The position numbers and the translations under genes are program-made. A model generated the notes under the pieces. That model saw only the letters and a program-made list of their open reading frames with translations. It was not told the origin of the DNA and ran no database searches. Shown here one piece after another: positions 1-64,000 of a DNA stretch of 64,000 nucleotides (the stretch's first letter is position 1; each line of letters begins with the position of its first letter). Source of the DNA: Candidatus Aphodousia faecipullorum. GTDB lineage: Bacteria; Pseudomonadota; Gammaproteobacteria; Burkholderiales; Burkholderiaceae_F. Location of the stretch: positions 1-64,000 of the forward strand of contig DVNR01000062.1 of NCBI GenBank assembly GCA_018714205.1, in the 5' to 3' direction.

Positions 1-960
1 GATACCGCCCGGCGGAACCATACTCTGATTGAAATAAGCCGAGCAGGAGACAAGAATTCCCATGACGATACCCATCGGCAGCACTTTCAGGGAGTCTTTG
101 AGAGAGACTAATTGAGCGGCCAGGACTGCTCCAATGGCAATTCCGATGCTCACAACCGCCTGAAGGATCGCTCCCTCGGAAAGATTCATGCCGAGGGCGA
201 CTTCAGCCCATTTGAGGACTAAAAATTGCAACACAGCGCCAGCCCCCCAGAATAATGTGGTCACGGATAGTGAAATTTGTCCCAAACGGTCATGCCAGAG
301 AGTCATGCAACTTTGATAGAACGTCTTCAGCGTTTCAATCGGACGAAAATCCGCTTTGGGATAACGGGCACCCGTGTCTGGAATAAGAAGATTGACCGCT
401 GCCGCTGCAAGATAAACTAAAACGATAATCGAAATGGCCGCTTGCGCAGGAGTCGCTATGCCTAAGGCTTCAAAGGGGAATCCGCAATGAAGGATAGCGT
501 AACTGACGGCCTCACTGATGAGCACACCGCCCAACACAACACCCAAAATGATGGAGGCAACCGTCAGGCCCTCAATCCAGCTGTTGGCGAGCACAAGCTT
601 GACAGGTGGCAAAAGCTCTGTGAGGATCCCGTACTTCGCTGGTGAGTATGCGGCCGCGCCGATACCCACCACAGCGTAGGCAAGCAACGGGTGGGACCCA
701 AAAAGCATCAAAAGGCAACCGACCACCTTGAGCATGTTCGTGAGAAACATCACGCGACCCTTTGGCATCGAATCGGCGAAAAGGCCGACGTAGGCCGCCA
801 GGCAGATGTAACTCAACACAAAGAACAGTTTGAGAAGCGGAGTCATCCAGTCAGGAGCCTGAAGCTGTGTGAGCAAAGCAATCGCCGCGATAAGCAAAGC
901 ATTGTCGGCAAGGCTCGACAAAAACTGAGCACACATGATTGAATAAAAACCGCGTTTCAT
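1..960 (-). CDS. lplT: Lysophospholipid transporter LplT-like MFS protein (3' end outside window)
   Basis: Absent from the ORF track because it runs off the edge. Reverse-strand translation from ATG at 960 is open to base 1: MKRGFYSIMCAQFLSSLADNALLIAAIALLTQLQAPDWMTPLLKLFFVLSYICLAAYVGLFADSMPKGRVM..., which resembles LplT/MFS. Confidence 0.8.
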   Translation of the reverse strand, partial: MKRGFYSIMCAQFLSSLADNALLIAAIALLTQLQAPDWMTPLLKLFFVLSYICLAAYVGLFADSMPKGRVMFLTNMLKVVGCLLMLFGSHPLLAYAVVGIGAAAYSPAKYGILTELLPPVKLVLANSWIEGLTVASIILGVVLGGVLISEAVSYAILHCGFPFEALGIATPAQAAISIIVLVYLAAAAVNLLIPDTGARYPKADFRPIETLKTFYQSCMTLWHDRLGQISLSVTTLFWGAGAVLQFLVLKWAEVALGMNLSEGAILQAVVSIGIAIGAVLAAQLVSLKDSLKVLPMGIVMGILVSCSAYFNQSMVPPGGI

Positions 961-1157
961 ACCACTATACTTTCTGAACGAATTTTTTCATTGTAACAGC
1001 ATTATTCAGTCCCGTTAATTCATGGTAGGCATATTGCTGTATCAAAAAGTTTCGATTTGACCCTTTGTTGCCCTCATGGGACTCGGCACTGGGTTATCAT
1101 TATGAAGTTTTGTATTGACTGTCTGTCAACTGTAATTATCGATAAAGGGATTTATCT

Positions 1158-2246
1158 ATGCCACGTCCCATTTGCGCCACGATTCATATGGGCGCTCTCA
1201 AACATAATCTGGAACGCATGCGGCGGGCTGCTGAAGGTCGCATGTTGTGGGCTGTCGTGAAAGCCAATGCCTACGGTCATGGCTTGCTTCGGGCGATGAG
1301 GGCGTTTAAAGATGCCGACGGTTTGGCGATGATTGATTTGTGTGACGCTCAAGCTGTCCGTGAAGCCGGTTGGAGCAAACGCATTTTGTTGCTAGAAGGT
1401 TTTTTTGATGAGAGCGACTTGCCGCTGTTGGAAAAATACGACATAGAGACAATCATTCATAATCGTGAAATGATTCAGATGTTGAAAGCGCATGCGCCAT
1501 ACCACAGCCTCAAAGTTCACATCAAAGTTAACTCCGGCATGAACCGTCTAGGTTTTTTACCGTTGGAAGAAAAAGTCATCAAAGAAGAGCTTATTGGCAT
1601 CAAGGGCGTTCAAGTCATGGGCGTGGTCACCCATTTCGCTAATGCCGAGCCCAGTTATTTATCTGAAAATCCCGCTTCTGTTTCCAAGCAATTAGCCAGA
1701 ATGGGTCGTTTGGCCCAAGCCGATGAAAATGTTTGCATGGCCAACTCGGCAGCGACGCTATGGCGCCACGAGGTGGGAGGCGATGCCGTGCGTGCTGGCG
1801 TTGCGCTTTATGGCGCGAGCCCCGATGACAAAATCTCCAGCAAAGAGCTTGATATTATTCCCGCGATGACACTTTCAGCCAAAATTTTGGCAATACAGGA
1901 AGTGAACAAAGGAGAAGCCATAGGCTATGGTTCCCGGTTCATTACAAAACGCCCCTCTAGAATTGCTGTTGTTGCCTGCGGTTATGCCGACGGATACCCT
2001 CGTTGCGCGCCGGATGGGACGCCAACGTTTGTCGAAGGTCAAATCGCGCCGATCGCGGGCTCTGTTTCCATGGATATGCTGACAATTGATGTCACTGATA
2101 TCAAAGACGCGCATATTGGCAGTGTTGTCGAGCTTTGGGGAAAGAATGTTCCGATCAATACTGTTGCTCGCGCTTGCGGGACAATCGGCTATGAATTGAT
2201 GTGCGCGTTGGCGCTTCGTGTCCCAGTTGTTGAAGACGAAAATTAA
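1158..2246 (+). CDS. alr: Alanine racemase
   Basis: ORF 362 aa with AVVKANAYGHG (PLP-lysine motif), HIKVNSGMNRLGF and GSVSMDMLTID. Confidence 0.96.
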   Translation: MPRPICATIHMGALKHNLERMRRAAEGRMLWAVVKANAYGHGLLRAMRAFKDADGLAMIDLCDAQAVREAGWSKRILLLEGFFDESDLPLLEKYDIETIIHNREMIQMLKAHAPYHSLKVHIKVNSGMNRLGFLPLEEKVIKEELIGIKGVQVMGVVTHFANAEPSYLSENPASVSKQLARMGRLAQADENVCMANSAATLWRHEVGGDAVRAGVALYGASPDDKISSKELDIIPAMTLSAKILAIQEVNKGEAIGYGSRFITKRPSRIAVVACGYADGYPRCAPDGTPTFVEGQIAPIAGSVSMDMLTIDVTDIKDAHIGSVVELWGKNVPINTVARACGTIGYELMCALALRVPVVEDEN

Positions 2247-3628
2247 TGGCGACATCTAAAAAGAAGAAAGTTGAGTGGGTCTGCTCAGAGTGTGGTGGCA
2301 CCACCCTGAAATGGGCTGGGCGCTGTCCGCACTGCGGAGAGTGGAACACACTGCAGGAATTCACCGTCGAAACCGGAGCGGGCGCGCGTTATTCCGATTC
2401 TCGTCATCGAGGATTGGTGGCCGCTAGCAAGGTTCTTGATCTTAATGATGTTCAGGCTCAGGAGATCCCGCGCGTGGTTACCGGTTTTTCTGAGTTTGAC
2501 CGAGTGATGGGGGGCGGGTTGGTGCCTGGTGGCGTTTCACTTTTGGGAGGTGATCCGGGCATCGGCAAGTCCACGTTGCTTTTACAGGTCATGAATCGTT
2601 TGGTTCAGCTTGGCGTGGGTTCTCTATATGTGAGTGGTGAAGAGTCTCCTGGTCAGATTGCCATGCGTGCCAAGCGATTGGGGATTGATCCCAAGGGCAT
2701 GCGGCTTATGAGTGAAATCCAACTCGAAAATATTGAGGCGACGCTTTTATCGGAAAAGCCGCAATTCGTTGTGATTGACTCCATTCAGACGCTTTTTTCC
2801 AATCAGTTGGACTCGGCGCCTGGATCGGTGACTCAGGTCAGAGAATGTTCAGCAAGATTAACCCGGCTTGCTAAAAGTGAAGGCTGCACGTTAATTTTTG
2901 TCGGTCATGTGACTAAAGAAGGTAGTTTAGCCGGCCCTCGGGTTTTAGAGCATATCGTTGATACCGTCCTTTATTTCGAGGGCGATACGCATTCGAATTT
3001 TCGCCTTATTCGAGCGTTTAAAAATCGATTCGGCGCAGTCAATGAGCTTGGGGTCTTCGCTATGACTGATCGAGGTCTTAGAGGCGTTTCCAACCCAAGC
3101 GCCATTTTCTTGTCTGAACATAAAGCGAATGTTCCGGGGTCAGCGGTCATGGTGACGCAGGAGGGCACACGTCCGTTACTAGTTGAAGTTCAGGCTCTGG
3201 TTGATGATACTCATTCACCCTCGCCTAAGCGTTTATCGGTTGGCCTGGATCAACAACGTCTAGCCATGCTTTTAGCCGTGTTGCACCGTCATGCCGGAAT
3301 GGCATGCTTTGATCAGGATGTGTTCGTTAATGCTGTGGGTGGGGTTAAAATTACCGAACCTGCGGCTGATCTGGCGGTTTTATTGGCCATTTATTCCTCA
3401 ATGAGGAATAAAGCTTTGCCTGATGGATTGGTTGTTTTCGGTGAGGTGGGTTTGGCCGGAGAGATTCGACCGGCGCCCCGGGGACAGGAACGCTTGAAAG
3501 AGGCGGCTAAGCTGGGATTCGCTAAGGCGATTATCCCTCGCGCCAATGCCCCGAAACAACCCATCGAAGGGTTGGAAATTATCGGCGTCGATCGTCTAAG
3601 TAACGCGATTGACGCCATCTATAATTAA
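2246..3628 (+). CDS. radA: DNA repair protein RadA
   Basis: ORF 460 aa; N-terminal CSECGG..CPHCGEW zinc finger, Walker A GGDPGIGKSTLL, KNRFG motif, Lon-like C-terminal domain. Confidence 0.97.
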   Translation: MATSKKKKVEWVCSECGGTTLKWAGRCPHCGEWNTLQEFTVETGAGARYSDSRHRGLVAASKVLDLNDVQAQEIPRVVTGFSEFDRVMGGGLVPGGVSLLGGDPGIGKSTLLLQVMNRLVQLGVGSLYVSGEESPGQIAMRAKRLGIDPKGMRLMSEIQLENIEATLLSEKPQFVVIDSIQTLFSNQLDSAPGSVTQVRECSARLTRLAKSEGCTLIFVGHVTKEGSLAGPRVLEHIVDTVLYFEGDTHSNFRLIRAFKNRFGAVNELGVFAMTDRGLRGVSNPSAIFLSEHKANVPGSAVMVTQEGTRPLLVEVQALVDDTHSPSPKRLSVGLDQQRLAMLLAVLHRHAGMACFDQDVFVNAVGGVKITEPAADLAVLLAIYSSMRNKALPDGLVVFGEVGLAGEIRPAPRGQERLKEAAKLGFAKAIIPRANAPKQPIEGLEIIGVDRLSNAIDAIYN

Positions 3629-3909
3629 TGAGGTAGATTGCCATTGCGCCCCAGCCCAGAGGCTGAGGTTTAAATAAATTGATTGAGTGGTGACCGATAT
3701 TCGACCGCGTTGCTAGAGAACGTGTTGGCATGCGGTGATGGGGCGTTGGTCCGTGGTTCCTGGCTAGGGGAGCTTCTCTATTGGAGATGGACTATCACCA
3801 GTCAGTTGAGTGAGGGCGTAAACAGGGGTTTCTGCCACAAATTTTTCACTGAAAGGAGCGGCGCTTCCTCCCTTGAAAATGAATCCAGGGGTTTCGCGCT
3901 GAAATTTAT

Positions 3910-4599
3910 ATGAAAATCACAAAGATCTTAGCACCGGAAGCAACTCCGGCAAAGACCATTTTGGACCGTGCAGCCCATATTGCGTTGACGAGCGCACAAC
4001 GTGCGCATTTGCCTAACGAAATAGCGATAAATGGTCAACCGATTGAAGTTTGCATTGAGAACGTGCGAGCTCTAGAAGTCGGCGACGTCCTTCTTGATGA
4101 GACCGGTCATTTTTATGTCGTTGAGGCAGCCCCGGAACCTGTGTTGGTGATTAAGGCTGAAGAAGAGATGGCAGCGGAAGCCGCTGTTGCGTTGATTAAT
4201 CGCGGTATTCGTGTAGCAAAGGTTGAGGATGGTTTCGCTGTTCTTAAGGATATCGCTTTAGTGAAAATGCTCTCCTCTGTTGGTTTGCAATTTGAAGAAA
4301 AAGAATTGCCCTTTGATCCGATTCGTCCTCAAAAACGCAAACATCATGCTGAAGGTGGTTGTTGCTGTGGTCATCATCACCATCATGAAGAGGGCGATTG
4401 CTGCTGCGGAGGTGAAGGACACCACCATCATCACCATCATGAGGAGGGCGAGTGCTGCTGCGGCGGTGAAGGACACCATCACCATCATGAAGAAGGTGAG
4501 TGCTGCTGCGGTGGCGAAGGACATCATCATCACCATCATGAAGCAGATCACTGCTGCGCAGCAGAGACTTCACACAATACATCTAATAAGTCTGAATAA
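3910..4599 (+). CDS. UreE-like metallochaperone with Cys/His-rich repeat tail
   Basis: ORF 229 aa; UreE-like N-terminal and central region (ILDRAAHIALTSAQRAHLPNEIAINGQPIEV..LEVGDVLLDE...PFDPIRP) followed by CCCGHHHHH / CCCGGEGHHHHHHH / CCCGGEGHHHHH / CCCGGEGHHHHHH. Confidence 0.75.
   Translation: MKITKILAPEATPAKTILDRAAHIALTSAQRAHLPNEIAINGQPIEVCIENVRALEVGDVLLDETGHFYVVEAAPEPVLVIKAEEEMAAEAAVALINRGIRVAKVEDGFAVLKDIALVKMLSSVGLQFEEKELPFDPIRPQKRKHHAEGGCCCGHHHHHEEGDCCCGGEGHHHHHHHEEGECCCGGEGHHHHHEEGECCCGGEGHHHHHHEADHCCAAETSHNTSNKSE
4355..4560 (+). repeat. Coding tandem repeat: four CCCG(GEG)-His5-7-EE units
   Basis: Four imperfect in-frame units of TGCTGCTGCGG..GGTGAAGGACA(CAY)n GARGARGGYGA within the UreE-like ORF. 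Confidence 0.9.
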
Positions 4600-4638
4600 T
4601 TAACTAGCCATGGCAACCTTTGGGTTGCCATTATTCTT

Positions 4639-5106
4639 ATGAGCATTGAAAGCGTTAAAAAATTCCTCAATTCGGTTGGGTTGGAAGATCGATACATCGA
4701 GTTGGAGGGCTCTACCGCCACGGTTGAGTTAGCTGCCCAACAGTTAAAATGCGAACCCGCTCGTATTGCTAAATCGATGGCAATGTTGCTCAAGAGTGGT
4801 GAAGCAATTGTTATTGTGACGAATGGAACGGCAAAAATCGCAAATAACAAATACAAGGCTTTCTTTAAAGAAAAAGCTCATTTTTGTCCCGCCGAGCGAC
4901 TTCAAGAATTGGTTGGGCATCCAATGGGCGGTGTGTCTCCCTTTGGTTTGAAGCCAGGTGTAAAACTTTTTCTGGATATCAGTTTGAAACTTTTCGATGT
5001 GATCTACCCAGCTGGTGGAGCGACTTATAACGCTGTAAAGGTTACACCGGAAGAGTTGCAAAAAGTGACTCAAGCACAGTGGATAGACATCACCAAAGAT
5101 GATTAA
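4639..5106 (+). CDS. YbaK/EbsC family aminoacyl-tRNA deacylase-like protein
   Basis: ORF 155 aa: TVELAAQQLKCEPARIAKSMAML...KAFFKEKAHFCPAERLQELVGHPMGGVSPFGL...; YbaK/ProX-like. Confidence 0.85.
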   Translation: MSIESVKKFLNSVGLEDRYIELEGSTATVELAAQQLKCEPARIAKSMAMLLKSGEAIVIVTNGTAKIANNKYKAFFKEKAHFCPAERLQELVGHPMGGVSPFGLKPGVKLFLDISLKLFDVIYPAGGATYNAVKVTPEELQKVTQAQWIDITKDD

Positions 5107-5237
5107 AAGGTCAACGCCCATCACATAATGACATTAACTTCCTTCACCTTTGTCTTTGGATGACACTGTAGAATTATAAATTATTCAATAAAATCAATTG
5201 GAAGTGGCATTGTGTGGCACTGTATGGAAGTGTTTGA

Positions 5238-5322
5238 TGGTGCGGGGAATCGGACTCGAACCGACACGCCGTAAAGCGTCAGGACCTAAACCTGGTGCGT
5301 CTACCAATTTCGCCATCCCCGC
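5238..5322 (-). tRNA. tRNA-Leu (anticodon TAG)
   Basis: Reverse complement GCGGGGATGGCGAAATTGGTAGACGCACCAGGTTTAGGTCCTGACGC...GTCGGTTCGAGTCCGATTCCCCGCACCA; paired acceptor, TTCGAGTC T-loop, long variable arm, encoded CCA. Confidence 0.96.
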
Positions 5323-5703
5323 CCCAGAGTCAGGGATTTTACCTTAACTTTTCAAATTTTTCTTATGGCCTGATTTTAAAATGACATGCGATATTACCGA
5401 ATCATTTCAAGTTTTACTTCAAAAGTTTTTATAACATATTGATATTAAATATAAACATTTGCAATTCTTAAATTTTGTCATAAAGTTATTTAAATAAGAA
5501 AACCACAAAATATCGTTGAAATTTCAGATAGAAATACCAAAAAAGATAAATACACGGCTATAATCAAGCGTTTTCGTATGAATAGATTATGTTTGTTCAT
5601 ACCTGAATTCTGTTTACGTGAAGGCAATTCATGTTGATTTGTCTTCTGCTTTTGACCGCCGGCGTTCCGGATTTTGGCACCGGCATTTTTAAATATTGAA
5701 AAA

Positions 5704-7005
5704 ATGACTGAACAACAACCTACAAAGAGCTCTTTGGAACGTACCTTGGACTTGACTGTCTCGGCTGCCCAATTGAAGGCCGATACCGAAACCATTTTAA
5801 GAAAGCGTGCTAAGACCGCTAAGGTTCACGGTTTCCGTCAGGGCAAAGTACCGATGACGATGGTTCGTCAAATGTACGGCGCTCAAGCTTATATGGACGC
5901 AATGAATAACCTTTTGAACAAGGCTTATGAAGAAGCTGTTCAAGCTGCGCAATTGAAGGTTGCAGGCGCCCCGACGATTGAGCCGAAGGGCGAAATCAAA
6001 GATGACGTTGATCCGCAATTCACGGCGACTGTCGAAGTTTTCCCTGAAGTTGAAGTGCCTGATTTAAGTGACGTGGAACTTAAGCGCTTCACCTGCGAAG
6101 TGACTGATGCTGAAGTGGACAAGACCATCGAAATCATGCGCAAGCAACGTGCCACGTTTGAAGAAGAAGCAGACGGTGTTGCCGCCGCTGAAAAGCGCGT
6201 CACGATTGATTTCGTTGGCAAGCTCAACGGCGAACCGTTTGATGGCGGTTCCGCTAAGGATTTCGCTTTTGTCATCGGTGCCGGTCAAATGTTGCCTGAC
6301 TTTGAAAAGGCTGTTGACGGCATGAAGACGGGCGAAAAGAAGACCTTTGAAATGACTTTCCCGGCCGATTACGTGCAACATCTTGCTGGCAAGACTGTTG
6401 AATTCGAGGTGGAATTGAAGAAGGTCGAAAACGCCAAGTTGCCTGAAGTGGATGCCGCTTTTGCTGAAAAGCTCGGAATCACTGAAGGTGTTGAAAAGAT
6501 GCGCGAAGAAATCGCCAACAACTTGAAGCGCGAAGTCAAGGCTCGCATCACCCAACAAACCAAGGACGGTGTGATGAATGCTTTGAACGCTGCCGCTAAG
6601 TTTGATTTGCCGAAGGCATTGGTCGCAGACGAACAGAAGGCCATGGCTGACGCTTTTGTTCAGAACATGACCGCTCGTGGCATGCAAAAGCCTGAAAAGC
6701 CGTTGCCCGTTGAGCTCTTCAAGGATGGCGCTGAACGTCGCATTCGCTTGGGTCTTTTGATTGATGCGCTGGTTCAAAAAGAAAACCTCGCTCCGACTGA
6801 AGAGGAAGTGGATGCTCATATCGCCGAATTGGCTGCAAGCTATGAAAATCCTGAAGAAGTCAAGCAATGGTTCAAGAGCGATCGTTATCGCATGAGCGAC
6901 GCCCGCGCTTTTGTGCTCGAAAACAAAGTCACCGAATGGGCTTTGTCCAAGGGTAAGACCACTGAAGAAAAAGTCGAGTTCGACAAGTTGATGGGTGCCA
7001 ACTAA
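5704..7005 (+). CDS. tig: Trigger factor
   Basis: ORF 443 aa from an upstream TTG at 5674; ATG at 5704 (MTEQQPTKSSLERTLDLTV) is a more likely start. FKBP-like core VTIDFVGKLNGEPFDGGSAKDFAFVIG. Confidence 0.95.
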   Translation: MTEQQPTKSSLERTLDLTVSAAQLKADTETILRKRAKTAKVHGFRQGKVPMTMVRQMYGAQAYMDAMNNLLNKAYEEAVQAAQLKVAGAPTIEPKGEIKDDVDPQFTATVEVFPEVEVPDLSDVELKRFTCEVTDAEVDKTIEIMRKQRATFEEEADGVAAAEKRVTIDFVGKLNGEPFDGGSAKDFAFVIGAGQMLPDFEKAVDGMKTGEKKTFEMTFPADYVQHLAGKTVEFEVELKKVENAKLPEVDAAFAEKLGITEGVEKMREEIANNLKREVKARITQQTKDGVMNALNAAAKFDLPKALVADEQKAMADAFVQNMTARGMQKPEKPLPVELFKDGAERRIRLGLLIDALVQKENLAPTEEEVDAHIAELAASYENPEEVKQWFKSDRYRMSDARAFVLENKVTEWALSKGKTTEEKVEFDKLMGAN

Positions 7006-7037
7006 GCTCAAAGTTGACTGGCATATAGGAATGGGCA

Positions 7038-7646
7038 ATGATCGTACAAAATAATTTGGTTCCGACCGTTGTTGAACAAAGCGGTCGCGGTGAAAGAGCG
7101 TTTGATATTTTCTCGCGTCTGTTGCGCGATCGAGTGGTCTTCCTGACCGGTCCGGTCACAACGGAAAGTGCCAATCTCGTCATTGCCCAATTGCTTTTCC
7201 TGGAAAGTGAAGATCCTGAAAAGGATATTTCTCTTTACATTAACAGCCCTGGCGGAAGTGTTTACGCTGGGATGGGCATCTATGATACGATGCAATTTAT
7301 CAAACCGGCTGTTAGCACAATTTGTGTTGGAATGGCCGCCAGTATGGGTGCGTTCCTTTTGGCCGCCGGTGAAAAGGGTAAGCGCTATGCGTTACCGAAT
7401 TCTCGTATCATGATTCACCAGCCTTCGGGTGGCTCTCAAGGTATGGCAAGTGACATTGAAATTCAGGCTCGGGAAATTCTCGACTTGAAGCAAACGCTTA
7501 ACGCTATATTGGCAGAGCGCACCGGTCAGTCAATCGAAACGATTGCCCGGGATACCGATCGTGATAATTACATGAATCCGTTGCAAGCGAAAGCTTATGG
7601 GCTGATTGACGATATTTTCGTCAAGCGCGGCGAGATGTTGAAGTAA
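7038..7646 (+). CDS. clpP: ATP-dependent Clp protease proteolytic subunit
   Basis: ORF 202 aa; [24 protein letters not shown] (Ser), [10 protein letters not shown] (His). Confidence 0.98.
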
Positions 7647-7670
7647 CCGCTAAGACCGGTTTGTTAATAG

Positions 7671-7694
7671 GGGAGGCGGTGGCCTCCCTTTCTA
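7671..7694 (+). terminator. Rho-independent terminator-like hairpin after clpP
   Basis: GGGAGGC-GGT-GGCCTCCC followed by TTTCT. Confidence 0.6.
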
Positions 7695-7714
7695 GTCCTT
7701 GAAGGTTCTGATCG

Positions 7715-8950
7715 ATGTTTGAAAAGAAAAACCGTTGTGCGTTCTGCGGACGCAGTGAAAGTGAAGTGGATCATATGGTCACCGCTAACGGCGTGAGCAT
7801 CTGTTCGGATTGTGCCCGCATGGCACTTGAATCAATGACAGGTGACGCCGGGACAAAGAGTGATGGTGACGCTCAGGTTGCTGATAGTGCGCAAAAGGCT
7901 TTGCCCACACCTCAGGAAATTTTCGACAAACTCAATGAATACGTGATCGGTCAGGATCGAGCCAAACGCATTTTATCGGTGGCGGTTTATAACCACTTCA
8001 AGCGTCTTCGCCATCTCAGCGAAAAAACCAATGAAGTTGAATTAGCAAAAAGCAATATCTTGTTGATCGGTCCAACCGGTTCTGGCAAGACGTTATTTGC
8101 GCAAACACTGGCGCGGATGTTGGATGTTCCTTTCGCGATTGCCGACGCAACAACGTTGACCGAAGCTGGTTACGTCGGTGAAGACGTTGAGAACGTGGTT
8201 TTGAAGCTATTGCAGGCTGCAGATGGTGATATTGAAAAAGCGCAGCGTGGCATCATTTATCTGGATGAAATCGATAAGATTGCCCGTAAGAGTGAAAATC
8301 CCTCCATCACACGTGATGTGTCCGGTGAAGGTGTGCAACAAGCGCTTTTGAAGTTGGTCGAAGGCACGGTTGCCAACCTTCCGCAACAGGGCGGTCGTAA
8401 AAATCCCGGTAAAGCCATGGTTTCGGTTGATACCACAAATATTCTTTTCATCTGTGGCGGTGCGTTCGATGGCCTTGAAAAAATTATTCAACGGCGAGGT
8501 GAACGAGCTGGCATTGGTTTTGGCGCGCAGCTAAAGAGCAAGAATGAAAAGACGCTTACTGAGCTTTTTGATCAAGTCGAGCCGACCGACCTGGTGAAAT
8601 ACGGTTTGATTCCCGAATTGGTCGGGCGTTTGCCTGTCATTGCCAGTTTGCAAGAATTAACAGAGGAAGCGCTTATCAGCATTTTAGTGAAACCTAAAAA
8701 TGCGCTTATCAAGCAATATCAGACATTGTTTGAGATGGAAGGCGTTAAGCTCACCGTTACTGACGCGGCATTAACGGCCATTGCGAAAAAAGCCTTGGCC
8801 CGAAAGACAGGGGCTCGCGGTTTGCGAAGCATTGTGGAGAATGTTCTGACTGACGTCATGTTCGAAGTTCCCGGTCTAAAGGATGTAAAAGAGGTGGTCG
8901 TAGACGAGAAGACGATCACTCAAAACACCAAGCCGCTCTATCTTAGATAA
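7715..8950 (+). CDS. clpX: ATP-dependent Clp protease ATP-binding subunit ClpX
   Basis: ORF 411 aa; zinc finger [38 protein letters not shown]. Confidence 0.98.
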
Positions 8951-8956
8951 GATGAT

Positions 8957-8990
8957 GGCCCCGTCAACTCTTGCCGGGGCCTTTCTCTCT
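8957..8990 (+). terminator. Rho-independent terminator after clpX
   Basis: GGCCCCG-N11-CGGGGCC followed by TTTCTCTCTT. Confidence 0.7.
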
Positions 8991-9158
8991 TGCCTAAATC
9001 TTCCTAATTTCTGCTCACATTATTCTGATTTCTTTAATTTGCGGCACAAGCTTTCAAATTGCTGTACGCTTTGCATGTTTTTAAGGGCAGGGCTTGAAAA
9101 TCTTCTGTTAATCCCCATATATGCCCATAGTTAGTACGATTGTGAGAAATAATTACAT

Positions 9159-11618
9159 ATGAAGTCGAATCCCTCAATCAATGAAAAAGTTTTACCTGTG
9201 CTCCCATTAAGGGACATGGTTATTTTCCCTAATAGCATCGCTCCCGTGTTTGCCGGGCGCGCCGTGTCGCTAGCTGCTTTGCAAGCGATGGATGAATCGA
9301 ACGAAATTCTTGTACTTACCCAAATTAGTCCAGAAGTCAATGACCCGAAGGAAAAGGACTTGTACCAAGTTGGCGTCGTTGCTCGTGTGCTTCAGCGTTT
9401 GACGCAAGACGATGGCACTGTGAAACTGCTTTTGTCCGGTCTGTATCGTGTACGCGTTTTGTCAATGGACTTTTCGAAGCCCCATATTTCGGCCACGGTT
9501 GAAAGTCTGGCGACGATCGTGCCTGATCAGCCCCTTGAGACTGAGGCTTGGATGAAGATGCTCAACACCGCGGTTGCCAATTTTGTCGCAAGCAATCCGT
9601 CTGTGCCTAAAGGAATTGAACAAAGCATTCGCAACAAGAAAGATCTTGAAGATGCTGTAGATTCAATTAGCGCTTACCTAAACATTCCGCCAGCAAAACG
9701 TCAGCAAATTTTGGAAGAGCAAGATTTGCTCCGTCGCTGCGAAATGGTGTTGGCCCGCATCACTGAGCTGTTGGATCAGGTGCAGATGGAAACCAAGATC
9801 CAAAGCCGTGTGAAAAAGCAGATGGACAAGAATCAGCGCGAGTATTATCTGAACGAGCAAATGAAGGCCATTCAGCGCGAGCTAGGAAACGGGGAAGATG
9901 AGGCGGCTGATTTTGAGCAATATGAACAAAAAATAGCGGCAAGCGGCATGAGTGAAGAGGCTCATGAGAAAGCGGAAAGTGAACTGAAGAAACTCAAGCT
10001 AATGCCGCCGATGTCGGCTGAAGCGACCGTTGTTCGAGGTTACTTGGATACGCTATTGTCTTTGCCTTGGAAGCAAAAGAGCAAAGTCAGCAAAAATCTT
10101 AAACAAGCAAGTGACATCTTGGAAGCCGATCATTATGGGCTTGAAAAAGTCAAAGAGCGTATTTTGGAGTACCTTGCCGTCCAATCGCGCGTTGATAAGC
10201 TCAAGGCGCCGATTTTGTGCTTAGTGGGTGCTCCGGGTGTTGGCAAGACCAGTCTTGGTCAGTCAATCGCTCGCGCTACCAATCGTAAGTTTGTTCGCAT
10301 GGCGTTGGGGGGTGTTCGCGATGAGGCCGAAATCCGAGGTCATCGTCGCACATACATTGGTTCCATGCCGGGCAAGATTATTCAAAGCATTGTCAAAGCC
10401 GGTGTGAGAAACCCGCTCTTTTTGCTTGATGAAGTCGATAAGATGGGAATGGATAGTCGCGGCGACCCAGCCAGCGCGCTTCTGGAGGTTTTGGATCCTG
10501 AACAAAACAACACCTTCCAAGACCACTATGTCGAAGTTGACTATGACTTGTCGGATGTGATGTTTGTGGCGACAAGCAATTCGCTGAATATTCCTCAAGC
10601 GCTTTTAGACCGCATGGAAGTGATTTATCTTTCAGGCTATACAGAGGACGAAAAGCTCAACATCGCCAAGCGCCACTTGATTCCTAAGCAGATCAAAATG
10701 AACGGCTTGCGTGAAGGCGAGTTGGAAATTACCGACCAAGCGATACTCGATATCATCCGATATTACACGCGTGAAGCGGGTGTTCGTGGATTGGAGCGTG
10801 AAATCAGCAAGATTTGCCGTAAATGTGTCAAGAACGCTTTAATTGCCGAAGGTTCCGCCCCTAAGAAAAAAGGGCGCAAAACGAAAGCAACTCTTAAAGC
10901 GGTTTGCGTGGATTCTGACAATATCGCAGAGTATCTCGGCGTGCGTCGTTACAGTATCGGGCTGGCGCAAAAGGAACCTCAGGTTGGTCAGGTCAATGGA
11001 CTTGCATGGACGGAGGCTGGTGGCGATCTTTTGTCGATTGAAGCGGCTGTCTTCCCCGGCAAAGGACAAGTGCAGCGCACCGGTAGCTTGGGTGACGTGA
11101 TGAAAGAATCAGTTGAAGCCGCCCGCAGTGTGGTTCGCGCACGCGCCGAAAGTTTGGGGCTTGATACGGATATTTTTGGAAAGACGGATTGGCACTTGCA
11201 CTTCCCTGAAGGTGCGACGCCAAAAGACGGTCCAAGCGCTGGCGGCGCCATTGCCACGGCGATGGTCTCCGCACTGACGAAGATTCCGGTGCGCTGTGAT
11301 GTCGCAATGACCGGCGAAATTACGCTCCATGGCGAAATCCTGGAAATTGGAGGATTGAAAGAGAAACTATTGGCAGCCTTGCGTGCAGGCATCAAGACCG
11401 TTTTGATTCCTAAGGATAACGTGAAAGATCTGGAAGAGATTCCGGCCAACGTGAAGAATGGATTGGAAATCATCCCGGTGAAATGGATTGATGAAATCTT
11501 GCCGATTGCCTTGGTTCGTAATCCGGTTAAAGGTTTTGACTCATTGTCTCATGACGTTCAGGCGCCGGTCTGTCAGCCGGTGAATGAGAAGAGTGAGCAG
11601 ACCGCTTCCAAAGCCTAG
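9159..11618 (+). CDS. lon: Lon protease (La)
   Basis: ORF 819 aa; GAPGVGKTSLGQSIARA, PEGATPKDGPSAGGAIATAMVSALT catalytic region. Confidence 0.98.
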   Translation: MKSNPSINEKVLPVLPLRDMVIFPNSIAPVFAGRAVSLAALQAMDESNEILVLTQISPEVNDPKEKDLYQVGVVARVLQRLTQDDGTVKLLLSGLYRVRVLSMDFSKPHISATVESLATIVPDQPLETEAWMKMLNTAVANFVASNPSVPKGIEQSIRNKKDLEDAVDSISAYLNIPPAKRQQILEEQDLLRRCEMVLARITELLDQVQMETKIQSRVKKQMDKNQREYYLNEQMKAIQRELGNGEDEAADFEQYEQKIAASGMSEEAHEKAESELKKLKLMPPMSAEATVVRGYLDTLLSLPWKQKSKVSKNLKQASDILEADHYGLEKVKERILEYLAVQSRVDKLKAPILCLVGAPGVGKTSLGQSIARATNRKFVRMALGGVRDEAEIRGHRRTYIGSMPGKIIQSIVKAGVRNPLFLLDEVDKMGMDSRGDPASALLEVLDPEQNNTFQDHYVEVDYDLSDVMFVATSNSLNIPQALLDRMEVIYLSGYTEDEKLNIAKRHLIPKQIKMNGLREGELEITDQAILDIIRYYTREAGVRGLEREISKICRKCVKNALIAEGSAPKKKGRKTKATLKAVCVDSDNIAEYLGVRRYSIGLAQKEPQVGQVNGLAWTEAGGDLLSIEAAVFPGKGQVQRTGSLGDVMKESVEAARSVVRARAESLGLDTDIFGKTDWHLHFPEGATPKDGPSAGGAIATAMVSALTKIPVRCDVAMTGEITLHGEILEIGGLKEKLLAALRAGIKTVLIPKDNVKDLEEIPANVKNGLEIIPVKWIDEILPIALVRNPVKGFDSLSHDVQAPVCQPVNEKSEQTASKA

Positions 11619-11640
11619 TAGTTTTTCTCAAAAATTTTAA

Positions 11641-11668
11641 AAGGGATCTGCGGATCCCTTTTTTCTTT
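11641..11668 (+). terminator. Rho-independent terminator after lon
   Basis: AAGGGATC-TGCG-GATCCCTT followed by TTTTCTTTTC. Confidence 0.85.
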
Positions 11669-11802
11669 TCTGTCAAATGGTTATTAGCGCTAAAAGCCCA
11701 TGCTCTTGGGTTGCCGAGACAAAAATATAAAAAATTTTGTGGTTTACTCTTGAAAAGAGTGCATCGCTTGTATACAATGCCAGTCTTCGCTTTGATGTTT
11801 AT

Positions 11803-11878
11803 GGGTGCTTAGCTCAGCTGGTAGAGCGGCGCCCTTACAAGGCGTAGGTCAGGAGTTCGAACCTCTTAGCACCCACCA
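11803..11878 (+). tRNA. tRNA-Val (anticodon TAC)
   Basis: GGGTGCTTAGCTCAGCTGGTAGAGCGGCGCCCTTACAAGGCGTAGGTCAGGAGTTCGAACCTCTTAGCACCCACCA; cloverleaf consistent, CCA encoded. Confidence 0.97.
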
Positions 11879-11905
11879 TAAGCATGAAGCATTTTGAGAA
11901 GCCAC

Positions 11906-11982
11906 GGAGTGGTAGTTCAGTTGGTTAGAATATCGGCCTGTCACGCCGAGGGTCGCGGGTTCGAGTCCCGTCCACTCCGCCA
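11906..11982 (+). tRNA. tRNA-Asp (anticodon GTC)
   Basis: GGAGTGGTAGTTCAGTTGGTTAGAATATCGGCCTGTCACGCCGAGGGTCGCGGGTTCGAGTCCCGTCCACTCCGCCA. Confidence 0.97.
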
Positions 11983-12108
11983 ACATTCTTTCTTGAAAAT
12001 TCCTATAGTGTAATTCCTTAGCCGTTTTGCCTTATCGGTTCTCTGAACGGTCATCGTGAATTCTTGCTATCCTATCGTCATAAAGATTTTTCTGAGGAGG
12101 ATACAGGA

Positions 12109-13254
12109 ATGGCTCTATTAATTAAAAATGCCCATGTTTACGCGCCGGCTGATTTAGGCAAAAAGGATGTGTTGATGGTCGGCGAAAACGTCGTCGCCAT
12201 CGGGGAGGATTTACCCGCTTGGTTACCTAATACGGAAGTAATCGATGCCACGGGTCAAATCATGACCCCGGGCTTTTTTGATCAGCATATCCATGTGACA
12301 GGTGGCGGTGGAGAAGGCGGACCGGTGAGTCGCACACCGGAAATCATGTTATCGGAATTAGTGGCATGTGGGACAACGAGTCTTGTCGGCGTCTCCGGGA
12401 CGGATTTTTTGACTCGCTCCATCGAAAACTTGCTTGCTAAAGTTCGTGCCTTAAAAACAGAAGGGGTTTCGGCATGGATGTACACCTCCAACTATAAATA
12501 CCCGCCGACAACGATGTCGGGTTCTGTCTCACAAGACATGTTCCTTGTACCAGAATGCTTGGGGGTGAAAATTGCTCTTGGGGATCATCGCTCATCTTTC
12601 CCGACGCTTCAGGAGGTTTTGGCATTACTGTCGGAAATTCGTGTGGGCGGCATGATTGCCGGCAAGACAGGTTTCTTGCACATCCACACGGGTAACATTC
12701 CGGGCAGTTTTGACATGTACAAAGAAATTGTCGCTCGCGGTTTCCCGATCAAGCATATCCGCCCGACGCATTGCGGTCGCATTCGTCATGTTTTTGACGC
12801 TGCGGTGGAGTTTGCTAAAGCGGGTGGGTACATCGATATTACGACCGGGGCAAGTTGCTGCTTTGATCATCCGGCCCAAGCGGTGATGGCGGCTTTGGAC
12901 GCCGGCGTTGATCCGACGCATATCACCTTATCGACCGATGGTCATGGATCCGTTCCGCGTTTTGATGAAAAGGGCGAAATGGTTGGACTTGGCGTCGGGG
13001 GTGTTGCCGGAAATCTCACTGAAGTGAAGCGTTTGATTACTGAGCATGGTATGCCGATTGAAAAAGCGATTACCTTCATATCTTCCAATGTCGGCCAAGC
13101 TTTGGGATTAGCGGGGCAAGGCGTCGTTGAAGTGGGGGGATGCGCCAACGCTTGCCTCTTTAATGATTCGTTGGAACTCACGACAGTGGTTTCTCGTAAT
13201 CACGTCATGATGAGAAATGGCGAAATTGTCATTAAAGGCACTTTTGAATATTAA
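12109..13254 (+). CDS. iadA: Isoaspartyl (beta-aspartyl) dipeptidase
   Basis: ORF track starts at 12064; ATG 12109 (MALLIKNAHVYAP) lies behind GAGGAG. FFDQHIHVTGGGGEGG, LSTDGHGSVPRFD. Confidence 0.9.
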   Translation: MALLIKNAHVYAPADLGKKDVLMVGENVVAIGEDLPAWLPNTEVIDATGQIMTPGFFDQHIHVTGGGGEGGPVSRTPEIMLSELVACGTTSLVGVSGTDFLTRSIENLLAKVRALKTEGVSAWMYTSNYKYPPTTMSGSVSQDMFLVPECLGVKIALGDHRSSFPTLQEVLALLSEIRVGGMIAGKTGFLHIHTGNIPGSFDMYKEIVARGFPIKHIRPTHCGRIRHVFDAAVEFAKAGGYIDITTGASCCFDHPAQAVMAALDAGVDPTHITLSTDGHGSVPRFDEKGEMVGLGVGGVAGNLTEVKRLITEHGMPIEKAITFISSNVGQALGLAGQGVVEVGGCANACLFNDSLELTTVVSRNHVMMRNGEIVIKGTFEY

Positions 13255-13616
13255 GCATTAAGTTAAAACGAATACGAAAGCGCGGTCTTGATGGCTGCGC
13301 TTTCTTTTTCGTTTCCATGCATTAGATAAAAGAAAATTTATTCTTTAACCCGAACTTGTGGTGATGAATCGGTCTTTTGATGCTAACGCAAATTGGGGGC
13401 TAGGCGGTTTTTAACGAAAAGCAGCACTTGAAATAGGCATCCAATTATTGCCAGCGTTTCAAAGAACGGACTTTTCCCTTTGATCAATGTTGGCGTAGTG
13501 ACTTCTTTGTTTCAAAGAACGTATCTTTGCGCCATTTTCTTCTACTCCTTGCTATCATATCTTCATTTTGCAACATCGGTTGCATCCTTTATTTTGTTTA
13601 ACAGGGAAAACTAGAA

Positions 13617-15515
13617 ATGCTTCAGGCTTTTCGCACGCATAAGCGATGGATGATGTTTATCGCCATGATTTTCATTATTCCGTCTTTTGTCGTTACGGGT
13701 ATTTATAGCTACAACCGCATGAGCGATGAAGAAAGTACAATCGCCAAGGTTGGTGACAGCTCCATTACAGTGATGGATTTTGATGCGGCAAAACGTCAGT
13801 ATCTTGACAATTTGCGTCGTCAAATGGGTCCTTCTTTTAAAGCCAATATTTTGGATACGCAAGAAGCTCGTGTGATGATTCTTAATAACCTCATCAACGA
13901 ACGGTTATTGTTGCTTGAACAAATGACCGATTACGTGACGATCGGTGAGGCTGATGCAATTTCTGTCATCAAGCAGGCGCCGGCCTTTCAACGCAATGGC
14001 AGCTTCTCAGCCGACGCTTACAAGCAATTCTTAAACGCTTCCGGAAAGTCTGATGAGCAGTTTGTTCAAGAATTACGTCGCGATTTGTCGCGTGAAATGC
14101 TGACAAGTTCGGTTGTGACCTCCTCTGTTGGATCAAACGCCATGGCGCAACGCATCCATAATCTTTTGAGCGAAGAACGGACGGTGCGTACTTACAGTAT
14201 TTCGCCTGAGCAGTACAAAAAGCAAGTCAAAGTCACAGATGAGGAGGCGCAAAATTACTATCGAGACAATCAAGCCCTTTTCGCGGTGCCAGAAAGTGTC
14301 GATATTGAATACGTGACTTTATCGCCCTCAAACTACAAAAATATCAAACCGAGCGAAGAGGATGTGAAGACATTTTATGAACAAAATCCTCAGCGTTTTA
14401 CCAGCCCCGAGGAACGTAGCGCCAGCCATATCCTAATTTCTACTGCGGGTGTTGACGAAGCTAAAGCGAAGAAAGAGGCCGATGATCTCTATGAAAATTT
14501 GAAAGCCAATCCGAAGCTTTTCAATCAATTGGCCAAAGAACACTCCGATGATCCGGGTAGCGCTCAAAAGGGCGGCGCGTTAGGCTTTTTCGGACGTGGC
14601 GTGATGGTCCCGGAATTCGAACAGGCTGTTTTCTCCGGTAAAAAAGGCGACATTTTGCCACCTGTCAAATCCGCGTTCGGTTTCCACATCATTCGCATTG
14701 ATGACATTCATCCGGCTGCGCTGAAACCGATGAATTCTGTTCGCTCAGAAATCGAAGCGCTTTATGCTGAGCAGAAGTCCATGGAGATGTTTGCTGAAGA
14801 TGCAGAAAACTTCTCCAATATGGTTTATGAACAAAGCGAATCGCTTGATCCGGTTGTCGAAGAGTTCAAACTTGAAAAGCACACGCTCAACGGAGTCACC
14901 CGCGATTATGAAAGCGATCTTATCAATGGACACGTTGTTGATTCGCTCTATAGCTTTGATGTGCTGGAGGACAAGCGCAATACTAATGCGATTGAAGTGG
15001 CCCGCAACACGCTTCTGGCCGCTCGCGTGACCAAACATCACCCGGCTTCAACAAAACCGTTTGCTGACGTGAAGTCTCAGATTGTCACGGCATTAAGCAA
15101 TCAGAAAGCTGCCGAAATGGCAAAGGTTGACGGGGAAAAAGCATTAGCCGAATTGTTGAGTGACGCCAAGAACACAAAGAAATTTTCTGAAGAAGTGGTG
15201 GTTTCCAGAGAAAATCCGAACGGTCTAGGTTTTGATGTTGTCACGGCTGCGTTGCGTCCTCTTGCGGCAACTCTGCCGACTTATACAGGTATGCAGTCCC
15301 AGGACGGCACCTACGTGCTGATTCATGTGCTTAAGTCACAAACCACAGATGCGCAACCCGAAGAGTTGGCGATGCGCAAAGCGGAGCTCGCCCATCTTTA
15401 CAGCAATGCTGAAACGGCTGCTTACATTGAAGGTTTGCGGGCGAAGTTTGGAGTCGAAATCCTAAAAGAGGAGTATACGCCCGGCTATCAACCAAACAAT
15501 GCTGACGTTCAATAA
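13617..15515 (+). CDS. ppiD: SurA N-terminal/PpiC-domain membrane-anchored peptidyl-prolyl isomerase (PpiD-like)
   Basis: ORF 632 aa; N-terminal TM segment, parvulin core ASHILISTAG..AKEHSDDPGSAQKGGALGFFGRGVMVPEFEQAVF. Confidence 0.88.
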   Translation: MLQAFRTHKRWMMFIAMIFIIPSFVVTGIYSYNRMSDEESTIAKVGDSSITVMDFDAAKRQYLDNLRRQMGPSFKANILDTQEARVMILNNLINERLLLLEQMTDYVTIGEADAISVIKQAPAFQRNGSFSADAYKQFLNASGKSDEQFVQELRRDLSREMLTSSVVTSSVGSNAMAQRIHNLLSEERTVRTYSISPEQYKKQVKVTDEEAQNYYRDNQALFAVPESVDIEYVTLSPSNYKNIKPSEEDVKTFYEQNPQRFTSPEERSASHILISTAGVDEAKAKKEADDLYENLKANPKLFNQLAKEHSDDPGSAQKGGALGFFGRGVMVPEFEQAVFSGKKGDILPPVKSAFGFHIIRIDDIHPAALKPMNSVRSEIEALYAEQKSMEMFAEDAENFSNMVYEQSESLDPVVEEFKLEKHTLNGVTRDYESDLINGHVVDSLYSFDVLEDKRNTNAIEVARNTLLAARVTKHHPASTKPFADVKSQIVTALSNQKAAEMAKVDGEKALAELLSDAKNTKKFSEEVVVSRENPNGLGFDVVTAALRPLAATLPTYTGMQSQDGTYVLIHVLKSQTTDAQPEELAMRKAELAHLYSNAETAAYIEGLRAKFGVEILKEEYTPGYQPNNADVQ

Positions 15516-15536
15516 GAACGTTGGTAATTGAAGAAA

Positions 15537-15570
15537 GGCTCTGAATTTTTCGTTCAGAGCCTTTTTCTTA
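15537..15570 (+). terminator. Rho-independent terminator after ppiD-like gene
   Basis: AGGCTCTGAA-TTTTTC-GTTCAGAGCCT followed by TTTTCTT. Confidence 0.85.
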
Positions 15571-15615
15571 AACTATCGAAGCCTCAAAGGGATGTCTCAC
15601 CTCAAGGCTTTTGTT

Positions 15616-17175
15616 TTAAGCTTCTTCGCTACCCATCGTTCGGGCTAAAGCTTCTCCCGGACCGTCTTCATCTAGCACAAATTCGCTTTCATCGTACGGA
15701 TCGATGAGATCATCAGGGTTTCCTCCCCAGCGCAAGATTTCCAAAGCGCGCGCTGCGCGATCGGCGATATCCATGGCAACGATGCCTGTGTTTCGCGCGC
15801 GAACTGATTCGCCGTGCAACCACACCGCGCCTAAAGTTGCGCTGACCATATCGAACTTTTGCGCGAAAAGCGCGCCGATCATGCCAGCCAAAACGTCTCC
15901 GGAGCCGGCGGTTGCCAGGCAGGCATTGCCGGTAGGATTGATCCATGTACGAGAACTTCTGAGCGAAACAACCGTTCCCGTACCTTTAAGGACAACAATT
16001 GCACCCGTTTGCAAAGAAAGCTCGCGTGCTGATGTGACACGGTCGGCTTGAATTTCTTTGACTTCTCGATGCAGAAGCCTTGCCGCTTCCCCCGGGTGCG
16101 GAGTCATCACTGTATGGGCGCGGCGCTCTAACAAACGATCTTCCAATGATTGATCTTCAGAGATGAGCGTTAAGGCATCTGCGTCAATAATGATCGGAAC
16201 ATTCGTGTTAATTGCACCAGACAAACGCTTCTTTGCCCTTTCGGAAAAGCCCATGCCACAACCAATGACAATCACGTCGGCGGTGGATAAATCCACTTCG
16301 TCATTAGTAATCATCAATTCCGGTTGGAGCGGATCGTAGGCGGGCGCGTTTTCGAGCATCAATTCGACCGTCACAGAGCCGGCTCCTAACTTCAAAGCCG
16401 AACGTGCCGCGAGGATTGCAGCGCCAGTCTTGCCTTTTGAGCCGCCAATCACGACACAGTGACCATATGAACCTTTATGAGAATTGTATTTGCGAAGTTC
16501 CAGAACATGCTTGAAATCGTCGGTGTCAATCAAGCCCATTGAAGAGAGGGGAACGGAGACATCCAATTCAGAAAGCGTCACCATTCCGCTGGCATCCTTG
16601 CCGTCATTCATGAAGCAACCGGCTTTGGCGCTGATGAGATTGAGCGTCATGTCGGCCATGCAGCCTTTAATGCCGCCAACCCATGTTCCTTTTTCTGCGT
16701 CAATACCCGTGGGGATATCAATTGCCATGTGTAGGGCCTGGCGTTCGTTAAACCAGAGCACTGCGTCAATAAAATCACCGGATACGGGTTTGGTGATTCC
16801 GACGCCTAACATCGCGTCAACGACCACATCGGCTTTCGGTGCCATATAGGGGTCTTCAATCACTTCACCCCCCTTGGCGAGCCAATTGTCATAAGCGCGC
16901 TTGGCATCGGTGGTTTTCGGAGTTTTTCCGCCCACCGCGACACAGATGACGTGATGACCACGGCCTTTCAAGTGTAAAGCAGCCGTGTAGCCGTCCCCGC
17001 CATTGTTTCCCGGTCCGCAAAGAATCACAATCGTACTGGCCGCATCACATTGATCATCAATCCAGTTGGCACAGACAAAACCGGCACGATCCATGAGTGT
17101 GCCTTCAGGCAAAATATGCGATTGACGTTCTTCTAACTCCGCCAATTCTTCCAAATTTAAAAGGGTCGTCGACAT
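15616..17175 (-). CDS. nnr: Bifunctional ADP-dependent NAD(P)H-hydrate dehydratase / NAD(P)H-hydrate epimerase
   Basis: ORF 519 aa; YjeF-N GPGNNGGDGYTAALHL and C-terminal carbohydrate-kinase-like VMTPHPGEAARLL..NACLATAGSGDVLAGMIGAL. Confidence 0.93.
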   Translation of the reverse strand: MSTTLLNLEELAELEERQSHILPEGTLMDRAGFVCANWIDDQCDAASTIVILCGPGNNGGDGYTAALHLKGRGHHVICVAVGGKTPKTTDAKRAYDNWLAKGGEVIEDPYMAPKADVVVDAMLGVGITKPVSGDFIDAVLWFNERQALHMAIDIPTGIDAEKGTWVGGIKGCMADMTLNLISAKAGCFMNDGKDASGMVTLSELDVSVPLSSMGLIDTDDFKHVLELRKYNSHKGSYGHCVVIGGSKGKTGAAILAARSALKLGAGSVTVELMLENAPAYDPLQPELMITNDEVDLSTADVIVIGCGMGFSERAKKRLSGAINTNVPIIIDADALTLISEDQSLEDRLLERRAHTVMTPHPGEAARLLHREVKEIQADRVTSARELSLQTGAIVVLKGTGTVVSLRSSRTWINPTGNACLATAGSGDVLAGMIGALFAQKFDMVSATLGAVWLHGESVRARNTGIVAMDIADRAARALEILRWGGNPDDLIDPYDESEFVLDEDGPGEALARTMGSEEA

Positions 17176-17394
17176 AAGTAACGCTCCAGAAGATTCGATT
17201 CAAAAACAACGGGCATATTCTAAACGATTGCAAACGCTTTAACAGCTCTATCGAAAAATACTTTCACGTGAAGACATTGCATTGAAAATCCTAAACTTTT
17301 TCTCATATTCCCAAGTAAAATGCTGCCCATCTTTTTATAATCAAAAGATCGATTTTCGTTTTTCCCTTTGATCATTCTGAGGAACAATCCCGTC

Positions 17395-20300
17395 ATGTCG
17401 ACTACTGATTCGATGTTTTCGTTAAAAGCGACGAGTGCTTTATCGGAGTTTCGTGCGGCACGCCTTTTAAAGACAATTCGCGCAATTGCCCCACAGGTTA
17501 AAGCCGTTTCCGCTCGTTATGTGCATTTTGTGCATGCGAGCCGCGCGCTCACGGACAACGAGGCCTCTCGTTTGAATACCCTGTTGAGCTACGGTGATGA
17601 AGCGTGTGATGTGAAAGCTGACGCAACCTTCATGGTTATTCCGCGTTTGGGAACAATCAGTCCCTGGGCAAGCAAAGCAACTGACATCGCTCGAAATTGC
17701 GGTCTGGATGTCATTTTGCGCATTGAGCGCGGCACGCTCTACAACGTCGACTTTGACGGGCAAACGCCAGATGCGGTGACGCTAGCTAAGGTGGCGGGAG
17801 TTCTCCATGACCGAATGACAGAAAGCGTGGTTGACGCCGGCATTGACGCAAGCGTTTTATTCAAAGAATTGCCCGGAAAGGCCATGGTGACGGTTGACCT
17901 TTTAACTCATGGTCGTCAAGCGTTGGCCGATGCCAACTTATCGATGGGGTTGGCGATGAGTGAAGACGAAATCGACTATTTGGCCGACGCCTTCACAAAA
18001 GCCAATCGAAACCCGACAGATGTCGAACTCATGATGTTTGCCCAAGCGAACTCGGAGCATTGCCGTCATAAGATTTTCAATGCGCGTTGGACGATTGACG
18101 GCAAAGAAATGGATAAAACGCTTTTCGGGATGATTCGAGAGACCCATAAAGCGCATCCCGAAGGTACCATCGTCGCTTATTCTGACAACGCGGCTATTTT
18201 TGAAGGCGCTGAAGTTCCAAGACTTTATCCGCGCACGCCTGAAAACGAAGCATTCGGCAAAGTTTTCACCGAAGAGAAAGAACTGACTCACACCGTTTTC
18301 AAAGTGGAAACGCATAACCATCCGACAGCCATTTCACCCTTCCCCGGTGCCTCTACAGGTTCTGGTGGCGAAATTCGCGACGAAGGGGCAACCGGTCGTG
18401 GAGCGCGACCCAAAGCCGGTCTATGTGGTTTCACAGTTTCCTCTTTGCAATTACCGGACGCCCCCCAGGTTTGGGAAAACGATAAAGATGTGACTGACGC
18501 CGAGGCTCATTCGGATAAGCCCTATGGGTATCCGACTCGCATTGCCAATGCGCTTTCGATCATGACGGACGGTCCCTTAGGTGCCGCCGCGTTCAACAAT
18601 GAATTCGGCCGCCCCAATGTCTTGGGTTATTTCCGTGTATTTGAAAACAACGTGGCAGGCCGCCGTTATGGCTACCATAAGCCGATTATGCTCGCAGGCG
18701 GCATCGGCAATATCCGCAATGACCAAACGAAGAAGACTTCTTTACCGCCTGGAACTCTCTTAATCAGTTTAGGGGGCCCGGGCATGCGAATCGGATTGGG
18801 CGGTGGCGCAGCCAGTTCCATGACTACCGGTTCGAATTCCGAAGCGTTGGATTTCGACAGTGTTCAACGTGGCAATCCGGAAATGGAACGCCGCGCCCAA
18901 GAAGTGATTGACCGTTGTTGGGCCGCTGGCGACAAGAACCCGATTCTGGCCATTCACGATGTCGGCGCAGGCGGTTTATCAAACGCGATGCCCGAACTGG
19001 CGGACCTCTCAGGCCACGGTGCCCGTCTTGATCTCACGAAAGTGCCTCTTGAAGAAAGCGGTATGAGCCCACTTGAAATTTGGTGTAATGAAAGTCAAGA
19101 GCGCTACTCGATTGCCATTGCGCCGGAGAGTTTGGAAATTTTTGATGAGATGTGCCGTCGTGAGCGTTGCCCGTACGCGGTTCTCGGAACCATTAGCGAA
19201 GACAACACATTAGTTGTCTCACGTCAGGAAGGGGAAAGCGCGGCCGTTGACATGCCTATGGAAGTTCTTTTAGGCAAGGCTCCTCGCATGCATCGCCAAG
19301 TGCAACATCAAGAATCGACGCTTCCCGCTTTTGACACGAAACAGATTGATTTGGCAAAAGCGGTTAAAGACGTGTTGCGTCATCCGACCGTGGCAAGCAA
19401 GAACTTCTTGATCACCATTGGCGACCGCACAGTAGGAGGCCTGGTGCATCGTGATCAGATGGTCGGCCCGTGGCAAGTGCCTGTTGCCGACGCGGCGGTG
19501 ACCAATTTAAGCTTTGTCGAATACCGCGGTGAAGCGATGAGCATGGGCGAAAGAACGCCGCTAGCTATCGCCGATTCCGCAGCCGCGAGCCGTATGGCGA
19601 TCGGGGAGGCCATCACCAATATCGCTAGCGCAGATATTGAATTGGGACTTGTCAAGCTTTCCGCAAACTGGATGGCCGCCTGCGGTAGCGACGGTGAAGA
19701 TGCCAAACTTTACGATGCCGTCTCTGCGGCGAGCCGCCTGTGTCAGGAATTGGGTGTCGCCATTCCCGTTGGCAAAGACAGCCTTTCAATGAAAACAAGT
19801 TGGGATGAGGGCGGTGAAAAGAAGTCGGTGACTTCACCTGTGTCGCTCATTGTGTCTGCCGCAGCGCCGGTTCGCGATGTCCGCTTATCGTTAACGCCCC
19901 AGCTTAATACGGTGAAGCCGTCTGTTTTAGTTGCCATTGATCTCGGGCGAGGCAAAGCTCGCATGGCTGGATCCATTTTGGCTCAAGTGACACAACAATT
20001 CGGCAACGTCACGCCGGATTTGGATAATGCTGAAGACCTTAAGCATTTCGCGAAACTCGTGCATAAACTGATGCTTGCCGGCTGTGTGTTGTCTTATCAT
20101 GATCGTTCCGATGGTGGGTTGCTGACCACGATTGCCGAGATGATGTTCGCTGGTCACACCGGTGTGACGCTCACACTTGATTCCATGGTAGAAAGCGCTT
20201 CAGCTGGTGACGTGGCCAAGGCTCTGTTTAATGAAGAGTTGGGCGCAGTGCTTCAAGTGCCTGTGGATCGAGTTGAAGAGGTTATCGCGGAAGTGAAGGC

Positions 20301-21342
20301 TTGTGGTCTGGCTGACTGCACGCACTTTATTGGCGAAATCAATCACGATGATCGACTCGTTGTCAACGCTCACGACCATACTGTGTATGAGGCCTCGCGC
20401 TGCGAACTTCAAAAAGTTTGGACAGAAGTCTCCTGGCAAATTGCGCGTCGTCGTGATAACCCGACTTGCGCGGATCAAGAGTACGATCGGTGCACGATGG
20501 AAGACGATACCGGGTTGTTTGTTCGCACGACATTTGACACTGAAGAAGATGTCGCCGCGCCCTATATTGCAACCGGCGTTCGCCCGAAGATGGCCATCTT
20601 GCGCGAACAGGGGGTGAACAGTCAGACTGAAATGGCAGCCGCGTTTACAAGAGCCGGTTTCGAAGCCTACGACGTTCACATGACGGACTTGATCGCCGGT
20701 CGTGCTGACCTTAAAGATTTTGTTGGTCTGGCGGCCTGCGGCGGCTTCTCGTACGGTGACGTTTTGGGAGCCGGCGGCGGTTGGGCGAAGACCATTCTTT
20801 GCAACAGCCAAATGCTTGATATGTTCTCGGCGTTCTTTAATCGTCCCGATACTTTTGCATTGGGTATTTGCAACGGCTGCCAAATGATGAGCCACCTGCG
20901 TGACATCATCCCCGGAGCAGAGCATTGGCCCGCCTTTGTCCGAAACATGAGCGAGCAGTTTGAAGCCCGTCTTGTTCAAGTTGAAGTCATGAAGAGTCCC
21001 TCCATCTTCTTTGACGGCATGGCCGGCTCAACGATGCCGATCGTCAACTCGCACGGCGAAGGACGAGTGCAGTGGCTGAAACCGGAAGACGCCCAGGAAG
21101 CGATTCTTGCGGCCCGCTACCTTGATCCGGCGGGACGTCCGACTGAACGTTATCCGTTTAACCCGAACGGATCAACCGACGGCATCACTTCCGTGACAAC
21201 TCCTGACGGTCGCTTTACGATCATGATGCCCCATCCGGAGCGCTCGCATCGCACGGTTCAATTGAGTTGGGCTCCTGACACGTTAGGTGAATTCAGTCCC
21301 TGGATGCGGATGTTCCGCAACGCCAGAAAGTTTGTCGGTTAA
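17395..21342 (+). CDS. purL: Phosphoribosylformylglycinamidine synthase
   Basis: Long ORF (1324 aa from TTG 17368; ATG at 17395 preferred). [35 protein letters not shown]-terminal glutaminase [14 protein letters not shown] and PHPERS. Confidence 0.97.
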
Positions 21343-21359
21343 AATTTCGGCATAAAATA

Positions 21360-21400
21360 AAGGGCTTGATGGGCATGTTCCACAAGCCCTTAGTTTTTTT
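21360..21400 (+). terminator. Rho-independent terminator after purL
   Basis: AAGGGCTTG-N14-CAAGCCCTT followed by AGTTTTTTT. Confidence 0.8.
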
Positions 21401-21414
21401 GGAAAGGATCAAAA

Positions 21415-22053
21415 ATGCCCTTTGATCTCTGGGTGAGTTTTACGATAGCAGCCGCCATTTTAGCCGTGGCTCCCGGGCCGGATAACTTGTTTGTTTTGTT
21501 GCAGTCCGCTCTTTATGGCGCTCGCGCCGGTATTTTTGTGACACTCGGATTGTGCGTGGGCGTCTGCATTCAAACCATGCTTGCTGCATTCGGAGTCGCA
21601 GCTGTGGTGGCCGCATCTCCCACACTGCTTTTCATTATTCAATGCACTGGTGCCGCTTACCTTTTGTATCTTGCTTGGGGAGCATGGCACGCTCAAGCGG
21701 AAGCCGGTGACGGGGAGAGCTTGAAAAAACTTGTGAAACTCACTCCGTTTCAGTATTGGCGGCGCGGCATCCTCATGAATATTACCAATCCAAAGGTGTT
21801 AATTTTTTTCTTGGCTTTTTTCCCTCAATTCATAGTCAAAGGTTCTAGCGAAACCCAAGTGATGATTCAAATGCTGATCATGGGGTTGACCTTCATGGTC
21901 TGTACATTGGTGGTCTTCTCGATGATTGCATGGTGCGCCGGAACCTTGGCCGATCGTTTGCGCAGCGCGAAAGTTCAGACGATTCTAAATAAAACGAGCG
22001 CAGTGATTTTCACATTGCTCGCCATTTCAACTCTATTGTGGAAAGCCAATTAG
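21415..22053 (+). CDS. LysE/RhtB family amino-acid exporter
   Basis: ORF 212 aa; AVAPGPDNLFVLLQSALYGARAGIFVTLGLCVG, ITNPKVLIFFLAFFPQFI. Confidence 0.9.
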   Translation: MPFDLWVSFTIAAAILAVAPGPDNLFVLLQSALYGARAGIFVTLGLCVGVCIQTMLAAFGVAAVVAASPTLLFIIQCTGAAYLLYLAWGAWHAQAEAGDGESLKKLVKLTPFQYWRRGILMNITNPKVLIFFLAFFPQFIVKGSSETQVMIQMLIMGLTFMVCTLVVFSMIAWCAGTLADRLRSAKVQTILNKTSAVIFTLLAISTLLWKAN

Positions 22054-22062
22054 GAGTGAGTT

Positions 22063-23292
22063 ATGACCTCTGAAACACGTCGCCGTGATGTTTTACTGAT
22101 CACTCTCTTAGGATTGGGGCACTCGATATCGCATTTTTTTCAATTGGTCATCCCTCCGCTATTTCCGTGGATCATGCCTGAATTTGGTGTGAACTATACG
22201 CAGATGGGTGCGGTGATGACGCTTTTTTTCATCACAAGCACGGCCGGACAAGCCGCAAGCGGCATCATTTCCGATAAATGGGGGGCGAAAAAGACGCTTT
22301 TTAGCGGAATTTCGCTGCTATTGATCGCCTCGATTATTTTGGCCATCGCTCCTAGTTACTATGTCCTTTTTCTCGTAACCTTCTTAGCCGGCATGGGCAA
22401 TTCCGTTTTTCATCCGACCGATTACTCGCTAATGAATCGACTTGTGTCGGCTGATCGGCTTCCATTCGCTTTTTCCATCCACTTGATCATGGGTAATGTG
22501 GGTTGGATCATCGCGCCGATTTTGATGGTTGGCGTGGCTTCGATTTTTGGTTGGCGAGCTGCAGCCGTAGCTGCTGGAGGTGTCGTCGCTTGCGTGCTTT
22601 TGATGTTTGTTTTCGCGCGCCACCTTTTTGATTTAGATCCCGCGGCTCATGACCTTGGTAGTCAAAAGAATCGTTCGATGACTAAAGAGCCTGAGGAAAG
22701 CAAGGCGGGCAGTTTCGCTTTTTTGCTAGCGCCGGCAGTGTGGCTTTGTTTCGGATTTTTCTTTTTCAACTCTTTCGCCTTAAGCATTCTTCAAAATTTC
22801 TCACCGTCGATTTTCGGAGAGGTTTATCAGGTACCGCATGAAACCGCGACAATGGGCTTGACAAGCTATATGGTGGGTAACGCCGTCGGCGTCGTTGTCG
22901 GCGCATGGCTTGCCAAACTTTTCACCGATAGCGAACGGGTTGTGGCCAGTTGCTTGTCCGTTTCTTTTCTAATGGCTTGTGTTTTGGCCACAGGGATGAT
23001 TCCAACATGGAGCATCTTTATCGTGATGGCCGTTTTGGGACTGGGATGCGGATTAGCCAATCCGTCACGAGACATGATGATTCGATCAACCTGCATGCAA
23101 AAAGTTGGGAAAAATAGTTTTGGACGTGTATACGGATTTACCTACTGCGGGATGGATTTCGGCCAGACTTTGGCTCCGTTGGCTGCGGGCGCTTTATTGG
23201 ATTTAGGCTATTACATGGCGGCTTTGGCCCTCGTTGCCGCAATGCAGCTATGCGCAATATTCACAACGATCGGTGTGAGAAAACAACGCTAA
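22063..23292 (+). CDS. MFS transporter
   Basis: ORF 409 aa; about 12 hydrophobic segments, SGIISDKWGAKKTLF loop motif. Confidence 0.88.
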   Translation: MTSETRRRDVLLITLLGLGHSISHFFQLVIPPLFPWIMPEFGVNYTQMGAVMTLFFITSTAGQAASGIISDKWGAKKTLFSGISLLLIASIILAIAPSYYVLFLVTFLAGMGNSVFHPTDYSLMNRLVSADRLPFAFSIHLIMGNVGWIIAPILMVGVASIFGWRAAAVAAGGVVACVLLMFVFARHLFDLDPAAHDLGSQKNRSMTKEPEESKAGSFAFLLAPAVWLCFGFFFFNSFALSILQNFSPSIFGEVYQVPHETATMGLTSYMVGNAVGVVVGAWLAKLFTDSERVVASCLSVSFLMACVLATGMIPTWSIFIVMAVLGLGCGLANPSRDMMIRSTCMQKVGKNSFGRVYGFTYCGMDFGQTLAPLAAGALLDLGYYMAALALVAAMQLCAIFTTIGVRKQR

Positions 23293-23365
23293 ACAACAAG
23301 TCTGGTCAACGGGTCGGTTTTAAGCAATGATCAAAATCGACCCATTTTTTAGATAAAAGAACAGA

Positions 23366-24106
23366 CTAGTGCTTCTTCCCAAGCCACTTTTCATAAATCT
23401 TGTCGTATTCACCACTGGCTTTGATGGCTGCCAATCCCTTGTTTAATTTTTCAGCCAGTGCTTTGTTATTTTTGGAAACTGCAAAACCGACTTGCTTGGG
23501 ATTGTATAGGTGAGGCACAATGAGGAGGTCTTTGTCATTGTGCTGACTTTGGTAGTGACGGGCGGTGGTGTCTCCAAGCAGCGCTGCAGCGCAACCGCCC
23601 ATTTTGAGTTCCATTAAAGCTTCCGCCACTTGATCAAAATTCATCACTTTGGCATCTTTAACCGATTGCGCCAATAGGGAACCGGTTGAACCGATTTGAG
23701 CGCAAATGGGTTTGCCCTGAATGTCATCCAACGTTTTGTATTTGCCTTCATTGGACGCCTTGATCACCATCGCTAAGCCGACGTCATAGTATGGGTCAGA
23801 AAAGAGCACTTGTTTTTGACGTTCCTCTGTGATGGTGATTGCCGCAACCGCCACATCAATCATGTTCGTTTGCAAGGCCGGAATGATGCCGGCAAATTGC
23901 ATGTTTTGAATTTTCGCTTCGTCGCCGACCGCTTTTGCAACCGCTTTGATGATGTCCATGTCAAAACCGACGATTTCTTCGGTTTGCGGGTCTTTAAATT
24001 CAAAAGGCGCCAGACCGGCGTCGGTCCCGACAAGGATGGTGCCGGCTTGGGCGGATGCGCAACCGAGAATGCCAGCGATCAGAAGGGAGACAATCGATTT
24101 TTTCAT
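23366..24106 (-). CDS. Amino-acid ABC transporter substrate-binding protein
   Basis: ORF 246 aa with signal peptide; ILVGTDAGLAPFEFKDPQTEEIVGFDMDIIKAVAKAVG. Confidence 0.92.
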   Translation of the reverse strand: MKKSIVSLLIAGILGCASAQAGTILVGTDAGLAPFEFKDPQTEEIVGFDMDIIKAVAKAVGDEAKIQNMQFAGIIPALQTNMIDVAVAAITITEERQKQVLFSDPYYDVGLAMVIKASNEGKYKTLDDIQGKPICAQIGSTGSLLAQSVKDAKVMNFDQVAEALMELKMGGCAAALLGDTTARHYQSQHNDKDLLIVPHLYNPKQVGFAVSKNNKALAEKLNKGLAAIKASGEYDKIYEKWLGKKH

Positions 24107-24624
24107 TTTTAATCCTTTCGTAATTCGTTAAAAAGTGAATTAAGTTTGGTGCAGTTTAATCTTTTCGAAATCTCTTGTTTATCTATAACCGATTGAATAT
24201 AAAAAGGATTTCTCTTCTATCTGTCGACAAATTTTCTGAAATGCCGACTTTTTCCTCAAAATGCTGAAACAAAATGTTTTGATTTGTTCGACTTCATGAA
24301 GTTACCTGACGGGAGTGGGGCCTTTCTAGAGCGCTTGATTTCAATGGATGGCTTATTAGGAAATTTTTGTCACCTTGATGAGTCAAATGCTATGGAAAAA
24401 TGGCGTTGTCCGTCGACAAAATATAATTTTGACTAAAATCAAAAATTCTTACTTTCTTTGCAATAATCTGAATGGATGGGTTTCTTTTTATCTTTGTAAG
24501 TGAAAAGTTCGCGATGAAGATTAGCCAATGACAATGATGCCTTATTTCGGAAAACTACGTGTTTTAACCTAGAGGCAGCTGGTGCTATGATTGTCCGAGT
24601 TTTTCAAACCCTGGAGAAACCTCT

Positions 24625-26049
24625 ATGTGCACCAGCATTTTGGTCGGCTCAGAAGTAACTGCCGACGGCTCTTACATTATTACTCGAAGCGCGGATCACG
24701 CCTCCCGCAGTCCGCAACACTTTATCATTCATCCGGCCGTGAGCGGACAAAAGCGCATCCACAGCACAGCCGCTTGCGGAGGCGTCAATCACTTTTCCTG
24801 GCCGATGCCGGAAAATACGCTTCGCTACACATCGTTTCCCAATTGGAAAACACACTTGCACGGCGGTGAAGGGTTTAATGAAGCCGGTTTCGGCATGACC
24901 GCGACGGAATCCATTTTCGCCAAACCTGAGGTGCTTGCCGTTGATCCCTATAACGAAGAATCAGGGATCACTGAAGATGACATTCCCGACGTGATTTTGC
25001 CCCAGTGTCGCACGGCGATTGAAGGTGTTAAGCTTCTAGGTCACATCGTTGAAGAGGTCGGCGCCGGTGAAGGTTTCGGCGTCGCTTTCGTTGACAAGGA
25101 TGGCATTTGGTGGTTTGAAACCGGTTCCGGTCACCAATGGATCGCTCAAAAACTGCCTCAAGACAAGTACTACACGACCGGCAACCAAGGGCGCTTGCAG
25201 GACTACGATCCGAACTCCTCTGAAATGATGGCTAGCCCCACTCTCGTAAGTTTCGCTCGGGAGCACGGTTTTTATAAACCGGAGACAGACGGCGCTTTTA
25301 ATTTCTCCAAAGTCTATACCCGCAACGATGAGCGCGACCGTATCTACAACGATCCGCGTGTCTGGCAAATCCAAAAGCGCTTTAACCCGAGCTTGGTCCA
25401 AGATCCGCACGACGGACGCAATTTCCCTGTTTATCTCAAACCGGAAGCTAAGATCAGCTTATCTGACATTCGCTCCATCATGCGTGACCATTATGAGGGA
25501 ACGGAACATGACCCGTACACGAACGGCTTAAACGGCAAAGAACCGTGGCGTCCGATCAGTGTGTTCCGCACGTATGAAACGCACATCATGCATGTGCGTC
25601 CCTGGCTTCCGAAAGAAATCGGGGAGGTCGTATATCTGGCGCTCGGCATGGCCGATCTTTCCGTTTTCGTGCCGTTTTACGCCGGTCTCGAGAATGAGCC
25701 CATGAGCTATCAGGTGGGCACGGCAGATGCCGACTCGTTCTCCGCTTTCTGGAAATTTAAACGCTTGCAAACCTTGGCGATGCAAGATTACGCCACGTTG
25801 GCTCCGATTGTGAAAAAGGCATTTTCTCGATTTGAACAGAGCTGTGATAAAGCGCAAGTTGAGATGGAAGCCGCTTACCTTAAAGCGGAAAGCCGTGAAG
25901 CCGCACAGGCGCTTTTAAACGCGTTTAACCATAAAGTGATTGCGGACGCTCAAGCTTTGGCTGAGTCGTTGATGAACGAATGCTTCACCGTGCTAACAGA
26001 GAAAGTTGAAGCGATTGTTCCGTTTAGAAACGGTAAGCATGTAGACTAG
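24625..26049 (+). CDS. C69-family (Ntn-hydrolase) dipeptidase
   Basis: ORF 474 aa beginning M-C-TSILVG (N-terminal Cys nucleophile); PepD-like region YTTGNQGRLQDYDPNS. Confidence 0.88.
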   Translation: MCTSILVGSEVTADGSYIITRSADHASRSPQHFIIHPAVSGQKRIHSTAACGGVNHFSWPMPENTLRYTSFPNWKTHLHGGEGFNEAGFGMTATESIFAKPEVLAVDPYNEESGITEDDIPDVILPQCRTAIEGVKLLGHIVEEVGAGEGFGVAFVDKDGIWWFETGSGHQWIAQKLPQDKYYTTGNQGRLQDYDPNSSEMMASPTLVSFAREHGFYKPETDGAFNFSKVYTRNDERDRIYNDPRVWQIQKRFNPSLVQDPHDGRNFPVYLKPEAKISLSDIRSIMRDHYEGTEHDPYTNGLNGKEPWRPISVFRTYETHIMHVRPWLPKEIGEVVYLALGMADLSVFVPFYAGLENEPMSYQVGTADADSFSAFWKFKRLQTLAMQDYATLAPIVKKAFSRFEQSCDKAQVEMEAAYLKAESREAAQALLNAFNHKVIADAQALAESLMNECFTVLTEKVEAIVPFRNGKHVD

Positions 26050-26081
26050 TATTTGTTTCTAGTTTCTAAAGAGAAGCGAAC

Positions 26082-26113
26082 AACGGGAACACCCAAAAAG
26101 TGTTCCCGTTTGA
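26082..26113. terminator. Terminator-like hairpin
   Basis: AACGGGAACAC-CCAAAAA-GTGTTCCCGTT, short T tail. Confidence 0.65.
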
Positions 26114-26119
26114 CGTTCA

Positions 26120-26652
26120 TTCTTCGTTTCCATCAGCGCCTTTACAGTTAAGGGACACAACCAATCCGGCAACACTTGAACGAGTTAACCGCCTCTTAGA
26201 TCGTCTAGAACAGTCAAATCGGGCAATATACCAATGCCGAAATGAAGTCTAACGGCGTCCAGGATGACTGATGCGCTGTTTGAAGAAAATTGGCCGCTAA
26301 ACTCGATATCAATGCTTTCTTTACTGTTCTTTAATCGCATTGGTAGAGGCATTTGCAATTGACCGATCAATTCATGCCGCGTTAAATCGGTTGGGTGTGA
26401 TGGAGTTCCCTTTTGCTCTAAATATTGCTTGGAGGCACGCAATACGCTTCTGCAAAATCTCAATTTGTGGGAGATGTAGTTTAGGTCGCGAAGGCCCAAT
26501 GTTTGAAACGCGATGTCCAGACGGTTTTTTGTTAAATCCGGCAAGCCGTTAAGTGTGATCAACTCAACTTGAACAGCGGGAAATTTTTGCATCAATCGCA
26601 AAACTGTCTTAGTAAACAACTCTCGACTAAAGCAAAGGCTCCGGATGTTCAT
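26120..26652 (-). pseudogene. Degenerate LysR-family regulator (effector domain only; N-terminal HTH absent, in-frame stop)
   Basis: ORF 26185..26652 encodes a LysR effector-domain-like sequence without HTH. Past the TAA at 26185 the same frame continues LVQVLPDWLCPLTVKALMETKN, a typical LysR C-terminal continuation. Confidence 0.75.
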
Positions 26653-26841
26653 CCGTTAGTTGACAGAGAGTCTTATCTTGATCAGCTTAATTTATTCAAA
26701 TCCAATGCGGAAAAACTACTGCAATCAGGTTAATTTCGTTAGAGGAAGGGGAGGGGCGAATAAAAACCGATCAAAAATTTGATCGGTCCAAAGGGATCAG
26801 AAACCCCTTGCGCCTGTCGCCTGGCGCAAAGGGTTGAAAGA

Positions 26842-27636
26842 TTATTTGCCGACGTTAATCTTGGCTTTTTGGAACAATTGTTGGATGTTTTCCTGAACTT
26901 TGGTTTGGACCAACATATTGCGATAGTGATCCTTGCTCTTTTCGTATTCAGGGAAGAGCTGAGCCTTGCGGGTGTCGTCAACGCGAATCACATAGAAAAG
27001 ACCATTGGCGCGAACCGGAACTTCAGTGTAAGCGCCTTTATCCAAATTGCGAATCGCATAACCGATCATTTGCGGATAGCGAGCTGAAGAAGCCCATGTG
27101 TCAATCTTGCCGCCCTTGTCCTTGGTTGCCGTGTCAACAGAGTACTTTTTCGCGACATCCGCAAACTTGTCACCGCCCTTTAAAGCATCGGTCACTTTCT
27201 TGGCGTCCGCTTCCGTCTTTACCGTGATCACGCTCACCTTGTATTCACGATCGCCGTAGATCTTCTTTTGTTCTTCGTAGAACTTCTTCACATCAGCGTC
27301 TTTGACCGGGCTCTTTTTCGCATAGTCGGCGACCAATGCGTTAATCAAAACCGTGTCACGGGCGTTATTGAGGGCCTGTTTAACTTCGGAACGGTTGGCG
27401 AGCTTCAAACGGTTAGCTTCTTGCAAAAGCACTTCGCGTTCGATCATTTGATTGCGAACCTGCATTTCCAATTCCGGCGTGCGTTTTTGGCCGCTCTTGA
27501 CAATTTGCTGAATAACCGCTTCCTGATCCTTTGCGGAAATCGTCTTGCCGTTAACCGTAACCGCCGTCGGAGCGGCAAAGGCCATCGTAGAAGCCAAAGC
27601 TAGCGCCAAACCGGCGACTAAAGTTTTTTGTTGCAT
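26842..27636 (-). CDS. Periplasmic PpiC/parvulin-type peptidyl-prolyl cis-trans isomerase
   Basis: ORF track starts at 27792; ATG at 27636 begins a signal peptide MQQKTLVAGLALALASTMAFA. Parvulin-like body. Confidence 0.85.
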   Translation of the reverse strand: MQQKTLVAGLALALASTMAFAAPTAVTVNGKTISAKDQEAVIQQIVKSGQKRTPELEMQVRNQMIEREVLLQEANRLKLANRSEVKQALNNARDTVLINALVADYAKKSPVKDADVKKFYEEQKKIYGDREYKVSVITVKTEADAKKVTDALKGGDKFADVAKKYSVDTATKDKGGKIDTWASSARYPQMIGYAIRNLDKGAYTEVPVRANGLFYVIRVDDTRKAQLFPEYEKSKDHYRNMLVQTKVQENIQQLFQKAKINVGK

Positions 27637-27674
27637 AACAACGATCCTTTTTATATGAATGAAAATGAATTCGA

Positions 27675-28274
27675 TCAATGCTGTTGGTCGATATTTTGCG
27701 CTTCTCGGGCATATTTGGCGACATAGAAGCCGACACCAATTGTAAAAAGAAGTGTCAGTCCTAATAAGCCGAAAAGCTTGAAGTCTACCCAAATGTCCAT
27801 GCTGAACGTGTAAGCGACAAAAAGGTTAATAAAACCAATCACCACTAAAAAATAAAGGCAGGCTCTTTCTAGATTGTCCCAAATATTCTGAGGCATCTCA
27901 AGCCCCGCGAACACGTTTTTAATATAGCCTTTACCCTTAATCCGGCCATAAATCAAAATGCCTGCAAAAAGCCAATAAAGCAATGTGGGTTTCCACTGGA
28001 TGAATTCCGGCTTTTGAAACGCGATCGTCATACCGCCGAAAAGGACAACCAAAAGTGTTGAAAAAACAGCCATTTTGCTCGGTTTTTCACCTCGGGCCAA
28101 AATAAAGGCCATCTGCAAAAGGCTCGCCACGATAATGACCGCCGTTGCCGAAACAATGGGGATCAAGTCCGTCGCGACAGGAATCAAGGGGGAAAGTTCT
28201 TCAGTGTACGAACCGGCCGCCTTAAAGGTGATAAAAAAACAAATAACAGGTAAGAGGTCGAAAAAAGCTTTCAC
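27675..28274 (-). CDS. yciB: Septation protein A / inner-membrane YciB
   Basis: ORF 199 aa; MKAFFDLLPVICFFITFKAAG...GGMTIAFQKPEFIQWKPTLLYWLF. Confidence 0.93.
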   Translation of the reverse strand: MKAFFDLLPVICFFITFKAAGSYTEELSPLIPVATDLIPIVSATAVIIVASLLQMAFILARGEKPSKMAVFSTLLVVLFGGMTIAFQKPEFIQWKPTLLYWLFAGILIYGRIKGKGYIKNVFAGLEMPQNIWDNLERACLYFLVVIGFINLFVAYTFSMDIWVDFKLFGLLGLTLLFTIGVGFYVAKYAREAQNIDQQH

Positions 28275-28475
28275 GGCAATCTTTCTGTTGTCGTCAACAC
28301 ATTAAACAATAAAACAGTGCGAACTATAGCGCCAAAGCGGTGTCTTTCGCTAAAAACCGCAAAACTTCGATACATCTTTGTCGGTGGTCGGCGTATCTTG
28401 TGTTTGTTTTTCGTTAAACTAGCAAGCCTATCATCGATGACAATCTTCGCGATTGTGACTATCGGAGGCTATACT

Positions 28476-31241
28476 GTGAAATCCCTTAAATGGATTGCGG
28501 TCACGGGTGTTGTGTTAGCCTGTGCGGCGGCAATCGGCTATTGGCAAAAGGATACGAAAGCTCCTATGAATGAAACTCAGCACGTAGAAGAGGCAAAAGC
28601 CCAGAAAATGCATACGGTCGAAGGCGTTACCGAATATCGCCTCAATAACGGCCTGCGCGTCTTGCTCTTTCCAGACTCAAGCAAACCCACCATCACAGTC
28701 AACATGACCTATCTAGTGGGATCACGTCACGAAGGCTATGGCGAGACCGGCATGGCCCACCTTTTGGAACACCTGATGTTCAAGGGGTCGAAAAATTATC
28801 CCGAGCCCACCAAAGAATTCACTAAACGCGGTTTTCGCATGAATGGCTCCACCTGGTTGGATCGCACTAATTATTTTGTCTCCTTCACGGCGACTGAGGA
28901 CAACTTGGATTGGGCGCTGGGCTGGAGCGCGGATGCGATGACCAACTCCTTTATCGCTCAAAAGGATCTCGACACCGAAATGACCGTGGTGCGTAACGAA
29001 TTTGAAATGGGCGAAAACAACCCGGTCAACGTTTTGCTCAAACGCATGCAGTCTGTCCTTTTCGACTGGCATAACTACGGCAACAGCACCATCGGCGCCC
29101 GAAGCGATATCGAACACGTGAAGATTGAAAACCTTCAAGCGTTCTACCATCGTTACTATCAGCCGGACAATGCGGTGCTGACGGTATCCGGCAAATTCGA
29201 TGAGGTGCAGACGTTAGCGAAGATCGAGCGAATTTTCGGCGCGATTCCGAAGCCCGATCGCGAGTTGCCGCAACTTTGGACAGAGGAGCCCGTTGCTGAT
29301 GGTCCTCGTTACTTTGAAATTCGCCGTTCCGGTGAAATGAAGGTGGTCAGCGTCGCTTATCGTATTCCGAGCGCTTTGCATCCGGATGGGCAACTGATCA
29401 ATTTAGGGGCAGATGTCATGGGCGACACGCCCCGCGGACGCCTTCACAAGGCGCTCGTTGAAACGGGAATCGCCACGCAAGTCTTCGCTTGGCCGATGCC
29501 GGCTCACGATCCCGGATTCGCATTCTTTGCCGCGATGCTTCCGAAAGATGGCGATGAGGTGAAAGCTCGGGAGATTTTAGTCAACACGGTGGAATCCGCC
29601 TTTAAAGAAAAGCCTTTGACGCAAGATGAACTTTCTTTGATGGCGCGTGAAGAAAAAACGCTTTACGAACGGATGTTCGCTGATCCGGAAGCGTTTGGCG
29701 TGGATATTTCCGATTACATCGCTTTGGGTGATTGGCGACTGTTCTTCATCCATCGCGACAGCTGGGAAAAGATGAAAGCTGAAGACGTTGCCTCAGCTTG
29801 GAGCCGCTATTTCGTGCGTGACAACCGAGTGGTGGGTGTCTTCATTCCTGATGACAAGCCGCAACGGGCTCAAATGACTCCGGCTCCCACATTGGATGAA
29901 GTTTTGTCCCAGTACCAATTCAAGTCGGAAGGCCAAGAAGCGGAAGTTTTTGACTCGAGCCCTGAAAACTTGAACGCCCGAACCGAGCGTTTCACGATTG
30001 GCGATGTCAATGTCGCTCTCTTACCGAAAAAGACACGTGGCCAAACCGTGGTGGTGCGAACGAATTTCCGCTTCGGCGATTATGAAACACGTGCCGGCAA
30101 GCGAGCCATCGGCATGTTGATGGGGGCAATGTTTGAGCGCGGCACTTCCACAATGAACCGTGAGCAAATCACTGACCAATTCACGAAACTGCAAATTGAC
30201 GGGGGAGTGGGTAGCTACACCACAACCCGGGATAATTTAGCGGCATCGTTGGCGTTAATGACGCAACTTTGGTCGGATTCGACTATGCCTGCCAAGGACT
30301 TTGACGAATTAAAGGCAGAAATGGCCAACGACATTCAATCTCGGATGGATGATCCGAGAATTCTCGCCCGTGACGCCATCGCCGAGCACTTCAACCACTA
30401 TCCTAAGAACGATCCGCGTTATCGTTTGACGAGCAAGGAATTAAAGGATGCTGTTGATGCGGCAACGCTTGCCGATGTCAAGGCTTATTACAACGAGCAA
30501 TTTGGAATTGCACGAGGCGAGATTTCCATTGTCGGTGACTTTGATGCGCAAGCGGTGAAAGCACAACTGCAAGAACTTTTGAAAGCGAAGGTTTCCCAAG
30601 TTCCTTATGAACGCATTGTGCGCGAGTATCAACCGGTTGCCGGCACTCACATCATCATTGACACGCCTGACAAAGAAAACGCGACCATCATGGCGCAGCT
30701 CACTTTTGAAGGAAACAAAAACGACGATGATGCGATCGCCATGCACGTCGCCAACTGGATTTTCGGCGGCAGCAACGGTTTGTCGAATCACCTCATGACG
30801 CGCTTGCGTCAGAAGGAAGGCTTAAGCTACGGAGCAGGTAGCTCAGTTTTGATTCCGGCTTTCGGCAATGAAGCCACTTGGGTGATGCAGGCTATTCTCG
30901 CTCCGCAAAATCTTAAAAAGGCGGAAGCCGCTCTTTATGAGGAAATCGACCGTGCGATTAAAGACGGTTTCACTCAGGAAGAGCTAGAAGAAGCCAAGAA
31001 GGGCTACATTGACTATCGCGCGATTAACCGCAGTCAAGACGCGTTAGTGGCTTCTCAATGGGTGGCTCTCATGCAGGAAGGCAGTGACTGGACTGAGTCG
31101 AAAGAAAACGATGAGAAAATTAAGAATCTCACTTTGGATGAAGTCAATGCCGCTTTCCGAAAGATGGTCAAGCGTGAGAATCTCACGGTAGTTTTAGCCG
31201 GCGATCAGAAAAAAGCGATTGATCAAATCGGCGAAAACTAA
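28476..31241 (+). CDS. M16 (pitrilysin) family zinc metallopeptidase, membrane-anchored
   Basis: ORF track starts at 28317; GTG 28476 behind GGAGG is likely. HLLEHLMFKGS (HXXEH) motif; two M16 halves in one chain. Confidence 0.92.
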   Translation: MKSLKWIAVTGVVLACAAAIGYWQKDTKAPMNETQHVEEAKAQKMHTVEGVTEYRLNNGLRVLLFPDSSKPTITVNMTYLVGSRHEGYGETGMAHLLEHLMFKGSKNYPEPTKEFTKRGFRMNGSTWLDRTNYFVSFTATEDNLDWALGWSADAMTNSFIAQKDLDTEMTVVRNEFEMGENNPVNVLLKRMQSVLFDWHNYGNSTIGARSDIEHVKIENLQAFYHRYYQPDNAVLTVSGKFDEVQTLAKIERIFGAIPKPDRELPQLWTEEPVADGPRYFEIRRSGEMKVVSVAYRIPSALHPDGQLINLGADVMGDTPRGRLHKALVETGIATQVFAWPMPAHDPGFAFFAAMLPKDGDEVKAREILVNTVESAFKEKPLTQDELSLMAREEKTLYERMFADPEAFGVDISDYIALGDWRLFFIHRDSWEKMKAEDVASAWSRYFVRDNRVVGVFIPDDKPQRAQMTPAPTLDEVLSQYQFKSEGQEAEVFDSSPENLNARTERFTIGDVNVALLPKKTRGQTVVVRTNFRFGDYETRAGKRAIGMLMGAMFERGTSTMNREQITDQFTKLQIDGGVGSYTTTRDNLAASLALMTQLWSDSTMPAKDFDELKAEMANDIQSRMDDPRILARDAIAEHFNHYPKNDPRYRLTSKELKDAVDAATLADVKAYYNEQFGIARGEISIVGDFDAQAVKAQLQELLKAKVSQVPYERIVREYQPVAGTHIIIDTPDKENATIMAQLTFEGNKNDDDAIAMHVANWIFGGSNGLSNHLMTRLRQKEGLSYGAGSSVLIPAFGNEATWVMQAILAPQNLKKAEAALYEEIDRAIKDGFTQEELEEAKKGYIDYRAINRSQDALVASQWVALMQEGSDWTESKENDEKIKNLTLDEVNAAFRKMVKRENLTVVLAGDQKKAIDQIGEN

Positions 31242-31531
31242 GCTCTAAACTTCCTTGCGTCAAAAGCCCTGATCTTGAGTGATCAGGGCTTTTTCTTACT
31301 CTATTTTGTGGCTTTAGGGCAACAAAGCGTAACTCTGTCATAAAAAATTCACATTTAATAACTCTTTGATAATTCAAGAAATCCTCCTAACCACAAAAAA
31401 CTTTAAAGAAAACTTTAATCATTGTTTGACATTCATCAATACTTTTTTGGGGGGGGGGTAGCGTAACTTGAGGTTATCCGTCCGTGAAGTCGGAGGGAGA
31501 TTTATATCTATATAACCTCAAAGGTCTGCAA

Positions 31532-34500
31532 ATGAATAAGGCATTTAAAGTACTTTGGAATCAAGTTCGCGGGACTTACGTCGTTGCGTCAGAAGCGCAA
31601 GTCACGCATGGCAAGCCCAGCAAAGCCACCAAGACGATTGTGGCAGCTGCTGTGGCTGGGTTGTTGGCAGTCGGTGGTTCAGCTTTCGCTGCAACGACAA
31701 TCTATAATGGCTCGTTTGGTAGTGGTGATGATCAGTATGACTCCACGAAATTTATTTCGGCTAATGGTGAAGAAACAATAATTCAGACGAATGGCGATAC
31801 TAGAAAATTGATTTCTGCCATTTTGAATAAAGACTGGGATGCAATCCGTGGTGCCCTCGGAACTGCAAATGGAGCAACTTTGGTTGGTTTCACAGGCGGC
31901 ACAAACTTTCACGATTCAAATACTGAAACAACTATCGCCGGTGTTCCATATATGGTTCAGTTCGCCGCAGCAATATTGCCAGAGCTTAAAGATAATAAGA
32001 CTGTTCAAGAAGTTCTTTCTGCTTTGGATAAATATAACAGTCAGATGTCTTCGTTTGAGGATAAATCAAACTCGGTTACGTTAACTGGTGGCACATCTTT
32101 GCATATTGGCGGAAATGGTTCAAACCCGCTGATGATCGGAACGGTCGGAGGAGATAGGCTGATTAACTCTGTTGCAAGTTACAGCATCTACTTTGACAAA
32201 GACGAAGAGCCAGGGAGAACGACAATTTCATCTCCTAAGGATAACGCTGTTGAACGAAACGGAGATGTAAGTGTTTATGCGGAAAGTGGTAACTTAGTCG
32301 GCTTTGTTGGTGGTAGCTCTAGCCTCAACATTTCGAATGTTGCAATTGATGCTTACGCTGCGACGTACAATGATCAGGGTGCGGCAACACATGATGCAGG
32401 AGTTTACCTGACATTTAATGGCGAAAAATCAAGCACTACATTAAACGGCAACATCAATATTGAATTGGCTGGAACTACTTCGGCGGCAGGACTATTTAGC
32501 GGTGGATCCAGTATTGCTTTAGGCGGTTTATCTGAATCAATAGTTAACGGCTCAACCCATTTAGTCATTAACAATAATACGAAGCTGGCGGGATATGAAG
32601 GCATTAATGCTGCTGTTGCAGGTGGAGGCCTTTCCGTTGCTCTGTTAGGTGGCGAAAGTCAAAGTGAAATAACAGGAGACACTCTCGTTGAGCTGAAATC
32701 AGGGACATCCATAGGTGTATTAGGTGGTGGGTTAGCGATTGGTGCTCAGACTAATGCATTTGATAGCTTAATGAATCCCTATGAAGTAAATTTAAATGAA
32801 GACGGAAGCTTCACAGCTGAAATTAAAGTTGAATTTGAAGACGGCGTTGAAAGCGAAGGTGGGCAAGCAACAACCATTGCTCACAATGTTGGTATTAATG
32901 TTGGTAGTGGTGCCTCTACGCTCGGCTTAATGGGAGGAGGTCTGGCCGTCGCCTACCAATATGAAGACGCAACAAAGCAGTCATATGCCAATAGCCAAGT
33001 CGACACAGTCACTATTCAAATCGGTGAAGAAGTCAGTAATGAGGATGTATTTGGTGATGTTGATGGCAAACATGACAATAGATCCAAGTACTTCGGTACT
33101 GTAACGAGTCTTTTGAGCACCGCAGTTGAGCTTGTTCAGTCTGGAATGGATGGTTTGAAAGATAAATTAACGGATGATGCTTTCGAAAAGACGCTTCAGG
33201 AACAGCTTCAAAGTATTGCTGATGTCAAGGGTGTGACAGTCGGTTCTTTGGGTGGCGGCCTGGCCTTATCGTGGAGCCGTGAAACGGCTGCTGATGCGGT
33301 GACTTCTCCTCAAGCAATCGCAAACGTTGACTCGGTTGACTACATTGTCAATAGTGGTTACAACGTAGGTCTCGTCGGTGGCGGTTTGGCCTTGTCAAGC
33401 GGAGCTGAATTTACCAATGCAGATGATCAACTGATCCAAACTTTGGCTCAAGCCGATGTCGGTACCGTTACGATGCAATTCAACGGTGGCGAAACGATTG
33501 GCGTGTTAGGTGGCGGTGTCGCCGGCTTTGTTGGTTCGGCGGAAAACAATTTTGGTGTCGGAGCCTCGGCAAAAGTTAAAGAAGTTAATTTGTTAGTTTC
33601 TGGTGGTTCGGTTGACGGCTTAGTAGGTGGTGGTTTGGCTTTCGATGACACGAACCCGAAGGTTAATGACCAATATCAAACTGTTAATAACGTTGATACA
33701 TCAGTAGAAAAAGTCAATATTCAACTGACCTCGGGCAACGTGAATCGCTTAAGCTTTGGCTCGTTCATGACGAATAACTGGGCCAATAACGTTAATGCGG
33801 ATAAGCCTGAAATTCGTGATCATCTTGATGCCTTGGCTTATGCAGCTGACACTCAAAAGGCGGCAATCATTGCTGGTGGCTTGGCGAGTGGTATCCAGGA
33901 TCCGAACAAAGATGTTGGTGCAGCACATGTTGGTGAAGCTTCTGTCGTGATTGCTGGCGATGCTCAAATTGGTCAAGCCGATGATCACTCTAACGTTTTC
34001 GGTGGCGGGGTTGCTGCCAACGGAGCGTTAGCTTCTGTTGGTAAAACGACTATTCAAATCGGAGAGACTGAAGATTCGAGCAAGCCGTTGGTTTACGGCG
34101 ATGTTTATGCCGGTGGTATCGCCCAAGATACGCAATATCAAGGTAACCCAAGTTACTACGAAAAATCAACCTCTCGTGTAGGTGAAGCAACGATTAACTT
34201 GGTTAGCGGCGAACTACACGGTAATGTTTACACTGGCGGCGTCGTGAACACTCCCAATGAATCAGTCACCGATAAGAAGTCTGTCTCTGAAGTTGGTAAG
34301 GCGACCGTTAACCTTTATAGTGCCGATGTCTTCAAAGGCGACCTCATTGATGGTGAAGGCGCTAATGAGTCGGCTTTGAATTTCTTTACCGACGACTATG
34401 ACATGAAAGATGTCGCTGTAGTTGGCTTTGACACGATCGGTGGTGTTGGCGCTAACGTAAGCAATCTCGCATACGATTTTGGTTCTCGTGAGGCAACTCT

Positions 34501-36103
34501 GGTTACAGGTACTGTGAACTTCGCCTCAATTGCCAATGCAGATGCCAAGAACCTGATCATCGGCTCCGAAGACGCTCAGGGTGTCGTTTCTGCTAAATCA
34601 GCGGATTTGGTGGGCGCAACGGTAAATGTTGACCAAGGTCTCTTAGCCTTTAACGCTGATACTCAAACCGCTTTAGACGCATTAAGTTCTTCGACCCGCA
34701 CGCCGCAACCGACAAGCAATGTCTTTGTGACCGGCACTGTCGATCTCACGGAAACGCTCGTGACGGTTGGGGATAGCACTGAACCGGCTGACGCGGTCGC
34801 AGGTCTTTATGTTGGCGAAAACGGTATGGTGATCGCAGATGCCGCCGCTAAGACTGAAGTTAAAGGCGAGGCCGATGTTAACCAAGGTTCAATCCACTTT
34901 GTGGGTGTAGACGCTGATGGGGCTCAAGTGACAATTGCGGCTCAAGACGACACAGCGACAACAGTTGACAATGTGCTTTACAAAGCAGTGAAGACTGATG
35001 CGGTGTACACCTTCGATCGCCGTACTGGCAGCGAATTGGATGAGGTTGGTTTGGGAGACTTTGATGATCCCAACTTCTTGGATGAATTGAAGAATCATCA
35101 AGACAACACCGGCGCTCAATACATTCGTGACTTCCTTGATCAAAAGAACACGTCTATCACGAACGAAAACCGTTCTCAACAGTTAAACGCTGCGGTTAAT
35201 CTCGCTACAGCCGCCGGCGTTCAAACGGCTGCCATCGACAGCGCTTCGTTGGGTATTGACGCGGCGAACAAACGCGCTTCCATCATTAACGACCAACATG
35301 AAGGTGGTGTGCTCTTTGCCGAAGCCTCTGGTCGTCGCACAGAAATGGGCGGCTCGGCTGATTTCGGTGCCATCAAGTCTGAATTGGGTGGCGTCGTTGT
35401 CGGTGGTGAATACTCCACGGGCGATTGGACATTCGGTGCCTTAGCTAATGTCGGTACAGGCAGCGTGAAGGGTCAAGGCAATAACGCCGGCGTTGACAAT
35501 GATGTTGACTACTATGGCGCTCAAATTTACACGGGCAAGCGCTTCGGTCAATTCAACGTTGTGGGTCAAGTCGGTTACTTGTCAACGAGTAATGAAATCT
35601 CGCATTCGACCGTCGCTTTGAATAAAGCGGACGTTGACGCGGACGTCATCACGGTTGGCGTGCGGGGTGAAATGCGCTTCGACTTAACTGAAAACACCCG
35701 TATGGTGCCTTACATCGGTTTGAACTACTTGCGAGTCGGCACGGACGGCTACACAACGAGCCAAGGCGTCCAAGTGGGTGACGTGGATCAAAACCTCTTC
35801 ACCTTGCCGGTCGGTGTGAAGTATGCCGGTGACATGCAAACGAGCTCCGGCTGGATGTGGACGCCATCAGTGGATGTAGCTTACGTCGCCGCCTTCGGTG
35901 ATCGTGACGTTGACGCCACGACACACGTCGGCGCTGTTGGTCAAACCACGATGGATGTCTGGGCTGAAAGCGTGGTCCGCACGACGATCGGCGTTAAAGC
36001 TCAGAAGGAAAACTTCGGCTTTGGCGTTGAAGCGGGCGGTGCCTTCGGTTCCGATGACACACAGGGTCTTTTCGGACAAGTGCGTGTTGACTATCGCTTC
36101 TAA
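31532..36103 (+). CDS. ESPR-type autotransporter adhesin-like protein with Gly-rich repeat passenger and C-terminal beta-barrel
   Basis: ATG 31532: MNKAFKVLWNQVRGTYVVASEAQVTHGKPSKATKTIVAAAVAGLLAVGGSAFA (ESPR signal); repeated LGGGLA/LVGGGLA motifs; C-terminal barrel ending QVRVDYRF. Confidence 0.92.
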   Translation: MNKAFKVLWNQVRGTYVVASEAQVTHGKPSKATKTIVAAAVAGLLAVGGSAFAATTIYNGSFGSGDDQYDSTKFISANGEETIIQTNGDTRKLISAILNKDWDAIRGALGTANGATLVGFTGGTNFHDSNTETTIAGVPYMVQFAAAILPELKDNKTVQEVLSALDKYNSQMSSFEDKSNSVTLTGGTSLHIGGNGSNPLMIGTVGGDRLINSVASYSIYFDKDEEPGRTTISSPKDNAVERNGDVSVYAESGNLVGFVGGSSSLNISNVAIDAYAATYNDQGAATHDAGVYLTFNGEKSSTTLNGNINIELAGTTSAAGLFSGGSSIALGGLSESIVNGSTHLVINNNTKLAGYEGINAAVAGGGLSVALLGGESQSEITGDTLVELKSGTSIGVLGGGLAIGAQTNAFDSLMNPYEVNLNEDGSFTAEIKVEFEDGVESEGGQATTIAHNVGINVGSGASTLGLMGGGLAVAYQYEDATKQSYANSQVDTVTIQIGEEVSNEDVFGDVDGKHDNRSKYFGTVTSLLSTAVELVQSGMDGLKDKLTDDAFEKTLQEQLQSIADVKGVTVGSLGGGLALSWSRETAADAVTSPQAIANVDSVDYIVNSGYNVGLVGGGLALSSGAEFTNADDQLIQTLAQADVGTVTMQFNGGETIGVLGGGVAGFVGSAENNFGVGASAKVKEVNLLVSGGSVDGLVGGGLAFDDTNPKVNDQYQTVNNVDTSVEKVNIQLTSGNVNRLSFGSFMTNNWANNVNADKPEIRDHLDALAYAADTQKAAIIAGGLASGIQDPNKDVGAAHVGEASVVIAGDAQIGQADDHSNVFGGGVAANGALASVGKTTIQIGETEDSSKPLVYGDVYAGGIAQDTQYQGNPSYYEKSTSRVGEATINLVSGELHGNVYTGGVVNTPNESVTDKKSVSEVGKATVNLYSADVFKGDLIDGEGANESALNFFTDDYDMKDVAVVGFDTIGGVGANVSNLAYDFGSREATLVTGTVNFASIANADAKNLIIGSEDAQGVVSAKSADLVGATVNVDQGLLAFNADTQTALDALSSSTRTPQPTSNVFVTGTVDLTETLVTVGDSTEPADAVAGLYVGENGMVIADAAAKTEVKGEADVNQGSIHFVGVDADGAQVTIAAQDDTATTVDNVLYKAVKTDAVYTFDRRTGSELDEVGLGDFDDPNFLDELKNHQDNTGAQYIRDFLDQKNTSITNENRSQQLNAAVNLATAAGVQTAAIDSASLGIDAANKRASIINDQHEGGVLFAEASGRRTEMGGSADFGAIKSELGGVVVGGEYSTGDWTFGALANVGTGSVKGQGNNAGVDNDVDYYGAQIYTGKRFGQFNVVGQVGYLSTSNEISHSTVALNKADVDADVITVGVRGEMRFDLTENTRMVPYIGLNYLRVGTDGYTTSQGVQVGDVDQNLFTLPVGVKYAGDMQTSSGWMWTPSVDVAYVAAFGDRDVDATTHVGAVGQTTMDVWAESVVRTTIGVKAQKENFGFGVEAGGAFGSDDTQGLFGQVRVDYRF

Positions 36104-36149
36104 ACAATAAAACTCTAACTCCGACCTTCTGAAAGGAAGGTGGTTTAAA

Positions 36150-36183
36150 GGGCGGAAGTCGCAAGGTTTCCGCCTCTTTTTTG
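36150..36183 (+). terminator. Rho-independent terminator after autotransporter
   Basis: GGCGGAA-N8-TTCCGCC followed by TCTTTTTT. Confidence 0.8.
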
Positions 36184-36211
36184 TTAAGCGAACGAACTCT
36201 GAGTGGAGTAG

Positions 36212-36277
36212 TGTCTTGACCTGAAAAAAGTTGACCCCTTTAAGAGCTAAAGGAGTCAACATTTTTAGGCTAAGACA
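36212..36277. repeat. 66-bp near-perfect inverted repeat (TG...CA ends); terminator or IS3-like end remnant
   Basis: TGTCTTGACCTGAAAAAAGTTGACCCCTTTA-agagc-TAAAGGAGTCAACATTTTTAGGCTAAGACA. Confidence 0.85.
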
Positions 36278-36281
36278 ATTA

Positions 36282-37187
36282 TCAGTTTGTTGTCAACGGT
36301 ATTAGCTTATTGCCGTTAATGAGCAATTGGTTTTCTTGCAACGCCTTTGTGGTCGCTTCAACAAGACAATAGGTTTTGCCGGCAACGCTTGAAGCCATGA
36401 CCACATTGCCAACCACCGCGTCACCGACTTTGACTTCCGTGTTCGCAATCACTTCGCTATCCGCGCGAAGAACCATGCTTGCCATTCTGCGAGGCGTTTT
36501 CCCAATATGCTGAACGCGAGAAATGACTTCTTGACCGGGATAGCATCCCTTGTCAAAAACCAATCCGCCGATCAAGTCCAAATTGATCCATTGAGGAACG
36601 AAAGCTTCTTTAGTACTCTCGCAAACCCAAGGAATACCGGCGGCGATATCGCTCGCATACCAGTGTGCGGCGGTCATTGTCCCAGTCATCAAAGACTGGA
36701 GTTGATCAGCCGTTCCCACGGCCATGGCCCGTTTAGTGTTCTCAAAGTCTGCGACGCGAGCGACAACCGGCCAGTGTTGCGTATGCGTGTCAAGCGCCGG
36801 CAAATCAACAGTGGGGTTGATGAGCCCCATAACTTTCAAATCGGTTGCTTCTTCCAATTGGACGTGACTTCGCAAAATAAACATGGAAAGACGCTTTAAA
36901 AAACCGGCTAGCAAGTCTCTTGGCAAAATCAGATAGAAATGCTCTTCGAGTTTGAAAACCCTCATAAGTGCCAAGATGCGGCCTTGTGGCTGACAGTAAG
37001 CGGCTAACCGAAAGGCGTTGCCAAGAGCGTTGATGTGATTGGTGAACTGTCCGTGAAGAAAACTTTCCGCATCAGCGCCGCTGGCGCGAACGACTGCTAG
37101 ATCGTCAAGCAATGCAGCGCCCTGAGCGGGCATATTATCAGGGGTTTGCCAATATCCGAAATTGTGAGTTTTCATGATTTCAAGCAC
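36282..37187 (-). CDS. ygfZ: Folate-binding Fe-S cluster protein YgfZ
   Basis: ORF 301 aa with KGCYPGQEVISRVQHIGK signature. Confidence 0.93.
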   Translation of the reverse strand: MLEIMKTHNFGYWQTPDNMPAQGAALLDDLAVVRASGADAESFLHGQFTNHINALGNAFRLAAYCQPQGRILALMRVFKLEEHFYLILPRDLLAGFLKRLSMFILRSHVQLEEATDLKVMGLINPTVDLPALDTHTQHWPVVARVADFENTKRAMAVGTADQLQSLMTGTMTAAHWYASDIAAGIPWVCESTKEAFVPQWINLDLIGGLVFDKGCYPGQEVISRVQHIGKTPRRMASMVLRADSEVIANTEVKVGDAVVGNVVMASSVAGKTYCLVEATTKALQENQLLINGNKLIPLTTN

Positions 37188-37210
37188 AAAAAATTTTAGG
37201 TCTTGATATT

Positions 37211-38536
37211 ATGAAGCGTTTGAAAAAATCCTGCTTGTCATCCATGCGCTCGTTCGATTTCCATGACTTTTTAAACAAGTTGTACGCCTACCTGAAAAAG
37301 GCAGGCCAAGTTGTGTGCGCATTCGTCGATGAGTTTGCTTCTCGTCTAAATCATTTATGGAGCGATCGAGCTCGTCAACGCACAAAAATCGAAGCGCTTT
37401 GGAAAAAAAATCTCGCTCGAGCCAAGGCCGAGTGGGAAACGACAAAAAACCTTTATCGCGCGAAACACCGTACTGGTCCAAAAGCGCTAACCAGAGACGA
37501 AGAAGTCGCCATTTTGCGGCGTGAAGTCAAAAATCACCGCTTTGTGTATCCACTTATCGGTGGTTTTGCGCTTTCTGTTATCGCCTTGGCAGTCTTTGCC
37601 TATTACGCCAATCAGCTTCATGTTCATAATCCCGATGGACGGGAAATCATGATCAATGTGCAACCGGGCACTCCAGCCGGCCGGATTCCGTCGTTACTGA
37701 AAGCGCAAGGGGTTGAGGTCAATTCGCTTTTTTTCCGTTTATCGCTGCGCTTAACCGGAGCGGATCGCAATCTGAAAACCGGTTACTACAAGATTGATCC
37801 CAATGAAACGGTGCTTCAATTAACCGAGCGTTTAGCGCAGGGCGACGCGGTTTTGTTGTCTTGGCGAATTGCTGATGGCTCAACCTACTGGGAAGTGCTC
37901 AAAACTCTGAACGCGACCGACGGTCTGAAGCACGATTCCGCGCAAATGAGCGCTGACGCCATTTTGCTGGCGATAGGAGCGAAAGAAAAGCATTTGGAAG
38001 GGCTCTTCGCGCCAGACACCTATCATTTCCACGCCGGTGTTTCCGATTTGGAAATTCTCAAGGCAGCCTATGAGCACCAACAAGCGATTCTCACTTATGA
38101 GTGGAGCAATCGTGGCAAAAATTGCGTGGTTAAATCACCTTATGAAGCCTTGATTCTGGCAAGCATTGTTGAGCGAGAAGTCGCTCGTAGCGAGGACCGT
38201 TTCATTGTCGCCGGGATTTTTTCCAATCGGCTGCGTATTAAAATGCCACTGCAAACCGATCCCTCGGTGATTTACGGTGAAGGGGAAAATTTTGAGGGAC
38301 GCTTGCGCCGAAAGCATCTCGACCGCAACACGCCCTACAACACGTACCGTTTCGTGGGATTGCCTCCAACGCCGATCGGCAATCCGACGCAAGAGAGCAT
38401 CCACGCGGTGATGCACCCGGCAAAAACTGACTATCTCTATTTTATCAATAAGGAAAACGGCGACTTGGTTGCCTCTAAAACACTTCAGGAACATAACCGT
38501 GCCGTCAACCGTTATATCCGCAACTCAGGAAAATAG
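37211..38536 (+). CDS. mltG: Endolytic murein transglycosylase MltG
   Basis: ORF 441 aa; LEGLFAPDTYHF, LASIVEREV, PLQTDPSVIYG, TPYNTYRFVGLPPTPIGNP. Confidence 0.95.
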   Translation: MKRLKKSCLSSMRSFDFHDFLNKLYAYLKKAGQVVCAFVDEFASRLNHLWSDRARQRTKIEALWKKNLARAKAEWETTKNLYRAKHRTGPKALTRDEEVAILRREVKNHRFVYPLIGGFALSVIALAVFAYYANQLHVHNPDGREIMINVQPGTPAGRIPSLLKAQGVEVNSLFFRLSLRLTGADRNLKTGYYKIDPNETVLQLTERLAQGDAVLLSWRIADGSTYWEVLKTLNATDGLKHDSAQMSADAILLAIGAKEKHLEGLFAPDTYHFHAGVSDLEILKAAYEHQQAILTYEWSNRGKNCVVKSPYEALILASIVEREVARSEDRFIVAGIFSNRLRIKMPLQTDPSVIYGEGENFEGRLRRKHLDRNTPYNTYRFVGLPPTPIGNPTQESIHAVMHPAKTDYLYFINKENGDLVASKTLQEHNRAVNRYIRNSGK

Positions 38537-38538
38537 TT

Positions 38539-39150
38539 ATGGCGAAAGGACGTTTTATTACTTTTGAAGGCATTGACGGCGCGGGTAAAAGCACGCAAGT
38601 TGAGGTGATTCATCAGACGATTGTCGCTCGTGGCATTGAAGTGGTCAGAACCCGCGAGCCGGGCGGCACGCCATTGTCGGAAAAAATCCGTGAATTGCTT
38701 TTGACGCAATCCATGGAACCGTCAACGGAGACGCTCTTGTTTTTTGCTTCACGCGCGGAGCATATTGCCAAGGTGATCAAACCTTCGGTTGAGCGGGGAG
38801 CTTGGGTTTTGAGCGATCGATTCACAGACGCGACCTATGCCTACCAGGTCGGGGGACGGGGTTTCCCAGCATCAAAAGTGGAAGCGCTTGAGGCTTGGAC
38901 ACAAGAAGGCTTCGGTCCGGATTTGACCGTTTTATTTGACATTGATCCGGAAGTGGCTGCTCGGCGCGTTGCGAAAGCTCGAAATCTCGACCGTTTTGAA
39001 AAGGAAAGTTTGGACTTCTTTACTCGTGTTCGTAACGCTTACCTTGAACGTGCGCGACAGAATCCTGATCGTTTCCTTATCATTGACAGCATGCGGGATA
39101 AAGAAACCGTTTCTGACGAACTTCGCAGGATTTTTTCAACATGGGATTAG
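38539..39150 (+). CDS. tmk: Thymidylate kinase
   Basis: ORF 203 aa; FITFEGIDGAGKSTQ, TREPGGTPLSEKIRELLL, DRFTDATYAYQ. Confidence 0.98.
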   Translation: MAKGRFITFEGIDGAGKSTQVEVIHQTIVARGIEVVRTREPGGTPLSEKIRELLLTQSMEPSTETLLFFASRAEHIAKVIKPSVERGAWVLSDRFTDATYAYQVGGRGFPASKVEALEAWTQEGFGPDLTVLFDIDPEVAARRVAKARNLDRFEKESLDFFTRVRNAYLERARQNPDRFLIIDSMRDKETVSDELRRIFSTWD

Positions 39151-40241
39151 CGATTTACCCCTGGCAATCGGAGTTGGCCTCGCAGCTTGTCGCTGTGCGA
39201 GACAGCCTGCCAAATGGACTTCTTGTCTACGGTCCGAAAGGAATCGGCACCATTGACTTGGTGATTGCTTTTGCGAGAAGTTTGTTTTGTGAACATCCCG
39301 CTAATGACGGCACGCCCTGTGGACAGTGCAAGGGTTGCCGGATGGCGGCGGCCAACACGCATCCGGATTTGCGATATGTTTTCAGCGAAGCCGAAGCGAT
39401 TCCAAGAGACATTCCTTTTGAACCGCCTTCCAACGCGACAAAAGATCGGAAAATTTACCGGGAAATTTTGATTCATCAGCCTCGGGAGTTGACAGACTTT
39501 CTTAATTTGTCTTCTCATGTCGAAGGAGGCAAGCGCATTATTGTTGTCTATCCGGCCGACGCCATTCGTCCCGACGCGGCGGCGACGTTTTTAAAAAGTT
39601 TGGAAGAACCGCCCGCGCGCACAACCTTCCTATTGGTCGCTGATGACATTGATCGGGTGCTTCCCACCATCCGTTCGCGTTGCCGACTTTTGCGAGCCAT
39701 GGCGCCAACTCATGAAGTCGCCTTGGACTGGCTTCAGGCTCAAGGCGTCCGGGACGCTGAAGAAGCGTTAGCCCGCGCCGCCAACCGTCCCTGTTTGGTT
39801 ACCGATGAAATTCGAATTCGTGATAATAAAGAGCTTGACGCAAAGGTAAGGGAGCAATTGCTAACGCTCACCTCGATGCCGATCGAGGTGAGAGACGCGC
39901 TTTTAGACACACTCTCGCTCGGTCGTCAGCTTCCCGCCACGAAACTCGCTGTCAAGGACGGGCGAACGGCTCTGCCGGTTTCTGCGGTTTTGCCGGTGCT
40001 GGAGCGTTGGGGGTATGACCTTGTCGCTGTCAAATCGGGGCTTGCCCCGCATTACTTTAAAGGCTATGAGGAAACGCTTAAAGCCTTGACGAAAGATGTT
40101 CAGGCAGATCGTCTTTTCAAATGGTGCGATTTCTTAAAAACCATCCGTCGCGCCGTCACGCATCCGTTAAACGCTCAACTTGTCATTGAGCAAGCGATTT
40201 TGCGTTATCGGAAGGTGATGAATAACGAGTCTTTTGATTGA
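39141..40241 (+). CDS. holB: DNA polymerase III delta' subunit
   Basis: ORF 366 aa; CGQCKGC zinc module, AAATFLKSLEEPPARTTFLLV; overlaps tmk in a mltG-tmk-holB order. Confidence 0.92.
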   Translation: MGLAIYPWQSELASQLVAVRDSLPNGLLVYGPKGIGTIDLVIAFARSLFCEHPANDGTPCGQCKGCRMAAANTHPDLRYVFSEAEAIPRDIPFEPPSNATKDRKIYREILIHQPRELTDFLNLSSHVEGGKRIIVVYPADAIRPDAAATFLKSLEEPPARTTFLLVADDIDRVLPTIRSRCRLLRAMAPTHEVALDWLQAQGVRDAEEALARAANRPCLVTDEIRIRDNKELDAKVREQLLTLTSMPIEVRDALLDTLSLGRQLPATKLAVKDGRTALPVSAVLPVLERWGYDLVAVKSGLAPHYFKGYEETLKALTKDVQADRLFKWCDFLKTIRRAVTHPLNAQLVIEQAILRYRKVMNNESFD

Positions 40242-40248
40242 TTTGCAA

Positions 40249-41739
40249 TTAAAACGCTTTCATTTTGCGCATCGCCTTGGCGACTTCACCTTCTTCAGGG
40301 GTAAGGTAGCGACTGGTTGTCCCAACCGAGGCGTGCCCCATGGCGTTTTGCACCACGTTGACCGGCATCTGTTTTAAAGCCGTCGTAGCGAAGGTATGCC
40401 TTAACCAGTGCGTTGAGCTCGCGCGGAATTTGGCGGCATCCATCGGATGATTTTCTTCGACGTGAAGCGCACATTCTTCTAAAAAATCAAGAAGCGTTCG
40501 ATAAAGACCTGAGCGGCTAAGAGCCGTTACTCGGGCTTGCCCTTCTTTTAAAACTGTCTTTCGCCCTCGTCCGAGCGAGGCAAGAAGGGGTGTGTCGGCA
40601 TCACAAAGGCCAATGCCAGGCAAACCCCGAAATTGCAGATAGTGATTGATGAGCGCCATCTGCTCGTCCTGAAGTGGCAAGCGCCTAATCTTATCCCCCT
40701 TACCCACGACTTCAATGACAGTGATCGTTTCGTTGTCAATGCGACGCTCCACAATCCAACCGGCTCTCGATTGAAGCATTTCGCTCGCTCGAAGGCCAAG
40801 CCCTTTGCCAAGCATCAGGATAACCGCCAAGCGCGCATGGCGCTCGCTATCCTCCTGAGCCTCAAAATACTCGCTGATCATTGACCACTGCTCTTCGGTA
40901 AAAGATCGATCCGCGAACTCTTTAGGAGCCCCTTCGCCCTGCAAGAATGGGACCTTGTTGGTGATCTGGTCAAAGGGGTTGTAGATGATGTAGCCAGTCT
41001 TCTTCAAAAAGTTGAAAAGCTGCTTGATAACCGTCATTGACAGCTTGCGAGATGGCTGAGAAAGGGGAGCGTTAAAGGGTCGCCAATCCGGATTGTCGCG
41101 AGGTAAATTTTTCGGACCGATCCAATCCGACTGAGGACAACGCCAACGTTTTTTCCACTCGGAGTCGTCGAGTCGACCGAGTTGCTCCAACCAGCGTAAA
41201 TAGCCCGACGCTTCCTCAAGCCCCACCGAACTTAAAGCGATTTCGCGCTCCACCGTGCACCATAATAGAAAGCGTTCCGCTTCTTTTCGATAGACGCCAT
41301 AAGTGTTTCGATTGTTGGCTCGGGCGGCAAGCCAGGCTTTAAGTGCGCTTAAGTCATCGGTGGCCTCGAGGCTTCGGATATGGTCTGAGGCCCGATTAGT
41401 TCCTTCCCGACCGTCAAGTCCTAACCCAAGTTTGATTCGTTCAAGAGGAACAATTTGAGGATTGGGAGGCGGTAGTGGCTTGTCGTCGGCTTTGACCGTT
41501 TTTTTCTTTCGGGTTTTCATGAACCCCTTTTCCTGCAACCAGCCCTTTAAAGCGTCGCTCTCGTCAGGGGATAAATTCAATTCGACAAGACGATTCTCCG
41601 CGGCGGCGCGCGCCAAGTCACTGACTCGAATGAGTCCAAGGCGAAGCGCTCGGACAGTCAATTCCGGAGTCATCAAGTCCGCAATCAATGTTTTTTTCGT
41701 GATTTCGGCAGGTTCAGCGAGAAAAAAAGGCAATGTCAT
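40249..41739 (-). CDS. Tyrosine-type site-specific recombinase/integrase with extra N-terminal domain
   Basis: ORF 496 aa; catalytic R in GLGLRASEML, K in VVGKGDKIRRLPL, HWLRHTFA (HxxR), GHASVGTTSRYL (H/Y). Confidence 0.93.
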   Translation of the reverse strand: MTLPFFLAEPAEITKKTLIADLMTPELTVRALRLGLIRVSDLARAAAENRLVELNLSPDESDALKGWLQEKGFMKTRKKKTVKADDKPLPPPNPQIVPLERIKLGLGLDGREGTNRASDHIRSLEATDDLSALKAWLAARANNRNTYGVYRKEAERFLLWCTVEREIALSSVGLEEASGYLRWLEQLGRLDDSEWKKRWRCPQSDWIGPKNLPRDNPDWRPFNAPLSQPSRKLSMTVIKQLFNFLKKTGYIIYNPFDQITNKVPFLQGEGAPKEFADRSFTEEQWSMISEYFEAQEDSERHARLAVILMLGKGLGLRASEMLQSRAGWIVERRIDNETITVIEVVGKGDKIRRLPLQDEQMALINHYLQFRGLPGIGLCDADTPLLASLGRGRKTVLKEGQARVTALSRSGLYRTLLDFLEECALHVEENHPMDAAKFRASSTHWLRHTFATTALKQMPVNVVQNAMGHASVGTTSRYLTPEEGEVAKAMRKMKAF

Positions 41740-41843
41740 ACTAAACGGAACAAAAATAGGGCCATTTTGCTATCTAATGACGTGCAATTTTAGACGAAGT
41801 TGCTACCATTGATCCTTGTGATTTTTTTGGAAAGGCTTGCGCC

Positions 41844-43757
41844 ATGCGGCGATTTTTAATTACTGTGGTAGCGGTGATGGTGGTGATGTTTTCCGCCATG
41901 GGGGTGGAGTCACTGATCATGGGCGATCATCACTCCATCTTGCGTCAAACGCTATCCAGTCCGGTTAAACGTTTGATTGATTTACCGAGAAGCAACCCCA
42001 ATCAAGTGGTGGTTGGAATTGACGATCAGGCCGATCCGTATCTGTTGCGCGAACATGTCTCCAAAACATTGGACGCCATTGACAAAAAGGCTCGCGAAGC
42101 CAATCGATTTCTTGTGATTAAAATTTTGGATCGTGAATCCATCGCAACGAGCCTCAGGGAACATCAAATTGATTTTTTAATCAGTGACTCTGATTTTTTC
42201 GCTGAGTTAGCTTTTAGTGATCAAATCAAACCGATCGCCATGCTTTGGCGTCCACAAGCCCGTTCGCCGTCGCACTCAAGCGCAAGCACAATTGTCGTGC
42301 GAAAAACCGATACATCGATTTACACGTTGGCCGATTTAGTCGAGGGACGTTTCAAGGTGATCGCCACCTCGCCCTACTCCTTTGCCGGTTATCAATTGGC
42401 TCGTGATCCTTTTGTAAAAATGAATTATGCGTGGCAGCAGGCCTTCAAGAATTTGAGTTTTACGGCCGAAGGCGATCCTTTGGATGTTTTGCATGCTGTG
42501 AAGTACGGCACAGCCGATGTGGGGATAGTGCCTGCCTGTTATCTGGAATCGGCTATGAGCCGAAACTTGGCGCATTTAAGTGACTACCGAATCATCAATC
42601 CTCAGCCCACCGCTGACTTGGCCTGTCAACATTCCACGGACACTTTTCCGGGAATCATGGTTTCTTATCGCAACGGCGTGGACTCCAATGACATTTTGGA
42701 CATGACCAACACGCTTCTTGGAATGAAGCTCGACGGGGGAAGCACTTGGAGTCTGCCAGAAAATACGCGAGAGCTTTATGACGTGTTGTATCGTCTTCGT
42801 TTGGGACCATACAACAACATCACCTACTCAACGATCTACCGCATATTGAGCGAAAATCGGATGATTTTCATCGCGGCGATCTTCCTTTTGGTCGCAGGCT
42901 TTTTCTATAACCTCATCATTTCCGTTGAAGTGGCTTCTCGCACCAAAGCGTTGAAGCGAGCGCTTGCAGAAACCGAACGGATTTCCAAGCAGCAAGAGCA
43001 ATCGAATGAATACATCTCCCGTTTGGAGCGAACCGGCATTGTCGGGCAGATGTCGAGCATGATCGCGCACGAGTTAAAGCAACCCCTTGCCACGGTCGCG
43101 AACTACTCCCGCGGGCTTTTGCGTCGCATCGATAAAGGAACCGCCGATAAAGAGACCATCGTCAAAATCCTGAAGGAAATTGAATATCACACCAATCGGG
43201 CAAGCGAAATTGTCGATCACGTCCGAAGCTACGCCAAAGCGCATGATATCAAGCGGGAAAAGCATGACCTTCGTGTCATTGCTGAAAACACCATCGCCAC
43301 GTTTGAGAAGTCCGGTCGGACGCAAGTGCCGGTGCGACTGGAGGGGGTGAGATCTGCCTGGGTCGAGGCCGATGACTGGGAAGTGGAACTCGCGCTTTTA
43401 AATCTTTTGAAAAACTCCGCCGACGCTTTCGCCGAAGTTCATCCAGTCCGTTTCGGCGAGGGTGGTCAATGTATCCGCATTCGTATTGAGGATCATGAGG
43501 ACACATGGTGGATTCGAGTGATAGATAATGCCAAATCCGTCACAAAAGAATTCACTGACCAATTCTTTCACAAGCTTGAAACCACAAAGGCTCAGGGCTT
43601 GGGTCTGGGATTGTCTATTGTCAGTTCCCTCGCTGAGCGTCACGCCGGGCGCGTTTGGGCTGAACCGAATGAGGTGAGGGGAGTGATCGTCACAATGGAA
43701 TTGCCGAAATACCACGATCCGGATGAGACTGAGGAAAGTCAGAACTCAACGAATTGA
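41844..43757 (+). CDS. Sensor histidine kinase with periplasmic PhnD-like binding domain
   Basis: ORF 637 aa; periplasmic phosphonate-binding-like domain, TM, H-box MSSMIAHELKQPLATVANYSRGLLRR, N-box LLNLLKNSADA, GLGLGLSIV. Confidence 0.9.
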   Translation: MRRFLITVVAVMVVMFSAMGVESLIMGDHHSILRQTLSSPVKRLIDLPRSNPNQVVVGIDDQADPYLLREHVSKTLDAIDKKAREANRFLVIKILDRESIATSLREHQIDFLISDSDFFAELAFSDQIKPIAMLWRPQARSPSHSSASTIVVRKTDTSIYTLADLVEGRFKVIATSPYSFAGYQLARDPFVKMNYAWQQAFKNLSFTAEGDPLDVLHAVKYGTADVGIVPACYLESAMSRNLAHLSDYRIINPQPTADLACQHSTDTFPGIMVSYRNGVDSNDILDMTNTLLGMKLDGGSTWSLPENTRELYDVLYRLRLGPYNNITYSTIYRILSENRMIFIAAIFLLVAGFFYNLIISVEVASRTKALKRALAETERISKQQEQSNEYISRLERTGIVGQMSSMIAHELKQPLATVANYSRGLLRRIDKGTADKETIVKILKEIEYHTNRASEIVDHVRSYAKAHDIKREKHDLRVIAENTIATFEKSGRTQVPVRLEGVRSAWVEADDWEVELALLNLLKNSADAFAEVHPVRFGEGGQCIRIRIEDHEDTWWIRVIDNAKSVTKEFTDQFFHKLETTKAQGLGLGLSIVSSLAERHAGRVWAEPNEVRGVIVTMELPKYHDPDETEESQNSTN

Positions 43758-43784
43758 CAGTTGGTAGCCCGAAAATTCGCAATC

Positions 43785-43814
43785 AACTCTGTGGAATCGG
43801 ACCCCCACAGAGTT
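43785..43814. terminator. Perfect 10-bp stem hairpin between convergent genes
   Basis: AACTCTGTGG-AATCGGACCC-CCACAGAGTT; no strong T tract. Confidence 0.5.
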
Positions 43815-43829
43815 ATTGCGCCGGCTCGT

Positions 43830-44369
43830 TCAGCCGTTCTTTTGAATTTCCTCGTTCCAATTGAAATCGACCGGGTACTCATCATGAATCAAAACGCAGT
43901 GAACATCATGGCTTTTAGCGCTCGCCAATACGTTCGCATTGTCTTCTAAAACGCTTTCCAACGTGCAATCATCATCGTTTAGACGCTTTTCAATTACACG
44001 AGCATATCGTTTGATGTCTTCAAAATGAGCTCTTATATAGTCTTCACTCATGGCTAAGCAGACTAATCGGATATGTTTGAGATAATCTTCAGAGAAGTCT
44101 TTCTTGCAATCAAGCGGAATATAGCAACCTTCAATAATTAAATTTTGTTCATTTTCAATAGCCGTCTTTATCATCTCACGCGCAATCGGCCAGAGGTATG
44201 CGGTCAATTCCGCGTCGCTGCTAAAGAGGGTGAGCTGCGTATGGCCACTTCGTATCAGTCCCATTTTCAAATGATCAAGCGACAGGTAAGGGTAGTTGTA
44301 CGTTTCAAGAAATTTTTGAGCCAGTGCAGTTTTACCTGTGTGAGACGCGCCGGTTATCAGGATGATCAT
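43830..44369 (-). CDS. Small P-loop nucleotide kinase-like protein
   Basis: ORF 179 aa; Walker A MIILITGASHTGKTALAQKF, NLIIEGCYIP. Confidence 0.7.
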   Translation of the reverse strand: MIILITGASHTGKTALAQKFLETYNYPYLSLDHLKMGLIRSGHTQLTLFSSDAELTAYLWPIAREMIKTAIENEQNLIIEGCYIPLDCKKDFSEDYLKHIRLVCLAMSEDYIRAHFEDIKRYARVIEKRLNDDDCTLESVLEDNANVLASAKSHDVHCVLIHDEYPVDFNWNEEIQKNG

Positions 44370-44447
44370 CCGCTTCCCCTTTGGTTACCTTCAACCCAAA
44401 TCAAGTGGGTAAAACGATAAATAAAGTAAATTAAAGTATCACTTTAA

Positions 44448-45920
44448 CTATTGAAACGTAATATCGTATTGTTCAGGACCATAGCAGTTTTCTACTTCAA
44501 GTATGATTGGACATTGGATAAATTCTTGTGTCAGATCAAGGGCTTGAGCTTCATCTTCAAGGAATAGATCAATAACGTTTTGGCTTGCGTTGATGCAAAA
44601 TTCGCGGGCTTCGGGGTACTGGCGCCACTCACGCAGCAGCTCGCGCAAAATTTCATAACACACCGTTCGGGCGGTCTTGATTTCACCACGTCCGCCGCAA
44701 AGTGGGCAAGGCTCACAGAGAATGTGCGATAAAGAGTCCCTCGTTCTTTTGCGAGTCATTTCCACCAATCCAAGTTCGGTGAAATTGCTGATGGTCGTGT
44801 GAACTCGATCACTTTGAACGGCTTTTTGCAATTCTGCCAAGACAGCTGCACGGTGAGAGTCTTTATCCATATCGATGAAGTCGATGATGATAATGCCACC
44901 CAAATTGCGAAGCCGAAGCTGACGTGCGATCGTGCGAGCCGCTTCTAAGTTGGTTTTGAAGACCGTGTCACCAAAATCGCGTTTGCCGACGAAACCACCC
45001 GTGTTGACATCAATCGTGCACATCGCCTCATTCTGGTCAAAAACCAGGTATCCGCCTGACTTCAAATCAACACGGCGAGCCAACGCTTGTTCGATCTCCG
45101 CATCAATCCCGTATTGTTCAAACAAGGGAATGTCCCCGGTGTATTTGAAAAGCTTGTCTTGGGCGGCGGGAACAAACGCCATCGCGAAATCATGCAATGA
45201 CTCAATATTTTCATCCCAAGCGTCAATTAGGACTCTTTCCGTGCTTTCATTGACCATGTCGCGCAGGGCGCGCTCTTCCAGATAGAGATCCTGGTAAAGC
45301 AGCGCAGGAGCCGCTAGCGTTTTAGACCGAGACTCGATTTGCGCCCACAACAATGAAAGGTATTTCATGTCAGCGGTAAAGTCGCTTTCGGTCGCGCCTT
45401 CAGCGCACGTGCGAACGATATAGCCGCCTTTTTCGCTTGCGGGTTTCACTGAGGTGATCAGAGCCTTCAAGCGGTCGCGTTCGGCTTCATCCTCGATGCG
45501 TTGGGAAACGCCGATGTGTGGCTCCTTGGGCAAATAAACCAATTTGTGACCTGCTAGTGAAATCGTGGTGGTCAGTCTTGCGCCTTTCGTCCCAATTGGG
45601 TCCTTGGAAACCTGGACCATAATTGCATCGCCTTCATGAAGGATGTATTCGATCGGTTTATATGAGCCATCGTCCTGTCGAGCGGTGAATATGTCATGAA
45701 TGTGTAAAAAAGCCGTTCGCTCTAGGCCGATGTCTACAAAGGCCGACTGCATGCCGGGTAGGACCCGAGCGACTTTGCCCTTATAAACATTGCCCACTAA
45801 TCCTCGTTGCGCTCGTCGCTCAATGTGAAGATCTTCCAGAACTCCATTGACCATCAAGGCGACTCGCGTTTCCTGCGCTGAGCAGTGAATTAATAACTCT
45901 TCTCGAAGCATTCTTCTCAA
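44448..45920 (-). CDS. rng: Ribonuclease G
   Basis: ORF 490 aa; S1 domain GNVYKGKVARVLPGMQSAFVDIGLERTAFLH, TIDVNTGGFVG, GGIIIIDFIDM, CPLCGGRG. Confidence 0.96.
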   Translation of the reverse strand: MRRMLREELLIHCSAQETRVALMVNGVLEDLHIERRAQRGLVGNVYKGKVARVLPGMQSAFVDIGLERTAFLHIHDIFTARQDDGSYKPIEYILHEGDAIMVQVSKDPIGTKGARLTTTISLAGHKLVYLPKEPHIGVSQRIEDEAERDRLKALITSVKPASEKGGYIVRTCAEGATESDFTADMKYLSLLWAQIESRSKTLAAPALLYQDLYLEERALRDMVNESTERVLIDAWDENIESLHDFAMAFVPAAQDKLFKYTGDIPLFEQYGIDAEIEQALARRVDLKSGGYLVFDQNEAMCTIDVNTGGFVGKRDFGDTVFKTNLEAARTIARQLRLRNLGGIIIIDFIDMDKDSHRAAVLAELQKAVQSDRVHTTISNFTELGLVEMTRKRTRDSLSHILCEPCPLCGGRGEIKTARTVCYEILRELLREWRQYPEAREFCINASQNVIDLFLEDEAQALDLTQEFIQCPIILEVENCYGPEQYDITFQ

Positions 45921-46061
45921 TCCAAAATTGTCTGAGACGAATTGTAGCTGAGGAATGGGATAGTCACTTTTTTAGCTTAAAAAACACCATAAAAAAACGC
46001 TCAATTGCGACCTATTTGGTAAAATTCAGCCGTTTTTTAAATTCTTTTTCCGGACTGAATT

Positions 46062-47024
46062 ATGAGTGAATTGCTGACATCGGCAATGACGGCTCAACAA
46101 GCGAGCCAAAGCCTTGGGGTTTACTTCTGTGCCGCCGACGGCGAAGACGAAATCCTGCCGAATTACACGGTGGACCTGACAGACGATCATGCCACAGCCT
46201 TTTTGCGTCGGTTGCTGACAACCGATGTCAAGGAATTGCCCACCGGCGGCGTGATTCAATCATTTGTCTTAAACGCCTTGGGATTGGTGACGGACTTTGT
46301 GACCGTGGCCCATGTTCAAGATAAACACTACCGGATAATCTTTCAGTCCATTGATACCTTGGCATGGATGCATCAAGTCGCAAAGGCCTTTGATGTTGAC
46401 TTGATAGAGCCTAAAGTACATAGCGCGGTGATTTTCGGCTCAAAACGGCAAGAACTTTTTTCAGTGCTTCCAAACCGCTGCGCTGAAGTGGAGCATGATG
46501 GTGAAAAATTATTGGTGATCGCGCTCCCGAATCGGTTGATTGTTCAGGGCGCAGCCTCGGCCATTGACGCGCTCAAATCCGATAAAACCTTGTCACTGGA
46601 TGCGATGGCAGTCAACTCGCTTTTGATTTTAGCCAATGAGCCTCATGCCTTGGACTGGATGTCGGGTGACGTGACGCCAACCGCTATTGGTGGCGCGCAA
46701 TATCTTAATTTCAACGACCCGGCTCGAATGTTTATCGGTCGCGCTTTGACAGAAGCGCGCTACCGTGCGGAAACACCGAAAAAGGCGGTTGTCCTTCAAT
46801 CGCATGATGATCAGCCCGAGGCCTGGTTTGACGATCCGAAAACGGTCACCATTGCCGCGCCTGACGGCACGCCGCTTTATAAAACAACGCGTGTCGGCAT
46901 GTTAGGCAATGCGCTTATTGCCCGGGCAGCGCTTGATCAATCGTTTGACAGTGGAAAATGCCTTTGGATCTACGCGGATAACGATGATAACGTGGCCTTC
47001 CGCGTGGATTGCCTTTCAAACTAG
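46062..47024 (+). CDS. GcvT-like (aminomethyltransferase-fold) protein
   Basis: ORF 320 aa; ATAFLRRLLTTDVKELPTGGVIQSFVLNALGLVTDFVTV resembles the GcvT N-terminal core; C-terminal EARYRAETPKKAVVL. Confidence 0.65.
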   Translation: MSELLTSAMTAQQASQSLGVYFCAADGEDEILPNYTVDLTDDHATAFLRRLLTTDVKELPTGGVIQSFVLNALGLVTDFVTVAHVQDKHYRIIFQSIDTLAWMHQVAKAFDVDLIEPKVHSAVIFGSKRQELFSVLPNRCAEVEHDGEKLLVIALPNRLIVQGAASAIDALKSDKTLSLDAMAVNSLLILANEPHALDWMSGDVTPTAIGGAQYLNFNDPARMFIGRALTEARYRAETPKKAVVLQSHDDQPEAWFDDPKTVTIAAPDGTPLYKTTRVGMLGNALIARAALDQSFDSGKCLWIYADNDDNVAFRVDCLSN

Positions 47025-47033
47025 GAGTGAGTC

Positions 47034-48425
47034 GTGAGTGTGAGTGTTTTTGATATCTTTCGCGTGGGGATCGGACCGTCATCGTCTCACACGGTCGGTC
47101 CCATGCGCGCTGCCTATCGTTTCAGCAAAGAACTTTGTGAAAAAGGGCTGGACCGACAGACCGCTCGGTTATGGGTTGATTTAATGGGAAGCCTGGGCGC
47201 CACCGGCATCGGTCACGGCACTGACACGGCTTTTCAGATCGGATTGACTGGCGTGCTGCCTGCCACCATTAATTTGGATGAGGCGCCGAAAGTCCTCGAA
47301 GATATCAAAACGCGTCATAAACTGCGCTTGCCCAGCGGACGAGAAATTGATTTCGATCCAGCGCGCGACGTTATTTTATCGCCCGAAAAAATCGCGATTT
47401 ATCACACCAACGCTATCCATGTCATCGCTCAAGATGAAAATGGCGAAATTCTCTTGGCCCGACGGTACTATTCGATCGGTGGCGGCTTCATTGTTGAATC
47501 CGATCCTGATAACTTTGACAAGGTCACCGAAGACAAAGAAACTTTGCACAAAACGCCTCAGCCGTATCCGGTTGACAGCGCGGCAGACCTCTTGCGCTGG
47601 TGCCATGAAACCGGTCTGAGCATTCCTGAAGTTGTGCGTGCAAACGAACGCGCTTGGAAAACCGATGAGCAAATTGACCGAGAGTTAGATTACATCTGGC
47701 AGATGATGAAGGACTGTGTCTCGCGTGGACTCAAAGCGGAAGGGGTGATGCCCGGGCCGCTCAAAGTCAAACGCCGCGCCAAACAGATGTATGAGCATTT
47801 GGACTTCTCGCATCGCACTTTGAATGACCCATTGGCTGTATTGGATTGGGTCAACGCCTTCGCTTTTGCCGCCAGTGAGCAAAATGCCTGCGGCGGTCAG
47901 GTGGTGACCGCTCCAACAAACGGCGCTGCGGGCGTCATTCCCGCTGTCTTGCACTATTACATGAAGTTTATTGACAATGCCGACATTCATGGCGTTCGAG
48001 ACTTTTTGTTGACGGCTGGCCAGATTGGCGCGCTTTATAAGGAAAACGCCTCTATTTCAGGTGCCGAAGTCGGCTGCCAGGGAGAAGTCGGGGTTGCTTG
48101 CTCAATGGCTTCAGGCGCTCTTGCGCAAATTCTGGGCGCCACTCCTGAACAGGTCGAGAACGCCGCTGAAATTGGAATGGAACATCACCTAGGCATGACG
48201 TGCGACCCAGTGGCCGGTCAAGTCCAGATTCCCTGCATTGAACGCAACGCAGTTGCGGCTGTGAAAGCCATTAATTCGGCTCGCCTGGCTTTGATGGGAG
48301 ACGGCCATCACTACGTATCCTTGGATCAAGTGATTGTTACTATGTACAAAACCGGTCTCGATTTGCAATCCAAATATAAGGAAACCAGTCAAGGCGGATT
48401 AGCGGTCAGCGTTGTTGAATGCTAG
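47034..48425 (+). CDS. sdaA: L-serine ammonia-lyase
   Basis: ORF 463 aa; GIGPSSSHTVGPMRAA, VTAPTNGAAGVIPAVLHYY, EVGCQGEVGVACSMA. Confidence 0.97.
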   Translation: MSVSVFDIFRVGIGPSSSHTVGPMRAAYRFSKELCEKGLDRQTARLWVDLMGSLGATGIGHGTDTAFQIGLTGVLPATINLDEAPKVLEDIKTRHKLRLPSGREIDFDPARDVILSPEKIAIYHTNAIHVIAQDENGEILLARRYYSIGGGFIVESDPDNFDKVTEDKETLHKTPQPYPVDSAADLLRWCHETGLSIPEVVRANERAWKTDEQIDRELDYIWQMMKDCVSRGLKAEGVMPGPLKVKRRAKQMYEHLDFSHRTLNDPLAVLDWVNAFAFAASEQNACGGQVVTAPTNGAAGVIPAVLHYYMKFIDNADIHGVRDFLLTAGQIGALYKENASISGAEVGCQGEVGVACSMASGALAQILGATPEQVENAAEIGMEHHLGMTCDPVAGQVQIPCIERNAVAAVKAINSARLALMGDGHHYVSLDQVIVTMYKTGLDLQSKYKETSQGGLAVSVVEC

Positions 48426-48481
48426 AACGGTTTTAATTGGTTTTTAGGCCGACTCTATCGTCGGTCTTCTGAACCCAGCGA

Positions 48482-48513
48482 AAAAGGGGCAGCCGAATAA
48501 ATTCGACTGCCCC
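48482..48513 (-). terminator. Rho-independent terminator for the minus-strand protease gene
   Basis: Minus strand GGGGCAGTCGAATTTATTCGGCTGCCCC followed by TTTTT. Confidence 0.8.
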
Positions 48514-48531
48514 AAATGCTAACTAATCAAC

Positions 48532-50712
48532 TTACTTAGCGCTCATTTCGACGGTCACGACATCTCCATCGACAGTGACTTTCGCATCTGCGAATTGTTT
48601 CGTGTCGTAGGCGACCTTTAACTGTTCGAGACCGCTCACTTTATCAACAGAGAAGCTCACCTTGGAGGCTTTGACACCCGTGACATCAAGCGTTGCGGGG
48701 CCTTCGACCGTCAGAGCCTTCATGGAAACGCCGTCATCGGCCAGAGCCAACACCGCGCCGGTCTTTAGCACCACTTGTGCGTCGTCACGAGCCTTGTCAG
48801 TTCCTACGGACACCGTTGTGACCGGCTTATCGGCACCGGCCTTCGTCACGTCAAATTGCTTGTGCAATTGAAGCGTCGCGCCTTGATTGACGACAACAGG
48901 CGCCGTGCCAAACGACTCGGTCAAACCGGCCAAAGTGCCGCCGACCACTTCCGTGCCGCCTGTGTAGGTGTTCACAGCGGTCATCGTCAAGTCACCGTCG
49001 CCGCGCTTGACCAGCTTGCCAACCCAACCTTGGGCTTTGCGTTCTTGCATCGACGCCAAGCGTTTTTCTTTGTACTCAAGCTCCCAGCCTTCTTGATCGG
49101 TGAGCTTGTCTTTCGCTTTGAGTTCACCAATTCGCTTGGTCAAAGCTTTCATTTGCTTGCGATCTTCCTTGCCGCGAGCCTGAATGGCTTCATCGGAAAT
49201 GGCGTTATGCCAAGTGTCGTCACCTTTGACAGACACATCAAACGTGCCAACGAACTGACCGGGACCGTAAACGGCTTTGCCTAGATCGATCACGCCCCAG
49301 CCGTAATCTTCATCGGGCACCTTCGGATCAAGCTTGTCGCCGTCACTGCCGCGAAGGGCCTTGCCGGCACCGTTATCCGTGCGATTGGCCGTCGTAAAGA
49401 GAACATCGCGGATTTGCGTGGGCGTCATGTAAGCGTAGCGTTGCATCAAGACAGCCATGGAGCCTGCGATGTGCGGCGCGGCATTTGACGTGCCACCGGC
49501 TTGACGGTTGCCAATCTTTCCGGTGACTGGGTCAACGGAAGCGTTCCAAGCGTCAGTCGGGGAGGTAACGGTCCACCACTTGGCGATACCGGCATGGTTG
49601 TGACCACCGGAACCCCAGGAATCATCATCCTTCGTGTTCACATCACCGTAAATGATGTAGGAGCCGTCTTCAGCGTTGCGTTGAACGGAGCCTGCGGCAA
49701 TCCAGAATTTTTCAGCTTCCGGATTGTAGAACGGGTAGGCCGCGCGATAGTACGGGTTTTGGAAACGACGGTTGCCGTTTGTGAAGATTTGGATGATGTT
49801 GTATTTTTCAGCGACTTCATAGGCGGCGTCCATGAAGTTCTTGCCACCATTTTTCTTGGCGTCAGCCTTGAAGAGATAGTATTCGGAGACGGAATTCGTG
49901 GTCGGGAAATCTTTGCGTTGCTTGTTGTCGGCAACTTCTTCGCCTTCCGTGCCGATTTGACCGACATCATAGTGGTGCGCGGTATCCAGAATACGAACGT
50001 TCGTGCCCCAGGAGTTATTGATCAACTTGGCGCCTGTTTTAGCAGTGGCTTCCCAAACCGCCTTGAAGTAGCCATAGTCCTGGAAGGGCCCGTAGTTCAT
50101 ATTGTCGTTGCCGCCGGTGTTGCCAACAGCCACTTTAGCCGCCCAAGCCACGCCGTGCGCTTCATAGCCATTGCGGTTGCCCGCGGCGACGCCCGTCACG
50201 TGAGTGCCGTGAGCGTCATTGTGACCCATGATGAAGTTGCCGCTCACTTTGAATTTTTCACCCTTTTCATAAGAGCCGAAACGATTGTCAGCTTGACCGG
50301 TTTGTCCGAGGTAGGCAAACGGGTAACGGGTGCCGTCCTTGCTGTAGACGCCCGAAGCGGTCACCGGAAAGATTCGACCGCCCTTTAAGTCCGGATGAGT
50401 CAATAGCGCTCCGGAATCAACAACGCCAATCAAAACGCCCTTGCCGTTGAATCCTTCCGCATAGGCGGTGGAGGCGTTGATATAAGCTAAGCCGTGATCC
50501 TTTTGATATTCAGCCGATTCCCAGGAAGCCGTGCTGCCTAATTCGCCTTTTTCCACATAGGCGGCAGTTGCAACTCCTGAAAAAAGAGCCGCTGCGACAA
50601 TGGTTAGTGCAACGGCTGATTTAGTGGGTTTCGCATGCGTCTTTTGCGCTTCATTGGTCACAATATAAGCGCGACGGGCTTCATTCCAGATAGTCTTAAA
50701 GGCGCGATTCAT
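48532..50712 (-). CDS. Secreted subtilisin-like S8 serine protease with ESPR signal and autotransporter-type beta-strand repeat, no beta-barrel
   Basis: ATG at 50712: MNRAFKTIWNEARRAYIVTNEAQKTHAKPTKS; catalytic regions GVVDSGALLTHPDL (D), DAHGTHVTGVAAGN (H), GGTSNAAPHIAGSMAV (S); LTMTAVNTYTGGTEVVGGTLAG repeat; ends DGDVVTVEMSAK*. Confidence 0.9.
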   Translation of the reverse strand: MNRAFKTIWNEARRAYIVTNEAQKTHAKPTKSAVALTIVAAALFSGVATAAYVEKGELGSTASWESAEYQKDHGLAYINASTAYAEGFNGKGVLIGVVDSGALLTHPDLKGGRIFPVTASGVYSKDGTRYPFAYLGQTGQADNRFGSYEKGEKFKVSGNFIMGHNDAHGTHVTGVAAGNRNGYEAHGVAWAAKVAVGNTGGNDNMNYGPFQDYGYFKAVWEATAKTGAKLINNSWGTNVRILDTAHHYDVGQIGTEGEEVADNKQRKDFPTTNSVSEYYLFKADAKKNGGKNFMDAAYEVAEKYNIIQIFTNGNRRFQNPYYRAAYPFYNPEAEKFWIAAGSVQRNAEDGSYIIYGDVNTKDDDSWGSGGHNHAGIAKWWTVTSPTDAWNASVDPVTGKIGNRQAGGTSNAAPHIAGSMAVLMQRYAYMTPTQIRDVLFTTANRTDNGAGKALRGSDGDKLDPKVPDEDYGWGVIDLGKAVYGPGQFVGTFDVSVKGDDTWHNAISDEAIQARGKEDRKQMKALTKRIGELKAKDKLTDQEGWELEYKEKRLASMQERKAQGWVGKLVKRGDGDLTMTAVNTYTGGTEVVGGTLAGLTESFGTAPVVVNQGATLQLHKQFDVTKAGADKPVTTVSVGTDKARDDAQVVLKTGAVLALADDGVSMKALTVEGPATLDVTGVKASKVSFSVDKVSGLEQLKVAYDTKQFADAKVTVDGDVVTVEMSAK

Positions 50713-50831
50713 AGTCATGCAGCGCCGTTTTCGCAACGACGCCATCTCCTTTCAGTGGATAAATTAAAAGATGAGTTTCAGAAACATCAACTCAAAACAT
50801 TCAGCAGACAGCGACAAACCGCCTACCAAAC

Positions 50832-50871
50832 CTAGGTTATTCTGACTAGTTATCTAGGTATTATCTACTAG
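50832..50871. promoter_or_regulatory. Cluster of four CTAG sites; candidate operator upstream of the S8 protease gene
   Basis: CTAGgttattctgaCTAGttatCTAGgtattatctaCTAG; inter-site spacing 14/8/14. Confidence 0.45.
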
Positions 50872-51102
50872 GGCAACTACTAAGTCATGTTACAAAGCTT
50901 GTCCAGAAAAGAAATGGATAACGACTGACGGCGAGAAAAAGACGATACAACCCAATGGTTAATCAGGTTGAATAAAAAAGGCGAAACAGCGCTTCGATGA
51001 TCAATCTGAAACGAAAACCGAGACAACGGCCTTGACTCATTCAAAATGGCTCAACGCTAACGACCATCTGTCCAATGAATGAAGGCGCGTCTCCCAATTC
51101 AA

Positions 51103-51594
51103 TCAATGCTTGCGTTCGTAACGACGGAAACTGTAGCTAAAGGGATGGCTATCAGTCGCTGGGAAAGTCTGTTCGTCAGCTAAAAACCATTCATCATCGC
51201 TCAGGGGCTTAAAGAACGCGTCCCCATCAAAATCAGCGTTTAAAACCGTCACATGCGCGACTTGAACTCGATTCAATGTCTGAGCATATAAATCGGCACC
51301 CCCCATGATAAAAGCAATCGGAGCTTCGCCGACCGCCGCAACGGCGTCGTCAATGGAGTGCACAACCACTGCGCCTTCGGCGACATAATCAGGCTTTCGA
51401 GTCACCACAATATTTTTCCGCCCGGGCAAGGGCTTGCCTAACGTCTCCCAAGTTTTTCGCCCCATGATGACGGGCTTGCCCAAGGTTGTTCTCTTAAAAT
51501 GCTTCAAATCCTCAGGCAAATACCACGGCAACTTTCCTTCTTTACCGATCGCGCCGTTGCGAGCGTGCGCAACAATCAAATGCAATTCAGTCAT
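51103..51594 (-). CDS. folA: Dihydrofolate reductase
   Basis: ATG at 51594: MTELHLIVAHARNGAIGKEGKLPWYLPEDLKHFKRTTLGKPVIMGRKTWETLGKPLPGR. Confidence 0.96.
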   Translation of the reverse strand: MTELHLIVAHARNGAIGKEGKLPWYLPEDLKHFKRTTLGKPVIMGRKTWETLGKPLPGRKNIVVTRKPDYVAEGAVVVHSIDDAVAAVGEAPIAFIMGGADLYAQTLNRVQVAHVTVLNADFDGDAFFKPLSDDEWFLADEQTFPATDSHPFSYSFRRYERKH

Positions 51595-51622
51595 AATCTT
51601 CCCCTCTGAGGACATGAACAAT

Positions 51623-52435
51623 TTAAACGGCCACCGGTGCTTTAATATGCGGGTGTGGATCGTAGCCCACAATTTCAAAATCTTCGTAGCGATAGTCAAA
51701 AATAGAGTCAGGTCGGCGCTTGATCACCAACTTCGGATAGGGGCGGGGTTCGCGGGAAAGCTGCAGACGAACTTGGTCAAAATGGTTGTTATAGATATGG
51801 CAATCGCCGCCGGTCCAGACGAAGTCCCCAACTTCAAGATCGCACTGTTGAGCTAACATGTGCGTCAAAAGCGAGTAGCTGGCGATGTTGAAAGGCACGC
51901 CTAAGAAAATATCGCATGAGCGTTGATAGAGTTGGCAGGACAGTTTGCCGTCGGCCACATAAACTTGAAAGAGCATATGGCAGGGGGGCAACGCCATTTT
52001 TGGAAGTTCCGCCACATTCCAAGCCGACACAATCATGCGACGGGAGTCGGGGTTGGTCTTGATCGTGTGAACCAATTCGGCGATCTGGTCAATCGTTTGA
52101 TTGTCCGCACCGCGCCATTTCCGCCATTGGACACCGTAGACCGGTCCCAAGTCACCGTTTTCATCAGCCCATTCGTCCCAAATCGAAACACCGTTTTCTT
52201 TTAAATACCCGATGTTGCTGTCACCGCGTAAAAACCAGAGCAGCTCATGAATAATCGAACGCAAATGCAACTTTTTCGTTGTGACCAGCGGAAAACCGTT
52301 TTGCAAGTTAAAGCGCATCTGGTAGCCAAACACGCTCCGGGTGCCGGTACCGGTGCGATCGTTTTTTTGAACGCCGTGAAAAAACACGTGCCTCATGAAG
52401 TCTTCATACTGGTGCTCGATTAGCATGGGGATCAT
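51623..52435 (-). CDS. thyA: Thymidylate synthase
   Basis: ORF 270 aa; [48 protein letters not shown]. Confidence 0.98.
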
Positions 52436-52641
52436 CCTGATAAATTAATTCTGCGTTCATTGTACTCGGAGCGAAAGGACTGCGCACAGATTCTCCTCAA
52501 GAAATGTCCTTTAGCCTCTTTTTGTCATGAAACAATTGAGAAAATCCCCCTTTCTTTTAACGCCTTTGAATTCGCGTTTTATATAGAAAAATTTATCCTA
52601 TAATAGAATTATTTATTGAAATAAACAATTTTTTTTCTATA

Positions 52642-53322
52642 ATGAAACGAGCTTATAACGATTTCCAAAAGGCTATGCATCCGCTTTTATCTCGCTATAT
52701 CCCGATCGCCGATTTGATCGTAAAAACCTTTGGCGATGATGTGGAGGTTGTCCTTCACGATTTGAGGCATCCGCAAAATTCGGTCGTTTATGTCGCTAAC
52801 AGCCGCGTCACCGGCCGAGTGATCGGAGAGAGTTTCCAACACCTGATTGCTAAGGCGCTTGAAGCGCAAAAAGCCGATGAGGGCATTCTTGCAAATTATT
52901 ACTTTGAGCAAAATGGACGAAAAATCCGCTCATCAACACTTTTTATCAGAACTGATGAGGGCGACTTGATCGGAGCGCTTTGCATCAACATCGACACAAC
53001 GCGGGTGATGTCTCAACTTCAGTGGCTTCAAACCCTGTTGCCGGGCTTGAGTTTGACTTTAGAGCCTCAATCAACGCCACCTCATGGCGCTGACAGCAAA
53101 GAGGACAGTGATATTTTGCAGACTGTCAACGCGTTGATTGACCGAATTCTGGAAGAAAATCCCAATCCGAAAAATCGAGATGAAAGGCTTCAACTCATTC
53201 GCTTTATGGAGTCAAGGGGCGTCTTTCTGGTCAAAGGCGCAATGGATCGTGTTGCCGAAAAGCTCAAAATGTCCAAAGTGACGCTATATGCGGATTTGGA
53301 TGAAGTTCGCAAAACACAATAA
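52642..53322 (+). CDS. YheO/DauR-like PAS-HTH transcriptional regulator
   Basis: ORF 226 aa; VVLHDLRHPQNSVVYVANSRVTGRVIG, C-terminal GAMDRVAEKLKMSKVTLYADLDEVR. Confidence 0.85.
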   Translation: MKRAYNDFQKAMHPLLSRYIPIADLIVKTFGDDVEVVLHDLRHPQNSVVYVANSRVTGRVIGESFQHLIAKALEAQKADEGILANYYFEQNGRKIRSSTLFIRTDEGDLIGALCINIDTTRVMSQLQWLQTLLPGLSLTLEPQSTPPHGADSKEDSDILQTVNALIDRILEENPNPKNRDERLQLIRFMESRGVFLVKGAMDRVAEKLKMSKVTLYADLDEVRKTQ

Positions 53323-53353
53323 TGTCGAGATCACTATATGGAGAAGTTAGGTT

Positions 53354-53737
53354 ATGAAAATCATCGATCCGAAATTCAAGGGCGTTAACCCGGGTCACTA
53401 TAGCGCCGGGGTCATATCAAAAGGGATGCTGTACGTTTCCGGTCAATTGTCGATTGATCCCGACACGAGGCAGGTTTGTCAAGGCGACATTAAAGACCAC
53501 ACGCGTTTAGCGCTCAATAACGTGGATCGGGTGCTCAAAGCGGCCGGTGTAGCCCGCGAGCAAGTGGTCTTTTGTCGCGTCTACACCCCGGCGGTCGAGT
53601 ATTGGGGGCCGATCAATGAAGTCTATGCGGAATTTTTCGGCGATCATAAGCCGGGTCGGGTAGTAGTTTCCACAACCGATCTTCATTTCGGCTGCCTAGT
53701 TGAAATCGAAGCCATCGCTGAAGTCAAGGAGGAGTGA
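53354..53737 (+). CDS. RidA family enamine/imine deaminase
   Basis: ORF 127 aa; GHYSAGVISKGMLYVSGQLSIDPDT...CRVYTPAVEYWGPINEVYAEFFGDHKPGR. Confidence 0.88.
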   Translation: MKIIDPKFKGVNPGHYSAGVISKGMLYVSGQLSIDPDTRQVCQGDIKDHTRLALNNVDRVLKAAGVAREQVVFCRVYTPAVEYWGPINEVYAEFFGDHKPGRVVVSTTDLHFGCLVEIEAIAEVKEE

Positions 53738-53739
53738 GC

Positions 53740-54846
53740 ATGAGTCAATTGCAATACGTGTGCACCCGCTGCGGGAAGAAAGTGGGGGTGGACACCCATC
53801 AACCGCGCTGCGAATGCGGCGGACTTTTTGAATTGGATTTTAAGGCACCGGCCTGGGACGAGAAACTTATCGATCGCAACGAGTGGAGCCAATTCCGATA
53901 TCGCGCATTCATGGCGATGGACGATGATCAAACCTGGCGTTCAGTGACCATGGGCGAAGGCATGACCCCAATCATTCAGTTTGATAAAAACGTTCTTTTC
54001 AAGATGGATTACACCATGCCGACCTTGTCTTTCAAAGATCGGGGAGCCGCCACATTGGTGAGCCACTGTAAAGCCATTGGTGTGAAGCGTTGTGTCCAGG
54101 ACTCGAGTGGTAACGCAGGCAATAGCGTTGCAGCCTACAGCGCCCGAGCCGGCATCGAGTGTGAAATTTTTGTTCCGGAAGGCACCAGTCCCAAAAAAAT
54201 CACCATGATTGAGTCCCATGGGGCCAAAGTTCATGTCATCCCCGGAACGCGTGACCATTGCGCTGATGTCTGTCGGGCCAAGGTTCGAGATGAAGGCGTC
54301 TTTTATGCCAACCATGTGTTCAACCCGTTCTTTTATGAAGGCATGAAGGCCTACATTTACGAGACCTTCGAGCAGCTGCATAGGATTCCGGCCAATATCG
54401 TGGTGCCTGTTGGTAACGGCACGCTCTTTATCGGTGTCGTCAAGGCGCTTGAACACTTGCTTGAGAGCGGCGCTATTGACGCCTTCCCCAATATCATCGC
54501 GTTGCAAAGCGAGCTCGTCGATCCACTTTATTTGGCAAAGATGCAGGGCTTGCGCAAACCCGTCAAAATTGACGTGAAACCGACGATTGCCGAAGGCATC
54601 GCAATCGGCGAACCCATGCGCGGTGAGGAAATCCTTGACATGATCTACCGCCATGACATCAAAGTGGTGACGGCACCAGAGGATAAAATTCTTCAAGCCC
54701 GCCACGAGATTGCCAAGCGGGGCATTTACTGTGAACATACCACGGCGGCAAATTACGCCGCGTATTTGCATTACTGTGAACTCTACGGGGAAACGCCCGA
54801 CACGCTCATCACGATGTGTGGAGCCGGCATTAAATCCGATCACTGA
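53740..54846 (+). CDS. Threonine-synthase-like PLP-dependent (fold type II) enzyme
   Basis: ORF 370 aa (ATG 53740 behind AGGAGG); zinc-ribbon-like N-terminus CTRCGKK..CECGG, SFKDRGAATLVSHC (PLP lysine), DSSGNAGNSVAAY. Confidence 0.85.
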   Translation: MSQLQYVCTRCGKKVGVDTHQPRCECGGLFELDFKAPAWDEKLIDRNEWSQFRYRAFMAMDDDQTWRSVTMGEGMTPIIQFDKNVLFKMDYTMPTLSFKDRGAATLVSHCKAIGVKRCVQDSSGNAGNSVAAYSARAGIECEIFVPEGTSPKKITMIESHGAKVHVIPGTRDHCADVCRAKVRDEGVFYANHVFNPFFYEGMKAYIYETFEQLHRIPANIVVPVGNGTLFIGVVKALEHLLESGAIDAFPNIIALQSELVDPLYLAKMQGLRKPVKIDVKPTIAEGIAIGEPMRGEEILDMIYRHDIKVVTAPEDKILQARHEIAKRGIYCEHTTAANYAAYLHYCELYGETPDTLITMCGAGIKSDH

Positions 54847-54953
54847 GTTCTCATCGGCTCGGGTGGGGTCGAATCACTGTTTTTACCCTACCCGTTATAG
54901 AGGAAAAATAAGGCAACTTCATTACAATAAGCGCAATTATCTAGACCGGTCGG

Positions 54954-54979
54954 GAAGTCGATCGCCATTGCTCGACTTC
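54954..54979. promoter_or_regulatory. 8-bp perfect inverted repeat upstream of the oxidoreductase/hydrogenase genes
   Basis: GAAGTCGA-N10-TCGACTTC, about 85-110 bp before the ATG at 55063. Confidence 0.4.
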
Positions 54980-55062
54980 GATCTGTGTGATGTACTCACG
55001 GCGAAAACGGGGTGAATGGGAGATTGAGCCCTTGTTTTTGCCCGATTAAACGAGAGTTTCGT

Positions 55063-57069
55063 ATGAACCCCTTAATTTACGGCTTTTGGGACGGTGTGTT
55101 TTATGACAACCGCCAAACGTTTTCGCCGACGGCGCCCGAAGATCTGCCGCTGGATCAGTTTTCTCAGTTCAACCCCGGCAATCCCATTATGACTTTCGTG
55201 GGAGACAAGGGCTTTTTGGTGTTGGATCGTCGCGCCGATTTAGCTTTTGCCTTGTGGCGTTATTATCAACGCGCGGCCAAAGAGTCTTGCGGGAAATGCA
55301 CCCCATGCCGCACAGGATCGTTAATCATCGCCGAAGCGCTGGAAAAAGCGGTGAAAGGTCACGCGGCCGATGTCGATTGGGATTTTGTCGAGTCCGTCGC
55401 AACGCAGATGAAAGAAACCAGTCTTTGCGGCATCGGTCTGACGACACCCACGGCTTTTTTAGCCGCCCTGCATTACTGTCCGAATGAAATTCGCCATGCG
55501 CAGGCCACTCCCGAAGCGCTCTACGACTACTATTCTTTGCTGACAGCGCCCTGTGTTGAAGCTTGTCCGGCTCACGTTGACATTCCTCGCTACATTGATT
55601 ACATCAAAGCCGGAGAGCCGGAGCTTTCCGCTGCGGTTTTGTTGAAACACTATCCACTGGTTGGCAGTTGCGGTAGGGTTTGTGTGCGCTATTGTGAGAA
55701 GGCCTGTCGGCGTCGCTTCTTGGATGAGCCGGTTGACATTAAGAACCTCAAACGTTATGCGGCCGACGCCACCGGTCCCATGCAACCGCTTTTTCACAAC
55801 TCCCGCTTGGAAACTCATCCCCTGAGCCCCAAAGTGGCGGTGATCGGCGCTGGGCCTGCCGGCATCAATTGCGCTTATCACTTGTTGTTGCAGGGTTATG
55901 AAGTCGATATTTTCGAAGCTAACAGCCATGCGGGCGGCATGGCTCAAGTGGGCATCCCCCAATATCGCTTGCCGAAAGGTCTTTTGGAAAGCGAAACGGA
56001 AGTGATCACGGAGCTCGGCGGTCGATATTTTTACCGCCAACGTTTAGGCTACGATTTTTCGCTCTCGGATCTTTTTAAACGAGGCTATAACGCGATCTTT
56101 ATCGGGGTGGGTTGCTCAAAAGGAATGTACCTTGGCTTAGATAACGAGGACACGACCCTTTCGGGCTACTTTAACGGAATTGACTTTTTGCATAAAGTGG
56201 AGCGCTCTGTCGCTGGCACGAAACCGATGAAACTCAAGGGCGATGTCGTGGTTGTCGGCGGCGGCAACGTCGCCATGGACTGTGCGCGCTCCGCCGTGCG
56301 AATGACCGATGGCACAGTGCACGTCATTTACCGTCGCACCGAGGAGGGAATGCCTGCAGATCATGAGGAAGTGCTCGCGGCCAAAGCCGAAGGAATTCAA
56401 TTTCATTTCCTCTCGGTTCAGAAAGAGATCTTAAGCGAAAACGGAAAGGTGACCGGTCTGAAGATCGCCAAAATGCGTGAAGAAAAAGTGCCGGGAGCAA
56501 AACGAGGCAAACTCATTGAAATTGAAGGGACTGACACCGTGATCGGCTGCGACACGCTCATTGCGGCTATCGGTCAACGCTTGGACCAACAAGTGCTCTG
56601 CGATGACGACGGGATCATGTTTGATCGTCGGGGCAACATTCAAGTGTCTGAAGCCTTGGCAACCACCCGACCGGGCGTTTTTGCCGGCGGGGACTCCGCC
56701 ACCGGACCGACCACCTTGATCGACGGAATGGCACAAGGACAGATCGCGGCTCAATCAATCCACGAGTATCTCACCCGAGGCTCAGTGGGTTTTGTGGCCA
56801 GACGCCGTATGAGCGAGTTATTGAAACGCGCTCATATTCTCGATGAGAAAAAACCGACGATTGATCTATGCACGATGCCTCGTCACCAATTAAAAACTTT
56901 AAGCGTTGAGCAACGTCGCGGCAACTTTGAAGAGGTTGACCTGTCGATGACCGGCGATGAAGCCATTCGTGAAGCAAATCGTTGCATGCGCTGCTACCGC
57001 ATTTACGCAGTCACGACTCAGCTTCCGATACCGGGCAACCTCACTCACACTCAGAATCAGGCTGTTTAA
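55063..57069 (+). CDS. Flavin/Fe-S oxidoreductase: NuoF C-terminal 4Fe-4S module fused to GltD-like NAD(P)H oxidoreductase
   Basis: ESCGKCTPCRTGSLIIAEAL (NuoF-type cluster) followed by GltD-like PCVEACPAHVDIPRYIDYI...GSCGRVCVRYCEKACRR..VAVIGAGPAGINCAYHLL...VVVVGGGNVAMDCARSA. Confidence 0.88.
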   Translation: MNPLIYGFWDGVFYDNRQTFSPTAPEDLPLDQFSQFNPGNPIMTFVGDKGFLVLDRRADLAFALWRYYQRAAKESCGKCTPCRTGSLIIAEALEKAVKGHAADVDWDFVESVATQMKETSLCGIGLTTPTAFLAALHYCPNEIRHAQATPEALYDYYSLLTAPCVEACPAHVDIPRYIDYIKAGEPELSAAVLLKHYPLVGSCGRVCVRYCEKACRRRFLDEPVDIKNLKRYAADATGPMQPLFHNSRLETHPLSPKVAVIGAGPAGINCAYHLLLQGYEVDIFEANSHAGGMAQVGIPQYRLPKGLLESETEVITELGGRYFYRQRLGYDFSLSDLFKRGYNAIFIGVGCSKGMYLGLDNEDTTLSGYFNGIDFLHKVERSVAGTKPMKLKGDVVVVGGGNVAMDCARSAVRMTDGTVHVIYRRTEEGMPADHEEVLAAKAEGIQFHFLSVQKEILSENGKVTGLKIAKMREEKVPGAKRGKLIEIEGTDTVIGCDTLIAAIGQRLDQQVLCDDDGIMFDRRGNIQVSEALATTRPGVFAGGDSATGPTTLIDGMAQGQIAAQSIHEYLTRGSVGFVARRRMSELLKRAHILDEKKPTIDLCTMPRHQLKTLSVEQRRGNFEEVDLSMTGDEAIREANRCMRCYRIYAVTTQLPIPGNLTHTQNQAV

Positions 57070-57081
57070 AGGAGAGACTCC

Positions 57082-58935
57082 ATGTCGATTAATCATTTCG
57101 CCAGCATTAACGGTCATCGGGTCTCTTTTGATGAGGGGCAAACGATTCTTGAAGTGGCTAAAAAGGAAGGAATTTTCATTCCAACATTGTGCGCCTACAT
57201 GCCGCTGAACCACACGCCGGGAACGTGTCGGATGTGTTTGGTTGAGGTCTTCGATGAAGCGTATGAAACCGGACGCATTGTGACAGCATGCACAACGCCC
57301 ATCAAAAACGGGCAACGCATCTTCACTCGTAATGAGCGCGTTCGCAAGATGCAGCAGTTGCAGATGGCGCTTTTATTTGCCGACCATGATCAGGACTGCA
57401 AAAGTTGCTCTCGTCACGGCGACTGTGAACTTCAGGACGTCTCACTATTTATCGGCATGAAACATTGGCCGATGAAAGAAAACTTTATCGCGCCGCGCCC
57501 TTACGATGATTCTTCCGCCGGCATTGTCCGCGATGTCAATAAGTGCATCCGATGCGGTCGTTGTGTTGAGGTTTGCCGTCAGGTTCAGGGAATCGGCGCT
57601 CTCACCATTGACGAGTTTGGCACTCGCGCCGGCGTTGCCATGACCGGTGCCAAGCGCTGGGCAGATTCCGCCAAATGCGTTCAATGTGGGCAATGCACGC
57701 TCGTTTGCCCAACAGGCGCGTTAAGCGAAAAAGATGAGACCGACCGCGTCCTTAACATGATTGACGATCCGTCGATCACAACGGTCGTGCAAATGGCTCC
57801 CGCCGTGCGTGTGACGCTCGGAGAAGAGTTTGGTGTCGCTCCGGGAGAAAATATTGAAGGCAAAATCATCTATGCCCTCAAACACATTGGCGTGGACTAC
57901 GTCATGGACACCAATTTTGCCGCCGACATGGTCATCATGGAAGAGGGAACGGAACTGCTCGAGCGGCTTAAGGCTCGACGGGCGGGAAACGCTGTCGCAT
58001 TGCCGATGTTCACGTCCTGCTGTCCGGGATGGGTCAATTACGTTGAAAAGCACGTGCCGATGGTCATGGACTACTTGTCGTCGACTCGGTCACCTCAAGC
58101 GGTGTTCGGCGCTTTGGCAAAAGCCTATTTGCCCCAAACGCTTGATGTTAAGAAGGAAAACCTTCGAGTCATCTCCATCATGCCTTGCACGGCTAAAAAA
58201 GGGGAGGCCTTAAGGCCAACCTTGGCTCGCGAAGATATGAGCCGGGATGTCGACGCTGTTTTGACCGTCCGCGAATTAGCCAAACTGATGCGCCGCTGCG
58301 GCATGCATTTGAAATTCTGCGAAGAAGCCAGCTACGATAATGACTTGTTTGCAAGCTATTCCGGGGCCGGCGCGATTTTCGGAACAACAGGCGGCGTCAT
58401 GGAAGCCGCGGTTCGCACCGCCTTTGCCTTAACCCATGAGGGTCAGTCACTCGATCCGATTGTTTATGAACCGGTTCGTGGCATTGAAGGTGTCAAGGAA
58501 GCGACGGTTGACTTAGGCGAGCTTGGCAATGTCCGAATCGCGGTCGTTCACGGTTTAGCACGGACTCAGACGCTTCTTGACCGCATGAGTCGGGGAGAGG
58601 TCATGTATGACTTTGTGGAAGTCATGGCGTGTCCCGGAGGTTGCGTCGCCGGCGGTGGAACGCCCCGAAAGAAGAATAATTATCAACCGTTCTTGAAAGA
58701 GCGTCAAAATGCGCTATACCGCATTGATGCTGAGTCGGTCATTCGCGAGTCTCACAAAAATCCGCAAGTTATCGCGATGTACTCGGACCACTTGGGTCAA
58801 CCCGGCAGCCACATCGCGCATGAATTGCTTCATTGCGAGTACCGATCCAAGAAGGTGGACCGTGAGGCGCCCGATGTGCGCAAACTGTGGCAGAAACTGA
58901 GCAATCGTTACACACCGCTAAACAAAAAGCGGTAA
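57082..58935 (+). CDS. hydA: [FeFe]-hydrogenase catalytic subunit
   Basis: ORF 617 aa; N-terminal 2Fe-2S, HDQDCKSCSRHGDCELQ, CIRCGRCVEVC and CVQCGQCTLVCPTGA; H-cluster motifs PMFTSCCPGW, MPCTAKKGE, EVMACPGGCVAGGG; C-terminal YSDHLGQPGSHIAHELLH. Confidence 0.96.
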   Translation: MSINHFASINGHRVSFDEGQTILEVAKKEGIFIPTLCAYMPLNHTPGTCRMCLVEVFDEAYETGRIVTACTTPIKNGQRIFTRNERVRKMQQLQMALLFADHDQDCKSCSRHGDCELQDVSLFIGMKHWPMKENFIAPRPYDDSSAGIVRDVNKCIRCGRCVEVCRQVQGIGALTIDEFGTRAGVAMTGAKRWADSAKCVQCGQCTLVCPTGALSEKDETDRVLNMIDDPSITTVVQMAPAVRVTLGEEFGVAPGENIEGKIIYALKHIGVDYVMDTNFAADMVIMEEGTELLERLKARRAGNAVALPMFTSCCPGWVNYVEKHVPMVMDYLSSTRSPQAVFGALAKAYLPQTLDVKKENLRVISIMPCTAKKGEALRPTLAREDMSRDVDAVLTVRELAKLMRRCGMHLKFCEEASYDNDLFASYSGAGAIFGTTGGVMEAAVRTAFALTHEGQSLDPIVYEPVRGIEGVKEATVDLGELGNVRIAVVHGLARTQTLLDRMSRGEVMYDFVEVMACPGGCVAGGGTPRKKNNYQPFLKERQNALYRIDAESVIRESHKNPQVIAMYSDHLGQPGSHIAHELLHCEYRSKKVDREAPDVRKLWQKLSNRYTPLNKKR

Positions 58936-58949
58936 AATCCGCAGTTGAC

Positions 58950-59078
58950 TCAGGGCGGGGTGAAAGTCCCCACCGGTGGTTACAGTCCACGAGCGTGCGG
59001 CGGTTTTCTATCTGTCGCAGTCAGCAGATCCGGTGTGATTCCGGAACCGACGGTGACAGTCCGGAAGAAAGAGTGAAC
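58950..59078 (+). ncRNA. FMN riboswitch (RFN element)
   Basis: AGGGCGGGGTGAAAGTCCCCACCGGTGGTTACAGTCCACGAGC...GTCAGCAGATCCGGTGTGATTCCGGAACCGACGGTGACAGTCCGGAAGAAAGAG; precedes ribB. Confidence 0.97.
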
Positions 59079-59168
59079 CTTTCCAACAGGCACAAGCGTT
59101 TGACTGACGCTTGTGCTGTCCCTGATGCAATTAATCCTGAAATTCTTATTTTATGAAAGGCGTTATCC

Positions 59169-59822
59169 ATGCATCAGTCTGAAAACCTTTTAAACCGTTA
59201 CGGTCAAAACGCAATCGATCGCGTTGAGCGCGCGCTCAATGATTTACGAGCCGGCAAAGGCGTCATGGTTGTTGACGATGAAGACCGTGAAAACGAAGGT
59301 GACTTGATTTATTCGACCGATTTCTTGACGGTGCCGCAAATGGCCTTGATGATTCGAGCCTGCTCGGGCATCGTTTGCGTGTGCTTGCGTGACGAGGATT
59401 GTGAACGATTACAGTTGCCGCAAATGGTCGCGCACAACACCAACACACAGGGAACGGCCTTTACCGTCTCCATTGAGGCGGCGCACGGCTGCACAACAGG
59501 CGTTAGCGCCCATGACCGCGTCACCACGATCAAGGCGGCAGCCAATCCGAACGGTAAGCCGGAAGATCTGTTGCGCCCCGGTCATGTCTACCCGCTTCGC
59601 GCTCGTCAAGGCGGAGTTTTAGAGCGTCGCGGTCATACCGAGGCAACGGTTGACCTCATGCGATTGGCCGGCCTGAACCCTGCAGGCGTCTTGTGCGAGC
59701 TAATGAATGAAGACGGCACCATGGCAAAGCTGCCTCAAGTTTGTGATTTTGCCGATCTTCACGGCCTGACCGTTTTGTCAGTGGAAGACATCGCCGAATA
59801 CCGCTTGGCAAATGCCTGTTAA
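59169..59822 (+). CDS. ribB: 3,4-dihydroxy-2-butanone-4-phosphate synthase
   Basis: ORF 217 aa; [43 protein letters not shown]. Confidence 0.96.
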
Positions 59823-59860
59823 TCAAGCTATTTAACGAGGCAATGATCTTTAATAAGGAA

Positions 59861-59886
59861 AGGGGAGCGCAGAGCTCCCTTTTTTA
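59861..59886 (+). terminator. Rho-independent terminator after ribB
   Basis: AGGGGAGC-GCA-GAGCTCCCTTTTTT. Confidence 0.85.
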
Positions 59887-60050
59887 GGACGGATTAAAGT
59901 CCGCTTTAGACTTTTAACAAAAGTCAACACTCCGTAAATCTTTGTGAATAAATACAGTATTGTGCTCAGATATACAGCCAACTGCGTATAGCTTAAAGCA
60001 GTAGCTTCGTTCATAATACAGGCGTCATCACTTAGAGAGGTATAGAGCAT

Positions 60051-60854
60051 ATGAAACGTCGGTCCTTATTGACTTGGTGTCTGTGCGCTGTGGCAGCCGG
60101 CTCCCTATTGGCCGGATGTGGATCTGACACGGTAGAAAAAGGAGTGTTAAAGATCGGAGCTTCGCCCGTGCCGCACGCTGATATTTTGAAAGCTGCAGAA
60201 CCGTTGTTGGCTAAAGAGGGCGTCAAACTTGAGATTATTGAGTTTACCGATTATGTTCAACCGAACATGGCGTTGGCTGATAAAGAGCTCGACGCCAATT
60301 TTTTCCAACATAAGCCCTATTTGGATAATTTCTGTAAAGAGCGCAAATTGAATTTGGTTTCGCTTGTTGCGGTTCACATTGAACCGATGGGCGTTTATTC
60401 CAAAAAGATGAAGGATGTCAAGTCCTTTGCCGAAGGAGCGAAGGTCGCTATTCCTAATGACCCAACCAATGGTGGTCGCGCGCTGAAAATTTTGGCTGAC
60501 GCCGGCTTTTTCAAGCTCAAAGAGGGTGTCGGCGTGAACGGCACGCCAGCTGATATCATTGACAACCCTAAGAAGGTTCAAGTGGTTGAAATGGAAGCGG
60601 CTGTGTTGCCCCGCGCTCTTGAAGACGTGGATTACGCGGTGATTAATTCAAATTACGCGTTGGGCGTCAATCTGAATCCGGTCAAGGATGCGTTATTCAT
60701 GGAGGGGAAAGATTCTCCCTATGCCAACATCGTGGCAGTCCGGGCCAATGACAAGCGACCGGAGTTACAAAAGTTAGCCAAAGCGCTCACGTCCCCGGAA
60801 GTCAAGAAATTCATTGAAGAAAAATATCAAGGCGCTGTTGTCACAGCATTCTGA
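60051..60854 (+). CDS. metQ: MetQ/NlpA family lipoprotein (methionine-type substrate-binding protein)
   Basis: ORF 267 aa; lipobox LLAGC, VLKIGASPVPHADILKAA, ELDANFFQHKPYLDNF, IPNDPTNGGRAL. Confidence 0.93.
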   Translation: MKRRSLLTWCLCAVAAGSLLAGCGSDTVEKGVLKIGASPVPHADILKAAEPLLAKEGVKLEIIEFTDYVQPNMALADKELDANFFQHKPYLDNFCKERKLNLVSLVAVHIEPMGVYSKKMKDVKSFAEGAKVAIPNDPTNGGRALKILADAGFFKLKEGVGVNGTPADIIDNPKKVQVVEMEAAVLPRALEDVDYAVINSNYALGVNLNPVKDALFMEGKDSPYANIVAVRANDKRPELQKLAKALTSPEVKKFIEEKYQGAVVTAF

Positions 60855-60870
60855 TAAAGCGTTTCTTTCG

Positions 60871-60906
60871 CATAAAGGTCGCTCAAAGGCGACCTTTATG
60901 TTTTTC
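60871..60906. terminator. Terminator hairpin after metQ (possibly bidirectional)
   Basis: CATAAAGGTCGC-TCAAAG-GCGACCTTTATG followed by TTTTTC. Confidence 0.85.
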
Positions 60907-61771
60907 AAAAGCTGACGTGATCCGGTTCCAATCCGGAAAACGCTGTCATCGGCAACGAATCCATGGATTGAATGTCGTCTTTTGTCAATTGAATGTCAAA
61001 GCACTGGAGATCTTCTTTTTGGTGCGCCGCGTTCATTGAGCGAATAACGGGGGTGACTCCATGCGATAGACACCAACTGAGAATAACCTGTGAGACTGGC
61101 CTGCGGTATTTGGCGGCAATGGCCAACAACGGTTCACTGCTTAAAAGCGTCCCATGTCCCAAAGGCGACCAAGCCTGAATGGCAATGTCTTCCTTGCGAC
61201 AATACGCCAGCGTTTGCTTTTGCATATAACCGGGATGAAATTCGATCTGATTCATCATGGGCTTGACATTGGCACGAGCTAGGAAACTCACGAGATGGTG
61301 CATCTGAAAATTACAAACGCCGATTGCCTTCACGACACCTTCATCATAAAGCCGTTCGAACGCACGCCAAGTACCCACATTGATGCTTTGCCAGGCAAGC
61401 GGCTCCCCTTTCGTGCACGGCCATTGAATGCTGTAGCAATCGAGATAGTCTAACTTAAGAGTCTGCAAGGTGCGCTCAAAAGCACGGAGAACATCATCGT
61501 AAGCTCGGTTCGATGTCCAACACTTTCCGCTCACAAAGAGCTCCTTACGAGGCAGACCGCACTCGCTGATCGCTGTCGCCACAGATTCTTCATTTTCAAA
61601 AATGGCTGCCGTATCAATTAAACGGTAACCCGATTGAATGGCGCACACCAAAGCCTTGACCAATTCATCGGAAGCTGGCAATTGCCAAGTGCCGATACCA
61701 ATGGGCGGCATCAGGCGTCCGTTATTGAGTTTGACCCAACCGCTTGTTTTCATACAAACTTCCTTAGACAA
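60905..61771 (-). CDS. Aldo/keto reductase
   Basis: ORF 288 aa (likely start ATG 61753); MPPIGIGTWQLP, YRLIDTAAIFENEESV, LDYLDCYSIQWP. Confidence 0.92.
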   Translation of the reverse strand: MSKEVCMKTSGWVKLNNGRLMPPIGIGTWQLPASDELVKALVCAIQSGYRLIDTAAIFENEESVATAISECGLPRKELFVSGKCWTSNRAYDDVLRAFERTLQTLKLDYLDCYSIQWPCTKGEPLAWQSINVGTWRAFERLYDEGVVKAIGVCNFQMHHLVSFLARANVKPMMNQIEFHPGYMQKQTLAYCRKEDIAIQAWSPLGHGTLLSSEPLLAIAAKYRRPVSQVILSWCLSHGVTPVIRSMNAAHQKEDLQCFDIQLTKDDIQSMDSLPMTAFSGLEPDHVSF

Positions 61772-61883
61772 CCTTTTGTTTTTATTTTAGAGCGAAAATT
61801 GTCGGCAATTTTTGTCAAAAGCCAAAAGTATACAAAAAAAGACCTTATTCTATAATAGATGGGCTTTGAACGAGGCTTAGGGT

Positions 61884-62801
61884 ATGGCACAAGATTTCGA
61901 TTATTTCCTGATTTTGTCGGCGCTTGCTTTTTTCATGGTTGTCATCTTGATCATCCGGATGACTAGGGGCAATCGCGCCAATAAAACCGACGAGACGAAA
62001 ATCGGTGCAACGCAAACTCCGCTTCGTCGGGAAAGAATTCGTCCGAACCGACAGCCAAACTTTGAAATTCCAAAGAACTTGCTGAAACCCGAGGACAAAG
62101 CGCCGAGGTTGGCTCGAATCGAACTTTATGACGCTTGCCAGAAACTCTATGCCGTCTTGAGGCGCTCGGACTTATCAGCGCAAGCCTGGGGCAGGGGAGA
62201 GGCTTTTTCTGAAAACCTTGATCGTTTCGCCGCCGAGTACTTACCGTTAAGCAAAGACGAAGCCCTAATGCTACACATTGTTGATCCCACGCTTCGCGGC
62301 GCTTTAACCGCAAAGGGTTTCGATGAAAATAATCACCCTTGGGAAAAGTCCTTTCAAAAAGTGCCCAATGTCGATGCGTTCCCTCAGGTCAATACCGCCG
62401 ATGATTTTTCGGCTTGGTTAAAAAATCAACTGGCCAGCGATTGCTCCGCCATCTTTTTCGAATTGCCTGAAGCCGCACAGGCCGCTTTAATGCTTGGTAA
62501 GAGTGAAGACCTCGCTTTCACTCAGCCCTTTGACAAAAAGACCAACGCTCAACTTCTGAGCTATCAGGCCTATCGACTTTTAAACGAAATCGTCAATCAC
62601 AAGAATTTCTACGAACGCTCCGCCTTATGGAATCGTTACTTCAAATTGAAATCATCGAATCCAGATTTCAATCTACTCGTTAACCCTAACGACGAAAGGC
62701 TAGTAATTTCGCATTCTTTTGCTTTAACGCAAAAGTTGCCAATTTTTTATATTCGTGACACTAAGGATTGTGGAAAGTGGCATAACGCACTGAATTTTTA
62801 G
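61884..62801 (+). CDS. Hypothetical protein with one N-terminal TM segment
   Basis: ORF 305 aa; YFLILSALAFFMVVILIIRM then a soluble domain of unrecognised family. Confidence 0.75.
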   Translation: MAQDFDYFLILSALAFFMVVILIIRMTRGNRANKTDETKIGATQTPLRRERIRPNRQPNFEIPKNLLKPEDKAPRLARIELYDACQKLYAVLRRSDLSAQAWGRGEAFSENLDRFAAEYLPLSKDEALMLHIVDPTLRGALTAKGFDENNHPWEKSFQKVPNVDAFPQVNTADDFSAWLKNQLASDCSAIFFELPEAAQAALMLGKSEDLAFTQPFDKKTNAQLLSYQAYRLLNEIVNHKNFYERSALWNRYFKLKSSNPDFNLLVNPNDERLVISHSFALTQKLPIFYIRDTKDCGKWHNALNF

Positions 62802-63037
62802 GATAAATCAAACTTTCTTCAACATCTTTACAAAACTCGGCTGTTTACATTTCAATTTTTATTAGGGTAATCCCGTATTCTCCAATTGTTTTCCCTAATA
62901 CTACATTAGAGTCATGAGTCCGAAACAATTTGTAACGGCTCATACATAAACGTGCTTGTCTGTGGCGTTTCTGTGTTGTTCGTAGCGCTCAAACGACCTC
63001 AAAGCATATAAGAAAGTAATTTGGAAAGGAGAATGCA

Positions 63038-64000
63038 ATGGCGAAAACTAAATCTATGATGGGTTTGCCTATGCAAATTCTGGCCGGTTTAGTACTCGGT
63101 GTGGTCGTTGGGGCTATGGTAAGCTCTGATATTGCCGTTACGTACTTGAAACCGCTTGGTGACTTGTTCATCCGTTTGATCCGCATGGTTGTGGTGCCTT
63201 TGGTGTTTGCCACCTTGGTCGCCGGCGCCGCCGGTATTTCGGACGTTTCCAAGTTGGGGCGTGTGGCCGTGAAGACATTGGTCATCTTTATGCTCACGTC
63301 CGCAATTTCTGTGATTTTCGGTTTGGTGATTGCTAACTTGATCGACCCGGGCGTCGGCTTGACACTGTCGACCGAAGGCTTGAAGGCTGCTCAAGTCAAG
63401 GCTCCGAGCTTTATCCAAACGTTACTCGACATCGTTCCGATTAACCCGATGGAAGCCTTCGCCAAGGGCTCTATCCTTCAGATTATCTTCTTTGCCATCA
63501 TGTTCGGTATTTGCTTGAACGCGATGGGTGAGAAGGGCAAGGCGATGCTCGACTTCTTCTCGGTGATGGGCGACATCATGATCCGCATGACCAACATCGT
63601 GATGCGTTACGCTCCGATCGGTGTGTTCGGTTTGATCGCGGCTGTCGTTTCTCAACAAGGTTTGTCGGTTTTGTTGCCACTCGCCAAGTTGATTCTGTCG
63701 TCTTTCATCGCAACGAGCTTGTTGATCATCGTGATTTACTGCCCGTGGGTTAAGTTCGGTATTCGTATTCCGCTCTCCACGTACTTCAAGGGTATCTTCG
63801 AACCGTGGTTGATCGCCTTTACGACCTGCTCGTCTGCCGCCGCTATGGCTTCCAACATGATTGCTTCCCGTAAGTTGGGGGCAACGAACGCCATTGCTAG
63901 TTTCGCAGTCCCGTTGGGCAACACGATTAACATGAACGGCACGGCTGTTTACATGGGCGTTTGCGCAGTGTTCGCAGCTCAAGTTTACGGTATTGACCTC
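63038..64000 (+). CDS. Dicarboxylate/amino acid:cation symporter (SDF family; 3' end outside window)
   Basis: Not in the ORF track because it runs off the edge. Frame from ATG 63038 is open: MAKTKSMMGLPMQILAGLVLGVVVGAMV...FIRLIRMVVVPLVFATLVAGAAGISDVSKLGRV...TTCSSAAAMASNMIASRKLGATNAIASFAVPLGNTINMNGTAVY. Confidence 0.92.
   Translation, partial: MAKTKSMMGLPMQILAGLVLGVVVGAMVSSDIAVTYLKPLGDLFIRLIRMVVVPLVFATLVAGAAGISDVSKLGRVAVKTLVIFMLTSAISVIFGLVIANLIDPGVGLTLSTEGLKAAQVKAPSFIQTLLDIVPINPMEAFAKGSILQIIFFAIMFGICLNAMGEKGKAMLDFFSVMGDIMIRMTNIVMRYAPIGVFGLIAAVVSQQGLSVLLPLAKLILSSFIATSLLIIVIYCPWVKFGIRIPLSTYFKGIFEPWLIAFTTCSSAAAMASNMIASRKLGATNAIASFAVPLGNTINMNGTAVYMGVCAVFAAQVYGIDL

Follow-up and report, generated by a model that had tools for sequence, protein, structure and literature searches.

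Five consecutive genes of Candidatus Aphodousia faecipullorum place a YheO-like regulator, a RidA homologue and a PLP enzyme (module 1) directly ahead of a GltD-like protein and an [FeFe]-hydrogenase (module 2), which raises the question of whether an amino-acid-converting unit and a hydrogenase work together and, if so, in which direction the electrons would flow. The genes lie in a stretch of 64,000 nucleotides, called the window below. A sequence-only reading had suggested that the cluster couples amino-acid breakdown to disposal of reducing power as H2 under the YheO-like sensor. We describe YheO/RidA/PLP plus GltD-HydA as a new recurrent combination of known parts, whose modules are probably functionally linked in relatives from the Sutterella family, as they came together more than once and one regulator is common to both there. 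For the electrons, we favour the opposite direction, H2 uptake.

Gene layout at 52642-58935

Comparison with the ORF list and the sequence confirmed five consecutive + strand genes at the coordinates first reported, with family matches for each (Table 1). The intergenic gaps amount to 31, 2, 216 and 12 nt in order, so that the 12-nt spacing of the hydrogenase genes holds, while the gap between the two pairs, first given as 217 bp, is 216 nt (54847-55062). An overlap of the RidA and PLP genes at 53734-53740 would exist only if GTG 53734 were used as the PLP start; we favour ATG 53740, 2 nt past the RidA stop, because AAGGAGG at 53726-53732 is ideally spaced for it. The regulator carries both Pfam domains of the YheO type, PAS_6 and HTH_22, and its true start may be Met12 (52675), since a promoter match, TTGAAA-16-TATAAT, lies over the annotated ATG and several relatives align only from about residue 12-19.

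Table 1. Features of the locus, in positions of the window.
Feature	Position	Strand	Evidence
Operator-like AT-rich sites upstream of yheO	52582..52619	.	TATAGAAAAATTTATC 52582-52597; reverse-strand TCAATAAATAATTCTATTAT 52600-52619; family-motif matches
YheO-like transcriptional regulator	52642..53322	+	PAS_6 PF08348 115 bits; HTH_22 PF13309 56 bits
RidA/Rid-family imine-enamine deaminase homologue	53354..53737	+	PF01042 98 bits (cut-off 27.3); TIGR00004 95.7 bits (cut-off 106.25)
Fold-type II PLP enzyme with N-terminal 4-Cys zinc-ribbon-like segment	53740..54846	+	PALP PF00291 227 bits
Hairpin after PLP stop, terminator-like stem, no T-run	54860..54894	+	Folding
Hydrogenase partner: NuoF C-terminal 4Fe-4S domain fused to GltD/StnC-like FAD-NAD(P)H module	55063..57069	+	Profile search: NADH_4Fe-4S PF10589, Fer4_20 PF14691, Pyr_redox_2 PF07992
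[FeFe]-hydrogenase catalytic subunit HydA	57082..58935	+	TIGR02512 476.8 bits (cut-off 405.95); profile search: 2Fe-2S, NuoG-type 4Fe-4S, two ferredoxin clusters, large and small H domains (PF02906, PF02256)

The 86-nt stretch after the PLP stop, which contains the hairpin, folds at -22.9 kcal/mol (z -2.0), and five relatives have hairpins at the same position with z values from -1.4 to -5.9. This hairpin and the lack of an operator before gltD give the two modules of the window the look of separate transcription units, so that shared control there would need read-through. Directly after the HydA gene, an FMN riboswitch at 58942-59080 is followed by ribB.

The GltD-HydA pair and its closest known systems

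The cysteines of the H-cluster and the ligands of the 2Fe-2S, the His/Cys 4Fe-4S and the two ferredoxin-type clusters are invariant in 12 HydA homologues, and the same genome also encodes the maturases HydE, HydF and HydG, the HydF match lacking its first 76 positions. The partner subunit had been called a NuoF/GltD fusion. Its GltD part stands, whereas of NuoF the C-terminal 4Fe-4S domain alone is present: the NuoF model matches residues 44-143 only, with 49 bits against a cut-off of 559. Neither a NuoF/HydB-type FMN-NADH domain nor a NuoE/HydC subunit was found in the partner, the five genes or their flanks. The NuoF-type cluster ligands C76, C79, C82 and C122, as well as the GltD-part cysteines C164, C168, C203, C207, C211, C215, C641 and C644, are invariant in 13 partner sequences.

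GltD-type models gave 403.9 (PRK12771), 363 (PRK12814) and 306 bits (gltA), all below their curated cut-offs, and the partner's GltD part has its nearest solved relatives in the GltD modules of NfnABC and StnC; the structure model of the partner is of moderate quality (pLDDT 78, pTM 0.67) and served for fold assignment only. StnC carries NADPH electrons to the StnABC bifurcating core while being non-bifurcating itself, and its strictly conserved K170 is replaced by Glu in the bifurcating NfnB (PMC10482914). This lysine aligns with K230 of the partner, which is invariant in 13 sequences, so that GltD-HydA would be a non-bifurcating enzyme interconverting NAD(P)H and H2. NADPH rather than NADH is the likelier nucleotide, considering the likeness to StnC and NfnB together with an invariant YRR (423-425). 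The NCBIfam model of the A6 NADH-dependent [FeFe]-hydrogenases scored 688 bits, below its curated cut-off of 765.

Three known systems come close to this pair. HydDB group A2, glutamate synthase-linked as a putative assignment and listed there with an undetermined role (PMC5037454), likewise combines a group A catalytic subunit with a neighbouring GltD-domain protein and no full NuoF. The HydDB rule, however, asks for GltD immediately downstream, while the GltD gene lies directly upstream of HydA here and in every relative of this type examined; furthermore, the present partner has an N-terminal NuoF-type 4Fe-4S domain, and a YheO/RidA/PLP module is linked to the pair. Judged by domain content, GltD-HydA thus matches group A2, though not by the literal gene-order rule. 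StnABC and NfnABC (PDB 8oh5, 9bov, 9n5u; PMC10482914) share a GltD-like FAD module wired to NuoG-like and NuoF-type clusters, and StnABC also the lysine at the proximal cluster, but the output here would be an [FeFe] H-cluster and the FMN bifurcating core (StnAB/HydBC) is absent. The bifurcating HydABC enzymes of group A3 (PDB 8a6t, 7q4v, 7p5h) agree in HydA architecture and cluster set, yet have a HydB FMN domain and HydC where our locus has the GltD module.

Linkage in relatives and a putative YheO operator

Among 67 family genomes, 41 carry both modules, one the PLP gene only, one GltD-HydA only and 24 neither; a weak GltD-only match in G072 was left out of this count. The pairs hence co-occur in related genomes, the opposite of what had been named as refuting their link. 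As co-occurrence tracks gut lineages, adjacency is the stronger evidence: 11 of 42 GltD-HydA copies lie within 5 kb of a PLP gene, the other 31 having none nearby, so that the hydrogenase would also work without it. By chance, the modules would be expected within 6 kb of each other in about 0.5% of genomes. Three arrangements occur in the neighbourhoods, whose genes were called with a codon-scored caller. Six same-genus genomes have yheO, in some cases ridA, PLP, gltD and hydA codirectionally (the contig of G003 ends at PLP; the cassette is without RidA in three or four same-genus genomes). Three Sutterella genomes have gltD-hydA diverging from yheO-ridA-PLP, and two genomes have yheO diverging from gltD-hydA-mdh-ridA-PLP, the RidA and PLP genes there overlapping by 4 nt. 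Two more GltD-HydA copies have a divergent yheO alone. Both the GltD-HydA order and the YheO-RidA-PLP operon recur in relatives, more than chance would give.

In the GltD tree, the window's clade joins genera without linkage (98% support) and stands apart from that of Sutterella. Linkage therefore arose at least twice independently, and the proposed tie between the pairs gains from these adjacencies. The same-genus genomes G001 and G005 have thyA adjoining gltD and no cassette. Two cassette gains within the genus, as suggested by the PLP and YheO trees, were not retained, since a single origin is not rejected by the AU test (p 0.155 and 0.082). In the loci fetched from outside the family, neither a YheO nor a PLP homologue was found near GltD-HydA.

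Two further genes recur at these loci. A malate dehydrogenase (PRK05442, 502 bits, cut-off 271) follows hydA by 25-146 nt in seven loci, all within one GltD clade, and is not found at this place in the window. The gene we call c8 matches D-threo-3-hydroxyaspartate dehydratase of Delftia sp. HT23 (PDB 3wqc) with 361 bits; three genera have it close to PLP, and it ends the hydrogenase operon in G017 and, judged from coordinates, also in G086. That dehydratase has an alanine-racemase fold, in contrast to the fold-type II PLP enzyme of the window, which is linked to c8 only in relatives; the window's genome has an unlinked c8 homologue (G000:C73:2238-3350, 57% identity). The regulator and RidA resemble CfiR-CfiP of Campylobacter jejuni (Cj1387c-Cj1388), a YheO-like repressor beside a RidA-family gene, a pairing reported across bacteria and tied in C. 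jejuni to flagellar interaction phenotypes (PMC4519771), although the reported pair comes without PLP enzyme or hydrogenase. A literature search returned no paper with both YheO and RidA by name.

Upstream of yheO, most of 24 loci contain the palindrome-like motif TATATAAAAAATTCTATA. The window has two matches there, of 16.2 and 12.6 bits, the latter equalled in one of 100 shuffles; the AT-rich surroundings make them weaker than the sites of GC-rich relatives. When 11 Sutterella genomes were scanned in full for TAKAAAAAWTTYTA, with one mismatch allowed, 21 of 56 matches, and seven of the eight perfect sites, fell in the single intergenic region beside yheO, background matches being as frequent as those of a reversed control pattern. 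By this purely positional link, the palindrome is a putative operator through which YheO may act. Across the site region, yheO faces gltD-hydA(-mdh) in six Sutterella genomes, c8 in four and ridA-PLP in one. In G007, a site precedes ridA-PLP, the remaining 192 nt of the contig containing no yheO, while another precedes a second gltD-hydA-mdh, where yheO is present.

An operator precedes gltD where yheO is its divergent neighbour; unlinked gltD genes have none upstream, nor has that of the window (-2.4 bits), and an operator common to YheO and GltD everywhere was therefore rejected. Control of both pairs by the YheO-like sensor is thus plausible for Sutterella, with YheO and the putative operator between them, and less so at the window's gltD. 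The sole perfect site away from yheO lies upstream of a fumarase/tartrate dehydratase pair in G017, which we considered as a YheO target and took as chance, as none of 18 relatives shares it and the reversed-pattern control equals background. A structured leader in relatives, reaching from an upstream AAGGAG to the start of GltD, was likewise dismissed, as its folds did not clearly exceed those of shuffled sequences.

A possible H2-fed route and competing explanations

Our working model, to which we give a little less than an even chance, is that the two modules work together, dehydratase and RidA being combined with a non-bifurcating, H2-consuming GltD-HydA that feeds oxaloacetate reduction. 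The PLP enzyme would remove water and ammonia from a beta-hydroxy amino acid, our best guess being a 3-hydroxyaspartate isomer, and RidA would hydrolyse the released imine or enamine to a 2-oxo acid, possibly oxaloacetate, while YheO would autoregulate the yheO-ridA-PLP operon. Serine is no obvious substrate, as a separate Fe-S L-serine ammonia-lyase is encoded at 47034-48425 of the window. GltD-HydA would be cytoplasmic and pass electrons between H2 at the H-cluster, the NuoG-like clusters of HydA, the NuoF-type and GltD clusters and the FAD-NAD(P)H site, mainly taking up H2 to make NAD(P)H, which malate dehydrogenase would spend on converting oxaloacetate to malate and on to fumarate and succinate (fumarate reduction). 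H2 uptake supplying NAD(P)H for oxaloacetate reduction is the favoured direction, because the oxo acids that dehydratases make consume reductant and hydA is followed by malate dehydrogenase. The gene content, the cluster ligands, the loss of the ThrC phosphate ligands, the StnC-type lysine, the repeated independent linkage and the clustering of the operator at YheO are computational results, whereas we infer the substrate, the nucleotide, the direction of electron flow, the binding of YheO to its site and, for the window's genome, coordinated expression.

Extending this model to the A2-type [FeFe]-hydrogenases of gut Sutterellaceae, as NADP(H)-linked, non-bifurcating uptake enzymes recruited by YheO to reduce hydroxyaspartate-derived oxaloacetate, is doubtful as a whole. 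If true, it would assign a function to hydrogenases that HydDB lists without one and reveal H2-dependent amino-acid metabolism in common gut bacteria. The recurrent partners place the A2 hydrogenases in a defined physiological setting that can be tested, and suggest that the Sutterellaceae, common in animal guts, couple H2 with the metabolism of amino acids and C4-dicarboxylates; the gut would thereby gain a further route of hydrogen consumption. Going by titles and abstracts, none of the papers found on Sutterella and FeFe hydrogenases treats this locus.

[FeFe]-hydrogenases often evolve H2, and the same gene linkage would also fit an enzyme that disposes of reductant from amino-acid breakdown, as first proposed for this cluster; that the nearest named NCBIfam model is the NADH-dependent A6 type points the same way. 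We nevertheless hold H2 evolution to be rather unlikely: dehydratase and RidA set no electrons free, and malate dehydrogenase, the third gene that recurs, uses up NAD(P)H in reducing oxaloacetate. Thermodynamically, moreover, the H2 pressure must be very low before a non-bifurcating enzyme linked to NAD(P)H can form H2 from it.

That the modules are unrelated operons and chance neighbours in this genus is unlikely as well. The 31 unlinked hydrogenase copies, the hairpin past PLP with an operator-free gltD in the window and the loci fetched from outside the family would agree with it. It is contradicted by linkage that recurs across two distinct GltD clades, with the gene orders codirectional, divergent and downstream, by YheO and its clustered site between the pairs in Sutterella, and by the low expected rate of such proximity.

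Improbable, to our judgement, is a biosynthetic module 1 whose PLP gene is the threonine synthase of the cell. The best profiles and, for a structure model with pLDDT 90, the best structural matches are indeed threonine synthases; canonical thrC is absent from eight of nine same-genus genomes, and homoserine dehydrogenase was found in the window's genome (G000) and four others. The enzyme, however, scores below all NCBIfam thrC cut-offs (TIGR00260 127.9 against 167.1; PRK06450 265 against 301), and its residues A126, H192 and F198, invariant in 18 homologues, align with T88, S155 and R160 of Thermus threonine synthase (T. thermophilus numbering), which we take to bind the phosphate of the substrate O-phosphohomoserine. 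Furthermore, the PLP gene is kept in G002 (98% complete), G001, G005 and G007, where homoserine dehydrogenase was not found, and has a canonical thrC next to it in G001; no thrB was found of the type tested, and the RidA and YheO partners fit catabolism. Taken together, these features make the enzyme probably a beta-hydroxy-amino-acid dehydratase acting with RidA.

Provision of reductant for glutamate synthase, proposed for A2 in HydDB (PMC5037454) and in keeping with the GltD homology, is highly improbable, given that no large-subunit gene was noticed among the identified neighbours of the pair in the mapped neighbourhoods, and that the GltD part is nearer to the electron-input modules of StnC and NfnABC than to the GOGAT small subunit.

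Cassettes and gltD upstream regions in the genus

RidA is absent from the cassette (YheO-type regulator yheO, RidA and PLP, the predicted dehydratase) at three loci of same-genus relatives, L031 (G008), L032 (G002) and L033 (G004), and probably also at L034 (G003), PLP there following yheO directly with a gap of 13-17 nt. All four loci carry an AAGGAG-like block 40-55 nt 5' of the gltD start and a hairpin between this block and the gltD ATG, the folds of which showed no clear excess over shuffled sequences. In the window, an FMN riboswitch begins 6 nt past the hydA stop and precedes ribB, and the hydA-to-ribB distance (221-234 nt) is conserved in four relatives of the same genus.

Additional hydrogenases and hydrogenase sets

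As the genome encodes two additional [FeFe]-hydrogenase-like genes, the window's hydrogenase is one of three. The same-genus relative G007 harbours a second gltD-hydA-mdh set (mdh, malate dehydrogenase) at L050:1276-5082 (G007:C38); since this set is of the Sutterella type and yheO lies divergent from it, acquisition of the whole set by transfer is suggested.

Neighbouring genes

Outside the yheO regions, a single perfect YheO-type site (putative operator) was found, at L217:4251-4264 (G017:C1:47250), ~150 nt 5' of two adjoining genes that resemble class I fumarate hydratase/tartrate dehydratase; the site is not kept among 18 relatives. A fumarase/tartrate-dehydratase-like pair as well as MmgE/PrpD-like and transporter-like genes, all named by eye and not by profile, are divergent from gltD-hydA in the Turicimonas genome G020 (L048:995-5335). 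The window's Fe-S L-serine ammonia-lyase gene is conserved a few kb 5' in relatives.

Features of the window and of further contigs of its genome (G000)
Feature	Position	Evidence
Histidine kinase, closest to tetrathionate sensor TtrS	41844-43757	163 bits vs cut-off 750
Fe-S L-serine ammonia-lyase	47034-48425	sda_mono, 650 bits
Autotransporter serine protease, subtilisin-like	48532-50745	EprS model, 300 bits, far below cut-off 1700
FMN riboswitch	58942-59080	Rfam RF00050, 102 bits
ribB	59169-59822	
[FeFe]-hydrogenase-like gene	G000:C34:5864-7177	open frame 724 aa
[FeFe]-hydrogenase-like gene	G000:C37:128769-129863	open frame 485 aa
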